From: an uncultured Opitutia bacterium
Lineage (GTDB): Bacteria; Verrucomicrobiota; Verrucomicrobiia; Opitutales; Opitutaceae
DNA length: 64,000 bases
Direction: 5' to 3'
Assembly: GCA_903827245.1 (NCBI GenBank)
Contig: CAIKHO010000074.1
Location: 62,001 to 126,000 of the forward strand
In this document: positions 1 to 64,000 of the stretch, in pieces
How the letters are laid out: each line of letters opens with the position of its first letter
How positions within the stretch are numbered: position 1 is the stretch's first letter
Notes under the pieces: model-generated
What the model was told of the DNA's origin: nothing
The model's database searches: none
The model's input: only the letters and a program-made list of their open reading frames with translations
Translations under genes and position numbers: made by a program

Positions 1-244
1 TCATGATCACGGCGAAATTCGGCCGGGCCCCGAAGATCGCGCGCACGGGCTGCGCAATGTCCACGGCCGAGAGGCCCGCCGTCGCCACCTGGTAAAGCAG
101 CGGCTGGAAAAGGTGGTGATTCTGCCGGTCGATCACCGTGATCCGCGCCAGCCCCGCCGGCAGGCCGTGCACAAAATTCAGGCCCGCAAATCCAGCCCCC
201 ACCACGACAATGTGCGGCAGCGCCGGATCGTTTTGCGAGCTCAT
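1..244 (-). CDS. ndh: Type II NADH dehydrogenase-like FAD oxidoreductase, N-terminal part (runs off the window)
   Basis: Only the first 81 codons are inside the window, read leftwards from an ATG at 244. The product starts with a Rossmann dinucleotide-binding motif GAGFAG at residues 16-21, followed by an acidic end of the second strand (VIDRQNHHLFQPLLYQVATA). This is the usual N-terminus of single-subunit NADH:quinone oxidoreductases (NDH-2) and related FAD proteins, which pass electrons from NADH to quinone at the inner membrane without pumping protons. The NAD-binding and membrane-anchoring C-terminal parts are not visible, so related FAD-dependent pyridine nucleotide oxidoreductases cannot be excluded. 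It is divergent from the DUF971 gene, with about 100 bp between them. Confidence 0.8.
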   Translation of the reverse strand, partial: MSSQNDPALPHIVVVGAGFAGLNFVHGLPAGLARITVIDRQNHHLFQPLLYQVATAGLSAVDIAQPVRAIFGARPNFAVIM

Positions 245-342
245 GGCATCACGCTGCCCGCGCCTTCCGGTTTGGCAACGGGACAGGCGCATAAATTTGC
301 TGTCCTTCCACCCGGGATCGCACCTAGCTCGGCCCCGACCCC

Positions 343-648
343 GTGCACGCCCCCACCAATATCCAGATCGTCGGCTCTGAGGTCGCCATTGCCTGGGATG
401 ACGGCGCGGAAAGCTACCTGCCTTTCGCCCGGCTCCGCGCCGCCTCGCCCAGCGCGGAAACCCAGGGGGAACGTGACATCTTCGGCCAGCAGCATGGTGG
501 CCACGGGCCGCGGAATTTCGACGGCGTGGCGGTGACCGGTTGGGAGCAGGTCGGAAATTATGCGGTGCGCTTTACGTTCAGCGACGGCCACGGCAGCGGG
601 CTTTACACCTACGATTACCTGCGGAAACTGGGCGCTGCCCAAGGCTGA
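343..648 (+). CDS. DUF971 (GBBH-like N-terminal) domain protein
   Basis: A 101-residue protein starting at GTG 343. It is almost entirely one DUF971 domain: an early I-x-V-x-W-DG segment (residues 9-20), an LR stretch near residue 31, and the C-terminal pattern GNYAVRFTFSDGHGSGLYTY plus LRKLG. The family is also found at the N-terminus of gamma-butyrobetaine hydroxylase and in stand-alone proteins linked to iron-sulfur or molybdenum cofactor work, but its function here is unknown. The CPxC cysteines seen in many members are replaced (SPSAE), so metal binding by that motif is unlikely. The gene is divergent from ndh and followed by a palindromic repeat. Confidence 0.75.
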   Translation: MHAPTNIQIVGSEVAIAWDDGAESYLPFARLRAASPSAETQGERDIFGQQHGGHGPRNFDGVAVTGWEQVGNYAVRFTFSDGHGSGLYTYDYLRKLGAAQG

Positions 649-655
649 GGAATTT

Positions 656-757
656 TTTGGCCACGGATTGCACGGATGGGCACACATAGAAACCCGTGCA
701 TCCAGTCCATGCTGTGTTCCTTCCATCTGTGCCCATCTGTGTAATCAGTGGCCCAAA
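656..757. repeat. Palindromic intergenic repeat, family I, copy 1
   Basis: The left arm (TTGGCCACGGATTGCACGG) and right arm (CATCTGTGTAATCAGTGGCC) form an imperfect inverted repeat filling the gap between the DUF971 gene and hisI. A shorter related copy lies at 9360-9415 and shares CCATCGGTGTAATCAGTGGCC-like ends. Confidence 0.7.
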
Positions 758-803
758 TCCAACTTCCTGTTAAGGTACATCTGCCTTTAACCTCTCCCTT
801 CCC

Positions 804-1271
804 ATGTCCTCCTTCGTCTTTCCCGCCCGCACCACGACCGCCGAGGTCGAGCTCGGCACCACCCTGCAGCCGAAATTCGGCGCCGACGGCCTGATCCCCT
901 GCATCACGCAAGATGCGACCAGCGGCGAGGTCCTGATGTTCGCGTTCATGAACGCCGAGTCGCTCGCGCACACCCTGAAGACGAAAAAAGCCACCTATTG
1001 GAGCCGGTCGCGCAACAAAATCTGGGTCAAGGGCGAGGAATCCGGCAATGTGCAGGTCGTGAAGGATGTCCTGACCGACTGCGACCAGGACGTGATTTTG
1101 ATCAAGGTCGACCAGACCGGCTCGGCCGGCGCGGCCTGCCACAACGGCTACAAGTCCTGTTTCTACCGCAAGGTGGCCCCGGGGGCAAACGCCGGCGACA
1201 ACGCGTCCCTCAAGCTCGAATTCGCCGCCCAGCGCCTCTTCGATCCGGCCACCGTCTACAAGAAAAAGTAG
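804..1271 (+). CDS. hisI: Phosphoribosyl-AMP cyclohydrolase
   Basis: This enzyme opens the purine ring of phosphoribosyl-AMP in step 3 of histidine biosynthesis, in the cytoplasm. The 155-residue protein has the family core: [11 protein letters not shown] near residues 40-50, ATYWSRSR near 63-70, the Mg-binding aspartates D92, D94 and D96 in TDCDQD, and zinc-ligand cysteines C93, C112 and C119 (CHNGYKSCF). It is a stand-alone cyclohydrolase without the phosphoribosyl-ATP pyrophosphatase (HisE) half found fused in many proteobacteria. It is slightly longer than usual, with extra residues at both ends. No other his genes are nearby. Confidence 0.95.
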
Positions 1272-1377
1272 ATTGCGAGCATCCTCCATTGAGGTTCGCG
1301 CATTAAACTCATGAAGAGGTCCGGCACCTTCGCCAGTCTGATGCGCAAGACTCTATAAGCGGGGTCCATGCAGCCGC

Positions 1378-1452
1378 GGGTAGCAGCCGACGTGAGGAGG
1401 CTGGTTTGAGGTGAGTCAGCAAACCCAGCCTTCTCACGTCGGTTGCTATCGG
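1378..1452. repeat. Family A palindromic repeat, copy A1 (core)
   Basis: The core arms GTAGCAGCCGACGTGAGGAG and the complement of TTCTCACGTCGGTTGCTATC flank a GAGGTGAGTCA-containing loop. The outer arms (to about 1362 and 1475) are degenerate. The rest of the 1272-1660 gap shows no gene or motif that I can support. Confidence 0.75.
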
Positions 1453-1660
1453 CATCACGATGGCTCAGCTATCAGGAAACAGCCCTTATTCGTCGTTCCA
1501 TGGAGGGAGCCGGGCGGGGTATTTTTTCCGTCAGGTTGCGTAAATGGGCCGACAATCGCGGGTAAATTCGACGCAAGAAGTTCGCGGGCCAATGTCATAG
1601 GCAGGTTAGTGTTATTCCCCGCCGAAGGGTAAGGCTAAGCCCCGTGGAAATGGTCAGTGA

Positions 1661-2128
1661 ATGCGCGCAGGCCTTTTGCGCGTATCGCGACCGACACCTT
1701 TCATGGAGCCACCATTTTCCTCTTTAGCGCCCGTTCCTCCGCCCGCAGCGACGCCTTGGATCCTGATCGTTGACGACGAAGCAGCCCTGCTCAACCTCAT
1801 CGAGACCATCCTCCAGGCCGAGGGCTGGACCACGTTCCTGGCCGACAGCGGCGAAAAGGCCTTGGCCGCCCTCAAGGCCGCAAAACATCCGCCCGCCGTC
1901 TTCATCTGCGATGTCATGATGCCGCGGATCGATGGGCTGGAATTGACGCGCCGGATGCTCACGCGGGTTCCAAAGCTCAAGGTCATCCTCATCAGCGGGC
2001 ATCTCACCGATCTGTCCTGGTGGCCCACCGACATGCGCGAGCACCGCTTTCTGTCCAAGCCGTTTTCCAACGGTGACCTCGTCACCGCCGTCCAGGAGGC
2101 GCTGGCCGACGACCAGCCCATCCGCTGA
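1661..2128 (+). CDS. Single-domain response regulator (receiver only)
   Basis: A 155-residue protein consisting of one CheY-like receiver domain. It has the acidic pair in LIVDDEA, the phospho-acceptor aspartate in ICDVMMPRIDG, the conserved Ser in VILISGH and the Lys in LSKPFSNGD. No output domain follows, so it would work by protein contact, as a phosphate shuttle or as part of a split system. A later start at ATG 1703 would remove a 14-residue leader that does not belong to the fold; neither start has a clear ribosome site. It lies 14 bp upstream of the membrane/cNMP-binding gene and is probably co-transcribed with it. Confidence 0.85.
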   Translation: MRAGLLRVSRPTPFMEPPFSSLAPVPPPAATPWILIVDDEAALLNLIETILQAEGWTTFLADSGEKALAALKAAKHPPAVFICDVMMPRIDGLELTRRMLTRVPKLKVILISGHLTDLSWWPTDMREHRFLSKPFSNGDLVTAVQEALADDQPIR

Positions 2129-2142
2129 GCCCTGCTGCCGCC

Positions 2143-3039
2143 ATGGACCTCAATCTCATCCTTTCGGCCCAAACCCTGTGCCTGCCACCCGAATTCCAAC
2201 TCAGCCAAAAGATCGACGGCCTGCTGGTGATCAAGAACGTCCCGGCGAAGACCTATCTGCGCGTGACGCGCGAGCAATGGACGATCCTGAAGCTGTTTGA
2301 AAAGCCCCGGACCGTGCCCGCCGTGCTCGGCGAGGCCATTCAGGAGCGGCAGTGCCTGCCCCTCGGTGAATTCTTCGAGCTCATCCTGAAGGCGTTGCAC
2401 GCGCATATCCTGCTGGAACCGGGAGCGGGGCCCGCCCTGGTGCGGGCGCACGACTGGCACTGGACGGTTCGCCCGGAAGTGCTCGCCCGGCCGCTGATCG
2501 TTCTTTTCTGCGTGGGGATGATCCTGACGCTCGGCTTCCGCCCGCAATGGCCCTCGTCGTTGGGCGCTGGACTGGGCGGCCTAGTGTCCTTGAGCGCGGC
2601 GCTCAGCGCGGGTGCGTTCCTCGCGGCCTGCATGGTCCGCGGTGGCGGCGGCGAGGTCTACCGCCCGCGGTGGCGGTGGCTGGCGCTGCCCCCGTGTTTC
2701 ACGACGGACGCAAGCGATGCGATCATGCTGCCGATGAAGGCGCAGGTGGCGGTCGGCCTGGCCCGGCCCACATTGCTCGCCACCACTGCGGGAATCCTGT
2801 CCTGGCATCGTCCCGAATGGGCGTTCTTCCCCATCATCGGGTTGATGCTCACGCTGCGGCCCTTTTTCGGCGGGCGCCTGGCCGCGCTCATCCATGCCGG
2901 CCGCCAGCGCGGCCCGAGCGATGCGGAACAAGCCTATGTCTTTCCGTTCAACCGGCGGCCCAGGGCCCGCGTGCAGCTCCTGAGCCGCGCGCTCCGGCAG
3001 TCGACCACATGGGCAAGGCTCGGCTATGGCGTGATCTAG
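2143..3039 (+). CDS. Membrane protein, pseudo-M50 peptidase-like, N-terminal piece ended by an in-frame TAG
   Basis: Residues 15-95 resemble the PqqD-like winged helix found at the start of M50-type proteins (IKNVPAKTYLRVTREQWTIL). Hydrophobic segments follow near 116-131, 143-164, 205-221 and 226-240. The segment LPPCFTTDASDAIML (182-196) and the following hydrophobic GLARPTLL match the layout of M50 site-2-protease relatives. Where HExxH would sit (about 153-172) the sequence is SAGAFLAACMVRGGGGEV, so the zinc site is absent. The frame stops at TAG 3037-3039. The same frame is open on both sides and the protein sense continues (VI-stop-TLAIIYWSARLTE) into the cNMP-binding half, so this and the next entry are one gene of 651 codons split by a nonsense codon. 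Confidence 0.7.
   Translation: MDLNLILSAQTLCLPPEFQLSQKIDGLLVIKNVPAKTYLRVTREQWTILKLFEKPRTVPAVLGEAIQERQCLPLGEFFELILKALHAHILLEPGAGPALVRAHDWHWTVRPEVLARPLIVLFCVGMILTLGFRPQWPSSLGAGLGGLVSLSAALSAGAFLAACMVRGGGGEVYRPRWRWLALPPCFTTDASDAIMLPMKAQVAVGLARPTLLATTAGILSWHRPEWAFFPIIGLMLTLRPFFGGRLAALIHAGRQRGPSDAEQAYVFPFNRRPRARVQLLSRALRQSTTWARLGYGVI
3037..3039 (+). other. In-frame amber codon splitting one gene
   Basis: The TAG is codon 299 of an otherwise uninterrupted 651-codon frame (2143-4095). CAG or TGG would restore it by one base. The 96 bases between it and the next ATG encode a sensible membrane-type sequence in the same frame, which argues against two independent genes. Confidence 0.85.
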
Positions 3040-3135
3040 ACGCTGGCCATCATCTATTGGAGCGCGCGGCTGACCGAAACGCCGCCGTGGAGTCTCACGT
3101 TTTGGGCGGTCAACGGGACGCGAATCTCACTGGGG

Positions 3136-4095
3136 ATGGGCGGTTCCCTGCTGGCGCTCGCCGCGGGTTATGCGGGCTGGGAGATTTATCATTTCACCCG
3201 CGAACGCGCACGGGCGCGGCGCAACACCCTGCGCCGGTGGCGCGCGCGCTGGTTTGGCGGGGGCAAGATGATCCTGGACGAATCCACCCGCGCCAAGGCG
3301 GTGGCGGCCTCCCCCCTGTTCGCCGTGTTGCTCCCGCCGCAGCGCCAGGAACTGGTGCGGGCCATGGCCATCACGCGCCACGGCCCATGGAAATCGTTGG
3401 CGGAGCATTCCCGGGTCCCCACCCATGTTTCACTGATCGCGAGCGGCAAGGTCAGCGTGCGCCGCGAACTGTCCACCGGGCGGACGGTCGAGGTCCAGGT
3501 CCTCAGCGAGGGCGATGTCATCGGGCTCCACGACCTCGCCGACCCCAAGTTCCCGGACTACCGCCTGCGGTCGTTGACCCCGCTCACGCTGCTCACGGTG
3601 GACCGGGCGACAGCCGAGGCGATCTTCGCCCAGCGCATTCAGCGGCCCTTGCTCACGGACGTGGTGCTGAAGCTGCCCTTCCTCCGGAGAATTTCACTCT
3701 GCCAGAACTGGCATCTCCAGGCTATCGAGCGTTTCGCGCGGTTGTCCGTGATCACCGACTACCCCGCCGCGAATTCTATCCTGGTCGAAGGCCAGAGCGT
3801 GCAGGATTTCTTCATTATTTTCCAGGGCGATGCGCAGGTCAGCCGCCGGGCCCGCCGGCTGGCCCAGATTCACGCCGGGGAGTTCTTCGGCGAAATCGGC
3901 CTGATGCAGAACAGCGCGCCCAATGCCACCATCACCGCGCAGCTGGACACGCGCTGCCTGAGCATCCCGCGCCTCGAGTTCCTGCGTTTCGTCACGCACA
4001 ACCACACGGTCGCGCTGGAACTCGAGCGGGTGAGCTCGCAGCGGCTGGGCCATCCGCTCTTTCCGCTGAAACAGGGCGACTTTCGCGTCAACTGA
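3136..4095 (+). CDS. Tandem cyclic-nucleotide-binding-domain protein, C-terminal piece of the split gene
   Basis: This piece begins in the last membrane segment (GMGGSLLALAAGYAGWEIYH) and a basic linker. Two cNMP-binding-like domains follow. The first is about residues 55-175 (SPLFAVLLPPQRQELVRAM, then ASGKVSVRRELSTGRTVEVQ). The second is about 185-305 (LPFLRRISLCQNWHLQAIER, then HAGEFFGEIGLMQNSAPNAT). The second has the GEIGL part of the phosphate-binding cassette, but the usual Arg before Thr-Ala is Asn, so classical cAMP binding is doubtful. If the TAG is real, this half would need reinitiation at an internal start such as ATG 3136. It ends at TGA 4093-4095, where a family A repeat begins. 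Confidence 0.7.
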   Translation: MGGSLLALAAGYAGWEIYHFTRERARARRNTLRRWRARWFGGGKMILDESTRAKAVAASPLFAVLLPPQRQELVRAMAITRHGPWKSLAEHSRVPTHVSLIASGKVSVRRELSTGRTVEVQVLSEGDVIGLHDLADPKFPDYRLRSLTPLTLLTVDRATAEAIFAQRIQRPLLTDVVLKLPFLRRISLCQNWHLQAIERFARLSVITDYPAANSILVEGQSVQDFFIIFQGDAQVSRRARRLAQIHAGEFFGEIGLMQNSAPNATITAQLDTRCLSIPRLEFLRFVTHNHTVALELERVSSQRLGHPLFPLKQGDFRVN

Positions 4096-4222
4096 GCCGG
4101 GATGATGCAGTCGCCGGTAGCAGCCGACGTGAGGAGACCGGTTTGAGGTGAGTCGCCAAACCCAGCCTCGTGACCTCGGCTACTGCACTGATCGCTGGCG
4201 GTTCAACTGCATAGTCCCGGCT
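4095..4222. repeat. Family A palindromic element, copy A2 (full length, with terminal inverted repeats)
   Basis: 128 bp. Left end AGCCGGGATGATGCAGTCG and right end CAACTGCATAGTCCCGGCT are inverted repeats (16 of 19 matching by eye). The internal arms are GTAGCAGCCGACGTGAGGAG and its partner. The left end overlaps the last base of the preceding stop codon. The rest of the gap up to 4324 shows nothing else. Confidence 0.85.
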
Positions 4223-4324
4223 GAACCAGAAGGGTGAAACGCGTTTTTCCGGTGGCCAGCCCGGCCTCCGTGCGCTTGGTGCCTTCGTGGTTTATTGAGT
4301 CCCGCGCACCCGCACCGCGGCGGG

Positions 4325-5113
4325 TCAGCTTCCGGCCGGGGCCAGGCCGCGTTCGCTTTGGCGGGCAAACTCCAGCATCCGCGCAAACTCGGCGCTGGCT
4401 GCTTCCTCCTGCGCCGCGAGCTTTTCCAGCGCCTGGGTGCGGTTGAGCCCGTCGCGGTAAAGAATCCGGTGGATCTGCTTCACCCGCTCGATCTGCGCGG
4501 GCGTGTACCCGTTGCGTTCCAGCCCGACGCGATTCAGCGCGCGCACGGTGGCGGGGGAACCGTCGGCAATGAAGAACGGCGGCAGGTCCTGCACGAGCTT
4601 CGCGCAGGCCGAGAGCATCGCATGCGTGCCCAGCCGGCAGAACTGGTGCACCGCGCCGTAGGCGCCGATCACGACGCCGTCCTCGACCACGGCATGCCCC
4701 GCCAGCCCCGCGTAGTTGCTCATGATGATGTGCGATCCGAGCACGCAGTCGTGCGCGACGTGCGTGTAGGCCAGCAGGTTGTTGTCCGAGCCGATCACCG
4801 TGAGGTTTCCGTCGCCCGTCGCCGCATGCACGCTCACGTATTCGCGGAACACGTTGCGGTCGCCGATGCGGACACCGGTAACGCCGCCCTTGTATTTCAG
4901 GTCCTGCGTCTTGCCGCCGATGCACGCATAGGGGAAAATCTCGCAGCCGGCGCCGAGCACCGTGTTGCCCTCGACCGTCGCGTGGTGGTGCAGCCGCGTG
5001 CCGTCGCCGATCGCGGCGTTGCCGCCGACGTAGGCGTAGGCGCCCAGCTGGACGCCGCGCCCGAGCTGGGCGCCGGGTTCGACGATGGCGGTCGGGTGGA
5101 TGAGCTCGGCCAT
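4325..5113 (-). CDS. lpxA: Acyl-ACP--UDP-N-acetylglucosamine O-acyltransferase
   Basis: LpxA performs the first step of lipid A synthesis: it moves a hydroxyacyl chain from ACP to the 3-OH of UDP-GlcNAc in the cytoplasm. The 262 residues start with IHPTAIVEPGAQLG and continue as hexapeptide repeats that build the left-handed beta helix. The catalytic-His region is seen in HVAHDCVLGSHIIMSNYAGL, and the C-terminal helical domain contains NRVGLERNGY. The length is typical. It lies 10 bp downstream of lpxC-fabZ on the same strand, so the two early lipid A genes form one operon. Confidence 0.96.
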   Translation of the reverse strand: MAELIHPTAIVEPGAQLGRGVQLGAYAYVGGNAAIGDGTRLHHHATVEGNTVLGAGCEIFPYACIGGKTQDLKYKGGVTGVRIGDRNVFREYVSVHAATGDGNLTVIGSDNNLLAYTHVAHDCVLGSHIIMSNYAGLAGHAVVEDGVVIGAYGAVHQFCRLGTHAMLSACAKLVQDLPPFFIADGSPATVRALNRVGLERNGYTPAQIERVKQIHRILYRDGLNRTQALEKLAAQEEAASAEFARMLEFARQSERGLAPAGS

Positions 5114-5123
5114 GGGCGGGCGG

Positions 5124-6461
5124 TCACTCCGGGGCGGCCATGTCCATGACGCTGAACATCAGCTCGCCCGAGGAAACGACATTGCCGCCCACGGTGCAGG
5201 TGCACTCGGCGACGCCGATCTTGTTGCCGCGGTTTTTCGTCAGCTTGGCGTTGATCACCAGCTGGTCGCCGGGGCGCACCGCCCGGCGGAACTTCACCTT
5301 GTCGGCACTCATGAAGAAGGCCGTCTTCCCCTCGCTCGAGGTCTTGCGCAGCATCAGGATGCCGGCCGCCTGGGCCATCGACTCGATCTGCAGCACGCCC
5401 GGCATCACCGGCTCGCCGGGAAAGTGGCCCTGGAAATACGGCTCGTTGATCGTCACATTCTTGATTGCGACCAGCTCGTCGGCCCCGATGAACTCGATCA
5501 CGCGGTCGATCATGAGGAAGGGATAGCGGTGCGGCAGGGTCTCGAGGATCCGCTTGATCTCCAGCGTGGTCTCGGTCGCCAGCACGATCTTCGACGCCGC
5601 GGCGGCCTTCTTTTTCGCCCCGCCCCTTTTCCGCTCGAGGAGCTTCTCGTGCAGCGCCTTGGTCAGCTCGGCATTGATGGCATGGCCCGGGCGCGTGGCG
5701 ACGATGTGCGCCTTCAGGGGCAGGCCGAGGAGCAGCACGTCGCCGATGATATCGAGCATCTTGTGCCGGACGAACTCGTCCTTGAAGCGCAGCGGCTCCT
5801 TCGAGATGATCTTGTCACCCTTGATCACGATGGCGCAGTCGAGCGAGCCGCCGCGGATCTTGCCGAGCTTGATGAGCTCCTCAATGTCCTCGTAGATCGT
5901 GAACGTCCGCGCCGCGGCGATCTGCGTCATGTAGACCTCGGGATCGATCGTCAGCGAGAGGTGCTGCGTATGGATGCCGCGGTCATCGGCCGAGGTGCAG
6001 GAGATTTTGAACTCGTCCGACGGCAGGGCGATGATCGAGGAGTTGCCCTTCGTGACCGAGACCGGCTCGTCGAGCGTGAAATACTCCCGCTCCTTGTCCT
6101 GCTCCACCGGTTCGCCCTGGAGGATCAGGTTTACAAAAGGCCGGGCGGAGCCGTCCATGATCGGGGGCTCGGACGCGCTCATTTCCACCACCACGTTGTC
6201 CACGCCGCACCCATGCAGCGCGCTGAGGACGTGCTCGACCGTGTGGATCTTGGCGTGGCCGCTCTGGATGGTCGTGGCGCGGACAAGGTCGGTGACCAGG
6301 TCGATGCGCGGCTTGATCTCGGGCGAACCCGGCAGGTCGATGCGCTTGAACACCACCCCATGGTCAAACGGCGCCGGCTTCAGGGTCAGCGTGACCGCCT
6401 CTCCGGTGTGCAGCGCGCTGCCACTGATCGAGACTTCGCGCGCAAGGGTGCGTTGCTTCAT
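5124..6461 (-). CDS. lpxC-fabZ: Bifunctional UDP-3-O-acyl-N-acetylglucosamine deacetylase / 3-hydroxyacyl-ACP dehydratase
   Basis: A fusion of the committed lipid A deacetylase and a fatty-acid synthesis dehydratase. The LpxC half (about residues 1-285) carries the zinc motif [10 protein letters not shown], the DGSA motif (MDGSARPF) and [10 protein letters not shown] basic Lys/Ala linker ([12 protein letters not shown]) follows. The FabZ half (about 300-445) shows [13 protein letters not shown], the catalytic region [14 protein letters not shown] with its His, and [10 protein letters not shown]. The same fusion is known in Bacteroidetes and PVC-group bacteria. ATG 6461 is chosen because AGGTG lies nine bases upstream; an in-frame GTG at 6473 is the alternative. 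lpxA follows after 10 bp. Confidence 0.96.
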
Positions 6462-6536
6462 AGGGTGTTGCACCTAATCTCGGCAACCCGCGCCATGGAG
6501 CGCAAGCGCGATGTGACAAACCGGGCCTGCGCGCCA

Positions 6537-6640
6537 AAATCGTTCTCGTTCTTCGTTCTCTTTCTCCCTCCGGACACCATCCCGGGAGCGAGGAATGAGA
6601 AAGAGAACGAAAACGATTTTGAACCAAGCGCAGTGAAACC
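6537..6640. repeat. Family B purine/pyrimidine-biased hairpin, copy B1
   Basis: The left arm CGTTCTCGTTCTTCGTTCTC pairs with the right arm GAGAAAGAGAACGAAAACG around a CTCCGGACACCATCCCGGGAG centre. The tail AACCAAGCGCAGTGAAA is shared with other copies. It lies in the divergent region between lpxC-fabZ and efp. Confidence 0.8.
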
Positions 6641-6729
6641 CCGTCCCGCCCGCGGCTTGACAGCGGTTCCCCCCGTTCCCCACTCTCAACCTTCCGCACT
6701 CAAAACCCACCCCGCAAGATCCTCCCGCC

Positions 6730-7287
6730 ATGCCCGCAGCCAACGACATCCGCAAAGGCCAAGTCATCAAGTTCAACGGCGAGCCGCATCTCGTCATGGA
6801 GACCCAGCACCGTACGCCGGGCAATCTCCGCGCCTTTGTGCAGGTGAAGATGCGTAATCTGCGCTACGGCAAGGCGCTCGACCAGCGGTTCGCGTCGACC
6901 GACACCATCGAGGTGATGCCGACCGAGAAGAAGAGCCTCGAGTTCAGCTACGCCGACCGCGAGGCGTTCGCCTTCATTGACCCGGAGACCTTTGACCAGA
7001 TCGAGCTCAGCGCCGAACTGCTCGGCGACAGCAAGAATTACCTCACGGCCGGCGGTAAGGTCGACGTTCTCTTCGTCGATGACAAGCCACTCACCCTCGA
7101 GCTGCCTTCCACCGTCGCGCTGAAGGTCGTCGAGAGTTCCGAGGGCATCAAGGGCGACACCGCCAGCAACGTGCAGAAGCCCGCCAAGCTCGAGACCGGG
7201 CTCATCGTGCACGTGCCGCTCTTCATCAAGGAGGGCGAAATCATCAAGATCAGCACCGCCGACGGCAGTTATCTCGGCCGCGTCTGA
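6730..7287 (+). CDS. efp: Elongation factor P
   Basis: EF-P binds between the P and E sites of the ribosome and relieves stalling at proline runs. The 185-residue protein has the three-domain layout: a KOW-like N-domain (NDIRKGQVIKFNGEPHLVME), the OB domain and the C-terminal signature (GDTASNVQKPAKLETGLIVH, then VPLFIKEGE). The loop that normally carries a modified Lys (E. coli K34) or Arg (Pseudomonas R32) reads HRTPGNLRAF, placing Asn32 at that position with Arg34 two residues on. No modification enzyme (EpmA/B, EarP, YmfI) is in the window. A TTGACA at 6657-6662 could be a -35 box, but no good -10 follows. Confidence 0.95.
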   Translation: MPAANDIRKGQVIKFNGEPHLVMETQHRTPGNLRAFVQVKMRNLRYGKALDQRFASTDTIEVMPTEKKSLEFSYADREAFAFIDPETFDQIELSAELLGDSKNYLTAGGKVDVLFVDDKPLTLELPSTVALKVVESSEGIKGDTASNVQKPAKLETGLIVHVPLFIKEGEIIKISTADGSYLGRV

Positions 7288-7294
7288 GCCAAAG

Positions 7295-7364
7295 GTATAG
7301 GGGCGTCGCTCGACGACGCCCGTTTCGCCATCGCATGCCGGGCGCCGTCAATCCGCGCCCCTAC
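7295..7364. repeat. Family H inverted repeat, copy H1
   Basis: The left arm GTATAGGGGCGTCGCTCGAC and right end GCGCCCCTAC bracket inner arms around ACGACGCCCG. It fills the 73-bp gap between the convergent efp and carbonic anhydrase genes and may serve as a two-way terminator. A second copy, split by a family B element, is at 54142-54355. Confidence 0.6.
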
Positions 7365-8008
7365 CCCTGCAGCGCCGCCACGGCGGCCTTGTAGCCGGCC
7401 CCGGCTTCCTTCGGATTGTTTGCCGTGCAGTTCAAATCACGGAGCAATCCGTCGCGGAGCCCGTAGATCCAGCCATGCACCGTGAGCTCCTGCCCGCGCT
7501 CCCATGCGTCGCGCACGATGGTCGTCTGGCAGACGTTGGCCACCTGCTCGATCACGTTGAGCTCGCACAGCCGCGCGCTGCGCGCCGTCTCGTCCGGCAG
7601 CCGGCAGAGGCAGTCGTCGTGCTTCTCGCGCACGTCCTGCACGTGGCGCAGCCAATTGTCGGCCAGACCCACCCGCTCGCAGCGCAGCACCGCGCGCACG
7701 CCGCCGCAACCGTAGTGACCCACGACCATGACGTGCTTCACCTTCAGGACATCGACGGCAAACTGCAGCACCGACAGGCAGTTCAGGTCGGTGTGCACCA
7801 CCACGTTCGCGATATTGCGATGGACGAACACCTCGCCCGGCAGGAGCCCGATGATTTCGTTCGCGGGCACACGGCTGTCGGAACAACCGATCCAGAGGTG
7901 CTCGGGATGCTGCTGTCGGGAAAGCTTCTCGAAAAATTCCGGGTCACGCTGGCGGATGGCGGCCGCCCAGGCTTTGTTTTGCGCAAAGAGATGGTTCAGG
8001 GTATCCAT
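7361..8008 (-). CDS. can: Beta-class carbonic anhydrase
   Basis: It interconverts CO2 and bicarbonate in the cytoplasm. Zinc ligands and the Asp/Arg dyad are visible: C42, D44 and R46 in GCSDSRVPAN, then H98 and C101 in VGHYGCGGV. The 215-residue length matches the Can/CynT family, and the downstream EQVANVCQT and VHGWIYGLRDG blocks are typical. It is divergent from the GH88/105 hydrolase gene and convergent with efp, so it is probably transcribed alone. Confidence 0.95.
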   Translation of the reverse strand: MDTLNHLFAQNKAWAAAIRQRDPEFFEKLSRQQHPEHLWIGCSDSRVPANEIIGLLPGEVFVHRNIANVVVHTDLNCLSVLQFAVDVLKVKHVMVVGHYGCGGVRAVLRCERVGLADNWLRHVQDVREKHDDCLCRLPDETARSARLCELNVIEQVANVCQTTIVRDAWERGQELTVHGWIYGLRDGLLRDLNCTANNPKEAGAGYKAAVAALQG

Positions 8009-8183
8009 GCGAGCGGCGATATTTTCGGGATTCCGGTGCGATGTCGCCTTTTATTTTTCACGGTTCCAAACGGCCGCTGGAGACCGCAGCAGGCAGCCGA
8101 GCGGCGGCCTGCGATTCCAAGCAGCCTGCGGGCCAAACCGTCAAAACATTGATCCGATCGCATAAAGCCGCTCCCATGCATCC

Positions 8184-9323
8184 GTGCGCCCCCGCCCCCG
8201 GCTCGTTGTGTCCTGTGTGCTGCTCGGTTTTCTTGCCGTCATCCGCCTGATGGCGGCGGATCCGGTTGTCCGGTTCGACCCGGGCCCGTGGCCGGCGGGC
8301 TCTTCCCCCCGGGAAGTCGGCCGTCGCATCACGGCCAATTTCCTCGCCCGCCCCCACCGCCTGCTCGAGCCGAACCATGTCGTTCACTACGCCGAGATCT
8401 GCGCCTGGTACGGCGCACTCACATTCACCCGGCTGGCGGGCGAGCAGGAACTCAACACCCGGCTGGTCGCGCGCTTCGAGCCTTTCTTTGGTCCGGAGGC
8501 CGCGCTCATTCCCCGGCCCGTGGATGTCGATTGCGCCGTGTTCGGTGCCGTCCCGCTCGAGCTTTTTATCCAAACCCGCGATCCGCGGTATCTCGGCCTG
8601 GGGCGCCCCATGGCCGACCAGCAGTGGACCGCGCCGGCCGTGACCGGCGAACTCAGCCCGCAGATGCGCGCCCACCTCGCGGCCGGCCTGAGCTGGCACA
8701 CCCGGTTCTGGATCGATGACATGTACATGATCACGATCCTCCAGACGCAGGCCTTCCGCGCGACCGGGGACAAAATCTATCTCGATCGCGCCGCGCACGA
8801 GGCCGCCACGTATCTGCACAAGCTCCAGCAGCCCAACGGCCTGATTCCACACGCCTCCGACGTGCCCTATTTCTGGGGACGCGGCGACGGCTGGTTTGCC
8901 GCCGGCATGGCCGAGTTGCTCCGGTCGCTGCCGGCCGACCACCCTGACCGCGCCCGCATCCTCGCCGGCTACCGGAAGATGATGGCCACCCTGCTCAACA
9001 CGCAGGATGGGGACGGCATGTGGCACGAACTCATCGACGATCCGACCGCCTGGGCCGAGACCTCGTGCACGGGGATGTTCACCTTCGCCTTCATCACCGG
9101 CGTGAAGAACGGCTGGCTGGACGAAAAAATCTACGGGCCAGCCGCCCGCAAAGCCTGGCTGCGGCTGATCACCTACCTCGATGCCGATGGCAACATTCGC
9201 GAGGTCTGCGCCGGGACCGGGGCGAAGAACGACCGGACTTATTATCTGGAGCGACCCCGGGTCGTCGGCGACTTCCACGGCCAGGCCCCGCTCCTTTGGA
9301 GCGCCTCCGCCTGGCTAAGGTAG
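8184..9323 (+). CDS. Secreted unsaturated-uronyl hydrolase, GH88/GH105 family
   Basis: A 379-residue protein starting at GTG 8184 with a signal peptide (VVSCVLLGFLAVIRLMAADP, cleavage near residue 25). The (alpha/alpha)6-barrel family is recognised from LSWHTRFWIDDMYMITIL with the catalytic-type Asp pair, the PNGLIPHASDVPYFWGRGDG substrate region and TSCTGMFTFAF. Members remove terminal unsaturated galacturonate or glucuronate from oligosaccharides made by polysaccharide lyases, such as rhamnogalacturonan or ulvan fragments. No lyase or transporter is adjacent, so the substrate is unknown. Confidence 0.85.
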   Translation: MRPRPRLVVSCVLLGFLAVIRLMAADPVVRFDPGPWPAGSSPREVGRRITANFLARPHRLLEPNHVVHYAEICAWYGALTFTRLAGEQELNTRLVARFEPFFGPEAALIPRPVDVDCAVFGAVPLELFIQTRDPRYLGLGRPMADQQWTAPAVTGELSPQMRAHLAAGLSWHTRFWIDDMYMITILQTQAFRATGDKIYLDRAAHEAATYLHKLQQPNGLIPHASDVPYFWGRGDGWFAAGMAELLRSLPADHPDRARILAGYRKMMATLLNTQDGDGMWHELIDDPTAWAETSCTGMFTFAFITGVKNGWLDEKIYGPAARKAWLRLITYLDADGNIREVCAGTGAKNDRTYYLERPRVVGDFHGQAPLLWSASAWLR

Positions 9324-9359
9324 GGCAGGTCTCCGACCTGCTCTTTCATCCCGGAAGAA

Positions 9360-9415
9360 TTTGGCCACAGATGTCCGCACGCGTTATCACTGCCCATCGG
9401 TGTAATCAGTGGCCG
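9360..9415. repeat. Family I repeat, copy 2 (short)
   Basis: TTGGCCACAGATG on the left and GTGTAATCAGTGGCCGAA on the right. The right end matches the right arm of the copy at 656-757. Confidence 0.6.
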
Positions 9416-9459
9416 AACACTCCGAGGAATCCATTGGACGGGTTGAAAACCCACCCCAC

Positions 9460-10683
9460 TCACACCACCCGCGCCCAGAGCACTTTGAGGTACCTGCTCT
9501 CAAGGCAGTTCGAGTAGACTGGATGATCCACGCCCGGGCCGGTGCGGTCGAAGAACTGCAGGCGGCGGTTCTGGCGGTGCGCCGCCTTGATCACGTGCGC
9601 CTCGAAATCTTCGAGGCTCAGCAGGCCGGAACAGGAACAGGTCACGAAGATGCCGCCGTCCTTCACCAGCGAGATCGCCAGCAGGTTCAGGTCCTCGTAT
9701 TTCTGGCGGCCTTCCCAGTTGCCGTGGTCGTCGCGCGTGAAAATGAACTTCGGCGGGTCAAGCACCACGACGTCCCACTTCTCCCCGTTCTGCTGCATCT
9801 GGCGCGCGTAGGCAAAGGCGTCGGCATGCACGAACTTGAGCCGCACCTGATTGAGGTTGGCGTTACGCTTCGCCTGCTCGAGCGCGACCTCATCGAGGTC
9901 CACGCTGGTCACCTCGGCGGCGCCACCCAGCACCTTGGCATTGAGCGAAAAACCGCCGGTGTAGCAGCAGAGGTCGAGCACACGGGCGCCCTTCGTGAAG
10001 CGGACGACCGCCTCGCGGTTGTCCCGCTGGTCGCAGAAAAATCCGGTCTTGTGCCCCTCCGCAAAATCCACCTCGTAGCGCACGCCGTGCTCCCGGATTT
10101 TCACCGCGCGAGGCGCCGCGGCGTTGGTCTCGTTGAACGCCGACGGCTTGATTCCCTCGAGGCTGCCGAGGTCGTGGTCCACATGCACGCGGGCGAACTT
10201 GGTGCCGGCGAGCTCGTGCAGCAGCGGCAGCCAGCGCGGCAGGCGCTGCGCGATCCCGAGGCTGTACACCTCGCAGAGCAGCGTCTCGCCGTAGCGGTCG
10301 ATCGTCAGGCCGCTAAGGCCGTCGCCGTCCGAGTTGATGAGGCGGTAGGCGTCCGTGGACTCGTCGAGCTTGAACAGCCCCCGGCGCAACTCGACCGCGC
10401 GGCGGATGGCCGTCTCGAAATAAGCCTCGGTGACCGGCTCGGTCGAGTGGCAGACCACCCGGAGCGGGATCTTCGCACGCGGGTTGAACAGGCCGCCGCC
10501 GGCCAGGTTGCCGTTCTTGTCGTAAACATTGACGAAGTCGCCGGGCCGCGCGTCGGCCGAGCACTGGCCAAGAAGCCGCGGAAATATCGCCGGCTGGAAG
10601 GTGAAGTATTTCAACTGGGCCCACGGCTTGGCCCACCCCGTGCGGTCGATCGGCGCGCGCGGGGCTGGCTCGGCTTTTTCCAT
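9460..10683 (-). CDS. RlmI-like class I SAM-dependent rRNA methyltransferase
   Basis: This resembles the 23S rRNA m5C1962 methyltransferase RlmI (YccW/YwbD). An N-terminal PUA-like region (GDFVNVYDKNGNLAGGGLFN) is followed by an EEHEE-type domain and a Rossmann methyltransferase. SAM motif I is VLDLCCYTGGFSLNAK, motif IV is VVLDPPKF, and a cysteine-bearing TCSCSG matches the motif VI Cys of m5C enzymes. ATG 10683 is used; ATG 10701 is also possible. The gene is convergent with the GH88/105 gene, and a C-type repeat lies upstream. Confidence 0.85.
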   Translation of the reverse strand: MEKAEPAPRAPIDRTGWAKPWAQLKYFTFQPAIFPRLLGQCSADARPGDFVNVYDKNGNLAGGGLFNPRAKIPLRVVCHSTEPVTEAYFETAIRRAVELRRGLFKLDESTDAYRLINSDGDGLSGLTIDRYGETLLCEVYSLGIAQRLPRWLPLLHELAGTKFARVHVDHDLGSLEGIKPSAFNETNAAAPRAVKIREHGVRYEVDFAEGHKTGFFCDQRDNREAVVRFTKGARVLDLCCYTGGFSLNAKVLGGAAEVTSVDLDEVALEQAKRNANLNQVRLKFVHADAFAYARQMQQNGEKWDVVVLDPPKFIFTRDDHGNWEGRQKYEDLNLLAISLVKDGGIFVTCSCSGLLSLEDFEAHVIKAAHRQNRRLQFFDRTGPGVDHPVYSNCLESRYLKVLWARVV

Positions 10684-10776
10684 GGGCGGTTGGTCGGGCA
10701 TCGCCCTGATTGGGAGGCAGAGGCCCGCCCCGGGCAATTTTTATCCAAGGAATTTGGCTGTGTATCAGTTTGAAAC

Positions 10777-10848
10777 GGTAGGAGCGGCATTACGCCGCGA
10801 AGCTTGGAGAGGCCGGGCAAACCACCGCGTCGTAAAGCCGCTCCCACC
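10777..10848. repeat. Family C REP-like hairpin, copy C1
   Basis: GGTAGGAGCGGCATTACGCC and its partner GTCGTAAAGCCGCTCCCACC form a long imperfect stem. It sits between the RlmI-like and phosphoesterase genes. Confidence 0.8.
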
Positions 10849-10928
10849 GTCGAGCATGGGAAAATTTAGGTACAGCCGCGATTTTGAATCCGCCCGCGCC
10901 GGCGCCACCCGCTGCCAGCCGCACCGAG

Positions 10929-12470
10929 TCAGGGAGCCGGCTCCATGACCCGGACCTCGCGCACCGCCGTGAAGATCCGGCCGGAAGGATCCGTGGCACT
11001 CACTTCGATCTGATGCTTCCCCACAGCGAGGTCCGCCGGCAGATAGCCGCGCCAGAGGTGGTAGCTCACTGTGGGATCGGGCAAGCGCCGGCCCAGCCGC
11101 GGCACGGCCAGGGTGTCCTGGGCCAGATAAAGTTTCGCGTAGGCGGGATCCCACTCGATCACGCGGCGCAGATCGCCCCACGCCCGGTCATCGAGCCGCG
11201 CCTCGACTTTCCAGCCGTCGTGGCCGTTGAACACGTTGGCGAAAAACGAGACGTAGCCCTGGTGCACCGCCGCCACCGCCGGGGCGTACAGTCCGACCTG
11301 GTGGTCGGCCGGCTCACGCGCCGGGCGGTAGTCGGCCACCGGGGCGGCCACGCCGTTGAACGAGAGGATCGCATAACCGTGCGGCGTGCCATCCCACATC
11401 GTCGTGATCGGGATGCCGCTGGCATCTGGCGGCCCGCCCCAGAAGCTGCCGCTGGCCGCGGCGACGTTGTACTCGTGCAGGGGCTGGGCCCCCTGCCATC
11501 CGTCGGCGGGACCGTAGAACACGTGGCGCTGGTAGTGGGTGTGGCCCGAGAGCCAGAAATTATTCGGCCGGTCCTTCAGCAGGGCAAAGAGCCGCGCCCG
11601 GTCGGCCGCCCGGAAGGTCTCCGCGTTCGAGGGGTTCGGATAAAACCAGGGGATGTGCATCATCAGCACGACCAGTTCGTCGCGCGGGGTGACGCGCAGG
11701 AGGTTTTCCAAAAAGGCGAACTGGTCGGCGCGAAGTCCTCCGACGTAGCGCGGGCCGCCGAGGAACCGCACGTCGTTGAGCGCGACAAACAGCACGGGGC
11801 CATGGTGGAAGGCATAGGTCGAGGGCCCGTAGACCGCCTCGAAGCCGGCGGTGGCGTGACGGTCGTCGGGCGCGTCGAGGTTGAGGTCGTGGTTGCCGTT
11901 GAGATTGTACCAGGGAAGGCCGAGGCGGGCCACCTCCGCATTGAGCGGGGCAAAAAGATCGAGCCGGTCGCTCACGATATCCCCCAGCGTCACCCCGAAC
12001 GCCGCATCGTGGCTGCCGGCCACGCTCGCGATGACCGTGCGCTTGAAGTAGTCGACGTCCTCCGGCGTCGCGGGCTGCGGATCGGTGAACACGATCGCCC
12101 GAAAGGCGTCGGCTTCCTCGCTGCGCTGGAGTGGAAAATCCGCCGCCACGGGCAACGCCGCGCCCGGAATCAGCCGGTGGTAGAACTGCGGCAGGTTCTG
12201 CGCGTCCACCGGTGGCCGCCAGCCGCGGGGCTTGATCACAAAAACCGTGGCGTCGTCCGCGGCCGTCAGCTCGTAGGCACCCTGCGCGTCGGTGAGGACG
12301 ACATCCGTGCCGTTCGAGACTGCGACACCGGCGATGCCGGGCTCGCCGGGACCGCGGACACCGTTGCCGTCGCGATCGTCAAAGACCACGCCGTGCATGG
12401 TCGCGCCGGAAGCGGCGGCCAGGCAGCCGAGCGCAAGTCCAAGCGCGACGCAGGTACGAGGCGAAACCAT
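10929..12470 (-). CDS. Secreted calcineurin-like metallophosphoesterase with N- and C-terminal accessory domains
   Basis: The signal peptide (VALGLALGCLAAASGAT) leads into an SdrD/CNA-B-like segment (VVFDDRDGNGVRGPGEPGIA), typical of the metallophosphoesterase N-domain. The catalytic core shows GDIVSD, the GNHD motif (NLNGNHDLN), MMHIPW and SGHTHYQRH. The first metal motif is FTDPQP rather than the usual DxH. A C-terminal calcineurin-associated beta domain follows (NVFNGHDGWKVEARLDDR). The substrate is unknown; secreted relatives act on phosphoesters outside the cytoplasm. Start at ATG 12470; 12482 is an alternative. It is preceded by a composite family A repeat. Confidence 0.85.
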   Translation of the reverse strand: MVSPRTCVALGLALGCLAAASGATMHGVVFDDRDGNGVRGPGEPGIAGVAVSNGTDVVLTDAQGAYELTAADDATVFVIKPRGWRPPVDAQNLPQFYHRLIPGAALPVAADFPLQRSEEADAFRAIVFTDPQPATPEDVDYFKRTVIASVAGSHDAAFGVTLGDIVSDRLDLFAPLNAEVARLGLPWYNLNGNHDLNLDAPDDRHATAGFEAVYGPSTYAFHHGPVLFVALNDVRFLGGPRYVGGLRADQFAFLENLLRVTPRDELVVLMMHIPWFYPNPSNAETFRAADRARLFALLKDRPNNFWLSGHTHYQRHVFYGPADGWQGAQPLHEYNVAAASGSFWGGPPDASGIPITTMWDGTPHGYAILSFNGVAAPVADYRPAREPADHQVGLYAPAVAAVHQGYVSFFANVFNGHDGWKVEARLDDRAWGDLRRVIEWDPAYAKLYLAQDTLAVPRLGRRLPDPTVSYHLWRGYLPADLAVGKHQIEVSATDPSGRIFTAVREVRVMEPAP

Positions 12471-12556
12471 GGCGCGGAGCAAAAACCGCGGATTCGACCG
12501 GGTCGAGACTCGATCGGGCGCCTTGCCGTCGGCCCGACCGAATTCACGCGCAGAAG

Positions 12557-12685
12557 GTAGCAGTCGGGGTCACGAGGCTGGACCGCAAGGCCATCCGGTC
12601 GGGGATGCGGCGTCCCCGTCGCATCGAACCGCGACTAGGAGGTCGCGGCTCCAACAACCAAAAGCCTCGTGACCCCGGCTGCTAC
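12557..12685. repeat. Composite three-arm palindrome with family A outer arms, copy A6
   Basis: The outer stem GTAGCAGTCGGGGTCACGAG (12557 on) pairs with CTCGTGACCCCGGCTGCTAC (to 12685). Inside are two further hairpins: GGGGATGCGGCGTCCCC at about 12601-12617 and CCGCGACTAGGAGGTCGCGG. The whole could fold as a cloverleaf. Confidence 0.75.
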
Positions 12686-12715
12686 TTCCTGGCGCGAGCC
12701 ACCTGCATCATTGGC

Positions 12716-12904
12716 TCAGACGGCATTCTTGCGCCCAAGGAGAAAGTAGAGGATCGAGCCGAGAAACGGCAGCAGGATGATGACAATGACCCAGACGACC
12801 TTGTTGGGATTGCTGCTCTTCACGCAGTCGACGAGGGCCACGATCCACAGGATAAACCACACGACCGAGAGGATATAGTTCAGGTTCGTATTCATATCCG
12901 TCAT
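12716..12904 (-). CDS. Small PLDc_N-type membrane protein
   Basis: A 62-residue protein with two hydrophobic helices (LNYILSVVWFILWIVALVD and VWVIVIILLPFLGSILYFLL) separated by CVKSSNPNKV, ending in LLGRKNAV. This matches the short PLDc_N (phospholipase D nuclease N-terminal) membrane module that occurs alone in many bacteria. The catalytic PLD HKD motif is absent. Its role is unknown and it probably sits in the inner membrane. It is transcribed as a single gene between the phosphoesterase and thymidine phosphorylase genes. Confidence 0.75.
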   Translation of the reverse strand: MTDMNTNLNYILSVVWFILWIVALVDCVKSSNPNKVVWVIVIILLPFLGSILYFLLGRKNAV

Positions 12905-13008
12905 CGTATCCTCCCGCGCACCGGGGTTCCGGATAAAATCCGAGGCTGTCGCAACACGGTCGTATCCGTGCTGGCCGCGCCGAACGCTGGCCTCCAGCTT
13001 CCGCCAAC

Positions 13009-13041
13009 AAAAAGGCCGGCCGGAATAAATCCGGCCGGCCT
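13009..13041 (-). terminator. Rho-independent terminator of the thymidine phosphorylase gene
   Basis: An 11-bp perfect GC-rich stem, AGGCCGGCCGG at 13013-13023 and CCGGCCGGCCT at 13031-13041, with a 7-base AATAAAT loop. On the minus strand it is followed by a T run (A run at 13009-13013 on the plus strand). It lies 22 bp after the stop codon. Confidence 0.92.
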
Positions 13042-13062
13042 GGAGAAATCGGAATCGTGCGC

Positions 13063-14409
13063 TTACGCCACGCGCTCGACGATCAGCGGAGGGGGCGTCG
13101 GGCGCTTCGGCGCGAGACGGTAGGCGTTCTTGAAGTATTCCAACGCCTGCTCGAGCTTCGCCTCGTCGTTGTAATGGATCATCATCAGCGGCTCGCCCTG
13201 CTTCACCTGCGTGCCGACCTTCTTGATCTCGGAGACGCCGACGGAATAATCCAGCTTGTCGTGCGCCTGCTCCTTGCCGGCCCCGAGCAGGTGCACGCCG
13301 CGCGCGATCATCGCCGCATTGATGGTGTGCACGTAGCCGCGCTTGGGGGCGGGCAGCTTGCGGATGTGCCGGGCCTGCGGGAATTTTTCCGGGTGGTCGA
13401 TGTACGAGACGTCGCCGCCCTGCGCCTTGACGAGATCCTTGAACTTCTCGAGGGCCGAGCCATCCGTGAGATGGCGCTGGACCGTCTGCTTGGCGGAAAG
13501 CGTGGACCCGGCGACGCCGGCGAGCCGGACAATCTCCATGCCGAGCTTGAGTACCAGTTCCTTCATGTCCTCGGGACCCTCGCCCTTCAGGAGCTTGATC
13601 GCCTCCTTGACCTCAAGGGACGTGCCGACGGTGTCGCCCAGCGGCTGGTTCATGTCGGTCACCAAGGCGACACAGCGGCGTTTCATCGAACGTCCGACCC
13701 GGGTCATCGAACGGGCCAGTTGCTTGGCCTGTTCAAGATCCTTGATGAAGGAGCCGTTACCCCACTTGACGTCGATCACGAGGCCTTCGGAACCCTCGGC
13801 GAGCTTCTTGGAAAGGACCGACCCGGTGATGAGCGGAAGGCTGGGAATGGTGCCGGTCTCCTTGCGGAGCTCGTAAATCTTGGCGTCGGCCGGGGCGAGA
13901 TCCTCGGTCTGCTCGATGATCGCGCCGCCGATGCGGGCGAGCTGGCTGGCGAACTGCTCGTTGGTCTGCTGGCTCTTGAAGCCGGGAATGGAGCCGAGTT
14001 TCTCGAGCGTGTTGATCACGTAATCGTGCTCCACGCCGCACATCATCGGGACAACCACGCCCGAGGCCATCGCGAGCGGCACAAGGACGAGGGAGGTTTT
14101 GTCGCCCACGCCGCCTGTCGAGTATTTGTCGATCTTCGGCTTGGCGATGTGGGAAAGGTCTATCACCTCGCCGGACAGCATCATTTCCTCCGTCAGATCG
14201 GCCGTTTCCTGGGCGGACATGCCTGAGAAGTAAATCGCCATGGCCAACGCAGCAAGTTGGTGCTGAGGCATTTCGCCATCAAGCGTGCTATCGATGATAT
14301 AGCGGATTTCCTCCTGGGTGAACTCACCCCCATCGCGCTTCTTTTCGATCAGGAACTCGAAAGTCGGCTTGATGAAACGACGGGTCGGAATGTTACGTTT
14401 GCTGCTCAT
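13063..14409 (-). CDS. deoA: Thymidine/pyrimidine-nucleoside phosphorylase
   Basis: This enzyme splits thymidine or deoxyuridine with phosphate, giving base plus deoxyribose-1-phosphate in nucleoside salvage. The 448-residue protein starts at ATG 14409 (MSSKRNIPTRRF). Its N-terminal helical domain has GGEFTQEEIRYIID and MPQHQLAALAMAIYFSGM. The phosphate-binding family signature is KYSTGGVGDKTSLVLVPLAM, with KLGSIPGFK and ITGSVLSKKLAEG further on. The C-terminal domain has GYVHTINAA and LDYSVGVSEI. The bacterial family includes DeoA and the broader pyrimidine-nucleoside phosphorylase Pdp; I cannot separate them. A strong terminator follows. Confidence 0.92.
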   Translation of the reverse strand: MSSKRNIPTRRFIKPTFEFLIEKKRDGGEFTQEEIRYIIDSTLDGEMPQHQLAALAMAIYFSGMSAQETADLTEEMMLSGEVIDLSHIAKPKIDKYSTGGVGDKTSLVLVPLAMASGVVVPMMCGVEHDYVINTLEKLGSIPGFKSQQTNEQFASQLARIGGAIIEQTEDLAPADAKIYELRKETGTIPSLPLITGSVLSKKLAEGSEGLVIDVKWGNGSFIKDLEQAKQLARSMTRVGRSMKRRCVALVTDMNQPLGDTVGTSLEVKEAIKLLKGEGPEDMKELVLKLGMEIVRLAGVAGSTLSAKQTVQRHLTDGSALEKFKDLVKAQGGDVSYIDHPEKFPQARHIRKLPAPKRGYVHTINAAMIARGVHLLGAGKEQAHDKLDYSVGVSEIKKVGTQVKQGEPLMMIHYNDEAKLEQALEYFKNAYRLAPKRPTPPPLIVERVA

Positions 14410-14571
14410 GGGTGGTTTTGTGCGTAGCGTGAGGAGAACACGGGCCGATGCCCGCAGGCGGAAAAGTTTGTGAGCCAAACGACTCCCCAATTGAAGTCGA
14501 GCCAAAACCGCCCACCTCCGGCCCGGGTTTCCCTCTCAAACCACCAGGCCAGCCAGGCCTCCCACGCCTGG

Positions 14572-15771
14572 TTATTTGGCCGGCGCACCCGCCGCGATCC
14601 ATGCCGCGACCACCGCGCGCTCGTAGTCGGTGATGTGCGTGACATTGCCGAGCGGCATGATGCGGGTGACCACGACCTGCTGGTAAAGGCGCTGGGCGTT
14701 CTGCGCGATGGCCGCGGGGGTGTTCAAGAGCACACCCGCCGGCGGCTGCGTGATCCCGGTAAAGGTCGGCACGGGTGAATGGCAGGTCACACAACGTTCG
14801 CCCACGATGGCCCGTACCTGGTCAAACGTCACCGGACCCTCCACCTTCGGCAGCGGCACCAAGTGGGGCGTGGTCCACCAGCCCACAGTAAACAGCAGGG
14901 CGGCACCGATGGCCGGATATTGCCACGCCAGCACGCCCTTGTGCTTGCGGTTGAAGAAATGCCGGATCGAGACACCCGCGGCCGCCATGAGCATCAGGAT
15001 CGCCCAGTTGTAGGGGTGCGAATAGGTCGTGGCGTAGTGGTTGCTGATCATGATGAACAGCACCGGCAGGGTGAAATAATTGTTGTGCACGCTGCGCTGC
15101 TTGCCGCGCTTGCCGTCGAGCGGGTCGGGCATCAATCCGGCCCGCATGGCGTCGACCATCTTCTTCTGCCCGGGGATGATCACAAAAAACACATTGGCCG
15201 CCATGATGGTGCCGATCGAGGCGCCCACCTGGATGTAGGCGGCCCGGCCACCGAGCTCGTGGGCCAGGCCCCAGGCCAGGGCCGACAACAGCACGAACAC
15301 GATCCCGCCCAGCAACGCGTCGCGTTTGCCCAGCGGCGAGCGGCACAGGGCGTCGTAAATCAGCCACGAGCCGACCATGCTCGCCGCGCCGATCCCGACC
15401 GCCTGCCACGTGGTCAGGACGGCCACGGTCGGATCCACCATCATCACCTGCGCCTTGAGCCAGTACACGACCACCAGCAGGGCCGTGCCCGTCAGCCACG
15501 TGTAGTAGGCCTCCCATTTGAACCAGTGCAGGTTGTCCGGCAGCGAGGCCGGCGCGACCGCGTATTTCTGCGGGTTGTAGAAGCCGCCGCCGTGCACGGC
15601 CCACAGTTCGCCCGCAACCCCCTTCTTCGCGTTGTCCGAGCCGGGCTCGGGCGGCTCGAGCGTGTTGTCGAGCCAGATGAAATAAAACGAGGAGCCGATC
15701 CACGCGATGCCGGTGATGATATGCAGCCAGCGCAGCAGCATCTCGACGATGTCGATCCAGTGTGAAGCCAT
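14572..15771 (-). CDS. puuD: PuuD-like membrane urate hydroxylase with cytochrome c domain
   Basis: An N-terminal membrane domain has several hydrophobic helices (HIITGIAWIGSSFYFIWLDN near residues 17-36, then helices around 90-110, 125-145, 155-205, 245-265 and 280-300). A C-terminal c-type cytochrome domain has the haem site CVTCH at 327-331 and a likely distal Met at M372 (RIMPLGN). This is the PuuD layout, an integral-membrane urate oxidase that links 5-hydroxyisourate formation to the respiratory chain. The length of 399 is near the family norm. No other purine catabolic gene is close. It ends about 160 bp upstream of the deoA start and is divergent from argS. Confidence 0.85.
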   Translation of the reverse strand: MASHWIDIVEMLLRWLHIITGIAWIGSSFYFIWLDNTLEPPEPGSDNAKKGVAGELWAVHGGGFYNPQKYAVAPASLPDNLHWFKWEAYYTWLTGTALLVVVYWLKAQVMMVDPTVAVLTTWQAVGIGAASMVGSWLIYDALCRSPLGKRDALLGGIVFVLLSALAWGLAHELGGRAAYIQVGASIGTIMAANVFFVIIPGQKKMVDAMRAGLMPDPLDGKRGKQRSVHNNYFTLPVLFIMISNHYATTYSHPYNWAILMLMAAAGVSIRHFFNRKHKGVLAWQYPAIGAALLFTVGWWTTPHLVPLPKVEGPVTFDQVRAIVGERCVTCHSPVPTFTGITQPPAGVLLNTPAAIAQNAQRLYQQVVVTRIMPLGNVTHITDYERAVVAAWIAAGAPAK

Positions 15772-15863
15772 GGTCTAGTATGGGCATGTCAGCCATAATG
15801 GTGCCAAGATGATATCCAACTCCACGCTTGCCCGGCGGGCGGGGTCGGCGATGAAGTGACCCG

Positions 15864-17627
15864 ATGCACGTTTCGTTCAACCTCGCCTCCGACCTGGAAG
15901 CGGCCCTCAACGCCGCGGCCGCTGCCGCCGGCCTGGAAGCCGGGGCTTTTGCGCCCGAGGTGCGCACCGCCGATCCCCGCCACGGCGATTTTCAGGCCAA
16001 CGGAGTGCTGGGCTACGCCAAGGCGCGCAAATTAAACCCGCGCGCCGTGGCCGAAAAACTTGTGGCCGCCCTGCCGGCCGGCCTGCTGCAGGCCTACTCC
16101 GTGGCCATCGCCGGGCCCGGCTTCATCAATTTCACCCTCCAGCCCGGCACCCTTCTCGCCTGGATGCGCCTCTACGCCACGCGCGAAGCCCTCGCCTCCG
16201 GTGCCGCGGCCGCCTCGCCCATCCGCGGCCAGACCTGGGTGGTCGACTACAGCTCGCCCAACACCGCCAAGCAGATGCACGTCGGCCATTTACGCTCCGC
16301 CGTGATCGGCGAGGCCATCAGCCGGCTGGCGGCCTTCGGCGGCGCCAAGGTGATCCGCGACAATCATATCGGCGACTGGGGCACGCAGTTCGGCAAGCTC
16401 ATCTGGGCCTACAAGCACGAGCTCGACACCATCGGGCTCGCCCGCGATCCGCTGGAGGAATTCGAGCGCCTCTACAAGGCCGGCAATAACGCCGCCGAGG
16501 CCGATGTCACCGTCATGGACGCCGCCCGCGCCGAGCTCGTGAAGCTCCAGGGCGGCGACCCCGAAAACCTCGCGATCTGGAAAAAAATCAACGACGTCAG
16601 TCTCGCCGCCTTCCAGCAGATCTACGACCAGCTCGGCATCCGCTTCGACCTCACCCTGGGCGAGAGTTTTTATAACGACAAGGTCGACCAAATTTACCGC
16701 GAGCTGGCCGCCTGCGGTCTCGCGGCGGAAAGCCAGGGGGCGCTCGTGGTGTTTCACGCCGACCATCCGCGGTTCAAGGACCAGCCGTTCATCATCCGCA
16801 AGTCCGACGGGGCCGCGAACTACGCTTCGACCGACCTCGCCACGATCCTTTACCGCAGGGACATGCTCAAGGCGGACGTGGCCGTCTATGTCGTCGACAC
16901 GCGCCAGCGCGATCATTTCGACCAGCTGTTCATGACGGTCAACAAGTGGTTCGCCGCAACCAACCGGCAGCCGCCGCGGCTGGACTACGTCGACTTCGGC
17001 ACCGTGCTCGGCGAAAGCGGCAAGCCGCTCAAGACCCGCAGCGGCGAAAACATCAAGCTGAAGGACCTCCTCACGGAAGCGGCCGATCGCGCCTATGACC
17101 TCGTCACCGGCAAGAGCCCGGACTTCCCCGAGGCCGAGCGCTGCGCCATCGCGGCGGTGGTGGGAGTCGGCTCGGTGCAGTATGCCGACCTCTCGCAGAA
17201 CCGCTCCAGCGACTACGTGTTTGCCTGGGAGAAGATGATCTCGCTCGAGGGCAACACCGCCGCGTACCTCCTGTACGCCATCGCCCGGATTCATTCGATC
17301 TTCCGCAAAAACAATCTCACGCCCGGCGCGCCCGGCACCGAGCTGGCCGCCGGCGCGCCCGAGACCCCGGCGGAGATCGCCCTGGCCCGCAAGCTGGTGA
17401 AATTCGCGGATGCACAGCGCCTCGCCATCGAGACGCTGCGGCCGCACTTCCTCGGCCTCTACCTGTACGAGCTGGCCGGCGAGTTCAGCTCGTTCTACAA
17501 CGCCGACAAGGTGAACGTCGACGATGCGGCCGTGCGCGCCCGCCGCCTGATGCTGTGCGCCCGGACGCTGCTGGTGCTCGAAACCGGCCTCGATCTGCTC
17601 GGCCTGCGGCTCTTGACGCGGATGTAG
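15864..17627 (+). CDS. argS: Arginyl-tRNA synthetase
   Basis: It charges tRNA-Arg and is a class I synthetase. The 587-residue protein carries the N-terminal Add-1 domain, the HIGH-type motif as MHVGHLRSAVIGE (preceded by YSSPNTAKQ), KVIRDNHIGDWGTQFGKL, and the KMSKS-region variant KPLKTRSGENIKL. The C-terminal DALR anticodon-binding domain includes YLYELAGEFSSFYN and ends LDLLGLRLLTRM. It is divergent from the PuuD-like gene. A D-type and a B-type repeat follow. Confidence 0.97.
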   Translation: MHVSFNLASDLEAALNAAAAAAGLEAGAFAPEVRTADPRHGDFQANGVLGYAKARKLNPRAVAEKLVAALPAGLLQAYSVAIAGPGFINFTLQPGTLLAWMRLYATREALASGAAAASPIRGQTWVVDYSSPNTAKQMHVGHLRSAVIGEAISRLAAFGGAKVIRDNHIGDWGTQFGKLIWAYKHELDTIGLARDPLEEFERLYKAGNNAAEADVTVMDAARAELVKLQGGDPENLAIWKKINDVSLAAFQQIYDQLGIRFDLTLGESFYNDKVDQIYRELAACGLAAESQGALVVFHADHPRFKDQPFIIRKSDGAANYASTDLATILYRRDMLKADVAVYVVDTRQRDHFDQLFMTVNKWFAATNRQPPRLDYVDFGTVLGESGKPLKTRSGENIKLKDLLTEAADRAYDLVTGKSPDFPEAERCAIAAVVGVGSVQYADLSQNRSSDYVFAWEKMISLEGNTAAYLLYAIARIHSIFRKNNLTPGAPGTELAAGAPETPAEIALARKLVKFADAQRLAIETLRPHFLGLYLYELAGEFSSFYNADKVNVDDAAVRARRLMLCARTLLVLETGLDLLGLRLLTRM

Positions 17628-17715
17628 ACCGCCGACCAACCGCGATGGAGACGCGCCCCTTCTCCGCCAAGACTTCGCAGGGCAGGCCGGGAGGTCCCTG
17701 CTCCAATTCACGGCC

Positions 17716-17811
17716 AGGTGGCCGCCGACCTCCCGCCGTCACTCTCGTTCTGGCGGGCTGCAATGGATTCGCGAGGGCACCGTAGTCTTGGCGAAGGTGG
17801 CCGGGCGGCGG
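17716..17811. repeat. Family D repeat, copy D1
   Basis: 96 bp running from AGGTGGCCGCCGACCTCCCG to GGCGAAGGTGGCCGGGCGG. It matches 59520-59615 with 8 differences by eye and no length change. Here it is intergenic, whereas the other copy is coding. The 17628-17999 gap holds this element and copy B2 and no gene. Confidence 0.85.
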
Positions 17812-17834
17812 ATTCCGGGTGGACCTCGGTATGA

Positions 17835-17912
17835 CTCGTTCTCTTTCCCGCGCTCGCTCCAAGCCCGGTGGAGAATGACGAATGATTACGAGAATGAGAA
17901 CGAGAACGATTA
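17835..17912. repeat. Family B hairpin, copy B2
   Basis: The left arm is CTCGTTCTCTTTCCCG and the right arm is ACGAGAATGAGAACGAGAACG. The tail AACCGGAGCCGG is shared with copy B3. Confidence 0.7.
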
Positions 17913-17999
17913 ACCGGAGCCGGAGCACAAAATCCAGCCACGATCCCGGAGCGACAAAACGCTTGCCGCTCCCCTGCCCCACTTGCACATTCGCGCCTT

Positions 18000-18752
18000 A
18001 TGGTCCCCCAGGAATTCTACATCCGCAGTGAGACGGAAACCGAGGCCCGGGGCCCGTTCAGCCTCGATCAGGTCGCCTCGCTCGCCGACGCCGGCCAGGT
18101 GACCGCCGAAACCCTCTATTACGACGCGACCACCGAGGAGTGGGTCGCCGTCGGGGCCAACGCCGAGGTCAAGGCGGCGGTTTTTCCGGAAAAAAAGAAG
18201 CTGACGATCAAGCGGGACACCAAGGTGGCGACCCTCAACAAGCAAACCGACAGTGCCGCTCCCATCTCGGTCAACGACATGCTCGCCGCCGCCGAGGGCC
18301 GGACCGACGAGACCAAGGACAAGTCCGATCCCGCCATCGCGATGGCGCGGTGCGCCAAGATCGGCATGTGGTCCGCGGTGGCCGCGTTGCTGCTCGCCGC
18401 CGTCGGCGAGGTCCTGCCCGTGGCCGACATCCTCACGAAGCTGCAGCCGGCCCAGCTGCTCGATCATCCTCTCGTGGTGCTGGGGGCCCTCGATGTCTTC
18501 CTCGCGCTGATGCTGATCCTCGGCGTGGTCAGCTTCTACCCGTTTGTCCGCTTCCGCGCCGCCCTCGGCCTTGGCTTTATCGGCCTCATCTATTGGACCC
18601 AGGGCATGCATACCCCCTTGCTCGCGCTCGTCGCCGGGTCTGCCGGGCTCTACATGAGCACGATCTTCGTGAGCTACATGCCGATCTTGATCGCGACCGG
18701 CCTCTCGCTCGCGGGCATGGGTGGTTTTGCGTGGCTGGCCCTCACGAACTGA
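18000..18752 (+). CDS. GYF_2 (DUF4339) domain membrane protein
   Basis: A 250-residue protein. Residues 5-60 form a GYF_2/DUF4339 domain, recognised from FYIRSETETEARGPFSLDQV, then LADAGQVTAETLYY and EEWVAVG. This small domain usually binds peptides at the cytoplasmic face of membrane proteins. A charged linker with a Lys-rich patch (EKKKLTIKRDTK) leads to four or five hydrophobic helices from about residue 118 to the end. There is no catalytic motif. It lies 34 bp upstream of the YihY/BrkB gene, probably in the same transcript. Function unknown. Confidence 0.75.
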   Translation: MVPQEFYIRSETETEARGPFSLDQVASLADAGQVTAETLYYDATTEEWVAVGANAEVKAAVFPEKKKLTIKRDTKVATLNKQTDSAAPISVNDMLAAAEGRTDETKDKSDPAIAMARCAKIGMWSAVAALLLAAVGEVLPVADILTKLQPAQLLDHPLVVLGALDVFLALMLILGVVSFYPFVRFRAALGLGFIGLIYWTQGMHTPLLALVAGSAGLYMSTIFVSYMPILIATGLSLAGMGGFAWLALTN

Positions 18753-18786
18753 ACGCCGCCGGCGCCCCTGGCGCCATCCAAGCCCC

Positions 18787-20298
18787 ATGATATCGCGGCT
18801 GGCCGAGGCCTGGAAAAAATCCGCCGGGTTTTATCACAAGGAAATCTGGCTGCCGGCCCACCTGAGGGATAAATCCCCGCGCGGCTGGTTCTTCGCCTTC
18901 TTCCGGGTGATCTCCATCACGTGGACGGTGTTTTTCGAGACGAGGGCCGCGAGCCGCGCCGCCGCGCTCAGTTTCAGCACGCTGCTCGGCCTGGGTCCGC
19001 TCGTCGCCATCGCCGTGCTCGTGGGCGGCTTCGTGCTCGGCAACAACCAGAACCCCCACCTCGTCGCTGACAAGCTCAGCCAGCTGCTGCATTTCCTCGC
19101 CCCGCAGGTCAACACCCTCGAGGCCCAGCACGACGCGGCCCTGCGCGCGGCGGCGGACGCCGTCGGGCCGGCCGTCACGGTCGCGCCCAGTCCCGAGCTG
19201 GTCGATCTCCTGAACGGCTTCATCACCGGCGCCCGCTCCGGCTCGGCCGGGGTCTTCGGCGCGCTCTCGCTGATCCTGATCGTGCTGCTGCTCTTCAAGA
19301 CGGTCGAGGACGCCTTCAACGAGATCTGGGGCGTGCGCACGGGCCGTTCCCTCATCATGCGCGTGGTGTTCTACTGGACGATCCTCACCCTCGGCGCCGT
19401 GCTGTTCTTCGCCGCGATCACGCTGCTCGGCGCGGGCGCATTCGTGAATGTGTTCATGGAAAAACTCTCCGGCCGCCTCCCCTACGGCAGCGAGGTGCTG
19501 CGCGTCCTCAGCTGGTCGCTGCCCGTGGCTTCCCTGACGCTGCTGGTCGGGTTGCTGACGATTTTCTACCGGGTCATCCCCAACACCCGTGTCTTCTGGC
19601 GCGCCGCCTTTGCCGGCGGGGTGACGGTCGCGACCCTGCTCATGCTCAACAACTACGTGGCCCTCTTCTATGTCCGCCGCGTGATGCTGACCCAGAGCCT
19701 TTACGGTTCCCTCGGCGTTGTGCCGGTCCTAATGATCGGCCTCTACGTCTTCTGGCTCTACGTGCTGGTCGGCGGCATCATCAGCTACGCCGTCCAGAAC
19801 GTTCATTTCCGCAACAGCCAGTCCGCCTGGAGCCGCCTGGCCGAGGCCATGCGCGAGCGGCTGCTCCTCGTCGTGTTGCTCACGATCTGCCGCCGTTTCC
19901 AAGCCTGCCTCCCGCCCCTCTCCGCCCTGCAGCTGAGCACGATGATCAAGGTGCCCACCCAGATCGTCAACGAGTGCCTCGGGCGCCTCGTGGACATGAA
20001 GCTCATCAGCCCCGTGCCGGCGGACGGCGGCGACAGCTCCCGGGCGGACTGCCTGTACCAGCCGTCGCGGCCGCTCAGCCACATCACGCTCTTCGAGTTC
20101 AAGACCCTCGATGACAACCTCGGCGAGGATCCGATCGGCGACACACTGGAGCGCATCGATCCGATCCTGGTCCATTACAACGACGCCCTGAAGGACCTGG
20201 GCAAGCAGGCGTTCTTCAAAAAATCGCTGGAGGACCTGCTGGGCGAGCACCCGTTCGACGAATCGCGCCCGCCGTTCCGCACGGCCGGCGCATCGTGA
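18787..20298 (+). CDS. YihY/BrkB-family inner membrane protein
   Basis: A 503-residue protein starting at ATG 18787. The family core spans roughly residues 40-345: an N-terminal TRAASRAAALSFSTLLGLGP, helices near 60-80, 170-190, 210-235, 250-275 and 290-320, and the family C-terminal motif YVFWLYVLVGGIISYAVQN. About 155 further residues form a soluble tail that resembles a winged helix (QLSTMIKVPTQIVNECLGRL) plus an acidic end, a common extension in this family. The family is named after a misassigned RNase BN and the BrkB serum-resistance protein; its real activity is not settled. It follows the GYF_2 protein closely. Confidence 0.85.
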   Translation: MISRLAEAWKKSAGFYHKEIWLPAHLRDKSPRGWFFAFFRVISITWTVFFETRAASRAAALSFSTLLGLGPLVAIAVLVGGFVLGNNQNPHLVADKLSQLLHFLAPQVNTLEAQHDAALRAAADAVGPAVTVAPSPELVDLLNGFITGARSGSAGVFGALSLILIVLLLFKTVEDAFNEIWGVRTGRSLIMRVVFYWTILTLGAVLFFAAITLLGAGAFVNVFMEKLSGRLPYGSEVLRVLSWSLPVASLTLLVGLLTIFYRVIPNTRVFWRAAFAGGVTVATLLMLNNYVALFYVRRVMLTQSLYGSLGVVPVLMIGLYVFWLYVLVGGIISYAVQNVHFRNSQSAWSRLAEAMRERLLLVVLLTICRRFQACLPPLSALQLSTMIKVPTQIVNECLGRLVDMKLISPVPADGGDSSRADCLYQPSRPLSHITLFEFKTLDDNLGEDPIGDTLERIDPILVHYNDALKDLGKQAFFKKSLEDLLGEHPFDESRPPFRTAGAS

Positions 20299-20346
20299 GC
20301 CGCCGACCCTCGGTCGTGGCCGGTTTTCCCCTCCGTGCGTTCCAGC

Positions 20347-20413
20347 ATCGTTCTCGTACTTCGTTCTCATTCTCGTTCTCGCTCCGGACCACGATGAGAA
20401 CGAAGAACGATTA
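20347..20413. repeat. Family B hairpin, copy B3
   Basis: ATCGTTCTCGTACTTCGTTC and GAGAACGAAGAACGAT arms around CTCGCTCCGGACCACGATG. It marks the left edge of the AT-richer island. Confidence 0.75.
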
Positions 20414-20427
20414 ATCGGAGCCGGCTG

Positions 20428-20664
20428 GTGCAATCTAAAGATGCTACTTATGTCGGAGCTTTGTTTTTTGCCGAAAGGAGCCCGCTACTAGGAAACCCGA
20501 CAGAATTAGAAATTAAATATCACTGCATGCTAGCCACCGATATTCGGGATGAATATTTTAAAGTCTGGAATCCTTATGCGGAAGGCCATGCGGAAGAGGA
20601 GGCTTATTCTTGGGACCGCTGGTCTGAATGGATGATGCACGGTCTAATTTTAGACAAAGCCTAG
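20428..20664 (+). CDS. Hypothetical small acidic protein (AT-rich island)
   Basis: A possible 78-residue protein from GTG 20428, rich in aromatic and acidic residues (EYFKVWNPYAEGHAEEEAY, then SWDRWSEWMMHG). I recognise no family. Its composition is clearly more AT-rich than the flanking genes, suggesting acquired DNA. The start lies at the edge of repeat B3 and has no good ribosome site. A competing minus-strand ORF (20558-20743) overlaps it, and only one of the two is likely to be real. Confidence 0.3.
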   Translation: MQSKDATYVGALFFAERSPLLGNPTELEIKYHCMLATDIRDEYFKVWNPYAEGHAEEEAYSWDRWSEWMMHGLILDKA

Positions 20665-20743
20665 AATACGTGCCTCTTGCTGGGCAACGATAAGGGAAAA
20701 ATCGCTCAATTTGTTCTGGAGTGAGATTCTGAGGGGGATTCAT
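20558..20743 (-). CDS. Hypothetical small protein, ATGA-coupled to the gene before it
   Basis: A possible 61-residue protein (MNPPQNLTPEQIERFFPYR at the start, basic and proline-rich after). Its ATG overlaps the stop codon of the 106-residue ORF as ATGA at 20740-20743, a pattern typical of translational coupling and the main support for this gene. No family recognised. It competes with the plus-strand ORF at 20428-20664. Confidence 0.35.
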   Translation of the reverse strand: MNPPQNLTPEQIERFFPYRCPARGTYSRLCLKLDRASSIQTSGPKNKPPLPHGLPHKDSRL

Positions 20744-21060
20744 TTACTGATTACTGTTTTCCACGGCATCCGGTTCCAAACGTACATTTCACGCGCAATC
20801 TTACTAATGGGATGTTGGTCCCCGGTGCGGTTCTGAACCAACGCCACCTTGGGCTTGGGCAACGGTGCCCAGACCCACTCAACCCTCTCTTTGGTCCGCC
20901 CAGTTATGTCCCCGAAGATGGTAGCGTAATTGTGACTAGTACGGCCCTTCTCTGGCTTGTGGGACGGCTTTAACGGCTGTCCCGGTGGCACCCAGAGGGC
21001 TTTCCCCAGTTTCGCCCGGAGACGGTCCCGGATTAGCTTAGCTCTGCTTTCCTTGGTCAC
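20740..21060 (-). CDS. Hypothetical basic protein (AT-rich island)
   Basis: A 106-residue basic protein from GTG 21060. It starts with a Lys/Arg-rich helix (TKESRAKLIRDRLRAKLGKA), then a proline-rich linker (VPPGQPLKPSHKPEKG) and a Trp-rich segment (RVEWVWAPLPKPK). No family recognised. Its start overlaps the end of the 55-residue ORF by 23 bases, and the next ORF begins at its stop, giving a possible three-gene coupled string. Low-GC codon use suggests transfer. Confidence 0.5.
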   Translation of the reverse strand: MTKESRAKLIRDRLRAKLGKALWVPPGQPLKPSHKPEKGRTSHNYATIFGDITGRTKERVEWVWAPLPKPKVALVQNRTGDQHPISKIAREMYVWNRMPWKTVISK

Positions 21061-21205
21061 GTTTACGGGCGGCTTGACGTTTAAGGAGGGCGGCGAGGAC
21101 GCCTTTTGGGGCGGGCTGGCCGGTGAGTTTGGCTACCGTAGAAGCGGCCTTTTGGTTGGTGTCCTTGGGAGGAGATTTACGGGGTTTGGTGGATTTGGAT
21201 TTCAT
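21038..21205 (-). CDS. Hypothetical 55-residue Lys-rich protein
   Basis: Read from ATG 21205 to TAA at 21038-21040. The product opens with MKSKSTKPRKSPPKDTNQKA and ends LAALLKRQAARKRDQGKQS, with a very basic, proline-containing N-terminus and an Ala/Lys helix. No family recognised. It is first in a possible minus-strand string of three overlapping ORFs. The size and basic charge would fit a nucleic-acid-binding peptide, but nothing in the sequence proves that. Confidence 0.4.
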   Translation of the reverse strand: MKSKSTKPRKSPPKDTNQKAASTVAKLTGQPAPKGVLAALLKRQAARKRDQGKQS

Positions 21206-21249
21206 GATTGGAAATTGTTTAGGTGAAACGTAGTTAGAATAGCACTCAC

Positions 21250-21738
21250 ATGGTCAGAGCCCTATTGAGAACAGCTTTTTTAGTAGCGTTGATTTACGCT
21301 GTCTGGCTTGGATTTGGACAAAAATGGGACTACGGATCGATTTACAGACTTGGTTTGGCGATCCTCGGCTTGGTCACATTGTTCGTCTGGGGGCAAATAA
21401 GTGTTACGGTAGAGCCCGGAAGACCTTGCCGGGTTAAGGTGGCAAATACGGGAGCCCTTACTTTGAAGGACGTGAGAGTATTCCCGTCTCCAAATCTAAC
21501 GCATGCGGCTTTTGGTTTTGCTGGTTTGCCCAAAACGTTTGGCGCATACGAACATTATTCTGTTCCAATTGGGATAACTGACGAGATACCCGTTGAATTT
21601 GAGATTCAAGTCTCTTGGCGTTCTGGTCTTCTAGGTACGAAAGTACGGCCAAAGATAGTAAAACTATCGACGCAAATGCCCCCAGCGGGTGCATGGGCGT
21701 GGTGCAGAAAAATTGGACGAATTTTCCTAAAAAAGTGA
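21250..21738 (+). CDS. Hypothetical membrane-anchored protein (AT-rich island)
   Basis: A 162-residue protein with two N-terminal hydrophobic segments (ALLRTAFLVALIYAVWLGF and LGLAILGLVTLFVW) and a beta-rich domain (ISVTVEPGRPCRVKVANTGA, then LKDVRVFPSPN) that resembles an Ig-like or COG1470-type fold. Codon use is relaxed and AT-rich. No family recognised. A minus-strand ORF at 21458-21793 overlaps its 3' half and also looks protein-like, so the strand is not certain. Confidence 0.5.
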   Translation: MVRALLRTAFLVALIYAVWLGFGQKWDYGSIYRLGLAILGLVTLFVWGQISVTVEPGRPCRVKVANTGALTLKDVRVFPSPNLTHAAFGFAGLPKTFGAYEHYSVPIGITDEIPVEFEIQVSWRSGLLGTKVRPKIVKLSTQMPPAGAWAWCRKIGRIFLKK

Positions 21739-21793
21739 TAGGTTCGGATTCGTGTGCCTCCGGGTCAGGAAGGTATTTCGGGTCAATTTTCAC
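21458..21793 (-). CDS. Hypothetical single-pass membrane protein with coiled coil (alternative to the plus-strand ORF)
   Basis: A possible 111-residue protein from GTG 21793 with one hydrophobic segment (HPLGAFASIVLLSLAVLSYL) followed by a coiled-coil-like stretch (RLESQIQRVSRQLSQLEQNN). It lies antiparallel to 21250-21738. No ribosome site is evident. Either both are real convergent genes or one is a shadow. Confidence 0.3.
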   Translation of the reverse strand: MKIDPKYLPDPEAHESEPITFLGKFVQFFCTTPMHPLGAFASIVLLSLAVLSYLEDQNAKRLESQIQRVSRQLSQLEQNNVRMRQTFWANQQNQKPHALDLETGILSRPSK

Positions 21794-21925
21794 AGGAAAA
21801 ATTTAGCCCCGCACCATTTGAGCGATTTTCGCTCCCGGCGAGGCTGGATTCAAAAGGAGACAGTACCCGACCCACTTCGCCCTTGCCTCATGCCGGGGCC
21901 AACCTAGCTTCGCCGGTTTCTCCCC

Positions 21926-23596
21926 ATGATCTCCTGGATTCAGCGCACCTTCCAGCACCACTTCCGCACGATCTTCGCCGTGCTGCTGGGCCTTCTCATC
22001 ATCTCCTTTGTCGTCACCTACGCCCCTTCCTCCGGCATCGGCCGCGCCGAGAACCGCGTGCTGACCCGTCCTTTCTTCGACCTCAATCTCGCCTCGCAGG
22101 AGGACCAGACCCGTCTCGCCGGCGACGCCGCCTTGAGCGTCAATCTCCAGGCCGGCTACATGGGCCTCGAAAGCGACCAGTTGCAGCAATACGCCCTGCA
22201 GCGCTACGCCGCGTTGCACATGGCCGACCAGCTCCACGTGCCCGCCCCGACGTCCGACGAGCTCGCCGGCATGGTGAAAACCCTCCGTGCCTTCGCGGGT
22301 GACGACGGCCAGTTCGATGCCAAGCGCTACGCCACTTTCCGCGACTCGCTGAAGACCAATCCCCGGCTCACCGAGGCCGACGTGAGCCGCGTCCTGTCCG
22401 ATGACTGGCGCGCCAGCCGCGTCGAGCAGCTCCTCGGCGGCCCGGGCTACGTGCTCCCGGCCGACATCAAGACCCAGCTCGTCCAGGCCGATTCGACCTG
22501 GACCGTCGCCGTCGCCACCGCCGACTACACGGGCTTTGCTCCGTCGATCAAACCGACCGACGCCGACCTGGCCAAGTTTTTCGAGGAAAATGCCTTTCGC
22601 TACGAGATTCCGCCCCGCGTGAGCGCCACCTATGTGGATTTCCCTGTCACCGCCTATGCCGCGCAGATCAACGTGACCGACGCCGACGTGAAGGCCTACT
22701 ACGACGCCAATCCCGCTCGCTTCCCCAAGCCGGCCGATCCCAAGGCGGCCACACCGGCCAAGGATGAAAAACCCGATCCCGCCGCCGACTTCGCCGCCGT
22801 GCGCCCGCAGGTCCTCACTGCCCTCAAGTTCGAGCGCGCCCAGCGCCTCGCCGTCAAGGCCGCCTCGGATCTCGCCTATGCGCTCTTCGACGGAAAGGTG
22901 ACCTCCGGGCCCGCGCTGGATGCGCTGCTCGCCGGCGGCAAGCTGGTCCGCAAGCCGCTCGCCCCCTTCACCCGCGAGGCCGGCCCCGCCGAGCTCGGCG
23001 GCTCGCCGCAAATCGCCGACGCCGCCTTCAAGCTCGACCGCGACCGGTTTTACTCGGATGCCCTGACGTCCCCGACCGGTGCCGTCGTCCTCTTCTGGCA
23101 GGACACCCTGCCCTCCCGCAAACCGCTCTTCGCCGAGATGCGCGAAAAAGTCTCGGCCGATTATATTGAGAACGAAAAGCGCCGGCTGTTTGTCGAGCTG
23201 GGCAAATCGCTCCGCACGCAGATCGAGGCCCGCGTAAAGGCCGGCGAGGTGTTCGACAAGGCCGTGGCCGCCGTCGCCGGCTCGACCGTCAAGGTCGAGA
23301 CGAAGTCCCTCCCCGCGTTCACCCTGCGCCAGCCGCCCCAGGACATCGATTACTCCGTGCTCGGCCCGCTCGAGCGCCTCGAAAAAGGGCAGGTCTCCGA
23401 GATGGTCATCGCCCAGGACAAGGGCACCTTCCTCTACGTGATCGATAAAAAACTGCCCGATCTCGCCGAGTCCAGTCCGGCCTACATCGCGGCGCGCACC
23501 CAGCTCGCGTCCTCCATCTCCCGCTTCAATTCCGATTCCTACCTGCAGGACCTGGTCGCCCAGGAGCTGAAGAAATCCGAGCCGGTCGCCCAGTGA
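21926..23596 (+). CDS. SurA/PpiD-like membrane-anchored periplasmic chaperone
   Basis: A 556-residue protein with a cytoplasmic stub, one N-terminal membrane anchor (TIFAVLLGLLIISFVVTY at about 14-31) and a large periplasmic part. The start matches the SurA_N_3/PpiD type (MISWIQRTFQHHFRTIFAVL), with TRPFFDLNL where other members carry a similar segment. Two weak parvulin-like regions are seen, around 205-270 and 430-520 (GQVSEMVIAQDKGTFLYVID), without clear catalytic residues. Such proteins help outer membrane proteins fold. A TolC-like gene follows 447 bp downstream. Confidence 0.8.
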   Translation: MISWIQRTFQHHFRTIFAVLLGLLIISFVVTYAPSSGIGRAENRVLTRPFFDLNLASQEDQTRLAGDAALSVNLQAGYMGLESDQLQQYALQRYAALHMADQLHVPAPTSDELAGMVKTLRAFAGDDGQFDAKRYATFRDSLKTNPRLTEADVSRVLSDDWRASRVEQLLGGPGYVLPADIKTQLVQADSTWTVAVATADYTGFAPSIKPTDADLAKFFEENAFRYEIPPRVSATYVDFPVTAYAAQINVTDADVKAYYDANPARFPKPADPKAATPAKDEKPDPAADFAAVRPQVLTALKFERAQRLAVKAASDLAYALFDGKVTSGPALDALLAGGKLVRKPLAPFTREAGPAELGGSPQIADAAFKLDRDRFYSDALTSPTGAVVLFWQDTLPSRKPLFAEMREKVSADYIENEKRRLFVELGKSLRTQIEARVKAGEVFDKAVAAVAGSTVKVETKSLPAFTLRQPPQDIDYSVLGPLERLEKGQVSEMVIAQDKGTFLYVIDKKLPDLAESSPAYIAARTQLASSISRFNSDSYLQDLVAQELKKSEPVAQ

Positions 23597-23642
23597 CCGG
23601 GCACGGGATGGCGGGTAGCGCATCCGTTGGCCCGCGGTCGGC

Positions 23643-23714
23643 TGTAGGAGCGGCTTTACGCCGCGATGATTCGCTCGGCTGTCCCCATGATCGCGGCATA
23701 AAGCCGCTCCTACA
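23643..23714. repeat. Family C REP-like hairpin, copy C2
   Basis: TGTAGGAGCGGCTTTACGCC pairs with GCATAAAGCCGCTCCTACA. It sits just after the SurA-like gene. The rest of the 23597-24043 gap shows only a small palindrome, AAAAGCTGTAGCTTTT, near 23988-24003. Confidence 0.85.
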
Positions 23715-24043
23715 ATTTCGAACCGATGCACTGCCGGAGGGTGTTTCTCGCCCCACGGTGAAATTTCCGCACCACCGGCTCGCCACGGCCTTGCCTTGGA
23801 GCTTGAAGGCCGAAGGGGTAAACGGAATGCGTGACCCGGTCCCGCACCCTGACCGGAACAGCGCCCACCCCGTCCTCGCTCCGCAAACTCCGAATTCATC
23901 GCAACTTTCCAAGCCCCGGGCCGTCTTTTCCGCGCAGCAGGCGGGTTTCATTCCCCAAGTGAGGCGCCCTGCCAACATCGACCCTGAAAAGCTGTAGCTT
24001 TTCGCCCCTCTGCTGTGTACTGCTTTTTGCCGATCTTCATTCC

Positions 24044-25555
24044 ATGCCACGTTTACTCCCCCGCTCCCTCCTCTCCGTCCTGAGTTTCTTCGCTGTTGCC
24101 GCCTTGATTGCGCGGGGCGAGGACGCCGCGAAGCCGGCCGCGCCCGCGCTCTCCCTGGAGGCGGTCATCGCCCGCGCCGTGGGCCGGAACTTCGACATCA
24201 AGATCCAGGATTACTCGGTCGCAACCGCCGTCGAGGCGCTCAACGTTTCCAAGGCCGGTTTTGAGCCCACCTTCACCGCTTCCAGCACCCGCCAGGTTTC
24301 ACAGGCGGCCTCCTCCATCAACACGCTGGATGGCTCCGGCAAGGTGGGCCCACGCACGGACAACACGCTCAATACTCTCAGCGTCAACCAGCTGATTCCT
24401 CAAACCGGCGCCAACGTCACCCTCAGCACGAATCTCAACCGGACTGCCACCAACTCGAGCTTTTCCACGCTCAATCCCGCCTTCGCGAACCAGGTCACGC
24501 TGAGCGCAAGCCAGCCGCTGCTCAAGGGTGCGGGCTCCCGGGTCGCCCATGCCAATGTTGACACCAACAGGCTCGGCGTGGACATCGCCAACCTGAGTTT
24601 CCGCAGCCGCGTCCTGCAGGTCGTGCATGACACGGAGGCCGCTTATTACAGCCTGGTCTTTGCCCGTGAGGACCTGATCGTGAAGCAGCACAGCCTCGAG
24701 CTCGCCCAGAAGCTCTACGACGAAAACCTGACAAAGAAGAACACCGGCGTGGCCACCGATCTCGACGTTCTCACCGCCGAGGTGGGTGTCGAAAATGCCC
24801 GCCGCGGCGTCATTCAGTCCACCCAGAGCGTCCATAATTCCGAGGATTCCCTGCTGAATCTCATCGGCCCGGCCGACTTCAACGCCCCCATCGGCAACGT
24901 CACTTTTCCCAGCCTGGCCGATACGGGCATTCCGTCGTTCGGGATTTCCTACAAGCTCGCCCTGGATAATTCGCCTGATTACAAAACGTCGCTGGCCACC
25001 ATCAAGCAGCTCGATATCGCCCTCGCCGTCGCCCGGCAGAACCGCCTCCCTTCGCTGAATCTGAACGGTTCCCTCGGCTACAATGCCAGCGATGCGTCCT
25101 ATGGCGATGTTCTCGCCTCCCTGCCCAATAATCATGGCAACAATTGGACCCTCGGCCTGACCTTGACGGTGCCGTGGGGCCTCCACGCCGACCGGGCGCG
25201 CTACCGGAGCGCCCAGGCCAGTCTCGACCAGCAGAAGGTCCGGCTCGACCAGTTTGAACAAACCCTGGTCGTGAACGTCCGCTCCGCCGTCCGCGCGGTC
25301 GAGGTCAATATCGCCGTGGTGGGCATTGCGGCCAAGGCCACCGAGCTCAGCGTGAAAAACTACGAGCTCGTCAAGGCCCGCTTCGACGCCGGCCTCGCGA
25401 CCAGCCGGGAGGTGCTCCAGGCCCAGGACGATCTTGAGGCCAACCACGAGAGTGAACTCCAGGCCCAGATCACCCTGCGCAACGCCCTTTCCAATCTGCA
25501 CCAGCTCGAGGGCAGCTCGATCGAGCGCTACAACATCAAGTTGACCCAGCAGTAA
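24044..25555 (+). CDS. TolC-family outer membrane channel protein
   Basis: A 503-residue protein with a signal peptide (LLSVLSFFAVAALIARGEDA, cleavage near residue 25). Two outer-membrane-efflux repeats follow, each with long helical hairpins: about 35-255 (QLIPQTGANVTLSTNLNR, QPLLKGAGSRVAHANVDTNR) and about 290-495 (LTVPWGLHADRARYRSAQAS, ARFDAGLATSREVLQAQDDL). Trimeric TolC-like channels carry efflux or type I secretion substrates across the outer membrane. No membrane-fusion or pump gene is adjacent, so the partner is unknown. Confidence 0.9.
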   Translation: MPRLLPRSLLSVLSFFAVAALIARGEDAAKPAAPALSLEAVIARAVGRNFDIKIQDYSVATAVEALNVSKAGFEPTFTASSTRQVSQAASSINTLDGSGKVGPRTDNTLNTLSVNQLIPQTGANVTLSTNLNRTATNSSFSTLNPAFANQVTLSASQPLLKGAGSRVAHANVDTNRLGVDIANLSFRSRVLQVVHDTEAAYYSLVFAREDLIVKQHSLELAQKLYDENLTKKNTGVATDLDVLTAEVGVENARRGVIQSTQSVHNSEDSLLNLIGPADFNAPIGNVTFPSLADTGIPSFGISYKLALDNSPDYKTSLATIKQLDIALAVARQNRLPSLNLNGSLGYNASDASYGDVLASLPNNHGNNWTLGLTLTVPWGLHADRARYRSAQASLDQQKVRLDQFEQTLVVNVRSAVRAVEVNIAVVGIAAKATELSVKNYELVKARFDAGLATSREVLQAQDDLEANHESELQAQITLRNALSNLHQLEGSSIERYNIKLTQQ

Positions 25556-25571
25556 GCCGGTGGCCCCTCTC

Positions 25572-25648
25572 ACCTGTAGGAGCGGCTTTACGCCGCGATG
25601 ATTGCGGATCGGGCAAACCTGTCGCGGCGTAGAGCCGCTCCTACAGGT
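25572..25648. repeat. Family C REP-like hairpin, copy C3
   Basis: ACCTGTAGGAGCGGCTTTAC pairs with GTAGAGCCGCTCCTACAGGT. It lies 16 bp after the TolC-like gene and directly before a family A element. Confidence 0.85.
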
Positions 25649-25671
25649 TCCACCGTTCCGTTCGAGCGCTG

Positions 25672-25798
25672 AGCCGGAACAATGCAGTCGCCGGTAGCAG
25701 CCGACGTGAGGAGGCTGGTTTGAAGTGAGTCACCAAACCCAGCCTCGTTACCTCGGCTGCTACATCGGTCGCTGCGATTCGACTGCATTGTCCCGGCT
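25672..25798. repeat. Family A palindromic element, copy A3 (best-preserved copy)
   Basis: 127 bp. The ends AGCCGGAACAATGCAGTCG and CGACTGCATTGTCCCGGCT are inverted repeats, 18 of 19 matching by eye. The internal stem GTAGCAGCCGACGTGAGGAG pairs with CTCGTTACCTCGGCTGCTAC around TTTGAAGTGAGTCACC. Confidence 0.9.
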
Positions 25799-25809
25799 GA
25801 AGACCACGC

Positions 25810-26712
25810 TCAATCCGCGAACAGCGCCGCGAGAGTCGCACTTTCAGCCGCCACGACCCGGTGCACGGGCAGTTGCGTGCGAAACCAGGTGCGCTGCTTC
25901 TTCACCAGAGCGCGGGTGTTCCTGACGATCTCCGCCGCCAGTCCCGTCTCGGGCTGCCGCCCTTCGATCACGTCGATCGTCTCGCGATAGCCAATGGCGC
26001 CAGCCGCACTGGGATTGGCCTTGAGGCCCGCGGCCAGCAGCCGCTGCACCTCGTCGACCAGCCCGGCGCCCATCATCCCCTCCACCCGCGCCTGGATCCG
26101 CTGTTCCAGTTCCGCCAAGGGCCGGTCCAGCACCGTGAGCCTGGTCTCCCAGCCGGCAAACGGTGCGGGCTGGTTCATGAATTCCGCGGTGAGCTGCGCG
26201 AGCGACCGGCCCGACGCGCGGCAGCGTTCGAGCGCCCGCGACACCCGGCGCGGATTGGCCGTGTCCAATGTGCCGAGGCCCGCGGGATTCATCCGTCGCA
26301 ATTCCTCCACCGCCGCCCCGGGCGCGAGCTCCGCCACCGCCGCCCGGATTTCCGCCGGCACCGCCACGTCATCCGCCACCGGCGCAAAGAAGGCCTTCAG
26401 GTAGAAGCCGCTGCCACCCGTCACCAACACCGGACGGCCGCGGTCGGTAATTTCCTCCACCGCCTTCTTCGCCCGCGTCACGTAATGCGCGATGTCCATC
26501 CGCTCCGTCAGGCCGATGATATCGATGAGGTGATGCGGGACGCGCGCGCGCTCCGCCAGGGCCGGCTTGGCCGTGCCGATGTCCATGCCCCGATAGAACA
26601 GCAGCGAATCGCAGGAAACAATTTCCGCTCCGCGGGCCTCCGCCCAGCGTAGCGCCCAGTCGGTCTTGCCGACCGCCGTGCACCCGGTGAGAACGTGAAT
26701 CACGCGATCCAT
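25810..26712 (-). CDS. miaA: tRNA dimethylallyltransferase
   Basis: It adds an isopentenyl group to A37 of tRNAs that read UNN codons. The 300-residue protein starts at ATG 26712. It has the P-loop GCTAVGKT at 10-17, CDSLLFYRGMDIGTAKP, the LIDIIGLTERMDIAHYV region, VLVTGGSGFYLKAF, the NPRRVSRALE segment and AIGYRETIDVIEG. The C-terminal KKQRTWFRTQ is the usual tRNA-binding end. No hfq or mutL neighbour is present. Confidence 0.95.
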   Translation of the reverse strand: MDRVIHVLTGCTAVGKTDWALRWAEARGAEIVSCDSLLFYRGMDIGTAKPALAERARVPHHLIDIIGLTERMDIAHYVTRAKKAVEEITDRGRPVLVTGGSGFYLKAFFAPVADDVAVPAEIRAAVAELAPGAAVEELRRMNPAGLGTLDTANPRRVSRALERCRASGRSLAQLTAEFMNQPAPFAGWETRLTVLDRPLAELEQRIQARVEGMMGAGLVDEVQRLLAAGLKANPSAAGAIGYRETIDVIEGRQPETGLAAEIVRNTRALVKKQRTWFRTQLPVHRVVAAESATLAALFAD

Positions 26713-26781
26713 CGGGAGATTCAAAACCCCTTTCCCCCGCCGCGCGAGGCGAAGAATCAAACAGGACCGGAACCGGACAAT

Positions 26782-26830
26782 TGTAGCCGGGGTCGCTGAC
26801 CCCGGCCCGGCCTCAACGAGGCCGGCTACA
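26782..26830. repeat. Family F double hairpin, copy F1
   Basis: TGTAGCC and GGCTACA ends enclose two small hairpins, CCGGGGTCGCTGACCCCGG and CGGCCTCAACGAGGCCG. The same design occurs at 42504-42555. Confidence 0.75.
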
Positions 26831-26861
26831 GCTCCGCCCCGGAAATCAAAAACAAATCGTG

Positions 26862-26945
26862 AGGTAGGGCGGATTATCCTTAATCCGCCGGGCTTGGCAG
26901 TGAGCGCCCCTCCTGAACAGCGCGTTAAGGATAACGCGCCCCACC
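26862..26945. repeat. Palindromic repeat, family M
   Basis: GGTAGGGCGGATTATCC and GGATAACGCGCCCCACC form imperfect outer arms with a TTAATCCGCC inner arm. It lies between miaA and the diguanylate cyclase gene, just past the cyclase stop codon. Confidence 0.55.
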
Positions 26946-26960
26946 TTTTTAGCCGCCCTC

Positions 26961-27869
26961 TTAAAGATCCCCAAAGGCCAGCGCCCGGTCGCGCCCGGCC
27001 GCCTTCGCCGCATAGAGCGCCTTGTCGGCGGCGGCCACGAGGGATTTGCCGTCGGTGGCGTCTCCCGGCATTACCGCCACCCCTGCACTCACCGTGACCG
27101 GCAGCTCGATGTCGCCGGCCCGGAACGGGCTGCGACGCATCTCGGCGCAGATTCGGCGCGCGGTCTCGAGCGCCATCGCCCGGTCCATTTCCATCACCAC
27201 CAGCGCAAATTCCTCTCCACCGAAACGGGTCACGCGGTCGACCGAGCGCATCAGGGCGCCCAGCCGCCGGCCCACTTCGCGCAGCACCTCGTCGCCGGCC
27301 GGGTGGCCGTGCGTGTCGTTGACGCGCTTGAAATGATCGATGTCCACCAGCACCAGCGCCAGCGGGCGGCCGAACCGGGCCGCGCGCTCGCTTTCCTCCG
27401 CGAGGATGCGGTCGAACTCGCGGCGGTTGAGCAGGCCGGTCAGCTGGTCGCGCGTGGCCAGCCGGCGCAGCGCCTCCAGGGTCTCGCCGAGCTTGAGGGC
27501 GTAGCGCAGGGAACGTTCCAGCGTGCGCGGCGTGATTTCACCTTTGACAAGGTAATCCAGTGCCCCGGCGTTCATCGCCGCAAAGTCCACGCGCTTCGCC
27601 GTCTCCGCCGTCAGGAAGACAATTGGCGTGCGGCACCCCTGCCCCACCGCCTGCTGGATGAGTTCCAGGCCGTCGCGGTCGCCCAGCCGGTAGTCCAGCA
27701 GGCACGCGGCGTAGGCCCCACTGAGGAGTTTCTCCAGACCTTCTTCGTAGGTTTCGGCCCATTCGAGCTCGTAGGCCTCCGCGCGGATTTTGCGAAACTG
27801 CGCCTGCGTCAGCCGGAATTGCATCCGGTCATCGTCGATCAGCAGGATCTTGAGGGCGCTCTTGCTCAT
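26961..27869 (-). CDS. Response regulator diguanylate cyclase (receiver-GGDEF)
   Basis: A 302-residue protein. The receiver domain (about 1-125) has LLIDDDRMQ and a phospho-acceptor Asp in ACLLDYRLGDRDG. The GGDEF domain (about 140-300) has the active motif RFGGEEFALVV and, five residues upstream, an RSVD inhibitory site for c-di-GMP feedback. The product should therefore be an active, product-inhibited c-di-GMP synthase controlled by phosphorylation. No cognate kinase is adjacent. Its ATG overlaps the trpA stop as ATGA at 27866-27869, so the two genes are translationally coupled. Confidence 0.93.
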   Translation of the reverse strand: MSKSALKILLIDDDRMQFRLTQAQFRKIRAEAYELEWAETYEEGLEKLLSGAYAACLLDYRLGDRDGLELIQQAVGQGCRTPIVFLTAETAKRVDFAAMNAGALDYLVKGEITPRTLERSLRYALKLGETLEALRRLATRDQLTGLLNRREFDRILAEESERAARFGRPLALVLVDIDHFKRVNDTHGHPAGDEVLREVGRRLGALMRSVDRVTRFGGEEFALVVMEMDRAMALETARRICAEMRRSPFRAGDIELPVTVSAGVAVMPGDATDGKSLVAAADKALYAAKAAGRDRALAFGDL

Positions 27870-28678
27870 GCCGGCACCCCGCGCCCCACCCCGGCGGAAA
27901 GATCCGCGGCCCGCGCGGCCAGCGCCGCAGAGATGTTGGCCCGCTCGCCCAGATGCTCGCGGATGATGTTCACCAGGGCGCTGCCGACAACCACCCCGTC
28001 CGCATACGCGGCCACCTGCGCCACCTGCGCCCGGCTGGAGAGGCCGAAGCCCACGGCCACCGGCAGTGCCGTGTGCCGGCGGATGCGGGCCACCGCCTCG
28101 GGAATGTTGCCCGCCACCCGGTCTTGCACGCCCGTGACGCCCTCGCGCGAGACATAATAAATGAAGCCGGAGGCCGCAGCCGTGATCACGGGAATGCGGG
28201 ACTCCGGCGTAGTCGGCGCGATGATGAAGACGGTGTCCAGTCCGTGGGTCCGGCAGGCCGTGACCACCTCGCCGGCCTCCTCCGGGGGCAGGTCCAACGT
28301 GAGCAAGCCGTCCGCGCCGGCCCCCTTGGCCGCACGCACGTAGGCGTCGACGCCACCGGAAAAGACCAGGTTGTAATAGGTGTAGAAGATGATCGGGGCG
28401 TCGCTGGTCTCGCGCAGGCGCCGGACCAGCTCGAAGACCCGCGCGGCCGTCATGCCGCTTTCCAGTGCGCGCTGCGCGGCGAGCTGGTTGGTCAGGCCGT
28501 CGGCCAGCGGGTCGGAAAAGGGCACGCCCAGCTCAAGGATGTCGACCCCACTCGCCAGCAGCGCGCGGCACGCGGCCAGCGACGTGTCGAAGTCCGGGTC
28601 GCCCGCGCAGAGATAGGCCACGAAGGCGGCGCGATCCTGGGATCGGGCACGGGCAAAGGCTTGGGCGAGGCGGGACAT
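27866..28678 (-). CDS. trpA: Tryptophan synthase alpha subunit
   Basis: It splits indole-3-glycerol phosphate to indole and glyceraldehyde-3-phosphate in the last step of tryptophan synthesis, with TrpB as partner. The 270-residue TIM barrel shows the catalytic Glu in DILELGVPFSDPLADG, the catalytic-Asp region LLTLDLPPEE, FIIAPTTPESRI, and the phosphate-binding VGFGLSSRAQ and GVVVGSALV. trpB is not next to it, which is unusual. Instead the downstream gene is a diguanylate cyclase with an ATGA overlap. Confidence 0.96.
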   Translation of the reverse strand: MSRLAQAFARARSQDRAAFVAYLCAGDPDFDTSLAACRALLASGVDILELGVPFSDPLADGLTNQLAAQRALESGMTAARVFELVRRLRETSDAPIIFYTYYNLVFSGGVDAYVRAAKGAGADGLLTLDLPPEEAGEVVTACRTHGLDTVFIIAPTTPESRIPVITAAASGFIYYVSREGVTGVQDRVAGNIPEAVARIRRHTALPVAVGFGLSSRAQVAQVAAYADGVVVGSALVNIIREHLGERANISAALAARAADLSAGVGRGVPA

Positions 28679-28814
28679 GCGGAGCTAGAGGAGTGGGAGG
28701 CGAAAGCGCCGGGTGGCGAGTGAATTTTTCCGGGCGATTGCTTTCCCGGGGAAACAGGCCAGATTAAAGGTGCCAGCCGCAGTATCCAAGCCCGCAGTTG
28801 CTCCCCGCCCCGCC

Positions 28815-29282
28815 ATGAAAATCCCGACCCTGATCGTGACCCTGTTTCTCGCCGTATTCCTCGTGGGATGCGTGACCGCCGACAAGCTGAACAACGTGCG
28901 CATTGGCATGACTAAGGAGCAGGTGACCAGCCTGCTCGGCCAGCCCGACAGCATGAGCGCACAGGCCAATATCGAGTATCTCACCTACTATCTCGCCGCC
29001 GAATCCGGCAACGGCCGGGACCAGCCTTATGCCGTGCGCCTGGTGGACGGCAAAGTGGAGTCGTTCGGACGATTCGCCCAATTGTTCGACATCTACAACC
29101 GTCCCGTCGCGGGTGCCCCCCAGGCGGTCCCCGGTGCGCCGATGCCGTATCCGACGACCCCGGCCGGCGGCTCCGACCTCGGCAGCGAACTTGAGAAGAT
29201 CAAGATCCTGCGGGACCAAGGCGCCCTGACCGACCAGGAATTCCAGTTGGCCAAGCAAAGGCTGCTTTCCGGCCAGCGCTGA
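28815..29282 (+). CDS. Lipoprotein with BamE/SmpA-like and SHOCT-like segments
   Basis: A 155-residue protein starting at ATG 28815 with a lipoprotein signal (LIVTLFLAVFLVGC, lipidated Cys19). Residues 20-85 resemble the SmpA/OmlA fold (LNNVRIGMTKEQVTSLLGQP, then IEYLTYYLA). A Pro-rich linker follows, and the last 35 residues match the short SHOCT helix pair (EKIKILRDQGALTDQEFQLA, then KQRLLSG). Probably an outer-membrane-associated lipoprotein; whether it works in BamE-like assembly is not known. It stands alone, followed by repeats. Confidence 0.8.
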   Translation: MKIPTLIVTLFLAVFLVGCVTADKLNNVRIGMTKEQVTSLLGQPDSMSAQANIEYLTYYLAAESGNGRDQPYAVRLVDGKVESFGRFAQLFDIYNRPVAGAPQAVPGAPMPYPTTPAGGSDLGSELEKIKILRDQGALTDQEFQLAKQRLLSGQR

Positions 29283-29295
29283 GCCAAAAACTGAG

Positions 29296-29370
29296 GGTGG
29301 AACGCATTGACCCCAACGCGTTGCGGCGCAGCCGCTCCGATCCAGCGGGTTGGGGACAACTCGCTCCACC
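29296..29370. repeat. Family E hairpin, copy E1
   Basis: GGTGGAACGCATTGACCCC and GGGGACAACTCGCTCCACC arms with ACGCGTTGCGGCGCAGCCG in the middle. The second copy is at 51326-51400. Confidence 0.8.
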
Positions 29371-29541
29371 TTTCAATCCGCCGTCTTCGCTGCTGGATTT
29401 CTGCCAACTGCAGGAATCCGACTGAGTCAAAAGCTCAATACAGTTGGATCGCCTGCGGTAGGATAGCAGCCGGGTGACGAGGCTGGTTCGGGCGAGGTAT
29501 CTACCGAGCGTTACCCAAGGAGGAGACGGCGAAGGCTTGGA

Positions 29542-29603
29542 GTAGTGCGGTGCTTCAGCCCGCACTCCCGCGACCAAAGACGCGGGCTGAAGCACCGCGC
29601 TAC
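29542..29603. repeat. Inverted repeat, family K
   Basis: GTAGTGCGGTGCTTCAGCCC and GGGCTGAAGCACCGCGCTAC form a nearly perfect stem over 20 bases. The 29283-29705 gap also holds copy E1 and a degenerate family A remnant near 29463-29520, but no gene. Confidence 0.8.
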
Positions 29604-29705
29604 CACAGGTGCTCGTCGTATCTTCAGGCAATCTTCAGTAAATCCAGCGTCGTTGCCGCAGCTGCTACGCTTAACGGCTTAGTCCGTCCCGCTTGCGCCC
29701 CGCCT

Positions 29706-30479
29706 TCATGGAACCGAAAATTCCACCCGCACCGGCCGGTGGTCCGACAAAAAGCACCGCACGATCTCGCTCTTCACGTCGCGGCAGCCGGCGGGCAGGA
29801 ACACGAAATCTAGCAGGCGGCCCGGCAGCGGCGAGGGAAACGTTCGGCCGGTCAGCGGGTGCAGCGCGTAATCCCCGTAGTCGGACAGATGGCTCAGCAG
29901 CGAGGCCGTGGCGTCGGAGCGGTGCCCCGGGTTGTTGAGGTCGCCGCACACGATCGGCGTCGTGGCCCAGCGCCCGCCTTGCTCGCGCTGTTTCTCGCGG
30001 AGCCAGGCGAGGAGCCGGTCCGTCTGCACGAAGCGGTGCTCCCGCGAGCGGTAGTGCAGGTGGAGGTTGACCAACGGCACGCGCCGGCCGGCCACGTCGA
30101 GCTCGACGAAGAGGAAGCCCTTTTCACCGACGCGGCGCTGTCCGAAGACCACGGTCTCCGACTCGACGATCGGATGGCGGGAAAGAAACGCGTTGCCGTA
30201 CTTGAGGTTCAGCAGGCCGGCACGCTCGTTGTTGATGCCGAAGACGGCATGCGGATAGCCCGCGTGCACGCGCAGGTATTCGAGGTGGTCGAAATTGCCC
30301 GCCCAGCGCGAGCACTCGTCGATCTCCTGCAGGGCGACGACATCGGGATCGAGGCGCCGGAGCAGGTGCGATATTTTGAGGAGGTTGGCGCGGATCTTTC
30401 TCGCCGACGTGAGACCCTGGATCGGGGTCAGCCCGCGTCCATGGGCGATGTTGAAGGTGACAAGACTCAGCCGCGGCAT
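29706..30479 (-). CDS. Endonuclease/exonuclease/phosphatase-family protein
   Basis: A 257-residue protein from ATG 30479. It has the metal-dependent EEP fold: LVTFNIAHGRG with the Asn, DVVALQEIDE with the catalytic Glu, VNLHLHYRS, IVCGDLNNPG with the Asp-x-Asn, and the C-terminal SDHRPVRVEF with the catalytic His. The family covers sphingomyelinases, phosphatases, DNA/RNA nucleases and bacterial toxins, and the substrate cannot be told here. No signal peptide is seen with this start; a longer start would add a non-family leader. Confidence 0.85.
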   Translation of the reverse strand: MPRLSLVTFNIAHGRGLTPIQGLTSARKIRANLLKISHLLRRLDPDVVALQEIDECSRWAGNFDHLEYLRVHAGYPHAVFGINNERAGLLNLKYGNAFLSRHPIVESETVVFGQRRVGEKGFLFVELDVAGRRVPLVNLHLHYRSREHRFVQTDRLLAWLREKQREQGGRWATTPIVCGDLNNPGHRSDATASLLSHLSDYGDYALHPLTGRTFPSPLPGRLLDFVFLPAGCRDVKSEIVRCFLSDHRPVRVEFSVP

Positions 30480-30659
30480 GGCGACAAGGTGAAGCGCCCC
30501 CGGCCATGTCGAGGCAACGGCAAAGGGCGGGAAAGAAGGCATTGACGCCGAACGGAAAGCGCGGAGCGATGCGCATAGCGCGCCCGATAGATCCCGGGCC
30601 AACCTGGCCGGCAGGCGCATCCGCCGGGGCACTGCTCCAATTTCGCCGTGCTTGGTTAA

Positions 30660-30773
30660 AAATCGTTCTCGTTCTCTTTCTCGTTCCTCGTTCTCGGGTT
30701 GGTGTTCGGAGGGGAGAACGAGAAAGAGAACGAATAACGAGAACGATCAGATCGGATCGGATGTGAAATCAGG
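30660..30773. repeat. Family B hairpin, copy B4
   Basis: ATCGTTCTCGTTCTCTTTC and GAAAGAGAACGAATAACGAG arms. The right end TGTGAAATCAGGACAG matches the ends of copies B5 and B6. Nothing else is seen in 30480-30835. Confidence 0.8.
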
Positions 30774-30835
30774 ACAGCACCTCCGCCCGGTCGAAGATTG
30801 ACGGTCCGGGCGCAACGGCCAATCCTGCGGGCCTC

Positions 30836-31066
30836 ATGTCCTTCCCGGGGCAGGATCTAAACGAAAAGTGCGGGCGCAAGCCCATCGCGACGGCCGTTCT
30901 GGCGGCCGGGGCGGGCATAGTCATCGTGCTCGTCCTGGAGCGACTCTTTCATCCCCTGCGGCTGCTAAGACATCCGGAGTTTGTCCTCAAGGAATGCGCC
31001 ATCGCCGCCCTTGTTGGCTTGGTAGCCCTACTCGTTCTCCACGGGGTGAAAAGGCCTTGGGACTGA
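30836..31066 (+). CDS. Hypothetical small two-helix membrane protein
   Basis: A 76-residue ORF with two hydrophobic segments (AVLAAGAGIVIVLVLERLF and CAIAALVGLVALLVLHGV) joined by a short basic linker. Codon use is in line with the genome. No family recognised and no ribosome site stands out. Plausible as a real small inner-membrane protein, but unsupported by homology that I can see. Confidence 0.4.
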   Translation: MSFPGQDLNEKCGRKPIATAVLAAGAGIVIVLVLERLFHPLRLLRHPEFVLKECAIAALVGLVALLVLHGVKRPWD

Positions 31067-31185
31067 TCAATCCCAGTTGCCACGCTGCGAGAACCAAGGA
31101 CGTCAGGCCAGAACTTGAGACCAGAGCTGTGCAGTGGCCGCGCCACCGACCCCGCGAGTCTTCACTTTCGTCCTGGGATCCAAAA

Positions 31186-31263
31186 TGGGGCGGCCAACGG
31201 GACTCGAACCCGCGACCCCAAGATTCACAATCTTGTGCTCTAACCAACTGAGCTATGACCGCC
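31186..31263 (-). tRNA. tRNA-His (anticodon GTG)
   Basis: The minus strand folds into a full cloverleaf: acceptor GCGGTCA with its partner TGGCCGC, D-arm AGCTCAGTTGGTTAGAGC, anticodon loop TTGTGAA giving anticodon GTG, and T-arm with GGTTCGAGTCC. The extra 5' G (position -1) typical of tRNA-His is at 31263 and faces C73. The CCA end is encoded at 31186-31188. Confidence 0.96.
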
Positions 31264-31281
31264 GTAAAAAATGGAACGCGA

Positions 31282-31310
31282 AATGTCTCCAGCCCCCCCG
31301 GCACTGTCAA
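31282..31310 (-). promoter_or_regulatory. Sigma-70-like promoter of tRNA-His
   Basis: On the minus strand, TTGACA (31305-31310) and GACATT (31282-31287) are 17 bases apart, with the tRNA 5' end 18 bases further on. The -35 is perfect; the -10 matches at three of six positions. A GC-rich segment lies within the spacer. Confidence 0.55.
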
Positions 31311-31342
31311 TCCCTTGTGTGGGCGGGTGGTGTCCGGATCCT

Positions 31343-32437
31343 CTAGCGCCAAAGGTCCGTCGGCCAGTCGTAGCTGCCGGGCTTGATCGACACGATGGGG
31401 GCCGTCTGCCCAAACGGCCGCAGTGTGCCGATGCCGGGCGCGGCGACCTCGCAGGCGCATAGCCGGGTCCACCCGAGTTCCCGCACGACGGTGGCTGCGG
31501 TGGCGCCACCTTCGAGCAGCAGCCGTTCGATGGACATTCCGCGAAGCACCGCCGCGCCGGTCCGAGCCAGCTGCCTGATCAGGTCCGAAGGCGCCTTGCC
31601 TTGCGTCAGCGGACCTTCGCCGATTCCGATCAGGGCGCAGCGGTTCGAACGCAACGCGCCGGTGATTTCCACGACATCGTGCGGCAGGCTGAAGGCCGGG
31701 ATTTTGCCCTCCCGGGCCTGCTGCTGCCGCTTACTCCACGCCGCCGCACTGCCGCAGACCACCAGGGTGACCGGGGGTGAAATTTCCTCGCCCGGTCTCG
31801 CGAGCCGACGGGCGTCCCCGAGCGAACCGTTCGCTCCGGTCACCGGCGCCGAGCCGTGCTTCGTCAACAATGCATCGAAAAATTCCACGCCGCCGCCGGC
31901 CAGCATGCCGTCATCCGCCAGCCCCGCCTGGCGGACGAGATCCGCTTCGCCGGCCACATCCGGCACGGTCACGCCGTCCAAATCGTGCCCGAGCAGTTCC
32001 GCCACCCGCGATGTCGTTCGCGGATGCTCCGGATCGCGGGCAAAGTCCGTCGCGTGCAGCGGCTGGCCGTTCACCAGCAGGTGGCCGCCGCGAATCACGC
32101 GGCCACGCGAGGGATTCGCGGGAACGAGCATCGTCCGCACATGGCCCGAGGCGGCCATGATCGCCCGGAGTTCCGCCAGTACGTGGCCGCGCAGCACCGA
32201 GTCGCATTTCTTGTAAATCCAATCGGGTCGGACCTCGGCCACGCGCCTCGCCGCTTCGCCGGCTGCCTGCGCGGCTGCCGTCGCGGTCATCGCGCGCGAA
32301 TCGGTGTCGACGCAGATGACGTCGGCGTCCGTCCGGGGATCGAACATGGTCTGAACCTCCGCACGCAGGCCATGGCGCAGCGCCGCGCCGGCAAGTTCCG
32401 CCGCACCGCTGATGTCGTCGGCGATGACCGCAATCAT
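31343..32437 (-). CDS. Four-carbon acid sugar kinase family (DUF1537) protein
   Basis: A 364-residue ATP-dependent kinase of the DtnK/OtnK family, which phosphorylates D-threonate, D-erythronate or 3-oxo-tetronate. The N-terminal domain has VIADDISGAAELAGAALRHG with the DD substrate-binding pair, VDTDSRAM, YKKCDSVLRGHV and LVPANPSRGR. The C-terminal nucleotide-binding domain has LLLEGGATAATVVRELGW and PIVSIKPGSYDWP near the end. It is shorter than many members (about 420). It is last of three coupled genes: its ATG overlaps the pdxA2 stop by four bases, so it should use the substrate carried in by the KdgT-type permease. Confidence 0.88.
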   Translation of the reverse strand: MIAVIADDISGAAELAGAALRHGLRAEVQTMFDPRTDADVICVDTDSRAMTATAAAQAAGEAARRVAEVRPDWIYKKCDSVLRGHVLAELRAIMAASGHVRTMLVPANPSRGRVIRGGHLLVNGQPLHATDFARDPEHPRTTSRVAELLGHDLDGVTVPDVAGEADLVRQAGLADDGMLAGGGVEFFDALLTKHGSAPVTGANGSLGDARRLARPGEEISPPVTLVVCGSAAAWSKRQQQAREGKIPAFSLPHDVVEITGALRSNRCALIGIGEGPLTQGKAPSDLIRQLARTGAAVLRGMSIERLLLEGGATAATVVRELGWTRLCACEVAAPGIGTLRPFGQTAPIVSIKPGSYDWPTDLWR

Positions 32438-33438
32438 TGCTCAGGGCCGCTGAGCTTCACGGCGAGCTTTACCGCCGCGAACAAGCTGTTGGCACTCGCC
32501 CGGCCCTGCCAGGCGATGTCGAAGGCGGTGCCATGGTCCACGCTGGTGCGGATCACCGGCAGGCCAAGGGTCGTATTGATGGCCGAATCAAACGCCAGCG
32601 CCTTGAGCGGGATGTGACCCTGGTCGTGGTACATGCAGATATACGCATCCGTCTGCCGGCGCCGCGTCGCGAGAAACGCTGTGTCCGGCGGCAGCGGACC
32701 CTCGATCTCGCAGCCCTGCGCGCGCACCGCGTCGATCGCAGGCACGATGAATCGTTCCTCCTCGCTCTGGCCGAAGAGCCCGTGCTCGCCCGCGTGCGGG
32801 TTGAGCCCGCAGACCGCCAGCCTCGGCGCCCGGCCGCGCAGGCGGCGCATCGCCGCGGCCGTGAGTTCGAGCACGTCGCGGATCCGCTCCACGCTCAGGA
32901 GGCCGGGCACATCGCGGTAGCCGACATGGACCGTGACGAAGCTGCAGGTAAGCTCGTCGGAGGTGAGCATCATGCAGGAGCGTTCCGCGTGCATGCGCTC
33001 GGCAAAAATCTCCGTGTGGCCGGGATAACGGTGCCCGGCGGCGTGCAGGGCCTCCTTGTTCAACGGCGCGGTTGCGACCGCATCCACCTCCTTCGCCAGC
33101 GCCGACTCGATGCTCGCGATGACATAGCGAAACGCAGCATCCCCGCACCGGGCGCTGACCCGCCCCGGAACGAAATCCTCCACCCCGATGCACCGCAGAT
33201 CGAGCAGCACGGGCCCGCGCACCGCCGGGCCCGCGGTGCGCCATTCTTCCAGGCTCATGACCGGTGCCGCGAAGGGCAGCGATAGCTTTTCGGCCACCCG
33301 GCGCATCACGCCGGCATCGCCAAAGACGACCGGCGTGCAGACGGCGGTGACATCCGCCTCAGCAAGCAGGCGCAGGCAGATTTCCGGCCCGACTCCGGCG
33401 GGGTCCCCCATGGTGACGGCGATGCGCGGCGGATTCAT
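32434..33438 (-). CDS. pdxA2: PdxA-family 4-phospho-hydroxyacid dehydrogenase (PdxA2 type)
   Basis: A 334-residue NAD-dependent dehydrogenase starting at ATG 33438. Family motifs: [11 protein letters not shown] near the start, the metal ligand region [37 protein letters not shown] and [16 protein letters not shown]. PdxA acts in vitamin B6 synthesis. The paralogue next to DUF1537 kinases (PdxA2) oxidises 4-phospho-D-threonate or -erythronate with decarboxylation to dihydroxyacetone phosphate. Four-base overlaps with both neighbours point to the second role. Confidence 0.88.
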
Positions 33439-34391
33439 CGGACTTTCGCGAGTCTCCCCGCCCACCAGGCGGTGACCAGCGGCGTGGTCAGCGCGGTGAC
33501 CACGACACTGGCCGACACGAGCAAGGTTGCCGAGGCCGCGGCCGGGGCATACGCGGGATTCGCGGCGGCAATGAGCATGGGCACCGCCGCGGCATTGCCT
33601 GCGGTCGAAGAGGCGGCAAGGCCGGAAACGCCGGTGCCGCCGCCCAGGCGGTCGACGATGAAGAGCAGCGTGCCACTGAAGGCGGTGACCGAGAGTCCCA
33701 GCAGGAGGCCGAGGACGCCCGCGCGCCAGACATTGTGCAGATCGAGGCCGGCCCCGAGGGCAAAGGCGAAGAAGGGAATCAGCACCATCAGGGCGCGGCC
33801 GAGAAATTCGCGCATCTCCGGATCCAGATTCCCGAGGATCATGCCCACCACGAGCGGCAGGACGGCCCCCAGCATCACGGGCCAGGGAAAGGCCGACAAC
33901 CCGGCAAGTCCGAGGGTGATCATCGTGAGAAACGGTCCGGTTTCCAGGGACATCACGGAGTACGCCGCGACATCGCGCGGCGAGCCGTATTGCGTTACCA
34001 GCGCCATGTAGAGCCCCCCATTGGTGTCGTTGACGGCGGCGACGAGCGCGAGCGTCGAGATCCCGGCGAACACTCCACCGACGACGGGGGCCTCGCCGAG
34101 CAGGCGGCCGGCCACCAGACCGACCAGCACGCCGCAGAGCACCTTCGTGCCGAGCAGCAAACCGCCCTTCCGGAGAACGGCGGGCGCCGTCCGAAACTCG
34201 ATGTTTGCGCCGAGGCAGACGAAGAACACCGCCAGGATCGGGATCGCACCGGTGAAAAGGGCACCGGTGAACGAGCCGAAAAACGCCGGCAGGCGCGGGA
34301 AGAAACTGGCGATCAACGCCCCGAGCAGCAGCGGCACGATCATCATGCCGCCGGGAATGCGCTCGAGGGTACGCTTGAGGGGTAGGCTCAT
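33435..34391 (-). CDS. 2-keto-3-deoxygluconate permease (KdgT) family transporter
   Basis: A 318-residue membrane protein from ATG 34391. The N-terminus [20 protein letters not shown] and the blocks [36 protein letters not shown] and [16 protein letters not shown] are typical of the KdgT family, with about ten hydrophobic helices. KdgT proteins import 2-keto-3-deoxygluconate with protons. Coupling to PdxA2 and a DUF1537 kinase, and no KDG kinase or aldolase, suggests the real substrate is a tetronate. It is first in the operon; its TGA overlaps the pdxA2 ATG. Confidence 0.85.
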
Positions 34392-34560
34392 GCCGTTGGG
34401 TGGCGCGGGCGGCTTATTTTTTGCGCTCCGGGTTGCATCGCGCGGTCCGTGAAAACAAAAGGAGCTCGGCCGGGATGGGGGAACACGCGCAAGGGTAACT
34501 TCTCCACTCGGCACTGAACCGGACGGGCCCGCCCAGGTCAATTGGGTTGTGCACCCGGCC

Positions 34561-34686
34561 GTGTCCCGATTTCCGATCCGATTCGATCGGTCTCGTTCTT
34601 CGTGCTCTTTCTCGTTCTCCCCTCCGAACGCCAAGCCGGGAACGAGAAAGAGAACGATTTTAAGCCAAGCCCAACGAAATCAGGAC
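34561..34686. repeat. Family B hairpin, copy B5
   Basis: GTCTCGTTCTTCGTGCTC and GAACGAGAAAGAGAACGAT arms. The outer ends GTGTCCCGATTTCCGATC and AACGAAATCAGGAC form an inverted terminal repeat. Confidence 0.8.
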
Positions 34687-34749
34687 GCTACCCGTACGCC
34701 TGTCGCCATGCCTGCTGGCGGGACTGCGAACAATCGCCGTTTCCCAGGG

Positions 34750-34861
34750 GTCGAACCGCAGCGATCGGTCTAGCAGCCGAGTTAACGAGGCTGGGTGGGG
34801 TGACTCACCTCAAACCAGCCTCCTCACGTCGGCTGCTACCGGCGACAGCCTCGTTCGGGCT
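34750..34861. repeat. Family A palindromic element, copy A5 (inverted orientation)
   Basis: Compared with A3 this is the complement: TAGCAGCCGAGTTAACGAGG then TGACTCACCTCAAACCAGC and CGTCGGCTGCTACCGGCGAC. The right end GTTCGGGCT meets the stop codon of the hybrid kinase gene. The 34392-34860 gap otherwise holds copy B5 and no gene. Confidence 0.85.
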
Positions 34862-36906
34862 CAGGCGGAGGCCAGAGCCAGTTGCGGCTCCGGGGCCTCG
34901 GGAGCCGGCGGCGTCGCGTGCAGCACCTCGGCCACTGCGTTGAGCAATTGTCCCGGGGTGGCCGGCTTGCGCAGCAGGGCGACGGCCTCATCCTCCAGAG
35001 TTCCCAGCAGAGGATTCGTCCGCTCGCCCGCGCTGAACGCAAGGATCGGCAACCCGGGGTTGATTTTGCGAAGCGCGTGGATGAGGGCTCGACCGTTCAT
35101 GATGGGCATCATGATGTCGGTGAGCACCATCGCCGCCTGCTCCCGGTGCTGGACATACACTGCCAGCGCCTCGGCGCCGTCGTTGGCCAGCAGCACGCGA
35201 TAATTGTGGGCCTCGAGCGTCAGCTTGGTGATCTGCCTCACCGTGTGGTCGTCGTCGGCCACGATGATCAGTTCGCCGTTTCCGGGCGTCAGACGCCGGG
35301 CGACGGGTTCCGTGCTCGCCTCCGCCGCCTCGCACCGCGGCAGGTAGACGAGAAACCGGCTGCCGCGCCCGACGTTGCTTTCAACCTCGATGAATCCCCG
35401 GTGGGCCCGGACAATCGAGGCCACGGTGGACAGGCCCAACCCCGTGCCCTTGCCGATTTCCTTCGTCGTGAAGAACGGCTCGAAGATCTTTTCCCGCATT
35501 TCCGGCGGCATGCCCATGCCCGAGTCGGCCACACCCAGGCGCACATAGCGCCCCGGCTTCACGTCGCCTTTTTCCCGGGCCTTATCCTCGCCGACCGGGA
35601 TCTCGTCGACCGTCAGGCGCAGTTCGCCGCCGTCCGGCATCGCGTCGCGGGCATTCACGCACAGGTTGACGAGGACCTGGTGAAGCTGGGTCGCATCGCC
35701 GAGCACCAGGCCGGTTTCCTTGCCCATCATGGAGGTCACCCGGATCGAGCAGGGCATCGTTTGCTGCATCAGCCCGCGCACCTCGTTGACCAGAAAGTCG
35801 ACGGCGGTGGGCTGCATCTCGCTTTCCCCGCCGCGGACGAACATGAGGACCTGCTTGACCATCTCGGCGCCGCGCCGGGTGGTGGTCCGGACCATGTCGA
35901 TGATCCGCTCGCGGTCGGCGTCGGGTGCATCGGCCATTAGCTCGGTCGCCATGAGGATCGGGGCAAAGACGTTGTTCAGGTCATGCGCGATGCCGCTCGC
36001 CAGCGCGCCGACGCTTTCCAGCCGCTGCGTGCGCATCGCCTGCTCGGCATTCTTCTTGCGCTCGGTGATGTCGGTATTGACGACCAGGATGGTCTTGGGT
36101 GTGCCGGCCTCGTCGCGGACCAGCGTCCAGCGCGACTCCACCGTCAATTCCCGGCCCATCCGGGTCCGGTGCCGCAGTTCCCCCGTCCATTCGCCGTCCC
36201 TCAGCGTGTCCTGCTCGGCCGGTCCCGCACCGGCCTCATTTTCCTCGCCGAGCAAATCCGACTCCCGCCGCCCGATCGCATCCCGCTCGGGGACGCCGTA
36301 GAGGCGCTCGGCGCTACGATTCCAATAGCTGATGACGCCCTGCAGGTCGCGGACATAAATCGCATCGCGTGCCTCGGCCAGGAGGTCGGCCTGTTCGCGC
36401 GCCTGCGCCTCCGTCCGCTTGCGGATGTCGATCTCGATCCGGAGGGCGTCGTTGGCGCGGCCGAGTTCCGCCGTGCGCTCGGCCACCCGGTGCTCCAGGT
36501 TGTCCCGCGCCGCCTGCAGTTCCACCTGGAGGCCGTGGTTCAGCAGCGCCATGTCGATCGCAATCTGGAGTTCGCGCTCCTTGAAAGGCTTCAACAAATA
36601 GCTCGACGGCCGGGAAAGCTTGGCCCGCTTCAGGGTCATTTCGTCCGAATTGGCCGTCAGGTAGACGACCGGGATGTTGTGGCGCTCCCGGATGGTCCCG
36701 CCCGCATCGATCCCGTCCATGCGCCCGCGCAGGCAGATGTCCATCAGCACCAGATCCGGCTTCAACTCGGTGGCCTTCGCCACCGCTTCCTCGCCGGTCG
36801 CTACCATGCCGCAGACCTCGTAGCCCAACTTCGGCAGGCGGCGGCTCAGGTCGAGCGCAATCAGGCTCTCATCCTCGACGATCAGGATCACGGCGGGGCG
36901 GTTCAT
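34861..36906 (-). CDS. Hybrid histidine kinase (receiver-PAS-kinase-receiver)
   Basis: A 681-residue cytoplasmic protein. The N-terminal receiver (about 5-120) has LIVEDESLIALDLS and the Asp in LVLMDICLRG. A coiled linker (LEHRVAERTAELGRANDAL) and a PAS domain (about 185-295, IYVRDLQGVISYWNRSAERL) follow. The histidine kinase has the H-box ASGIAHDLNNVFAPI, the N-box VNLCVNARDAMPDG and G-boxes DSGMGMPP and GKGTGLGLS. The C-terminal receiver (about 555-665) has VADDDHTVRQ, the Asp in MVLTDIMMP and a late LRKPATP. With no DNA-binding output it likely ends or relays a phosphorelay. Its start overlaps the stop of the permease-kinase fusion as ATGA. Confidence 0.93.
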   Translation of the reverse strand: MNRPAVILIVEDESLIALDLSRRLPKLGYEVCGMVATGEEAVAKATELKPDLVLMDICLRGRMDGIDAGGTIRERHNIPVVYLTANSDEMTLKRAKLSRPSSYLLKPFKERELQIAIDMALLNHGLQVELQAARDNLEHRVAERTAELGRANDALRIEIDIRKRTEAQAREQADLLAEARDAIYVRDLQGVISYWNRSAERLYGVPERDAIGRRESDLLGEENEAGAGPAEQDTLRDGEWTGELRHRTRMGRELTVESRWTLVRDEAGTPKTILVVNTDITERKKNAEQAMRTQRLESVGALASGIAHDLNNVFAPILMATELMADAPDADRERIIDMVRTTTRRGAEMVKQVLMFVRGGESEMQPTAVDFLVNEVRGLMQQTMPCSIRVTSMMGKETGLVLGDATQLHQVLVNLCVNARDAMPDGGELRLTVDEIPVGEDKAREKGDVKPGRYVRLGVADSGMGMPPEMREKIFEPFFTTKEIGKGTGLGLSTVASIVRAHRGFIEVESNVGRGSRFLVYLPRCEAAEASTEPVARRLTPGNGELIIVADDDHTVRQITKLTLEAHNYRVLLANDGAEALAVYVQHREQAAMVLTDIMMPIMNGRALIHALRKINPGLPILAFSAGERTNPLLGTLEDEAVALLRKPATPGQLLNAVAEVLHATPPAPEAPEPQLALASA

Positions 36907-39479
36907 AGTTGGGCGTATTCGTGCTCGTGGACCGTTACATCCTGCAGGGTGAGATCGAAGGTGGTGCCGCCATCCGGAGGAGATTTCACCTCGATCGTAC
37001 CCTGGAGCTGCTGGACCAGCGTGAAGACCAGCTGCATGCCCAGCGACTCGGTCTGGCGAAGATCCAGGCCGGCGGGAATGCCGCAGCCGGTGTCCGCCAC
37101 CTGGAGGAAGAGGCGGTCGTCACCCTGGCGCTTGAACGTCACGGTCAGCCGGCCTTTGCCGCCATCGGGAAACCCGTGCTTGTAGACATTGGAGATGAGC
37201 TCGTTGATGATCAGGCCGCAGGGCACCGCGGTGTCGATGCCCACGAAAACCTCCTCGGCGTCGAGGACGAACTCAATGTCACGGGCCGAGGAGCTGAAGG
37301 AACTCACGATGTTCTCGGTCAGCTCGTGCAGGTAATCGGTGAAGTCGATCCGGGCGAGGTCGACCGACTGGTAGAGTTTCTCGTGCACGAGCGCCATCGC
37401 GGCAATCCGGCCCTGGGTGTCGGTGATGATCGGGCGGGCCTGGTCGTCGGGCAGGTAATCGAGCTGCAGGTTCAGCAGGCTCGAAACCACCTGCATGTTG
37501 TTCTTAACCCGGTGGTGCACCTCCTTGAGCAAGGCGTCCTTCTCCTGCAGCGAGCTGCGGAGGGCCACCTGGGCGCGCTGCCGTTCATGCAGCTCCACCC
37601 GCAGGCGCTCGTTGGTCTCGGTCAGCGCGGCGCGCGACCGCAGCAGTCCCTCGCGCGCGCCCTCGAGACCGCCGGCCGCCCGGCCGATCCCTTCCTGGAG
37701 CAGGTTGAAATTTCGCGCCATCTCGCCGACCTCGTCCCGCGAGTTGAGCATGATCGGGCTGACCTCGAACCGGGCCTTCGCCGAGTCGAGGTCGCCGGCC
37801 GCGAGAGCCCGCATCGCGCGCTCGAAGTCCGCCATGGTGCCCTTGACCAGCTTGCTGGCCGCGGTGGAAACCTGAACCGCGGAGTGCGCAATCATGCCGG
37901 GCAGGATCAGTCCGACGCAGATCGTCAGCAGCGCGACCACGACAAAGATGTCCTCGAGCGCGGCGATCAGCGCCGTGTCATGCTGGGAAATGGAGGTCAC
38001 GGCGATGAGGTAGCCGACGGCGTCGAGCGTCAGCACGATGAGCATGGCTCCCGTAAGCTTGACGTGCAGCGTATGCGCGATGCCCGGGAGCCCTGCCTTG
38101 CTGCGGTCGGTGAACTTGCGCCAGGCGTACGCGGCTGCGCCGGAATAGGCGAAGGCGAAGCCGACGATCACCGTCAGGAGGCCGAACTGCTCGAAGCCAA
38201 GGACCACGGTGAGCCCCCAAATGGCGGCCGCGATCAGGCCGAGGACGATGGTCCCGCGCGGCGCCCGATAGGGTCTCTCCATGTCCGGTTCGCTGCGCCG
38301 GAGTAGCCAGACCGCCACGTTGGGCATCGCGATGCCGATGAGATAGGTGAGATTGGCCGCGGCAATCAGCCACACGGGGTCACCGATCAGGAGAAAGACG
38401 ATCGCCACGAACGCAGTCAGCAGGGTTGCTGCCCACGGCGCGTCGGTCCGCGAGCGCTTGGCGAGGAATTCCGGCAGGAGCCCGTCCTCCGAAAGCTGCG
38501 CGAGCGTCCGGGACGCCCCGGCGAGCGGCGCGATCGTGCCGTGAAACATGTTCATCATCATGAACCAGATCGCCGCACCCTTGGCCACACTGCCCAGCAA
38601 CGGAGCAAAGGTCGGTCCCAGTTCCAGCGCGAGATCCTTGCCCAGCGGTTCCGGCCCAAGCGTACCCAGCCAAACGACCGGCAGGATCACGAAGTAAAGC
38701 GTCGCCATCGCCGCGCTGGCGAACATGGCCCGGGGCACGTTCTTTTTCGGATCGATGGTCTCACCGACGTGACATGCCGCCTGCTCGAAGGCCGGCGCCG
38801 CAAAGCCCACGAGATAGAGGCCGGCCATGATGCTCGTCACCTGGCCAAACCAGCCGGAAAACGGGACCGTGAGATGATAACTGAAGGCTTGGTGCCAGTC
38901 GACGGTGCCACGCGCGATCGGGACAAAGGCGGATAGAAAGGCAAGCAAGGCCGAGACCGTCGCGAACGGCATGGCCAGCCGCATGACCCACTTGACGCCG
39001 CACAGGTTGACGATGGTGAAAAAGACGACGATGGCGGATGCGAGCAGGGGCACGGAAATCCACGGCAGGTACCATTGCTGGATGGCGGAAGCCGACAGCA
39101 GAGCCGTCAGGCCGCAGGTCGGCACCCAGCCCCACCAGTAACAAACGCCGGTGAGGTTCGCGAGGACCGGACTGAGCGGCCGAAAGGCCTCCGCACACGT
39201 CGCTGCAATCCCACCCACGCGGTTCGGGTACATCAGGATCAGCTCTGTCCATCCGGGAGTGGCCGCCCAGCTGAGCAGCAGCCCGGCAATCAGCAACGGC
39301 ACAGCAGCGCTGCCCTGCCCCGGAATCGCACCTTGGCCGATGAAGAGCGCCCCGATGAGGAACAAGCTCTGGTTGATGCCGCCCATCGCGACGCAAGTGG
39401 TGCCGAACCAGCCTATGGTGCGGGGGTGCGAGCGCGGAAGGGCCTGGTCTTCCCCGCTAGGTGATGCCTTCAGATTCAT
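36903..39479 (-). CDS. Amino acid permease (APC) fused to HAMP and HWE/HisKA_2-type histidine kinase
   Basis: An 858-residue transporter-sensor fusion. Residues about 20-445 are an APC-superfamily permease: the first unwound helix TTCVAMGGINQSLFLIGAL, LTGVCYWWGWVPTCGLTA, MAGLYLVGFAAPAFEQAACH, VGETIDPKKNVPRAM and MERPYRAPRGTIVLGLI. Two further helices (about 460-520) lead to a HAMP-like segment (MRALAAGDLDSAKARFEVSP, then NSRDEVGEMARNF), a coiled coil, the phospho-acceptor motif LLKEVHHRVKNNMQVVSSLL and a HATPase with NELISNVYKHGF and ADTGCGIP. ATG 39479 is preferred to TTG 39494. It is coupled by ATGA to the hybrid kinase. The closest idea in known biology is CbrA, a transporter domain of another family fused to a kinase. 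Confidence 0.9.
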   Translation of the reverse strand: MNLKASPSGEDQALPRSHPRTIGWFGTTCVAMGGINQSLFLIGALFIGQGAIPGQGSAAVPLLIAGLLLSWAATPGWTELILMYPNRVGGIAATCAEAFRPLSPVLANLTGVCYWWGWVPTCGLTALLSASAIQQWYLPWISVPLLASAIVVFFTIVNLCGVKWVMRLAMPFATVSALLAFLSAFVPIARGTVDWHQAFSYHLTVPFSGWFGQVTSIMAGLYLVGFAAPAFEQAACHVGETIDPKKNVPRAMFASAAMATLYFVILPVVWLGTLGPEPLGKDLALELGPTFAPLLGSVAKGAAIWFMMMNMFHGTIAPLAGASRTLAQLSEDGLLPEFLAKRSRTDAPWAATLLTAFVAIVFLLIGDPVWLIAAANLTYLIGIAMPNVAVWLLRRSEPDMERPYRAPRGTIVLGLIAAAIWGLTVVLGFEQFGLLTVIVGFAFAYSGAAAYAWRKFTDRSKAGLPGIAHTLHVKLTGAMLIVLTLDAVGYLIAVTSISQHDTALIAALEDIFVVVALLTICVGLILPGMIAHSAVQVSTAASKLVKGTMADFERAMRALAAGDLDSAKARFEVSPIMLNSRDEVGEMARNFNLLQEGIGRAAGGLEGAREGLLRSRAALTETNERLRVELHERQRAQVALRSSLQEKDALLKEVHHRVKNNMQVVSSLLNLQLDYLPDDQARPIITDTQGRIAAMALVHEKLYQSVDLARIDFTDYLHELTENIVSSFSSSARDIEFVLDAEEVFVGIDTAVPCGLIINELISNVYKHGFPDGGKGRLTVTFKRQGDDRLFLQVADTGCGIPAGLDLRQTESLGMQLVFTLVQQLQGTIEVKSPPDGGTTFDLTLQDVTVHEHEYAQL

Positions 39480-39602
39480 GAGGTGAATTTCCAAACATCT
39501 CTTTCGGTCCCACTTAAGCCGGACTTAAGGCAAGACAGGCGACGTAGTAGAACCACTTACTGGCATGACACATTTCGGCTGGGCATCTTTCAAAACCGCG
39601 AT

Positions 39603-39697
39603 TTGTCCTGTTTTCGTTCTTCTCGCCGCGCAATTGCGGTGTTTGAGACGCGACCAAGAGAACGATAATTTCGGATCGGAGATGAAATCAGGACAGT
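39603..39697. repeat. Family B element, copy B6 (degenerate)
   Basis: TTGTCCTGTTTTCGTTCTTC on the left and GATGAAATCAGGACAG on the right, with shortened arms (CCAAGAGAACGATAATTTC). It lies in the divergent gap 39480-39791. Confidence 0.65.
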
Positions 39698-39791
39698 ATC
39701 CGGCCGGCAGCCGGCTTGTCATCCCGCAAGGAATGGGATCGCATTTCCGCGCCCATCCCGGGCCAATCCCACCGCAAACCCATCAGACCTC

Positions 39792-40580
39792 GTGGCATTC
39801 TGGCTCAAAAAAGCGGTTTCCTTCTTTCTCATGCCGCTGCCCGTGTGCCTGCTGCTGATGTTCGCCGGCCTGTGGCTGCTGGGCAAACGCCCGCACCGGA
39901 AATCCGGGCGGCGACTCCTGGCGGCCGGCGTGATTCTGCTGCTTCTCGTCAGCAATAATCTCGTCAGTACCTGGCTCATCCTGCCCCTGGAGGGAAGTTA
40001 CCCGGCCATGACCGAGCTGGCTTCTGACCAAGCGCCGCCCACCGCCCTGGTCCGTTGTCGCTACGTGGTCGTGCTCGGCGGCGGTCATGGGGACATGGAG
40101 GCCCTTCCCGCTGTCAGCAAACTCAGCCCGTTTGCCCTTGCCCGCCTCACCGAGGGCGTCCGGTTGCTCCGCGCCCTGCCCGACGCGCGTCTCATCGTGA
40201 GCGGCCCCGGCATCGACGACCATCCCACGCACGCCTCCGTGCTGGCCGCGGCGGCCGTTTCACTCGGGGTCGCGTCCGAGCGCATCATCAGGATCGAGAC
40301 CGCGCGCGATACCGAGGACGAATCGCAGGCCGTGCGCCAGATCGTCGGCGACGCCCCCGTCGCCCTCGTCACTTCCGCCTGGCACATGCCGCGGGCCGCC
40401 GTGCTTTTCCAGCAGGCCGGCGTCGACGCCCTGCCCTGCCCGGCCGACTTTCTCGCCAAACCCGTCCCCGGCTGGCACGCCTCGGACTTCAATTGCGAGC
40501 CGGACGCCCTCAACCGCAGCACCTACGCGGTGCGCGAGTACATCGGCCGGGTGTGGCTCTGGCTGCGGGCGAAGGCGTGA
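39792..40580 (+). CDS. YdcF/ElyC-family DUF218 membrane protein
   Basis: A 262-residue protein from GTG 39792 with two N-terminal membrane helices (FFLMPLPVCLLLMFAGLWLL and LLAAGVILLLLVSNNLVSTW) and a DUF218 domain: RYVVVLGGGHGDMEALP, ARLTEGVRLLRALPDARLIV, IIRIETARDTEDESQAV, LVTSAWHMPRAAVLF and YAVREYIGRVWLWL. ElyC in E. coli affects peptidoglycan precursor and undecaprenyl-phosphate handling; the reaction is not known. It stands before the DUF47-pit pair but is separated by a C-type repeat. Confidence 0.85.
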   Translation: MAFWLKKAVSFFLMPLPVCLLLMFAGLWLLGKRPHRKSGRRLLAAGVILLLLVSNNLVSTWLILPLEGSYPAMTELASDQAPPTALVRCRYVVVLGGGHGDMEALPAVSKLSPFALARLTEGVRLLRALPDARLIVSGPGIDDHPTHASVLAAAAVSLGVASERIIRIETARDTEDESQAVRQIVGDAPVALVTSAWHMPRAAVLFQQAGVDALPCPADFLAKPVPGWHASDFNCEPDALNRSTYAVREYIGRVWLWLRAKA

Positions 40581-40643
40581 TTTCCATGACCGGCGGGAAA
40601 ATCATTCCCGTTCCCGGCAGTGCATCAGGTTGCCGGCAATCCG

Positions 40644-40716
40644 ATGGAGGAGCGGCTTTACGCCGCGAAGCATTGCTCGGCCGGCCCGATCCTCGCGCGT
40701 AAAGCCGCTCCTCCAT
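40644..40716. repeat. Family C REP-like hairpin, copy C4
   Basis: ATGGAGGAGCGGCTTTACGC pairs with GCGTAAAGCCGCTCCTCCAT, with compensating changes at the ends compared with the other copies. Confidence 0.85.
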
Positions 40717-40784
40717 TTTCAACCGATACTCCGGCCCAGAATTGTTTCGCCAACGTCACGCCGTCCATTACCTCAGACGAACCC

Positions 40785-41423
40785 ATGTTCTCCCTGAGAA
40801 AGCTCTTCGGCAAAGAGGAAAAGTTCTTCGACCTGCTCGAGGCCAGCGCAGAGGAAGCCCGGGTGAGCATCACCCTGCTTTCCCGCTACGTCCAGACCCT
40901 CGGTCCCGGCGGGCCCCCGGCCAACCTCGACGAGTTCATCCAGAGCCGCCGCAAGGACAAACGCATCACCCAGCAGATCACCGAGCAGCTCAGCCGCACC
41001 TTCGTGACCCCGCTCGAGCGCGAGGACATCGAGGCGCTCTCCTTCGCCCTCTACCGCATCCCGAAGACCGTGGAGAAAATCGTGGAGCGCCTTTCCATTT
41101 ATCCGGGCCGCGCGCCCCAGGAGGGCTTCCAGCGGCAGGCCCAGCTGCTCGAGCAGGCCGCCAGTGAGGTCGTCTTCATGGTCAAGCAGCTGCGCGGCGG
41201 CACCCACATGGAGAAAATCCGCGAGGCCCAGGACCGGCTCCAGTTCGCCGAGGGCGAGGCCGACAAGGTCATGCTCGGCCTGATCAAGGAACTTTACCAG
41301 GGACCCTGCGACGCCAAGGAGCTCGTCATCCTGCAGGACCTCTACGAACTCGTGGAGAAGGCCGTCGACCGCTGCCGTGACGCCGGCAACGTGGTCGTGC
41401 AGATCGTGCTGAAATACTCCTGA
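40785..41423 (+). CDS. DUF47/PhoU-like phosphate transport regulator
   Basis: A 212-residue, all-helical protein from ATG 40785. It belongs to the DUF47 (TIGR00153) family, which is distantly related to PhoU and normally sits before a Pit transporter. Family features: FGKEEKFFDLLEASAEEA at the start, LSRTFVTPLEREDIEALSFA with the conserved ED pair, VEKIVERLSIY and ELYELVEKAVDRCRDAGN-like text near the end. It probably controls or gates the Pit protein whose gene starts 13 bp downstream. Confidence 0.92.
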   Translation: MFSLRKLFGKEEKFFDLLEASAEEARVSITLLSRYVQTLGPGGPPANLDEFIQSRRKDKRITQQITEQLSRTFVTPLEREDIEALSFALYRIPKTVEKIVERLSIYPGRAPQEGFQRQAQLLEQAASEVVFMVKQLRGGTHMEKIREAQDRLQFAEGEADKVMLGLIKELYQGPCDAKELVILQDLYELVEKAVDRCRDAGNVVVQIVLKYS

Positions 41424-41436
41424 GCCCGGCGCCGCC

Positions 41437-42498
41437 ATGACGCTGTTCCTGCTCGTCCTGCTCGCTGCGTTTGCCTTCGAGTACATCAACGGCTTTCACG
41501 ACACCGCCAACGCGATCGCGACCGTGGTCTCGACCAAGGTGCTGACCCCGCGGCTGGCCATCGTCTGGGCGGCTTTCTGGAACCTGCTCGGCGCCCTGAT
41601 GGGCACGGCCGTGGCCACGACGATCGGCAAGGGCCTGATCGATACGAACGCCGTGACCATGGTCACGGTCCTGGCCGCGCTGCTCGGCGCCATCCTCTGG
41701 AATCTTTTCACCTGGTGGCTCGGTCTGCCGTCGAGCTCGAGCCACGCCCTGGTCGGCGGCCTCTGCGGCGCGGCCTTGGCGACGGCGGACGGCAACTGGA
41801 GCGTGTTGAAGTGGTCGTTCGTCGACGCCCACGGCGCGAGTGGCGGGCTCTGGCCCAAGGTGGTGCTGCCGATGTTCACATCCCCGCTGCTCGGATTTGT
41901 GCTCGGGGCGGCCCTGATGTTTCTCCTCACCACCCTGCTGCGCAAGGCCCGGCCCCGGCACATCAGCCTGTTCTTCGGCAAGGCGCAGCTGATCAGCGCC
42001 GGCTTCATGGGTTACGGCCACGGCTCGAATGACGCCCAGAAGACCATGGGGATCATCGCCCTCGCCCTTTTCACCGGCACCCAGTCGGGCGCGTTCAAGG
42101 ACCTGCCGCCCTGGCTCGCCTTTTTGCGCACCCCGGAGTTCGTGGTGCCCTATTGGGTGATGATCGCCTGCGCCGTGACGATGTCCGCAGGCACGGCCGC
42201 CGGCGGCTGGCGCATCATCCGCACGATGGGCCACAAGATGGTGAAACTGCAGCCGATCGACGGCTTTGCCGCCGAAACCAGCGCGGCCCTGATCATTTAC
42301 GGCGCCTCCACCATGGGCATCCCGGTCTCCACGACCCACGTCATCTCCACCTCCATCATGGGCGTCGGCGCCTCGAAGCGCCTGAGCGCCGTGAAATGGG
42401 GCGTCGTCGAGCGGATCGTCTGGGCCTGGGTGCTCACCCTGCCCGTGACCGGCCTGCTGGGCTACGGCTTGGTGCGTTTGATGAAACTCGCGATGTAG
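41437..42498 (+). CDS. pit: PiT-family low-affinity inorganic phosphate transporter
   Basis: A 353-residue membrane protein with the two inverted PHO4 signature regions: EYINGFHDTANAIATVVSTK near residue 15 and GYGHGSNDAQKTMGIIALAL near residue 190. The block VSTTHVISTSIMGVGASKR is typical of the C-terminal half. These carriers import metal-phosphate with protons and work when phosphate is plentiful. It forms a pair with the DUF47 gene and converges on the high-affinity pst operon across a family F repeat. Confidence 0.95.
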   Translation: MTLFLLVLLAAFAFEYINGFHDTANAIATVVSTKVLTPRLAIVWAAFWNLLGALMGTAVATTIGKGLIDTNAVTMVTVLAALLGAILWNLFTWWLGLPSSSSHALVGGLCGAALATADGNWSVLKWSFVDAHGASGGLWPKVVLPMFTSPLLGFVLGAALMFLLTTLLRKARPRHISLFFGKAQLISAGFMGYGHGSNDAQKTMGIIALALFTGTQSGAFKDLPPWLAFLRTPEFVVPYWVMIACAVTMSAGTAAGGWRIIRTMGHKMVKLQPIDGFAAETSAALIIYGASTMGIPVSTTHVISTSIMGVGASKRLSAVKWGVVERIVWAWVLTLPVTGLLGYGLVRLMKLAM

Positions 42499-42503
42499 GG
42501 GTC

Positions 42504-42555
42504 CTGTAGGCCAGGTCGCTGACCTGGCGCCGCCTCAGCGAGGCGGCCTGCAACA
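42504..42555. repeat. Family F double hairpin, copy F2
   Basis: CTGTAGGCC and GGCCTGCAACAG ends around CCAGGTCGCTGACCTGG and CCGCCTCAGCGAGGCGG. It has the same design as 26782-26830, with paired base changes that keep the stems. It lies between pit and phoU (convergent). Confidence 0.8.
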
Positions 42556-42664
42556 GAGGGACAGTCACAAGGAACGCCTCTGCACGATCCAAGGCAACGC
42601 GTCGCCCGCCAGATCCACCAATTACCAACTCCCAATTCCTCCGCCGCCCCGCGGCGGCGGCGCC

Positions 42665-43381
42665 TCACCCCACCCCGCCGTTTTTCTTGACCTCGTCCGT
42701 GTGCCGGACGTCCCGGCCTTTCGCGAGGTAGATCATCTCCTCGGCGATGTTGGTTGCGTGGTCCGCGATGCGCTCGAGGGACTTCGAGATGAACATGAGC
42801 TCGATCGCCCGGCTGATCGTGCCGGGTTTCTCGATCATGAAGCTGGTGAGCTCGCGGTAGAGCTGCTTGTTGATCGAGTCGACCTCGGCGTCCCGGCGGC
42901 AGACCGCCAGCGCCTTCTCGGTGTCGCCGTTGAGGAAGCAGTCCAGCGCGTCGCGCAGCATCTCGAGCGCGATGTTCGCCATCCGGGGAATGTCCACGTA
43001 CGGCTTGAGCGGCAGCTCGGCGCTGAGACGCACGGCGCGCTTGGCGATGCTGGTCGCCTCGTCGCCCACGCGCTCGAGGTCGTGGCTGGCCTTCATGCCC
43101 ACGATCACCAGCCGTAGCTCTGAGGCCACGGGGGCGCGCAGGTTCATGTACCGCATGGCCTCCTCGTCGATCTTGATCTCGAGCTGGTCGATCTCGTCGT
43201 CCGCCGCGATCACCTGGTCGGCCAGGGAGGTGTTGGACTCAACGAGGGCCTTGATGGCCGAGCGCACCTGGCTGGCAGCGGTCTCGCCCATCAGGATCAG
43301 GTTGGAGCGGAAACTTTCCAGCTCGGCGTCGAAAAAGCGTTTCATCGGGGCGGGAAATTCTGGCACGGGTTCGGTGGTCAT
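42665..43381 (-). CDS. phoU: Phosphate signalling protein PhoU
   Basis: A 238-residue protein with two three-helix PhoU repeats (FFDAELESFRSNLILMGETA, DDEIDQLEIKIDEEAMRYM, then HDLERVGDEATSIAKRAV in repeat 1 and SKSLERIADHATNIAEEMIY in repeat 2, the metal-cluster motifs). PhoU links the Pst transporter to the PhoR kinase and keeps the Pho regulon off when phosphate is abundant. Start at ATG 43381; an upstream ATG at 43414 would overlap pstB. It is last of the pst operon. Confidence 0.94.
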   Translation of the reverse strand: MTTEPVPEFPAPMKRFFDAELESFRSNLILMGETAASQVRSAIKALVESNTSLADQVIAADDEIDQLEIKIDEEAMRYMNLRAPVASELRLVIVGMKASHDLERVGDEATSIAKRAVRLSAELPLKPYVDIPRMANIALEMLRDALDCFLNGDTEKALAVCRRDAEVDSINKQLYRELTSFMIEKPGTISRAIELMFISKSLERIADHATNIAEEMIYLAKGRDVRHTDEVKKNGGVG

Positions 43382-43391
43382 GGTGGAGGAA

Positions 43392-44251
<860 letters not shown>

Positions 44252-44258
<7 letters not shown>

Positions 44259-45301
44259 TTGTAGCGGTTGCGGAGGTGGTTGCGGAGCACAATCGAGGTC
44301 GTCGCGATCAGGGCCACGATGAGCAGGAAAACGAAGGCCGTGCCGTATTGCACGCGTTCCGTGTATTCATTCTGGGGAATCTTCGAGCTGACAACGTAGA
44401 TGTGGTACGGCAGCGCCATCACGCCCTGGAAGAAAAAGTCGCTGAACTTGTCGACGTCCCACGGCAGCTTGTCGCGCACGACATAGGCCGCGGTGAACAT
44501 GATCGGAGCCGTCTCGCCGGCCACGCGCGCGATGCCGAGGATGGAGGAGGTCAGGATGCCCGGCAGCGCATAGGGCAGCACGTTCTTGCGGATGGTCTGC
44601 CACTTCGTCGCGCCCAGCGCGAGGGAGCCCTCGCGGAAGCCCTTGGGCACGGCCTTGAGGGATTCCTCGCTGGCGGTGATGATCACGGGCAGGACCATGA
44701 ATGCCAGGGTGAACCAGCCGGCGATCAGCGACACGTTCCAGTCGAAGAACAGCACGAACATCCCGAAGCCGAACAAGCCGAAGACGATCGACGGCACGCC
44801 GGCAAGGTTGAGGATCGCGAGACGCACGAAGCGGATGAACGTCCCGTCCCGCGCGTACTCGTTCAGGTAGACGGCCGCGCTCACCCCGAGCACCAGCGCG
44901 ATGGTCATCGAGCCCACCACCAGCAGCACGGTGCCGACGATGCAGGGGAAGATGCCGCCCGCGGAGTAGACGTAGTCCTCGGTCTTGATCTTCGCGGCCT
45001 CGGGATGCTGGGCGACAAAGGCACGGTGCTCCCTGTCGCCCATCTCCATTTTTTTACCCTGCCAGACGAAAACATGGAGCGACTCGGGCGACTCGGTGAA
45101 AAACGCGGTGTTGATGAACGGCGCCGTGGGCTGGAAAACCGTGCGCGAGCCCTTGACGAAGATGTTGAGGAACACCACCGCGCCGCACAGCAGCACGAGG
45201 TAGGTGGCGCCACGGAAAAGCCAGAAGCAGGCCTGCTCCCAGCGCTGGGCCAGCGTGACCCGGGCCTGGAAGACGTGGCCGGCGGAAAGTTCGGTGCTCA
45301 T
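44252..45301 (-). CDS. pstA: Phosphate ABC transporter permease PstA
   Basis: A 349-residue inner-membrane permease from ATG 45301. The first helix ([18 protein letters not shown]) is followed by an extracytoplasmic loop of about 70 residues ([20 protein letters not shown] on). The usual core follows: [53 protein letters not shown], the EAA-type loop [20 protein letters not shown] and [16 protein letters not shown]. The loop is longer than in E. coli PstA. Start four bases after the pstC stop. Confidence 0.94.
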
Positions 45302-45305
45302 GGGT

Positions 45306-46907
45306 TCAACCGATGGAAATCCGGTACCGCCGCACCACGCGCTGCGCCAGATAGTTGATGAGGAGCGAGAGGAAAAACAGCACCATGCCGACGACGAACA
45401 GCGCGCGGTAGTGGATGCTGCCATGCACCACCTCGCCCATTTCCTGCGCGATGATGCCGGTCATGGTGTGGACCGGCTGGGTGATCACCGCGAGGCCGGC
45501 CGTGAAATCAGGAATGGCGATCCGGTTGCCGGCGCAGAGCAGCACCACCATCGTTTCGCCCACCACGCGACCGAGGCCGAGCAGCACGGCGGAGATGATG
45601 CCCGAGAGGGACGCCGGGACGATGATCTTGATGATGGTCTGCAGCCGGCTGGCCCCGAGGGCGAACGACGCCTCCTTGAACGAGCGCGGCACGTTGTTGA
45701 GCGCGTCCTCCGCCAGCGTGAAGATGGTCGGCACTGCGATCAGGGCCAGCAGGCAGCCGGCCGTCAGGATGTTCAGCCGTTCGCTGAAGGGAAATCCGGG
45801 CACCCAGGCCAGCCAGGTCACCTGGGACAGCGCACGCAGCGCCTGCCCGAGCACCGCGATGCCGAAAAAGCCGAGCACCACCGACGGAATGGCCGAGATG
45901 AACTCGATGCCGGGCTTGATGAAGCGCTGCTCGGTCGCCGTGGCGATCTGGTTCACGTAAATGGCCGCGCCCACCCCGAGGGGCACCGCCAGGACCAGGG
46001 CAACGGCCGACACCATCAGCGTGCCGATAAACAACGGTATGACCCCGTACCAATCCTGCCAGAAGCTGGCCGTGAGCCATTCCCGGCCGAAGATGAACGA
46101 GGTGAAGGCCTGGTACCAGGGAACGGGGCGGGTATAATCCCAGGCCGCGAGCTTCTGCTCCACCACCGGAAAGCCCGCCAGATACTCGCGCACCAGCTGC
46201 TTGAACCGTTCCATGCGGACCTGGAGTTCCGCCGCGGGCAGCACCGGCGCGTCAGCCAGCACGGCGGTGAGCTGGCGTGAAAACTCGGCATTGGCTTCCT
46301 TGTAGGCCGGGAGGGTGGCGAGGAGGGGTTTCAGCTCGGCCGAGAAATCGACGTTGTCGATCACGACCGCGGCCGCGGCCGCCGCCTTCCCCGCGGCGAG
46401 CAGCTGCCGGCGCTCCTCCTTGTGGTTTTCCACGTTGATGAACTTGTCCTTGATGGCGGTGGCCGCCTCCGTGAGGTCGGAGACGATCCCGCGGATGGGT
46501 CCGACCGCATCGCCAAACCGGCCGGCAAAATCGTCGAAGCCTGCCAGCGCCTGGTTGGCGGCCGCCGGCGACAGCTTGCCCGCCCCGACCATGGTTTTGA
46601 ACTGCCGCACGCGCAGGTCGGAGAGATACCGGGTCAAGGCCGTGTGGTCGTCCTGCTGCGCCCGGATGATATCCACATACTCCAGCCCGGCCTGACGGTA
46701 GACGCGCAGGTTGCCCTCGTTTTGCCCGAAGAAACCAAACCCTTCCTTGAACAAAAAGATCGTGATCAGGGCGAGCACCACGACCGACACCACGGCATTG
46801 CCCCCGAAGAAGACCCGGATGCAGTCGTCGAGCGTCAGCCCCAGCAGGTGGAATTTGCTCTTGTTGGCCAGGAACCCTGCTGATGTCGCGGCGCTCGGGA
46901 CGTCCAT
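45306..46907 (-). CDS. pstC: Phosphate ABC transporter permease PstC with large extracytoplasmic insertion
   Basis: A 533-residue protein from ATG 46907, far longer than the roughly 320 residues of E. coli PstC. After a first helix ([20 protein letters not shown]) there is a mostly helical segment of about 230 residues without membrane spans ([20 protein letters not shown] on). The normal permease core then starts at [20 protein letters not shown], with [15 protein letters not shown], the EAA loop [20 protein letters not shown] and [16 protein letters not shown]. The insertion should lie in the periplasm, where it could touch PstS. Confidence 0.93.
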
Positions 46908-46956
46908 GTGGGCGGATACTGTAAGAAGGAGCGGGGAGGAAAAACGAGGGAGAAAC

Positions 46957-46987
46957 AAAAGCCCGCCGACTTTCGGTCAAGCGGGCT
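46957..46987 (-). terminator. Intra-operon terminator/attenuator between pstS and pstC
   Basis: On the minus strand AGCCCGC (46981-46987) pairs with GCGGGCT (46960-46966), followed by TTTTGTTT. It lies 24 bp after the pstS stop and before pstC, so it could lower transcription of the permease genes relative to pstS. Confidence 0.75.
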
Positions 46988-47011
46988 GGTGGATTCGACG
47001 GCCGGGAATCC

Positions 47012-47821
47012 TTACTTCGGCGGGGCGACAAAGCCGATCTTTTCCACGATCGCCCGGCCCTGGTCGCTGAGGGTGAAATCGACGAACTTGGCCGCCTCGC
47101 CCGTGGGCTCTCCGTTCGTGTAGTAGAACGTCGGGCGCGCATAGGGATATTTCTTCGCCAGCACGCTCTCCTTGGTCGGCAGCGAGCCGTCGATCGACAC
47201 CGTCTTGATGCCGTCCGCCCCGAGATAGGCCAGGCCGACATAGCCGATGCCGCTCGGATTCTTGCCCACCTCGGCCGCGATCTGCTCGTTGCCGGCCATC
47301 TTCTGGGAGGACGACGCGTAGTCGCGCTTGTTCATCGCGAGGTCCTTGAAGTCCTGGTAGGTGCCGGAGGAGGTGTTGCGGGTATAAAGGGAAATCGGGC
47401 CCGGGTTGCCGCCGACCGCGGACCAGTCGGTGATGTCGCCGGCAAAGATCTGCTCCACCTGGCGCTTGGTGAGCACCTTGATCGGGTTGCCGGCGTTGAC
47501 GATCACGCCGATGCCGTCGAAGGCGACAATGGTCGGCTTCATGTTGACGCCCTTCGCCTGCGCGGCGGAAACCTCGGTCGGCTTCGCGCGGCGGGAGGAC
47601 ATCCCGATCTGCGCCGTGCCGTCGATGATGGCCGCAATGCCGGTGGTCGAGCCCTCGGCGGCGATCTCGAAGGAGACGCCGGGGTGGGTCGCCTTGTATT
47701 CCTCGGCGAGGGTCGGGACGAGCTTGGCCCCGAGGGTGTCGGAACCCTTGATGACGAGCTTCTGAGCCTGGACGGAGGAAGCCGCCGCGAAGGCGGCGAG
47801 GAGGAGGAGATATTTCTTCAT
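47012..47821 (-). CDS. pstS: Periplasmic phosphate-binding protein PstS
   Basis: A 269-residue secreted protein (signal MKKYLLLLAAFAAASSVQAQ). It has the PBP-like_2 fold of the short PstS type: LVIKGSDTLGAKLVPTLAE, EIAAEGSTTGIAAIIDG, IGMSSRRAK, VAFDGIGVIVNAGNP, QIFAGDITDWSAVGG and YTRNTSSGTYQDFK. These residues bind phosphate and deliver it to PstCA. It follows the porin gene by 30 bp and is followed by the attenuator before pstC. Confidence 0.95.
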   Translation of the reverse strand: MKKYLLLLAAFAAASSVQAQKLVIKGSDTLGAKLVPTLAEEYKATHPGVSFEIAAEGSTTGIAAIIDGTAQIGMSSRRAKPTEVSAAQAKGVNMKPTIVAFDGIGVIVNAGNPIKVLTKRQVEQIFAGDITDWSAVGGNPGPISLYTRNTSSGTYQDFKDLAMNKRDYASSSQKMAGNEQIAAEVGKNPSGIGYVGLAYLGADGIKTVSIDGSLPTKESVLAKKYPYARPTFYYTNGEPTGEAAKFVDFTLSDQGRAIVEKIGFVAPPK

Positions 47822-47851
47822 GGAAAAAAATTTACGGGTTGATGGCTGGGA

Positions 47852-49165
47852 TTAGAATGACACCACGAGGTCCACGAGCAACTCATGCGAACGGTCGAGG
47901 TTGCCGAGGGAGAAGGTCATCCCGGACTGGATGATCTGCGTGTCGAAATAGGTGAGGTTGAACTTGGTGAAGTCGGTCACGTTGTAGCCCAGGGCCAGCT
48001 TCAGGCCCTTTTGGTTGGTCTTGCTGAAGCCCCAGTCGGAGTCGTTCGTGTTCGGGTCCGTCGCGGAGACGCCGACGCTGCGGTAGTCGAACTTCGCGCT
48101 GTAGTCGCCTTGGGTCTTGCCCGTGCCATAGCTGTAGCCGATGCCGGCGAGCCAGGCCGTGGCGCCCTTGTTGAAGAGGGTGGGATCGAGGTTGTAGACT
48201 TTGAACGCGCGGGTCGCGCCGGTCAGGTTGTAGGAGGAGTCCCAGTAGACCTTGAACGCGGTCCCGGCGCCGTTGATGTTGGCCCAGTTGACCTCACCCG
48301 CCAGCGACGCGTAATCCTGCGCCCGGACCGATCCGGTGAAGGCTGCCGAATTGAGCGGCGCAGCCGTGACGTTGGATTGGTTGTAGGCCGAATAACCGGC
48401 GGCGATGATCAGGCTGCTGAGATTCTCGGGCTCGAACCAGTGGGTGTAGACGACTTGATTCTCGAACATCCAGGCGTCGCGGCCCGAGGCGCTGGGAATC
48501 TGCTCGTTGTTGTCCGCCATTGCATGCTGCATCGCGCGCACCTCGAGGGTGTCCTTCGAGCCGATGAACTTCTTGTACTTCTCGCTCACGCCCTGCGGAT
48601 AGATGTCCGCGTCCCAGCGGAGATCCGTGCTGTACATGATGTTCGTCTGCTTGCCGATCACGAAGGCCCAGTTGAGGTTCGGCTGCCAGCCGATGTAGGC
48701 CTTGGTGACAAAAACCCCGTAGTCGTCCGCGAAGCTCGTGAACGTCTGGTTCGCCGAGTCGCTCGACTGGCCGGTCTCGAGGCCGAAGCCGGTCGTCCAG
48801 CCCTTCTGCAGCGCGAGGTCGGTGTTGAACCGGAAACGGAAACGCTGGCGGGAGGTCTCGTTGGCCACCTGCTGGGCACCCGTGGATAGCTCCGGGGTCT
48901 GGGAGTTGTATTCGTACCGCATGCGCATGTCGCCCGAGATCTTGAACTCGGAGAGCGAGGAGCTGAGGTTGAGTTTGCCCGCGGAGGTGTTGGCCGCGAA
49001 GTCCTTGACCAGCGAGACGCGCAGGTCCTCGGCCTCCTGGTCGGTGACAAGGCCTTTCTTGACCAGCAGGTCGATCAGCGGACCGCTGTCCTGCGCCAGC
49101 GCGGAGCCGGCGGCCATTGTCAGTGCGGCGAACAGCGCCAGCCATTTTGATTTCGAAATAAACAT
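47852..49165 (-). CDS. Outer membrane porin, likely phosphate-starvation induced
   Basis: A 437-residue protein with a signal peptide (WLALFAALTMAAGSALAQD). A short N-terminal helical stretch (LIDLLVKKGLVTDQEAEDLR) is followed by alternating beta strands (FKISGDMRMRYEYNSQ, FRFRFNTDLALQKGWTTGF, KAYIGWQPNLNWAFVIGKQ) and a C-terminal strand ending VDLVVSF, the terminal Phe expected of outer membrane barrels. It fits the putative-porin family (PF16930-like). As first gene before pstS and behind a Pho-box-like repeat it probably lets phosphate or phosphorylated compounds through, by analogy with OprP/PhoE. Confidence 0.88.
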   Translation of the reverse strand: MFISKSKWLALFAALTMAAGSALAQDSGPLIDLLVKKGLVTDQEAEDLRVSLVKDFAANTSAGKLNLSSSLSEFKISGDMRMRYEYNSQTPELSTGAQQVANETSRQRFRFRFNTDLALQKGWTTGFGLETGQSSDSANQTFTSFADDYGVFVTKAYIGWQPNLNWAFVIGKQTNIMYSTDLRWDADIYPQGVSEKYKKFIGSKDTLEVRAMQHAMADNNEQIPSASGRDAWMFENQVVYTHWFEPENLSSLIIAAGYSAYNQSNVTAAPLNSAAFTGSVRAQDYASLAGEVNWANINGAGTAFKVYWDSSYNLTGATRAFKVYNLDPTLFNKGATAWLAGIGYSYGTGKTQGDYSAKFDYRSVGVSATDPNTNDSDWGFSKTNQKGLKLALGYNVTDFTKFNLTYFDTQIIQSGMTFSLGNLDRSHELLVDLVVSF

Positions 49166-49213
49166 AGGGTGTGTCGTTCAGTTCAGGTTTTAACGTTTGC
49201 TTGAACGCCCATG

Positions 49214-49219
49214 GTTTTA
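49214..49219 (-). promoter_or_regulatory. Candidate -10 box of the porin-pst promoter
   Basis: TAAAAC on the minus strand, 10 bases downstream of the Pho-box-like repeats and about 48 bases before the porin start. The spacing suits a promoter where PhoB replaces the -35 contact. Confidence 0.45.
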
Positions 49220-49229
49220 GCGGGTCTTT

Positions 49230-49257
49230 GTTACGGTTCCGTGACGGCATTGTGACA
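49230..49257 (-). promoter_or_regulatory. Pho-box-like PhoB operator
   Basis: Minus strand: TGTCAC, CGTCAC and CGTAAC spaced exactly 11 bases apart, matching the direct-repeat pattern of PhoB boxes (CTGTCAT-type units every 11 bp). The rest of the 49166-49448 gap has no gene. Confidence 0.7.
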
Positions 49258-49448
49258 TCACGGCAAAAGCCCCGGACCCGGGCCGAACCCGTTCTGCCGG
49301 GTGCCGCGGTCGTGACGGCGGACCCGGCGGGCCGCGCCCGGCGATTTGCATTGAAAAATCAGGGGCATTTGCACGCATTACCCCGCACGTTTCCTCTCTT
49401 CCTTTCACCGTCGCCGGTCCAAAAAAACGGGTTGTGCACCGCCCCAAC

Positions 49449-51134
49449 ATGAATGGCGCCATCCTTTCCCCCGGCGTTTCCGGCGGGTCCCGCACGTCGT
49501 ACGCCTGGCTGTTGATCGGTCTGGTCGGTTTTCTGCCGGACATTCACGCCCAGAGCGGCGCCTCGGACAACGGGGCGCTCGTCCAAAGCCCCGCCTCCGC
49601 TGAGCCTCCCGGCGGCGCCCCTTATTTTCCCTCCTCCGGCTACAACGATTCCGGCAATTCCGAGCGGTTCCAGTTCCGCCGCCTGCCCGTCTTTTTTCCT
49701 CCCCTGCCACCCCGGCTGGAGGAGCCACTGGACCCGCCCGCCCTGTCGCAAAGCCGCCGGGCGGCGCCCGCCGAGCTGGCGGCCTTCGTCAATGAGCCTT
49801 TTTATGCACCCCTCGGCACGCGGCTTTTCCAGAACGACCTGAAACCCAAGCTGCGCGCGCGCCTCGACGCCTACCGCGCTGCCAAATCCGGCCTGCAAGG
49901 CGAACTCCGCGTGCGGCTGGCGGCACTCGAGGGTGCGGATCCCGGCGTCCGTGAGCACGAACTCGCCGCCTTCGCCCTCCAGCAGACCCCGCGCATCGCC
50001 GCGCTCGAAAAGACGGCGGAGGAACTCCGCTCCGACTTGATCGCGGGTGGTTTTTTCGACGAGACCGTCGACTGGAACGACTCCCGCCCGTGGCAGCTCG
50101 GGGTGAGCCGGTTCCGGACCCCCACCGAGGCCATGCTGGCCCAATACCAGGTTATGCGCGCCGCCACCTTCTATCAGAAGGGCCTGTCCCCGGCCCAGCG
50201 CCGGCTGGTGCGGGAAGTCGCCATGGAGCTGGCGGAAATCGGGGGCCAGCTGATCGAGTCGGGCGAGGCCACGACCAGCCCCGCCGCCTATGCCGACTCG
50301 AACCCGCCGCTCTTTTTCTCGCCGGAGACCGCCCGCATCCGGCTTCCCACCGGCCTGCCCTCGGATCTCGCCCGGGCTGTCGCCGCCTACGAAAGCGATA
50401 AGTCCAAGCTGAAGCAGGAGCTGCGCGAAGCCCTCTACGCCGGGGATAGCGCCCACTTTGATTTCCTCCGCACGCGGGCCTTGGAAAATCTCGCAAAACA
50501 GCAGGAGCCCCGGATCGCCGCGCTGGAAGCGCAGGCCGAGGAAATCCGCCGCGGGCTGTCCTTCCTGCCCGAAGCGATGCGTCCGCCCCCGGCGCCGCCG
50601 TTGCCGCCCACGCTGGTCGCGCGCCTCGCGGCCCTGCTGGAGGACAAAAGGACGGCGCATAATAACGTCCTGTCCCTCGTCCAGCAGATCAAGCGCCTCA
50701 TCTCCGTGACCCGGGTCGATGCTACCAAGGACGACGGCGGCCGGCCCAAACTGAGCGTCGTCGTCAGCCCCGAGGACCGCACGGAGGCCAAGCTCAAGCC
50801 CGTGCGCGAGCTCGTGGCCCGCTACAACGCGGAAAACCTCAGCCGCCTCGATGCGATCGACAAGGAGAGTTCCGCCTTCCACGAGGCCCTGGTCCAATTC
50901 GTCAGCACCAAGACCTCTCCCGACGAGGTGGAGAAGACCACGAAGGACCTGCTGGAACAGGCCACGGCCTCGATCGAGCGGCAGCAGGAATGGGTGCGTT
51001 ACCATGACTACCGGGCGGCCGTGCTGGAACCCGGACTTTCGCCGGAACAGCGCCGCCTGCTCTACGACGGTGCGCTGGAAGCACTCGAACTGCCTCTGCC
51101 CGGCTCGGAGCGTCCCGTCGTGGGCGTGAGATAG
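49449..51134 (+). CDS. Secreted protein with three repeated helical modules, unknown function
   Basis: A 561-residue protein from ATG 49449 (GTG 49434 also possible) with a signal peptide (YAWLLIGLVGFLPDIHAQSG). After a Pro-rich region (FPPLPPRLEEPLDPPALS) it contains repeated coiled modules. Module 1 (LKPKLRARLDAYRAAKSGLQ to QQTPRIAALEKTAEELRSDL) and module 2 (LARAVAAYESDKSKLKQELR to KQQEPRIAALEAQAEEIRRG) share the same ending. A third, weaker module begins LPPTLVARLAALLEDKRTAH. No catalytic motif and no recognised family. It is divergent from the Pho-regulated porin, about 280 bp away. Confidence 0.75.
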   Translation: MNGAILSPGVSGGSRTSYAWLLIGLVGFLPDIHAQSGASDNGALVQSPASAEPPGGAPYFPSSGYNDSGNSERFQFRRLPVFFPPLPPRLEEPLDPPALSQSRRAAPAELAAFVNEPFYAPLGTRLFQNDLKPKLRARLDAYRAAKSGLQGELRVRLAALEGADPGVREHELAAFALQQTPRIAALEKTAEELRSDLIAGGFFDETVDWNDSRPWQLGVSRFRTPTEAMLAQYQVMRAATFYQKGLSPAQRRLVREVAMELAEIGGQLIESGEATTSPAAYADSNPPLFFSPETARIRLPTGLPSDLARAVAAYESDKSKLKQELREALYAGDSAHFDFLRTRALENLAKQQEPRIAALEAQAEEIRRGLSFLPEAMRPPPAPPLPPTLVARLAALLEDKRTAHNNVLSLVQQIKRLISVTRVDATKDDGGRPKLSVVVSPEDRTEAKLKPVRELVARYNAENLSRLDAIDKESSAFHEALVQFVSTKTSPDEVEKTTKDLLEQATASIERQQEWVRYHDYRAAVLEPGLSPEQRRLLYDGALEALELPLPGSERPVVGVR

Positions 51135-51148
51135 CCCTCATGATCGGC

Positions 51149-51196
51149 GGTAGGAGCGGCTTCAAACTGAGCCGGAACGATGCAGCCCCGGCCGCA
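51149..51196. repeat. Chimeric repeat: half of family C joined to a family A end
   Basis: GTAGGAGCGGCTTC (left arm of family C) runs directly into GAGCCGGAACGATGCAGCC, which resembles the family A terminal repeat. Neither has its partner arm nearby. Confidence 0.6.
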
Positions 51197-51240
51197 AAAC
51201 GTGGTTTTTGCCCATGATGGGAAGAAACCGGACTGCAGCG

Positions 51241-51302
51241 TTCGTAGTCCCGGCTTCAGCCGGAAGGTTTTTCGGATTCCGGCTGAAGCCGGGACTACGA
51301 AC
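51241..51302. repeat. Inverted repeat, family J
   Basis: TTCGTAGTCCCGGCTTCAGC and GCTGAAGCCGGGACTACGAA form a perfect stem of more than 20 bp around a GGAAGGTTTTTCGGATTCC core. Confidence 0.85.
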
Positions 51303-51325
51303 AAGGGCTGCTCCCCAGGACTTTA

Positions 51326-51400
51326 GAGTGGAACGCGTTGACCTCAACGCGTTGCGGCGAAGCCGCTTCAATCCAGCGCGTTGGGGTCAACGCACTCCAC
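51326..51400. repeat. Family E hairpin, copy E2
   Basis: GAGTGGAACGCGTTGACCTC and GGGGTCAACGCACTCCAC arms around CGTTGCGGCGAAGCCGCTTC. It is related to 29296-29370. The whole 51135-51474 gap is repeat material. Confidence 0.85.
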
Positions 51401-51474
51401 TTTTCAGTCCGGCCTGTTTCGCCGCGAAACAGGACTTCAACGGCATGATCCCGGCCGACACTCTGCCGGGAAAC

Positions 51475-53280
51475 CTATCGGGCCGCGGCCGGGCGGCCTT
51501 TTTCGACCAGCGTGAGCAACAGGTCGCCCTTGGCCAGACTGCCCAGCAGTCGCCCGCCCGGCTCCACGACCGGCAGCCGTTCCGCCGTGATGCCCAGGAA
51601 GGCCCCCAGCGCCTCGCTCAGGGTCTGCTCCGGCGCCAGCCGGGGAAAATCCTCGTGCAGGATGTCCCGCGCCAGCACCAGCCCTGCCACCTCCGGGTCG
51701 CCCAGGTAGGGCTTGATGTCATGCAGCGACACCACGCCCAGGAAACGCCCGGCCTCGTCGATCACGTAGAGATTGTTCACCCGGACCGACAAAAACACCC
51801 GCGCGATTTCCGCAAACTGCGCCGTGGCCGCGAGCACGGGCGGATCGGACTTCATCAGGTCCGCGACGCGGCCGACCGGCAGCGCCGGCGCCGGCTCCTC
51901 GGCCGCCTTGCGCTTGAGCGACTCGCTGTAGAGCGACTGGTCCTCAATCCCCTTGGCCGTGTAATACGCCAGGACACTGCACAGCATGAGCGGCAGGATG
52001 ATGTCGTAGCTCAGCGTCATCTCGAACAGCATGATCACCGCCATCAAGGGCGCCCGGCTCGCGGCGGAGAGAAACGCCCCCATGCCCACGAGCGCGAAGG
52101 CCCGGGGATCGGCGGCGCCCTGCGGCCAGACGTTGTGCACCGCCGTGCCAAACAAATAGCCCGCGCTCGCGCCCATGAAGAGCGAGGGCGTGAACACGCC
52201 GCCCGGCGCGCCGGACCCGAACGACGCCGCAGTGGCGATCCACTTGCAGGCCATGATAACCAGCACAGCGAGCCAGATGTGACGGAAGCCGAAGACATTG
52301 ATGCCGCGGATCGAGCCGTTGAGGATGTCCACCACCACCGAGTAGCCGTTGCCGCACACCTCGGGCCGCCACACGGCCAGCCCCCCCACCATCAGACCGC
52401 CAAGCACGAGACGCAGCGTGAGCGGCAGCTTCGTCGCCACGAAGAGGCGTTCCGCCGTGCGCAGGGTGCGCAGGAACCAAGGGGCGACCGCCCCCGCGAG
52501 CACCCCGAGCAGGATGTAGGGGCCCATTTCCCAGGGCGATCCGAGGCGGAAGGCCGGCACGTGGTATAGCTGGGCCGCGTTGGTCAGCACGCGCACTGTC
52601 AGCGCCGCCACCAGCGCCGCGACAATCAGCGGGCCGAGACTCTCCATCGCAATCGTCCCGAGGATGATCTCCGCCACGAAAAACGAGCCGGCGATGGGCG
52701 CGTTGTAGGCGGAGGCGATGCCCGCCGCCGCGCCGCACGCCACCAGCAGGCGCTGCTGTGGCGGGGTGAACCGCCGCCAGCGCCCGAGGAACGAGGCCAC
52801 CACCGCCGCCAGCTGCACCATCGGGCCTTCCCGCCCGATCGATCCGCCCGAGCCGATGGCGAACAGCGCCGCGCCGCTTTTCACCAGGCTGGCCCGGATC
52901 GGCAGGTGGCCCGAGCCGATCACGATCGCCTCCATATAATCCGTCGAGCTCTGGTCGCGCGTCAGCCTTTTCCCGAACTGCAGGACCAGCCCCGCCATCA
53001 GCCCGCCGCCGGCCGGCACCATCAGGCAGGCCCACCAGGGCAACTGGCGCATCGACTCGACCACGCCCGCGCTCGAGCCCGTGAGGAATTCGTGCACGCC
53101 CTCCGACAGCGCGCTGAACACCAGCGAGACCAGCGCGCCCGAAAATCCCGCCAGCGCCGCCCAGAGGAGCGTCGCCTGCCAGTCCGTCGGTTGCAGTTTC
53201 TCCGCCAGCCACAGGCGCCAGCGCAGCAGCCGCAGCACGCGCCGCATGAACACCTGCGCGGGATCCGCGTCGGTTTTCAT
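51475..53280 (-). CDS. CLC-family chloride channel/antiporter with C-terminal CBS pair
   Basis: A 601-residue protein. The membrane domain (about 30-440) has the CLC filter motifs GSGGSIGREGPMVQLAA (with the gating Glu of GREGP) and GSGAPGGVFTPSLFMGA, plus AYNAPIAGSFFVAEIILG. The gating Glu suggests proton-coupled exchange is possible. The C-terminal part (about 470-600) holds two CBS domains (VADLMKSDPPVLAATAQFAE, then ERLPVVEPGGRLLGSLAKGD), which bind adenine nucleotides in related proteins. Its ATG overlaps the stop of the EIIA-domain gene as ATGA. Confidence 0.93.
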   Translation of the reverse strand: MKTDADPAQVFMRRVLRLLRWRLWLAEKLQPTDWQATLLWAALAGFSGALVSLVFSALSEGVHEFLTGSSAGVVESMRQLPWWACLMVPAGGGLMAGLVLQFGKRLTRDQSSTDYMEAIVIGSGHLPIRASLVKSGAALFAIGSGGSIGREGPMVQLAAVVASFLGRWRRFTPPQQRLLVACGAAAGIASAYNAPIAGSFFVAEIILGTIAMESLGPLIVAALVAALTVRVLTNAAQLYHVPAFRLGSPWEMGPYILLGVLAGAVAPWFLRTLRTAERLFVATKLPLTLRLVLGGLMVGGLAVWRPEVCGNGYSVVVDILNGSIRGINVFGFRHIWLAVLVIMACKWIATAASFGSGAPGGVFTPSLFMGASAGYLFGTAVHNVWPQGAADPRAFALVGMGAFLSAASRAPLMAVIMLFEMTLSYDIILPLMLCSVLAYYTAKGIEDQSLYSESLKRKAAEEPAPALPVGRVADLMKSDPPVLAATAQFAEIARVFLSVRVNNLYVIDEAGRFLGVVSLHDIKPYLGDPEVAGLVLARDILHEDFPRLAPEQTLSEALGAFLGITAERLPVVEPGGRLLGSLAKGDLLLTLVEKGRPAAAR

Positions 53281-53738
53281 TCCTGCAGGCCGCGCGCCAG
53301 CACCGCGCGAAAATCCGCCTCGGTCGGCGCCGCGAGCAACGCGGCCCGCACCTTGTCCTTTTTCAGGAGCCGCGACACCCCCGCGACCAGTTGCAGGTAC
53401 TCCGTCACCTGTACCTTGGGCGTCCCGATCAGGAAAACCAGCCGCACGCCCGGGTGCCCCGCATCGAACGCGACCGGGCCCGCGGTGCGGCCCACCGCCA
53501 GCATGAGCCGGCTCACCGCCGACGTGCGCGCATGGGGCATCGCCACCTCGGGGGAAATGCAGACCGAGGAAACCGCCGCCCGCTCAAGCAGGTCCCGCAT
53601 GAAGCCCGCCGCGTCCGTCACCGCCGGCAGGTCCTTCAGCCGCGCCTGCAGCGCCTGCATCACCGCATCGCCCGAGCTGGCCGGCAGGTCCAGCACCACC
53701 GCATCGGGCCGGGCAATGAGATCGGTCGGCGAATTCAC
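53277..53738 (-). CDS. PtsN-like PTS EIIA-domain protein
   Basis: A 153-residue protein from GTG 53738 consisting of one fructose/nitrogen-type EIIA domain. The active-site His69 is in EVAMPHARTS. Other blocks fit the fold: LLERAAVSSVCISPE, PVAFDAGHPGVRLVFLIG and VTEYLQLVAGVSRLLKKD. It would take phosphate from HPr-type proteins and act as a regulator. No EIIB/EIIC is near. Coupled by ATGA to the CLC gene, it is best read as a possible controller of that transporter; the fused EIIA-transporter pattern of some other bacteria is comparable. Confidence 0.87.
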   Translation of the reverse strand: MNSPTDLIARPDAVVLDLPASSGDAVMQALQARLKDLPAVTDAAGFMRDLLERAAVSSVCISPEVAMPHARTSAVSRLMLAVGRTAGPVAFDAGHPGVRLVFLIGTPKVQVTEYLQLVAGVSRLLKKDKVRAALLAAPTEADFRAVLARGLQE

Positions 53739-53800
53739 GTCACGTCACGTTACGGCTGATGCCGCGCAAAACAAGTCCGCGTGTGATCGCCCCGCCCCCG

Positions 53801-53835
53801 GGAGGTAGTGTCAACTAATAGCTGACACTACCTCC
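53801..53835. repeat. Perfect hairpin between divergent genes
   Basis: GGAGGTAGTGTCA and TGACACTACCTCC, a 13-bp perfect stem with a 9-base ACTAATAGC loop. It is similar in style to the hairpin at 60643-60685 (GTCA/TGAC at the loop side). Confidence 0.8.
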
Positions 53836-53912
53836 GGGCACGGGGCGGCCGGTTTTGACTCGCCCGGTGTCCCCGCGCGGCCAAGCATTCCGCCTCGTCG
53901 GATTTTTCCGTC

Positions 53913-54122
53913 ATGAGCAAAAAGAAAAAGGCCGCCCCCGCTTCCATGCCCAGTGCGCGTCCGCAGACCGCGGCGCCCGTCTCGGCTCCCGCCGCTGAGC
54001 CGGCCGATCCCCGGCGCCGGCTGATCGCCAACGTCACACTCGCGGTCTTCGGACTCTACGTGGCCATGATCTACCTGCTCGCCCTCGACCAGCAGTTCCA
54101 CTGGGGCATCTTCCAGCCCTGA
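53913..54122 (+). CDS. Small C-terminal-anchored membrane protein, unknown function
   Basis: A 69-residue protein with a basic start (MSKKKKAAPASM), a Pro/Ala-rich linker and one hydrophobic helix (LIANVTLAVFGLYVAMIYLL), ending LDQQFHWGIFQP. Genome-typical codon use supports it. No family recognised. A single gene, divergent from the EIIA-CLC pair. Confidence 0.55.
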   Translation: MSKKKKAAPASMPSARPQTAAPVSAPAAEPADPRRRLIANVTLAVFGLYVAMIYLLALDQQFHWGIFQP

Positions 54123-54141
54123 GCCGGCCGCAAATGTGCAG

Positions 54142-54355
54142 GGTGTAGGGGCGTTCCTTGCGGACGCCCGTTTCGGCCCTGTCCCAATTTCACCTCCGAT
54201 CTTCTCGTTCTTCGTCATCTTTCTCGTTCCTCCTGCGAACGCCAACCCGAGAACGAGGAACGAGTAGGAGAACGAGAATGATTTTGGATCGAGCGCAGCG
54301 AAATTGGGATGCCACCCCGGCTAACGGGCGTCCGTCCACAAGGGACGCCCCTACA
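54142..54355. repeat. Family H inverted repeat interrupted by family B (copies H2 and B7)
   Basis: Outer arms GTGTAGGGGCGTTCCTTGCG and CAAGGGACGCCCCTACA form an H-type hairpin (compare 7295-7364). Between them, at about 54179-54311, lies a complete B element with TCCCAATTTC and GAAATTGGGA ends and purine/pyrimidine arms. Confidence 0.8.
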
Positions 54356-54374
54356 TTCGCCAAAGCTGTCCGCC

Positions 54375-57023
54375 TCAGGCTCCGGGCGCCGGCTCGGCCG
54401 GCTCCTGGTTCGCCGGCGATTGTGGATGCTCGTTCTCCTCGTGCGCCGTCAGCTGCACCAGGCTGTGCAGGGAGGAGAAATGCTGGCTGAGGTCAAAGTC
54501 CCCGCCGAGGCCGCCGATCAGCTTGTCGAACAGGTCCTTTTTCGAGGCCTTCAGCGCCTGGATGCGTTCCTCGATCGTGCCAACCGTGACCATCCGGTAG
54601 ACAAAGACCGTGTTCGTCTGCCCGATGCGGTGCACGCGGTCGACCGCCTGCGCCTCGACCGCGGGATTCCACCAGGGGTCGAGCAGGAAGACATAGTCCG
54701 CGGCATGCAGCGTGATCCCGGTGCCGGCCGCCTTGAGCGAAACCAGCATCACCGCCGCCCCTTGGGCGCCCTGGAACGCCTGCACGGGCTTCTGCCGGTC
54801 TAGCGTCATGCCTGTCAGCTCGTAGCGCGGTAGCTCCGGGAAATGCGCCGTCAGCGCCGTCCGCACGCGGTCGAGCAACATTACGAATTGTGAGAAGATA
54901 ACCACCTTGTGCCCGCTGCTCACGATCTCGGTGAGTTTTTCCATCAGCAGGTTGATCTTGCCCGAGTCCGTCAGCGGCGACTTGAGCCACGGCAGCATGT
55001 CGGGGTCGCAGCAGGTCTGCCGCAGCCGCGTGAGGAGCGCGAGGAAGCCGAACGACTTCTCGCGCATCGCCGCGCCCACGTCGTCGCCCAGGCGCTGCAG
55101 GCCCTCGGTGCAGATGCGCGCGTACTCCGTCCGCTGCACATCGGTCAGCGGGCAGAGCAGATCCATCTCGACCTTGGGCGGCAGCTCGGTGGCCACCTCG
55201 TTCTTCGTCCGGCGGAGGATGAACGGCGCCAGTTGCGCCCGCAGGCGCGCCAGCGTGCCCTCGCGGTCGGCCGTCAGCGCCGCCTCGAAGGAGCTGCGCG
55301 ATCCCAGCAGGCCGGGCAGCAGAAACCGGAAGATGCTCCAGAGGTCGAGCTGCCGGTTCTCCAGCGGCGTCCCGGTGAGCACGAGCCGATGCCGGGCCCG
55401 GACCGCAAAGCAGGTCTGCGTCACTTTCGCATCGGGATTCTTGATGAACTGGCCCTCGTCGAGCACCGCATAGCCGAATTCATTCTGCGCGAGCAGGTCG
55501 CGGTGCTTGCGGAGCTGGGTGTAGCTCGCCAGCCACAGGACGGGGCCGGTGCGGGTCGTGAAATCGTGGCCCGACTTGAGCACGTCGACGACAATATGCG
55601 GGAAAAACTTGGCGATTTCCTCGCGCCAGACCGGCACCACGCTCGCCGGGCAGACAATGAGACCGGGGCGGTCGGTGATCGGGCGCGCCGCCAGCAGGGC
55701 GATCACCTGGAGTGTCTTTCCCAGGCCCATCTCGTCCGCGAGCAGGCCGTGGCAGCCGACGTCGCAGAGATGGTACAGCCATTCGACGCCTCGCCGCTGG
55801 TAGGGTCGCAGCAGGTCGGGCAGCGCCTCCGGCGTGGCGGTCGGCGTCAGCACTTGCTGGCGCCAGGCCTCGATCTCGGGCGAAAGCGTGAGCTTCAGCC
55901 GCGAGTCGTTGAACAGGGAGAAAATCAGATAGGGCGAAAGCGCGCCCTCGCCGTGCGTCTCGGCCACGTTGCGCTGCCAGGCGTTGAAGGATTCCCAGCG
56001 GACGGCGTCGAGTGCGACGATGCCGAGGTTCGGCAGGATGACCGGCGCGCCATGGCGCTTGAGCAGGGAGCTGACCTCCGCATCGGTGAGCAACCGCTCG
56101 CCCGCGCGGAAAATCCAGCGCAGGTTAAGCCCTTCGCCGTCCCCGGCCGGATTCGAGCCGCCCGAGACCGTCCCGCCCGGGCCTTTCTCCGCGACAGCCT
56201 CGATCTCGATGATGCGCGTGCCCTTCAGGAGGTTCGCGCAGCGGTCGTCCAGCTCGACGGCAAACATCCGGCGCCATGCCGGCAGCACCGTCTTGAGGAA
56301 ATTCGGGATCTCGACGAGCGATTCCATCAGGTAGACGCCGGTCTCCTGATGATAGAAGAAGTGCGCCTTGCGCGCATAGGCCGCGAGCCCGATAAGCTTG
56401 GCCCGTTCCCCCGACGTCACGTGGCCGTTGCCATTCGCATGGGCCGCCACCCCCAGCGCCGGGTGCCGGGTCCGCCCGTCGGTATCGAGCCAGAAGGCCT
56501 GGAAAGTCAGCCCCGCCGTCTTCGTCTTGAACACCAGCAGCAGGGAACGGATGGTCCCGCCGGCCGCAGTGCCCGCCCCGTCCTTGTGACCGTTGGACCC
56601 CTGGCCGTTCGTTCCGGCCCCATTTGTGCCATTTCGCGCGGGTGCCACCGCGGCGGACGCGGCCGTCAGTTCGCCCGGCAGCACGGGAATCTCATCGGCC
56701 ACCAGCTCCTCGATCTCGTGCAACCCGGCCACGGCGAGCGCGCGAGCGACATCCAGGTCCGTCGAGGATGAGCGCACCGCCAGGCCGCCCTCCGCCTCGT
56801 CCCACTCGATCACAGCGTACTCGTCGCGCTTGTCGATGCGGCGGTGGACGATGGCATCCTTGGCCGTCAGTTCCAGCTCGCGCACCTCGCCGTCGCGATA
56901 GATCCGGTGTCCTTCCTCCAGCTGGGCCGCGCTGAACGAGTTCTCCCAGTCGATCTCGAGCTTGCCGAACCAAAACTCGAGCGATTGGGGAGTATAGACG
57001 CGCTTGGCCCCGTGCGATTGCAT
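54375..57023 (-). CDS. SNF2/DEAD-box family helicase-like ATPase
   Basis: An 882-residue protein from ATG 57023. An N-terminal region of about 370 residues (with an Asn/Gly-rich linker, NGTNGAGTNGQGSNGHKDGA) precedes the SNF2 motor. Motif I is LLADEMGLGKTLQVIALLAA, motif II is the DEGQ variant (YAVLDEGQFIKNPD), motif III is LTGTPLENRQLDLWSIF, and later motifs include KVVIFSQFVMLLDRVRTAL and DPWWNPAVEAQAVDRVHRIG followed by QTNTVFVYRM. Such stand-alone bacterial SNF2 proteins remodel DNA- or RNA-polymerase-protein complexes; the target is unknown. No methylase or nuclease neighbour suggests a defence system. Confidence 0.92.
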   Translation of the reverse strand: MQSHGAKRVYTPQSLEFWFGKLEIDWENSFSAAQLEEGHRIYRDGEVRELELTAKDAIVHRRIDKRDEYAVIEWDEAEGGLAVRSSSTDLDVARALAVAGLHEIEELVADEIPVLPGELTAASAAVAPARNGTNGAGTNGQGSNGHKDGAGTAAGGTIRSLLLVFKTKTAGLTFQAFWLDTDGRTRHPALGVAAHANGNGHVTSGERAKLIGLAAYARKAHFFYHQETGVYLMESLVEIPNFLKTVLPAWRRMFAVELDDRCANLLKGTRIIEIEAVAEKGPGGTVSGGSNPAGDGEGLNLRWIFRAGERLLTDAEVSSLLKRHGAPVILPNLGIVALDAVRWESFNAWQRNVAETHGEGALSPYLIFSLFNDSRLKLTLSPEIEAWRQQVLTPTATPEALPDLLRPYQRRGVEWLYHLCDVGCHGLLADEMGLGKTLQVIALLAARPITDRPGLIVCPASVVPVWREEIAKFFPHIVVDVLKSGHDFTTRTGPVLWLASYTQLRKHRDLLAQNEFGYAVLDEGQFIKNPDAKVTQTCFAVRARHRLVLTGTPLENRQLDLWSIFRFLLPGLLGSRSSFEAALTADREGTLARLRAQLAPFILRRTKNEVATELPPKVEMDLLCPLTDVQRTEYARICTEGLQRLGDDVGAAMREKSFGFLALLTRLRQTCCDPDMLPWLKSPLTDSGKINLLMEKLTEIVSSGHKVVIFSQFVMLLDRVRTALTAHFPELPRYELTGMTLDRQKPVQAFQGAQGAAVMLVSLKAAGTGITLHAADYVFLLDPWWNPAVEAQAVDRVHRIGQTNTVFVYRMVTVGTIEERIQALKASKKDLFDKLIGGLGGDFDLSQHFSSLHSLVQLTAHEENEHPQSPANQEPAEPAPGA

Positions 57024-57218
57024 TCCCGTAAAAGAGGCGACCGTAGAAACCGGGCGGAATGGTGCAACAACGAATTGCAACTATCGGCCGGCCGGGGGAT
57101 TTGCCGCGATCGTCACCGGATCGCCACGCGTTCGACACCGGCATCAGCGTACTGTGCGGCGCGCCATTCCACCGCACCTTGTCCCAACGCCACCGCCCAA
57201 CCCGCCCGATATCAATCA

Positions 57219-58364
57219 GTGAAGCTCGCCATCGTCACCGAGACGTTCCCGCCGGAAATCAACGGCGTGGCCATGACCTTCGGCATCATCGCCCGCGAAC
57301 TCGGGCGCCGCGGGCATGCGGTGACGGTCTACCGGCCCCACCGGCCCGATCTGCCCGGCGATTCCACCCACCCGGAATTCCGCGAGGTCACGATGGCGGG
57401 CGCCCCCATCCCGGGCTATCCCCTCCTCCGCCTCGGGTTTCCCGCCTGGCGCCGGTTGAAAAACCTCTGGCGCCGCGACCGGCCCGACCTCGTGCATGTC
57501 GTCACCGAGGGTCCGCTCGGCGCGTCCGCCGTCAGCACCGCCCGTGGCCTCGGCCTACCGGTCACCTCCAGCTTCCATACCAATTTCCACGCCTACACCG
57601 GCCACTACGGCTTTGCACCGCTGCGTCACGCGGCCCTCGGGTGGCTGCGCCGGGTGCACAATCGCACGCGCCGCACCTTTGCGCCCACTGCCGGGCTCTG
57701 CACCGAGCTCGCGGGCCTGGGCTTCCGGGACCTGCGCGTGCTTTCCCGCGGGGTCGACACGCGCCATTTCTCGCCGACGCGCCGCTGCGCCCGGCTCCGC
57801 GCCGACTGGCAGGCCGGGCCGGACAATCCCGTCGTGATCCACGTGGGCCGGATGGCCCCGGAGAAAAATTACGAGCTGCTCTTCCGCGCCTACGCCGCCA
57901 TGCGCGCCGCCAACCCGCGCCTGCGCTTCGTCCTCGCCGGCGACGGCCCGCTCAAGGCCCGGCTCGTCCGGGAAAATCCCTCCGCCATCTTCGCCGGGTT
58001 CTTCTCCCGCGACGAAATCGGCCGCTACTACGCCTCCGCCGACCTCTACGTGCACGCGAGCCTGACGGAGACATTCGGCAACGTCTTCACCGAGGCCATG
58101 GCGAGCGGCCTGGCCGTGGCCGGCTTCGACTACGCCGCGGCGAACCAATTTGTCCGCGACGGCGAAAACGGCCTGACCGTCCCCTGCGACCGCCCCGACG
58201 CCCTCGTCGCCGCCGCGGTGCGCCTGGCCACGGACGAAAACCTTCGCACCCGCCTCCGGACCGCGGCACCGTTGTCCCTGGCCGGCCAGTCCTGGGAAAA
58301 CGTCATCACCTATTTTGAAGCCGATCTGGCAAGCGTCGTTCATAGCGCCCCCACCCCGACATGA
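57219..58364 (+). CDS. GT4-family glycosyltransferase
   Basis: A 381-residue GT-B enzyme starting at GTG 57219. The N-domain opens VKLAIVTETFPPEINGVAMT, typical of GT4 enzymes that mannosylate or glucosylate membrane lipids (MgtA/SqdX type). It also has HVVTEGPLGASAVSTARGLG and SSFHTNFHAYTGHYG. The C-domain has VIHVGRMAPEKNYELLFRAY and the EX7E-like SLTETFGNVFTEAMASG. It is first of a four-gene string; its stop overlaps the next start as ATGA. Likely transfers a sugar to a diacylglycerol-type acceptor. Confidence 0.88.
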   Translation: MKLAIVTETFPPEINGVAMTFGIIARELGRRGHAVTVYRPHRPDLPGDSTHPEFREVTMAGAPIPGYPLLRLGFPAWRRLKNLWRRDRPDLVHVVTEGPLGASAVSTARGLGLPVTSSFHTNFHAYTGHYGFAPLRHAALGWLRRVHNRTRRTFAPTAGLCTELAGLGFRDLRVLSRGVDTRHFSPTRRCARLRADWQAGPDNPVVIHVGRMAPEKNYELLFRAYAAMRAANPRLRFVLAGDGPLKARLVRENPSAIFAGFFSRDEIGRYYASADLYVHASLTETFGNVFTEAMASGLAVAGFDYAAANQFVRDGENGLTVPCDRPDALVAAAVRLATDENLRTRLRTAAPLSLAGQSWENVITYFEADLASVVHSAPTPT

Positions 58365-59638
58365 CCAAGGTCCTCATCCTCACGGCCAGCTACGGCGAAG
58401 GCCACAATGCGGCGGCCCGCAACCTCGCCGCCGCCTTCGATCAAATCCTCGGTCCCGGCCAGGCCGGCGTGACCGACCTGTACGCCCTCGCCTCACCGCG
58501 GCTCAATGCCGTGCTCCGCCGCGGCTACCTCGCGCTGATCAACGGTTCGCCGCGGCTGTGGAGTTCGGTGTACGCCTGGACCGACCGCTCCCGGCTCCTG
58601 CCAGGCGGCCTGTGGATGCTCCGGCGCGAAACGCGGCTGCTCGCCGATCTCATCGCCCGCGAACGGCCTGACGTGATTTGCAGCACCTTCCCGGTGTACG
58701 CCTTCATGCTCGAGCGGCTCGCGCTCGAGCAGCGCCTCAGCGTGCCGCACTTCAACGTCGTCACCGATTCCATCAGCATCAATTCGCTCTGGTGGCGCGC
58801 CGCGTGCACCGGCTGGTTCGTGCCGAACACCGACTCCGCCGAGGTGCTGCACCGCGCCGGCGTTGAGTCGACACGTGTGCATGCCCGCGGGTTTCCCACG
58901 CCGGCCTTCATCGCGGAAAACCACCACCTCGCGCCGCCGGATCTTGCCGGACCGCCCGCCGCTGGCGTCCACCCCCGCGTCCTCTACATCATCAACTCCG
59001 GCACGAGCCGAGCCGCCGAGACGGCGCGGCTGCTGCTCGCCGAGCACGACTGGGAAATCACCTGTGCGGTCGGGCGCGACGAGGCCCTGCGCCGCCATTT
59101 GCTGGAGATCGCCAACCGCCGCACCCGTGACGCCGGGCCGGGGCGCAGCGCCCCCGTCCACATCCTCGGCTGGACCGATCAGATTCCGCGCCTGCTGCTG
59201 ACCCATCATCTCGTCGTGAGCAAGGCCGGCGGCGCCACCACGCAGGAGGCCATCGCCGCGCGTTGCCCGATGATCGTGAACCAGATCGTGCCCGGCCAGG
59301 AGGAGGGCAACTACGAGTTGCTCCGCCGCCACGGCGTGGGCGCACTCGCTACCACTCCCGACGCGGTCGTCGGGGCCTGCCGCCGGGCCTTCGCCTGGCA
59401 GGGCGCGGTCTGGCGCGACTGGCGCGCGGCCCTCGCCACGCTTTCCCAACCCCATGCCGCCCGCGCCATCGCCGAGCACGTGCTCACGGAGATCGAACCG
59501 GCGACCGGCGCAAAGACCAAGGTGGCCGCCGACCTCCCGCCGTCGCTCCCGCTAGGGCGGGCTGAAACGGATTCGCGAGGGCACCGTAGCCTTGGCGAAG
59601 GTGGCCGGGCGGCGGCTAGCTCTTCAACATGCGCATGA
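58361..59638 (+). CDS. MGDG-synthase/MurG-like GT28 glycosyltransferase with repeat-derived C-terminus
   Basis: A 425-residue enzyme. The N-domain start VLILTASYGEGHNAAARNLA, with its GEGH motif, and the C-domain segment VSKAGGATTQEAIAARCPMI with IVPGQEEGNYELL are typical of monogalactosyldiacylglycerol synthases and processive lipid glucosyltransferases (UgtP type). They add sugars from UDP-sugars to diacylglycerol at the inner leaflet. The domain ends near residue 385. The last 40 residues (from about VAADLPPSLPLGRAETDSRG) are encoded by family D repeat D2, so the original stop was probably earlier. ATGA overlaps at both ends. Confidence 0.85.
   Translation: MTKVLILTASYGEGHNAAARNLAAAFDQILGPGQAGVTDLYALASPRLNAVLRRGYLALINGSPRLWSSVYAWTDRSRLLPGGLWMLRRETRLLADLIARERPDVICSTFPVYAFMLERLALEQRLSVPHFNVVTDSISINSLWWRAACTGWFVPNTDSAEVLHRAGVESTRVHARGFPTPAFIAENHHLAPPDLAGPPAAGVHPRVLYIINSGTSRAAETARLLLAEHDWEITCAVGRDEALRRHLLEIANRRTRDAGPGRSAPVHILGWTDQIPRLLLTHHLVVSKAGGATTQEAIAARCPMIVNQIVPGQEEGNYELLRRHGVGALATTPDAVVGACRRAFAWQGAVWRDWRAALATLSQPHAARAIAEHVLTEIEPATGAKTKVAADLPPSLPLGRAETDSRGHRSLGEGGRAAASSSTCA
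59520..59615. repeat. Family D repeat, copy D2, inside coding sequence
   Basis: 96 bp, 8 differences from 17716-17811 by eye. It lies in frame at the 3' end of the GT28 gene and just upstream of the DagK-like start. Confidence 0.85.
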
Positions 59639-60699
59639 AAACGCGCTTCATCTTCAATCCGCACTCCGGCCGCAACCGCCGCAATCCCTGGCTGGTCGCG
59701 GCCATCCATGCCTTCATCGCCGAGCATCGGCTCGATGCCAGCCTGGTCTCCACGTCCGCGCCCGGCCACGCCACCCGGCTGGCCCGCGAGGCAGTGGACG
59801 CCGGTTGCGTCCGCGTCGTCGCCGTCGGCGGCGACGGCACCATGAACGAGGTAGCCCAGGCGCTCGTCGGCGCGCCCGCCGCGCTAGGCCTTGTGCCCTG
59901 CGGCTCCGGCAATGGCCTGGCCCTCCACCTCGGCATTCCCACTGCACCGCGGAAGGCCCTGGCCTTGCTCGCCAGCGACGCGAGCCGCATCGCTGCGATC
60001 GACACCGGCACCGCCAACGGCCACCCGTTTTTCAACGCGATGGGCCTGGGCTTCGACGCCGAGATCAGCCGCCGCTTTAACCTCCTCACGCGGCGCGGTC
60101 TGCCCGCCTACGCCGTCACCGGCTACGCCGCATTCCGGGGCCACCGGCCCGAAACCTGTGTCATCCACGGCGCCGGCCGGCACGAGGAGATCCCGGTCTT
60201 CGTCATCGCGATCGCCAACTCCGACCAGTACGGCAACCATGCCCTCATTGCCCCGGGCGCCCGCGTGGACGATGGTCTCCTCGATCTGGTGGCCGTGCGC
60301 CCCGTTAATTTTTTCACCGCGCTGCCGCTTGTGGCCCGCCTGTTCGCCGGCACGCTCGACCGCAGCCCGCGGGTGCTCCGCCTCCGCGACCGGCGCTTCA
60401 CCATCGAGCGGAGTGCGCCGGGGTTTATTCACACCGACGGCGAAACCCACGCCACGGCTGCAAGGATCGAGGTCGCCGTGCTCCCTGGCAGCCTCCGCAT
60501 CCTCGTGCCCGCGGCCTCGCGGGCAAACCCTTCGCCACCCGAACGTGAAGCGCCCCCGTCCGCCTTGCCCGATCCCGCCCCAGAACCGCCCCCGCTCATT
60601 CTCACCCCGGACAACCGGACCGGCTCTTTTCGCGCCCAGCACCCCAAGCCGGTTTGTCACCTATTCGGTGACAAACCGGCTTGGGCCGAATCTTACTGA
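59635..60699 (+). CDS. Diacylglycerol/sphingosine kinase family lipid kinase (DagK/YegS-like)
   Basis: A 354-residue protein from ATG 59635, which overlaps the GT28 stop as ATGA. The catalytic domain has FIFNPHSGRNRRNPWLV, the nucleotide loop VVAVGGDGTMNEVAQALVG and the substrate motif VPCGSGNGLALHLGI. The second domain includes FFNAMGLGFDAEIS, IAIANSDQYGNHALIAPGA and GFIHTDGETH. It should phosphorylate diacylglycerol or a similar lipid at the membrane, which suits the lipid glycosyltransferases before it. The last 60 residues are Pro-rich and outside the domain; their final part is encoded by a perfect hairpin. Confidence 0.9.
   Translation: MKTRFIFNPHSGRNRRNPWLVAAIHAFIAEHRLDASLVSTSAPGHATRLAREAVDAGCVRVVAVGGDGTMNEVAQALVGAPAALGLVPCGSGNGLALHLGIPTAPRKALALLASDASRIAAIDTGTANGHPFFNAMGLGFDAEISRRFNLLTRRGLPAYAVTGYAAFRGHRPETCVIHGAGRHEEIPVFVIAIANSDQYGNHALIAPGARVDDGLLDLVAVRPVNFFTALPLVARLFAGTLDRSPRVLRLRDRRFTIERSAPGFIHTDGETHATAARIEVAVLPGSLRILVPAASRANPSPPEREAPPSALPDPAPEPPPLILTPDNRTGSFRAQHPKPVCHLFGDKPAWAESY
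60643..60685. repeat. Perfect 19-bp hairpin at the end of the DagK-like gene
   Basis: CCCAAGCCGGTTTGTCACC (60643-60661) and GGTGACAAACCGGCTTGGG (60667-60685) with loop TATTC. No T run follows, so it is not a classical terminator. It may affect mRNA stability or coupling to the next gene. Confidence 0.9.
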
Positions 60700-60706
60700 T
60701 CAACCC

Positions 60707-61507
60707 ATGGAAAAGAAACGCCTTCGCGTCCGCTCCGTGATCATCTCCGACGTGCACCTCGGCACCGCCGAGTGCAAGGCCGCCGAGGTGAATCATTTCC
60801 TGCGCACCGTCCGGTGCGAGAAGCTCATCCTCAACGGCGACATCATCGACGGCTGGCAGCTCAAGCGCACCGGCCAGTGGACCAAGGCGCATACGCGCTT
60901 CATCCGCATCATCCTCAAGAAGCTCGAGAAACGCGGCACCGAGGTGGTCTACCTGCGCGGCAACCACGACGACATCCTCTCGGCGTTTCTGCCGCTCGAG
61001 TTCGAGAATCTGCGCGTCGTCGAGGACTACGTCCATGACAGCCCGCGCGGCCGTTACCTCGTGTTGCACGGCGACGTGTTCGACACGGTGACGAAGAACT
61101 TCGTCTTTCTCGCGCATCTCGGCGACTGGGGCTACCGCGCGCTGCTCAAGCTCAACCGTTTCTACAACGCGTGGCGCGCCTGGCGCGGGAAGGAATACTG
61201 GTCCCTCAGCAAGGCGATCAAAGCCCGCGTCAAGGAAGCCGTCAGCCACGTGTCCAACTTCGAGGCGCACATCGCCGATCTCGCCCGCGCCCGCGGGTGC
61301 CGTGGCGTGATGTGCGGGCACATCCACACGGCCGCCGACAAGATGCTCGGCGACGTGCACTACCTGAATTCCGGCGACTGGGTCGAATCGCTCACGGCCA
61401 TCGTCGAGCATTACGACGGCACCTTCGAGCTCATCAATTTCTCCCGCTTCGTGCAGGATTTCCCGATGGCGGAGGAAGAGACCGCCGTCGAGCTGCTTGA
61501 GGCCTGA
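60707..61507 (+). CDS. UDP-2,3-diacylglucosamine diphosphatase-like (LpxH-family) metallophosphoesterase
   Basis: A 266-residue calcineurin-like enzyme from ATG 60707. Metal motifs: IISDVHLGT, LNGDIIDGWQ, YLRGNHDD, VLHGDVFD and CGHIHTAA, in the spacing of the LpxH/YbbF group with the LpxH-type helical insert (LKLNRFYNAWRAWRGKEYW). LpxH makes lipid X in lipid A synthesis. Many genomes carry a paralogue next to lipid glycosyltransferases, so the substrate here could be another nucleotide-lipid. Last of the four-gene string, 7 bases after the DagK-like stop. Confidence 0.87.
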   Translation: MEKKRLRVRSVIISDVHLGTAECKAAEVNHFLRTVRCEKLILNGDIIDGWQLKRTGQWTKAHTRFIRIILKKLEKRGTEVVYLRGNHDDILSAFLPLEFENLRVVEDYVHDSPRGRYLVLHGDVFDTVTKNFVFLAHLGDWGYRALLKLNRFYNAWRAWRGKEYWSLSKAIKARVKEAVSHVSNFEAHIADLARARGCRGVMCGHIHTAADKMLGDVHYLNSGDWVESLTAIVEHYDGTFELINFSRFVQDFPMAEEETAVELLEA

Positions 61508-61518
61508 GAGCACGTCTA

Positions 61519-61612
61519 AACCAGAACGACGCAGTCGCCGGTAGCAGCCGACGTGAGGAGGCTGGTTTGAGGTGAGTCACCGAGCCAAGCCTCGTTACCT
61601 CGGCTGCCACAT
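61519..61612. repeat. Family A palindromic element, copy A4 (right end lost)
   Basis: ACCAGAACGACGCAGTCG as left end, then GTAGCAGCCGACGTGAGGAG and CTCGTTACCTCGGCTGCCAC. The right terminal repeat is missing. Confidence 0.8.
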
Positions 61613-61660
61613 CTTGGAGTAACGCATTGATTTCAGGGCCATCCCGCCTTCAATGCCGGC

Positions 61661-62950
61661 GTGCAGCCCGCCACCCCACCGGCCCACACAAGCGAGAGAA
61701 CCCGTCGGTTCGCGCTCTGGCCGATGGTCTGTCTCCTGGTCATTTCGGTCGCGATCAACTACATCGACCGCTCCAATCTCTCGATCGCCGCGTCGTCCCT
61801 GAAGGAGGAGATGGCGCTCTCGCCGGCCCAGCTGGGCCTCCTGTTGTCCTCGTTTTTCTGGAGCTACGCGCTCTGCCAGATTGTCTCCGGCTGGGTGGTG
61901 GACCGCTGGAATGTGAACGCGGTGATGATCGCGGGCTTCGTCCTCTGGTCCGGCGCGACCGCCGCCACGGGTTGGGCCGTGGGCTTCGGCATGCTGTTCG
62001 CCTTTCGCCTCTTGCTGGGCATCGGGGAATCCGTGGCTTATCCGTGCTACTCAAAGATCTTCGTGCAGCGGCTGGACGAACGGCAGCGGGGCGTCGCAAA
62101 CGCGTTGATCGACGCGGGCTCGAAGTTCGGACCGGCGCTGGGCACGCTGGTCGGCGGACTGCTGGTGGCGCGGTACGGCTGGCGCTTTCTCTTCGTCGCC
62201 CTGGGATTCGTCGGTCTGCTCTGGGTGCCGGCGTGGCTCAAGTGGATGCCCCGCGGCGACACCGCGGACACCGACGAGCGGCCTGAAACGCGGCCCGGGT
62301 TCCGGGAGATTCTTCGCCACCGTTCCGTCCCCGCTACCTTCATCGGTCATTTTTGCGGCAACTATTTCTGGTATTTTCTCCTGACCTGGCTGCCGTACTA
62401 CCTGGTCCACGAACGGCACTTTTCCCTCCAGACCATGGCGGTGATCGGCGCCGTGCCCCCGCTGCTCTCGGCCGGCGCCACGATCGTCGCAAGCTGGTTG
62501 TCCTATCGCGCCCTGAAGGCGGGGGCCACGCCGACGCGCGTGCGCAAGACCTGTACCGTAACGGGCCTCACGCTGGCCACGGTGGTCGTCTTCGTGCCGA
62601 TGGCGTCTGACACCACGACGGCGATGGCCGTGCTGATGTTCGCCAGCATCGCCTACGGGGTCTTCGCCTCGAGCCACTGGACCATCACCCAGACCATCGC
62701 CGGTCCCCTCGCGGCGGGCCGCTGGTCCGGGCTGCAGAACTTCGTCGGCAACCTCTCCGGCATCGTGGCACCCGCCCTCACCGGATTCGCGGTCGACCGG
62801 ACCGGAAACTTCCTGTGGGCCTTCGCCGCGGTCGGCTTCGTCACCCTGACCGGCGCCGCGGCCTATCTCTTCGGCCTCGGCCCCGTCGAGCCGGCAATCT
62901 GGAACTCTTCGCCGCCGGGACCGAAAGAAAGCGCCCGGGACGAGCCATAA
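61661..62950 (+). CDS. MFS transporter, anion:cation symporter (ACS) type
   Basis: A 429-residue, 12-helix carrier from GTG 61661. The start VAINYIDRSNLSIAASSLKE, with the YIDR-N motif after helix 1, and GLLLSSFFWSYALCQIVSGW, FRLLLGIGESVAYPCYSKIF and ANALIDAGSKFGPALG fit the ACS family, which takes up hexuronates, phthalate, glucarate and similar organic anions. Helix 5 has GPALGTLVGGLLVARYGWRF. The substrate is not evident; no catabolic gene is next to it. Confidence 0.87.
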   Translation: MQPATPPAHTSERTRRFALWPMVCLLVISVAINYIDRSNLSIAASSLKEEMALSPAQLGLLLSSFFWSYALCQIVSGWVVDRWNVNAVMIAGFVLWSGATAATGWAVGFGMLFAFRLLLGIGESVAYPCYSKIFVQRLDERQRGVANALIDAGSKFGPALGTLVGGLLVARYGWRFLFVALGFVGLLWVPAWLKWMPRGDTADTDERPETRPGFREILRHRSVPATFIGHFCGNYFWYFLLTWLPYYLVHERHFSLQTMAVIGAVPPLLSAGATIVASWLSYRALKAGATPTRVRKTCTVTGLTLATVVVFVPMASDTTTAMAVLMFASIAYGVFASSHWTITQTIAGPLAAGRWSGLQNFVGNLSGIVAPALTGFAVDRTGNFLWAFAAVGFVTLTGAAAYLFGLGPVEPAIWNSSPPGPKESARDEP

Positions 62951-63098
62951 ACCTGGATTCGACCGTCGGATTTGAATCACGGAGACGCCAAGAGCACAGA
63001 ATGGAAATTTTAAGAAGCCAATCGGGACGGAGAGATTTTCACCTGCGGGGCGAAACGCGTTATCACCCGGTGGTAATGCATCAATTGACCGATGATTG

Positions 63099-63174
63099 AA
63101 TGTAGGAGCGGCTTTGTGCCGCGAGGGTTGGGCCTGCCGCGCGCTCCATCGCGGCATAAAGCCGCTCCTACATT
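63099..63174. repeat. Family C REP-like hairpin, copy C5
   Basis: AATGTAGGAGCGGCTTTGTG and ATAAAGCCGCTCCTACATT arms. It sits between the convergent MFS and Kdo transferase genes and could act as a shared terminator. The remainder of 62951-63186 has no gene. Confidence 0.85.
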
Positions 63175-63186
63175 TTCAAGCAATCT

Positions 63187-64000
63187 TCAGTGAGACATGC
63201 CCGGGCTCAGCTTCGCCAGCTCCTCGCGGATGACGACCAGGGTGCGCGCCACGGCGCCTTGGTTGGCGCGGTGCCAGGCCTGCGCGGCCGCGGCCATGGT
63301 CGTGCGCCGGGATTCGTCCTGCAACAAAGCGACCGCGCTGGCGGCGAGCTCACCTGCATCGGGCACCGTCCGGGCCGCACCGCCGGCCACGAGATCCCGC
63401 GCGATCTGGCGGAAGTTGCCCATGCCAGTGCCGAACAAGATCGGCTTTTCCAGCGCCGCTGCTTCCACCGGGGTCTGGCCTTCGGTGTGTGGCGGCAGGC
63501 TCTTGCCCACAAACACGAGGTCGGCGAGCTGGGTCAGCTTGCGCAGCTCGCCGGTCGTGTCCGCCACGGCCACATCGACCGGGCCCGCCGCGTTCCCCTG
63601 CGAGCGGAAATGAAACGAATAGCCCGAGGTTTTCAGCCGCGCCTCGATCTCACCGCGGCGCTCCGCGTGGCGCGGCACGATCAGGATCGTCACCGCTAGC
63701 CCCGCCGCCCGGGCCTGCCGGAGCGTCCCGACCAGCGCCTCTTCCTCGCCCCGCCAGGTCGAGGAGCCCAGCAGGACCAGCCCGTCGCCGAGGCCGAGGT
63801 CGCGCCGGAGCTGCGCGCGCTCCGCCGGATCGAGCGGCGCGATCGTTACGTCGAGCTTGATGTTGCCCGTCACGGTGAGGCGCGCCGCCGGAAAACCCAG
63901 CTCGAGGAAACGGGCCTCGTCGGGCGCCGAGCAGGGCAGAAGTCGCGTGATGCCGCCCAGCAGGGGCCGGACGAGGAGCCGCATCCGCCCCAACCGGCGA
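63187..64000 (-). CDS. waaA: 3-deoxy-D-manno-octulosonic acid transferase, C-terminal part (runs off the window)
   Basis: About 270 C-terminal residues are inside the window and the frame stays open to its end. The visible part is the nucleotide-sugar domain of WaaA/KdtA: LLPCSAPDEARFLELGFPAA, LTVTGNIKLDVTIAPLD, LLGSSTWRGEEEALV with the conserved Ser-Thr-Trp, ILIVPRHAERRGEI, VAVADTTGELRKLTQLADLV with FVGKSLPPHTEGQTPVEA. The enzyme adds Kdo to lipid IVA on the inner membrane, in line with the lpx genes earlier in the window. Confidence 0.93.
   Translation of the reverse strand, partial: RRLGRMRLLVRPLLGGITRLLPCSAPDEARFLELGFPAARLTVTGNIKLDVTIAPLDPAERAQLRRDLGLGDGLVLLGSSTWRGEEEALVGTLRQARAAGLAVTILIVPRHAERRGEIEARLKTSGYSFHFRSQGNAAGPVDVAVADTTGELRKLTQLADLVFVGKSLPPHTEGQTPVEAAALEKPILFGTGMGNFRQIARDLVAGGAARTVPDAGELAASAVALLQDESRRTTMAAAAQAWHRANQGAVARTLVVIREELAKLSPGMSH

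Follow-up and report, generated by a model that had tools for sequence, protein, structure and literature searches.

Does a single reading frame in the genome of an uncultured Opitutia bacterium really join a permease to a histidine kinase, and if so, what would such a protein sense and where would its signal go? We analyzed a stretch of 64,000 nucleotides (the window) in which the minus-strand gene P0001 starts with ATG and runs unbroken for 858 codons to its stop. A sequence-only reading had placed a permease, additional helices, a HAMP-like segment, a HisKA_2 domain and a HATPase in this one frame. The reading frame, Pfam and a structural model bear out these assignments and their order, the permease being of the APC type and the additional helices two in number. 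The features of P0001 and of its coupled gene P0002 are as follows.

36903..39479, minus strand: transporter-fused sensor kinase P0001, 858 aa (ORF and Pfam; gapless full-length homologue in locus L086)
38076..39434, minus strand: APC/LAT-fold permease domain, residues 16-468 (Pfam AA_permease_2; AF2 model; Foldseek/VIA-align)
37896..38069, minus strand: two extra helices, TM13-14, residues 471-528 (models; alignment and conservation)
37680..37895, minus strand: HAMP-like segment, residues 529-600 (Pfam HAMP just under cut-off; model)
37299..37523, minus strand: HisKA_2 dimerisation/phosphoacceptor domain, HHRVKNN at residue 655 (Pfam; motif search)
36942..37214, minus strand: HATPase_c catalytic domain, residues 756-846 (Pfam; NELISN at 759, DTGCG at 796)
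34861..36906, minus strand: coupled hybrid kinase P0002, REC-PAS-HisKA-HATPase-REC (Pfam; overlaps P0001 by ATGA)

Pfam matches AA_permease_2 to residues 22-429 of P0001 (126 bits against a cut-off of 27), HisKA_2 (PF07568) to residues 653-727 (98 bits) and HATPase_c to residues 756-846 (50 bits). The HAMP match at residues 552-597 scores 24.5 bits, slightly under the cut-off of 25; we assign the segment to HAMP because, of the 16 homologues scanned, 12 have the corresponding match over the cut-off (two fall under it and two, L009 and L030, have no listed HAMP). P0001 thus belongs to the APC superfamily permeases, by AA_permease_2 and its APC/LeuT fold, and to the HisKA_2 histidine kinases, by HisKA_2 and HATPase with intact motifs (Pfam; motif search), and it is the sole HisKA_2 match in the window's genome, which is 97% complete. 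For the membrane part Pfam gives AA_permease_2 and AA_permease only, with neither an SLC5 (SSS) nor an ammonium-transporter (Amt/Rh) model at E up to 0.01. Between transporter and kinase it lists HAMP, below the cut-off in P0001 and also in homologues, and no STAC, a result that depends on Pfam holding a STAC model.

An AlphaFold2 model of residues 1-649, calculated from a 27-row alignment of the sensor module described below, has a mean pLDDT of 81.9 and, like the LeuT fold, interrupted helices at TM1 and TM6. Top Foldseek matches include LAT1, BasC, y+LAT, AdiC and ApcT with E about 1e-12 to 4e-11 (1e-12 to LAT1), and VIA-align superimposes the model on y+LAT1 with Z 38.3 over 430 residues (rmsd 3.7) and on ApcT with Z 34.7. 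The N-terminal part as modeled is an APC/LAT fold, which answers the earlier reservation that it might be something else. Residues 471-528 form two more helices, which are present in all 27 aligned modules. From residue 529 onward the model predicts two helices, the second of them long, with a connector in between, a shape as expected for HAMP followed by a coiled coil. With the relay part as query, Foldseek matched HAMP crystal structures weakly (E above 1), and it returned no strong fold match for residues 466-649 (best E 0.08).

The stop codon of P0001 overlaps the start codon of P0002 as ATGA, as had been noted from the sequence. Kinase motifs are found in both proteins (AHDLNN at 307 in P0002) and receiver motifs in P0002 (LMDI at 54 and LTDI at 595); Pfam reports no DNA-binding domain in either, in line with the earlier reading. 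In L086, a locus from another genus of the same family, the P0001 homologue aligns over all 858 residues without a gap at 81% identity and adjoins a P0002 homologue at 69% identity, for which HisKA is not listed by Pfam. We conclude that the fusion is real, since a gapless full-length homologue with the same partner exists in another genus. The proposed coupling of a transporter-sensor fusion to a two-component partner is upheld by this recurrence; the other homologues share the sensor part and carry unlike outputs.

Comparison with these homologues indicates that residues ∼1-630 of P0001, the permease core and relay, are a discrete module joined elsewhere to other kinases or to GGDEF-EAL. The module is found in at least 34 other loci at 55-86% identity to P0001. 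A scan of genome contigs gave 78 loci among the best 80, at least 29 of which (L002-L030) match the permease part; we disregarded L031-L079, whose matches are confined to the kinase part. A blastp search with residues 1-650 gave at least 26 near-full-length matches at 55-77% identity. Because that query itself ended at residue 650, we judged the module boundary from whole-length alignments of 32 homologues, with L086 set aside for its identical architecture and L021 (61% identity by tblastn) also left out. Measured against P0001, the median identity amounts to 71% and 73% within residues 17-400, 63% in 401-528, 54% in 529-600 and 53% in 601-630, and it drops to 27% in 631-652, 20% in 653-727 and 30% in 728-858. 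Pfam does not list AA_permease_2 for L025, yet the module there aligns at 55% identity. The hosts are recorded as belonging to the Verrucomicrobiota, the Alpha-, Beta- and Gammaproteobacteria (Pseudomonadota) and the Actinomycetota, with one MAG labelled Omnitrophota; most are MAGs, with Roseiarcus fermentans (L018), Actinoplanes palleronii (L021) and a complete Paraburkholderia plasmid (L083) among the exceptions. The module is rare and patchy: counting the window's genome each time, 3 of 100 family genomes carry it, as do 2 of 288 in the phylum sample and 9 of 384 in the class sample.

We built a tree of 35 rows from the contig-search loci, further members from genome searches and the Paraburkholderia plasmid. 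The fragment L028 (residues 42-390) and L029 (frame broken) were kept out of both the tree and the module alignment A1, L021 out of A1, and L100, a partial module at a contig edge (residues 252-649), out of the tree; L089 and L090 (genomes G628 and G444) equal L004 and L005 in frame length, and each such pair is treated as a single genome and counted once. By Pfam, the outputs comprise four kinase types and GGDEF-EAL: HisKA in 23 of the 35 rows, HisKA_2 in two (the window and L086, the latter called from full-length likeness and motif), HisKA_3 in two, HATPase without a Pfam phosphoacceptor domain in three and GGDEF-EAL in five. The three kinase parts with HATPase_c and no listed phosphoacceptor domain are those of L017, L030 and L098, and a VLHN motif occurs instead in L017 and L030. 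The rows nearest to the window are Verrucomicrobiota. Counting starred branches alone, the GGDEF output requires at least three changes on the tree; a single gain with two later losses might account for the three. The labels show some clustering by output (nine changes against a shuffled mean of 11.6, with a value as low in 0 of 200 shuffles), so outputs have been swapped less often than chance would give, which argues against free shuffling.

Eighteen of the 30 module kinases carry a REC domain of their own. Among the 12 that do not, a REC-bearing frame neighbors the module in seven, which lends further weight to the coupling with a two-component partner; no REC was detected in the single neighbor scanned at each of L023, L024 and L099, the neighbors of L022 lie outside the scan, and L025 ends near a contig edge. 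We considered P0002 as a general partner of the module, but its only clear ortholog among the module loci is that at L086; the L083 neighbor matches P0002 at 32% over the kinase and receiver end only.

Some of the attached domains are c-di-GMP enzymes. Every frame of 38 module loci (574 kb) was scanned with domain HMMs built from these loci, that for HD-GYP from one sequence. GGDEF-EAL is fused to the module in five loci (L012, L013, L014, L020 and L026); an EAL motif search gave no match in L012 and L020, though Pfam EAL matches both. In five further loci a downstream open frame overlapping the module frame carries REC together with GGDEF-EAL, EAL or HD-GYP: REC-PAS-GGDEF-EAL in L017 and L021, REC-GGDEF-EAL in L030, REC-EAL in L083 and REC-HD in L019 (outside the window, overlap refers to open frames whose start codons are unset). 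Ten of the 11 c-di-GMP-domain genes in the 38 loci are thus attached to the module, and the HMMs detect no such attached domain in the other 28 loci. For the unfused cases the chance figure is about 3e-05, a rough value that uses approximate gene counts and a hypothesis formed on the same data. The window itself contains one candidate target:

26961..27869, minus strand: REC-GGDEF protein, sole GGDEF match in the genome

This gene lies 8.4 kb downstream of the module frame, between trpA and miaA, and encodes the one GGDEF protein found in the 97% complete genome; it is a possible final target of P0001 and P0002. We rejected its nearness as evidence of linkage: the gene is common in the family, with matches at E 1e-30 in 39 of 61 genomes (in 33 cases with an identity of at least 52%), compared with 3 of 100 for the module. 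The earlier suggestion of a c-di-GMP output finds support among relatives, in ten loci, and not in the window itself.

We favor, with moderate confidence, the reading that P0001 is a receptor that evolved from a permease, responds to a small solute (an amine, possibly), drives a HAMP-coupled output and relays to P0002. According to domain matches and the model, a single chain combines an APC/LAT core, two helices, a predicted HAMP-like relay and a HisKA_2 kinase in which the motifs are present. In the proposed mechanism, the permease core would bind at its central site a small solute, which is perhaps an amine or N-oxide and probably no alpha-amino acid. The rocking motion of the permease, or an arrested form of it, would pass through TM13-14 to HAMP, one of the best-understood signal relays, and the HAMP signal would then set autophosphorylation of the dimeric kinase. 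As P0001 has no receiver, phosphate would go to the hybrid kinase P0002 with its two receivers, which might relay it to a target elsewhere, possibly the REC-GGDEF protein.

What the core would recognize can be approached from conservation. Across 27 modules column conservation peaks at the TM1 break (0.94) and is high in TM3 and TM6 (0.89), the TM2-3 stretch (0.89), TM10 (0.88) and TM8 (0.84), with lower values in TM4 (0.66), TM5 (0.68), the linker (0.56) and the coil (0.57). The pattern is as for a kept, putative binding site, with one exception: the TM2-3 stretch equals TM3 in conservation although it is not expected to line the site. At the TM1 break of the model the modules have N36 and Q37, both invariant, and the nearly invariant S38. 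Known amino-acid APC transporters contain a glycine-rich motif in TM1, which we assume to be equivalent to this break. Among NCBIfam permease models, P0001 and all four other modules scanned score best with the TMAO permease NF053774 (108-148 bits, compared with 55-80 for the next permease model), and the P0001 score of 114 bits falls far short of the equivalog cut-off of 690. The TMAO permease was reportedly identified in Methylocella silvestris by Zhu et al. in 2014 (cited in PMC5520151). Of the 115 invariant module positions, 44 are shared by at least three of four stand-alone TMAO-type relatives; these include C113, W115, W118, Q328 and Y379, and they are mostly absent from three other APC permeases. 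In contrast, the module-invariant N36, Q37, A228, P229 and H237, several of them in TM1 and TM6, differ from the four relatives, and the stand-alone NF053774 members that we examined have no signaling domain named. Given the TMAO permease as nearest family and N36, Q37 and S38 at the TM1 break, an alpha-amino acid is a less likely ligand than another small solute. Our reasoned guess is a small amine, an N-oxide or another solute that is not an alpha-amino acid.

Stand-alone relatives encoded on plasmids are mostly 25-30% identical to the module, and three (L102, L103 and L105) score over the NF053774 cut-off. We found no TMAO-permease match at E 1e-60 in 61 family genomes, and no solved relatives of a stand-alone TMAO-type permease by sequence at E 1e-6. 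Two of the plasmid-borne family members lie on a Rhizobium plasmid (L105, 3500-5284) and a Methylobacterium plasmid (L103, 5944-7569), the latter 4-5 kb from methylamine-utilisation genes.

The core could be an occluded or dead transporter that serves as receptor only, which we regard as possible, if on balance doubtful. There is a precedent in Ks-Amt5, in which an Amt domain joined to a kinase is described as binding ammonium without moving it (PMC5764959), and the module-specific residues in TM1 and TM6 would fit, although their replacement may mean just another substrate. A working symporter that imports the solute while the kinase reads the transport cycle, and so reports its own flux as proposed for CbrA, seems to us rather unlikely. 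The whole APC fold and the conserved substrate region are compatible with transport. Against it, aligned position 176, which we take to be the TM5 lysine site, is Ser or Ala in 27 of 27 modules and Lys in the stand-alone APC permease L107. A lysine in TM5 is described for proton-coupled APC transporters, and CbrA itself is described as a histidine transporter (PMC13022988). The lysine does not decide the question, since four TMAO-permease-type relatives lack it as well, and we have discarded its absence as proof of lost transport.

A third alternative is that the sensor governs the adjoining catabolic genes and perceives a four-carbon acid sugar or related nutrient.

31343..34634, minus strand: kdgT-, pdxA- and dtnK-like genes, in the same direction as P0002 and 226 bp downstream of it (Pfam; comparison with genome G017)

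Positions 31317-39797 of the window (8.5 kb with P0001, P0002 and the kdgT-, pdxA- and dtnK-like genes, each of them on the minus strand) are missing at the matching site of G017, a genome of the same genus. One flank is a 132-bp stretch, which in the window contains tRNA-His, and the other is a DUF218 gene; their matches in G017 are 129 bp apart, which suggests that sensor pair and operon were probably gained or lost as one stretch. A functional tie may conceivably follow from this arrangement. However, the three genes occur at 0 of 37 other module loci (tblastn E 1e-8; some flanks are short), the pair in L086 has other neighbors, and the sensor genes lack a DNA-binding domain by Pfam, so that we hold control of this operon to be improbable. 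A search for conserved metabolic neighbors gave, beyond module, shadow and signaling frames, just small families in three or four loci. The GC content of the block (0.661) resembles its surroundings (0.639 and 0.662) and thus gives no sign of foreign origin, and among the 20 repeat families listed there are no convincing direct repeats around it. That P0001 is two genes joined by assembly error or frameshift, as the sequence-only reading had cautioned, is ruled out for practical purposes by the gapless homologue in another genus and by the recurrence of the permease-HAMP-output order in many loci.

The receptor reading places P0001 beside known transporter-fused sensors. In CbrA and CrbS an SLC5 transporter is described as joined to a kinase through STAC (PMC13022988, PMC5715377, PMC9100948), and CbrA is called a 'rare' transceptor in a paper that also poses the coupling of transport motion to the kinase as an open question (PMC13022988). 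Like P0001, the SLC5/STAC kinases (CbrA, CrbS, RpuS), proposed transceptors, combine a LeuT-fold transporter domain and a histidine kinase in one chain. P0001 differs in that its permease is APC (AA_permease_2) rather than SLC5, that Pfam gives a HAMP-like segment and not STAC after the module transporter, as far as Pfam holds a STAC model, and that the module outputs include directly fused GGDEF-EAL. Ks-Amt5 likewise recruits a transporter fold as kinase sensor, but has an Amt fold and no HAMP, whereas P0001 has an APC core, two helices and a HAMP-like relay. The 5TMR/S-component-fold receptors, as described, reuse a transporter-like membrane fold and combine it with a wide range of outputs, GGDEF, EAL and kinases among them (PMC11109136); their fold is that of the S-component and that of the module APC/LeuT. 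Among the matches listed in the open-licence literature (titles and abstract starts), none describes a fusion of an APC permease to a kinase or GGDEF, and we therefore take the APC-fused sensor as an addition to the transporter-fused sensors.

One permease core is here joined via HAMP to both kinases and c-di-GMP enzymes, a module with exchanged outputs that was not visible from the single gene first described. In the direct GGDEF-EAL fusions one polypeptide could report a ligand response as c-di-GMP, with no phosphorelay in between, and the coupling question would therefore be testable in E. coli. More tentatively, and with rather less than even confidence, we propose that APC-2TM-HAMP is a mobile, general-purpose sensor domain that evolved once from an amine-type permease and, through transfer and the exchange of outputs, reached at least three phyla, or four with a correct Omnitrophota label. 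It would often feed c-di-GMP by fusion or through neighboring REC-GGDEF-EAL, REC-EAL or REC-HD-GYP proteins, so that uptake-type recognition of one small solute would set decisions on attachment or motility. In one further locus (L087, 1-6705, genome G075) the module gene lies near the contig start, flanked by dnaA and by a gene that encodes a cNMP-binding/SpoIIE phosphatase protein.
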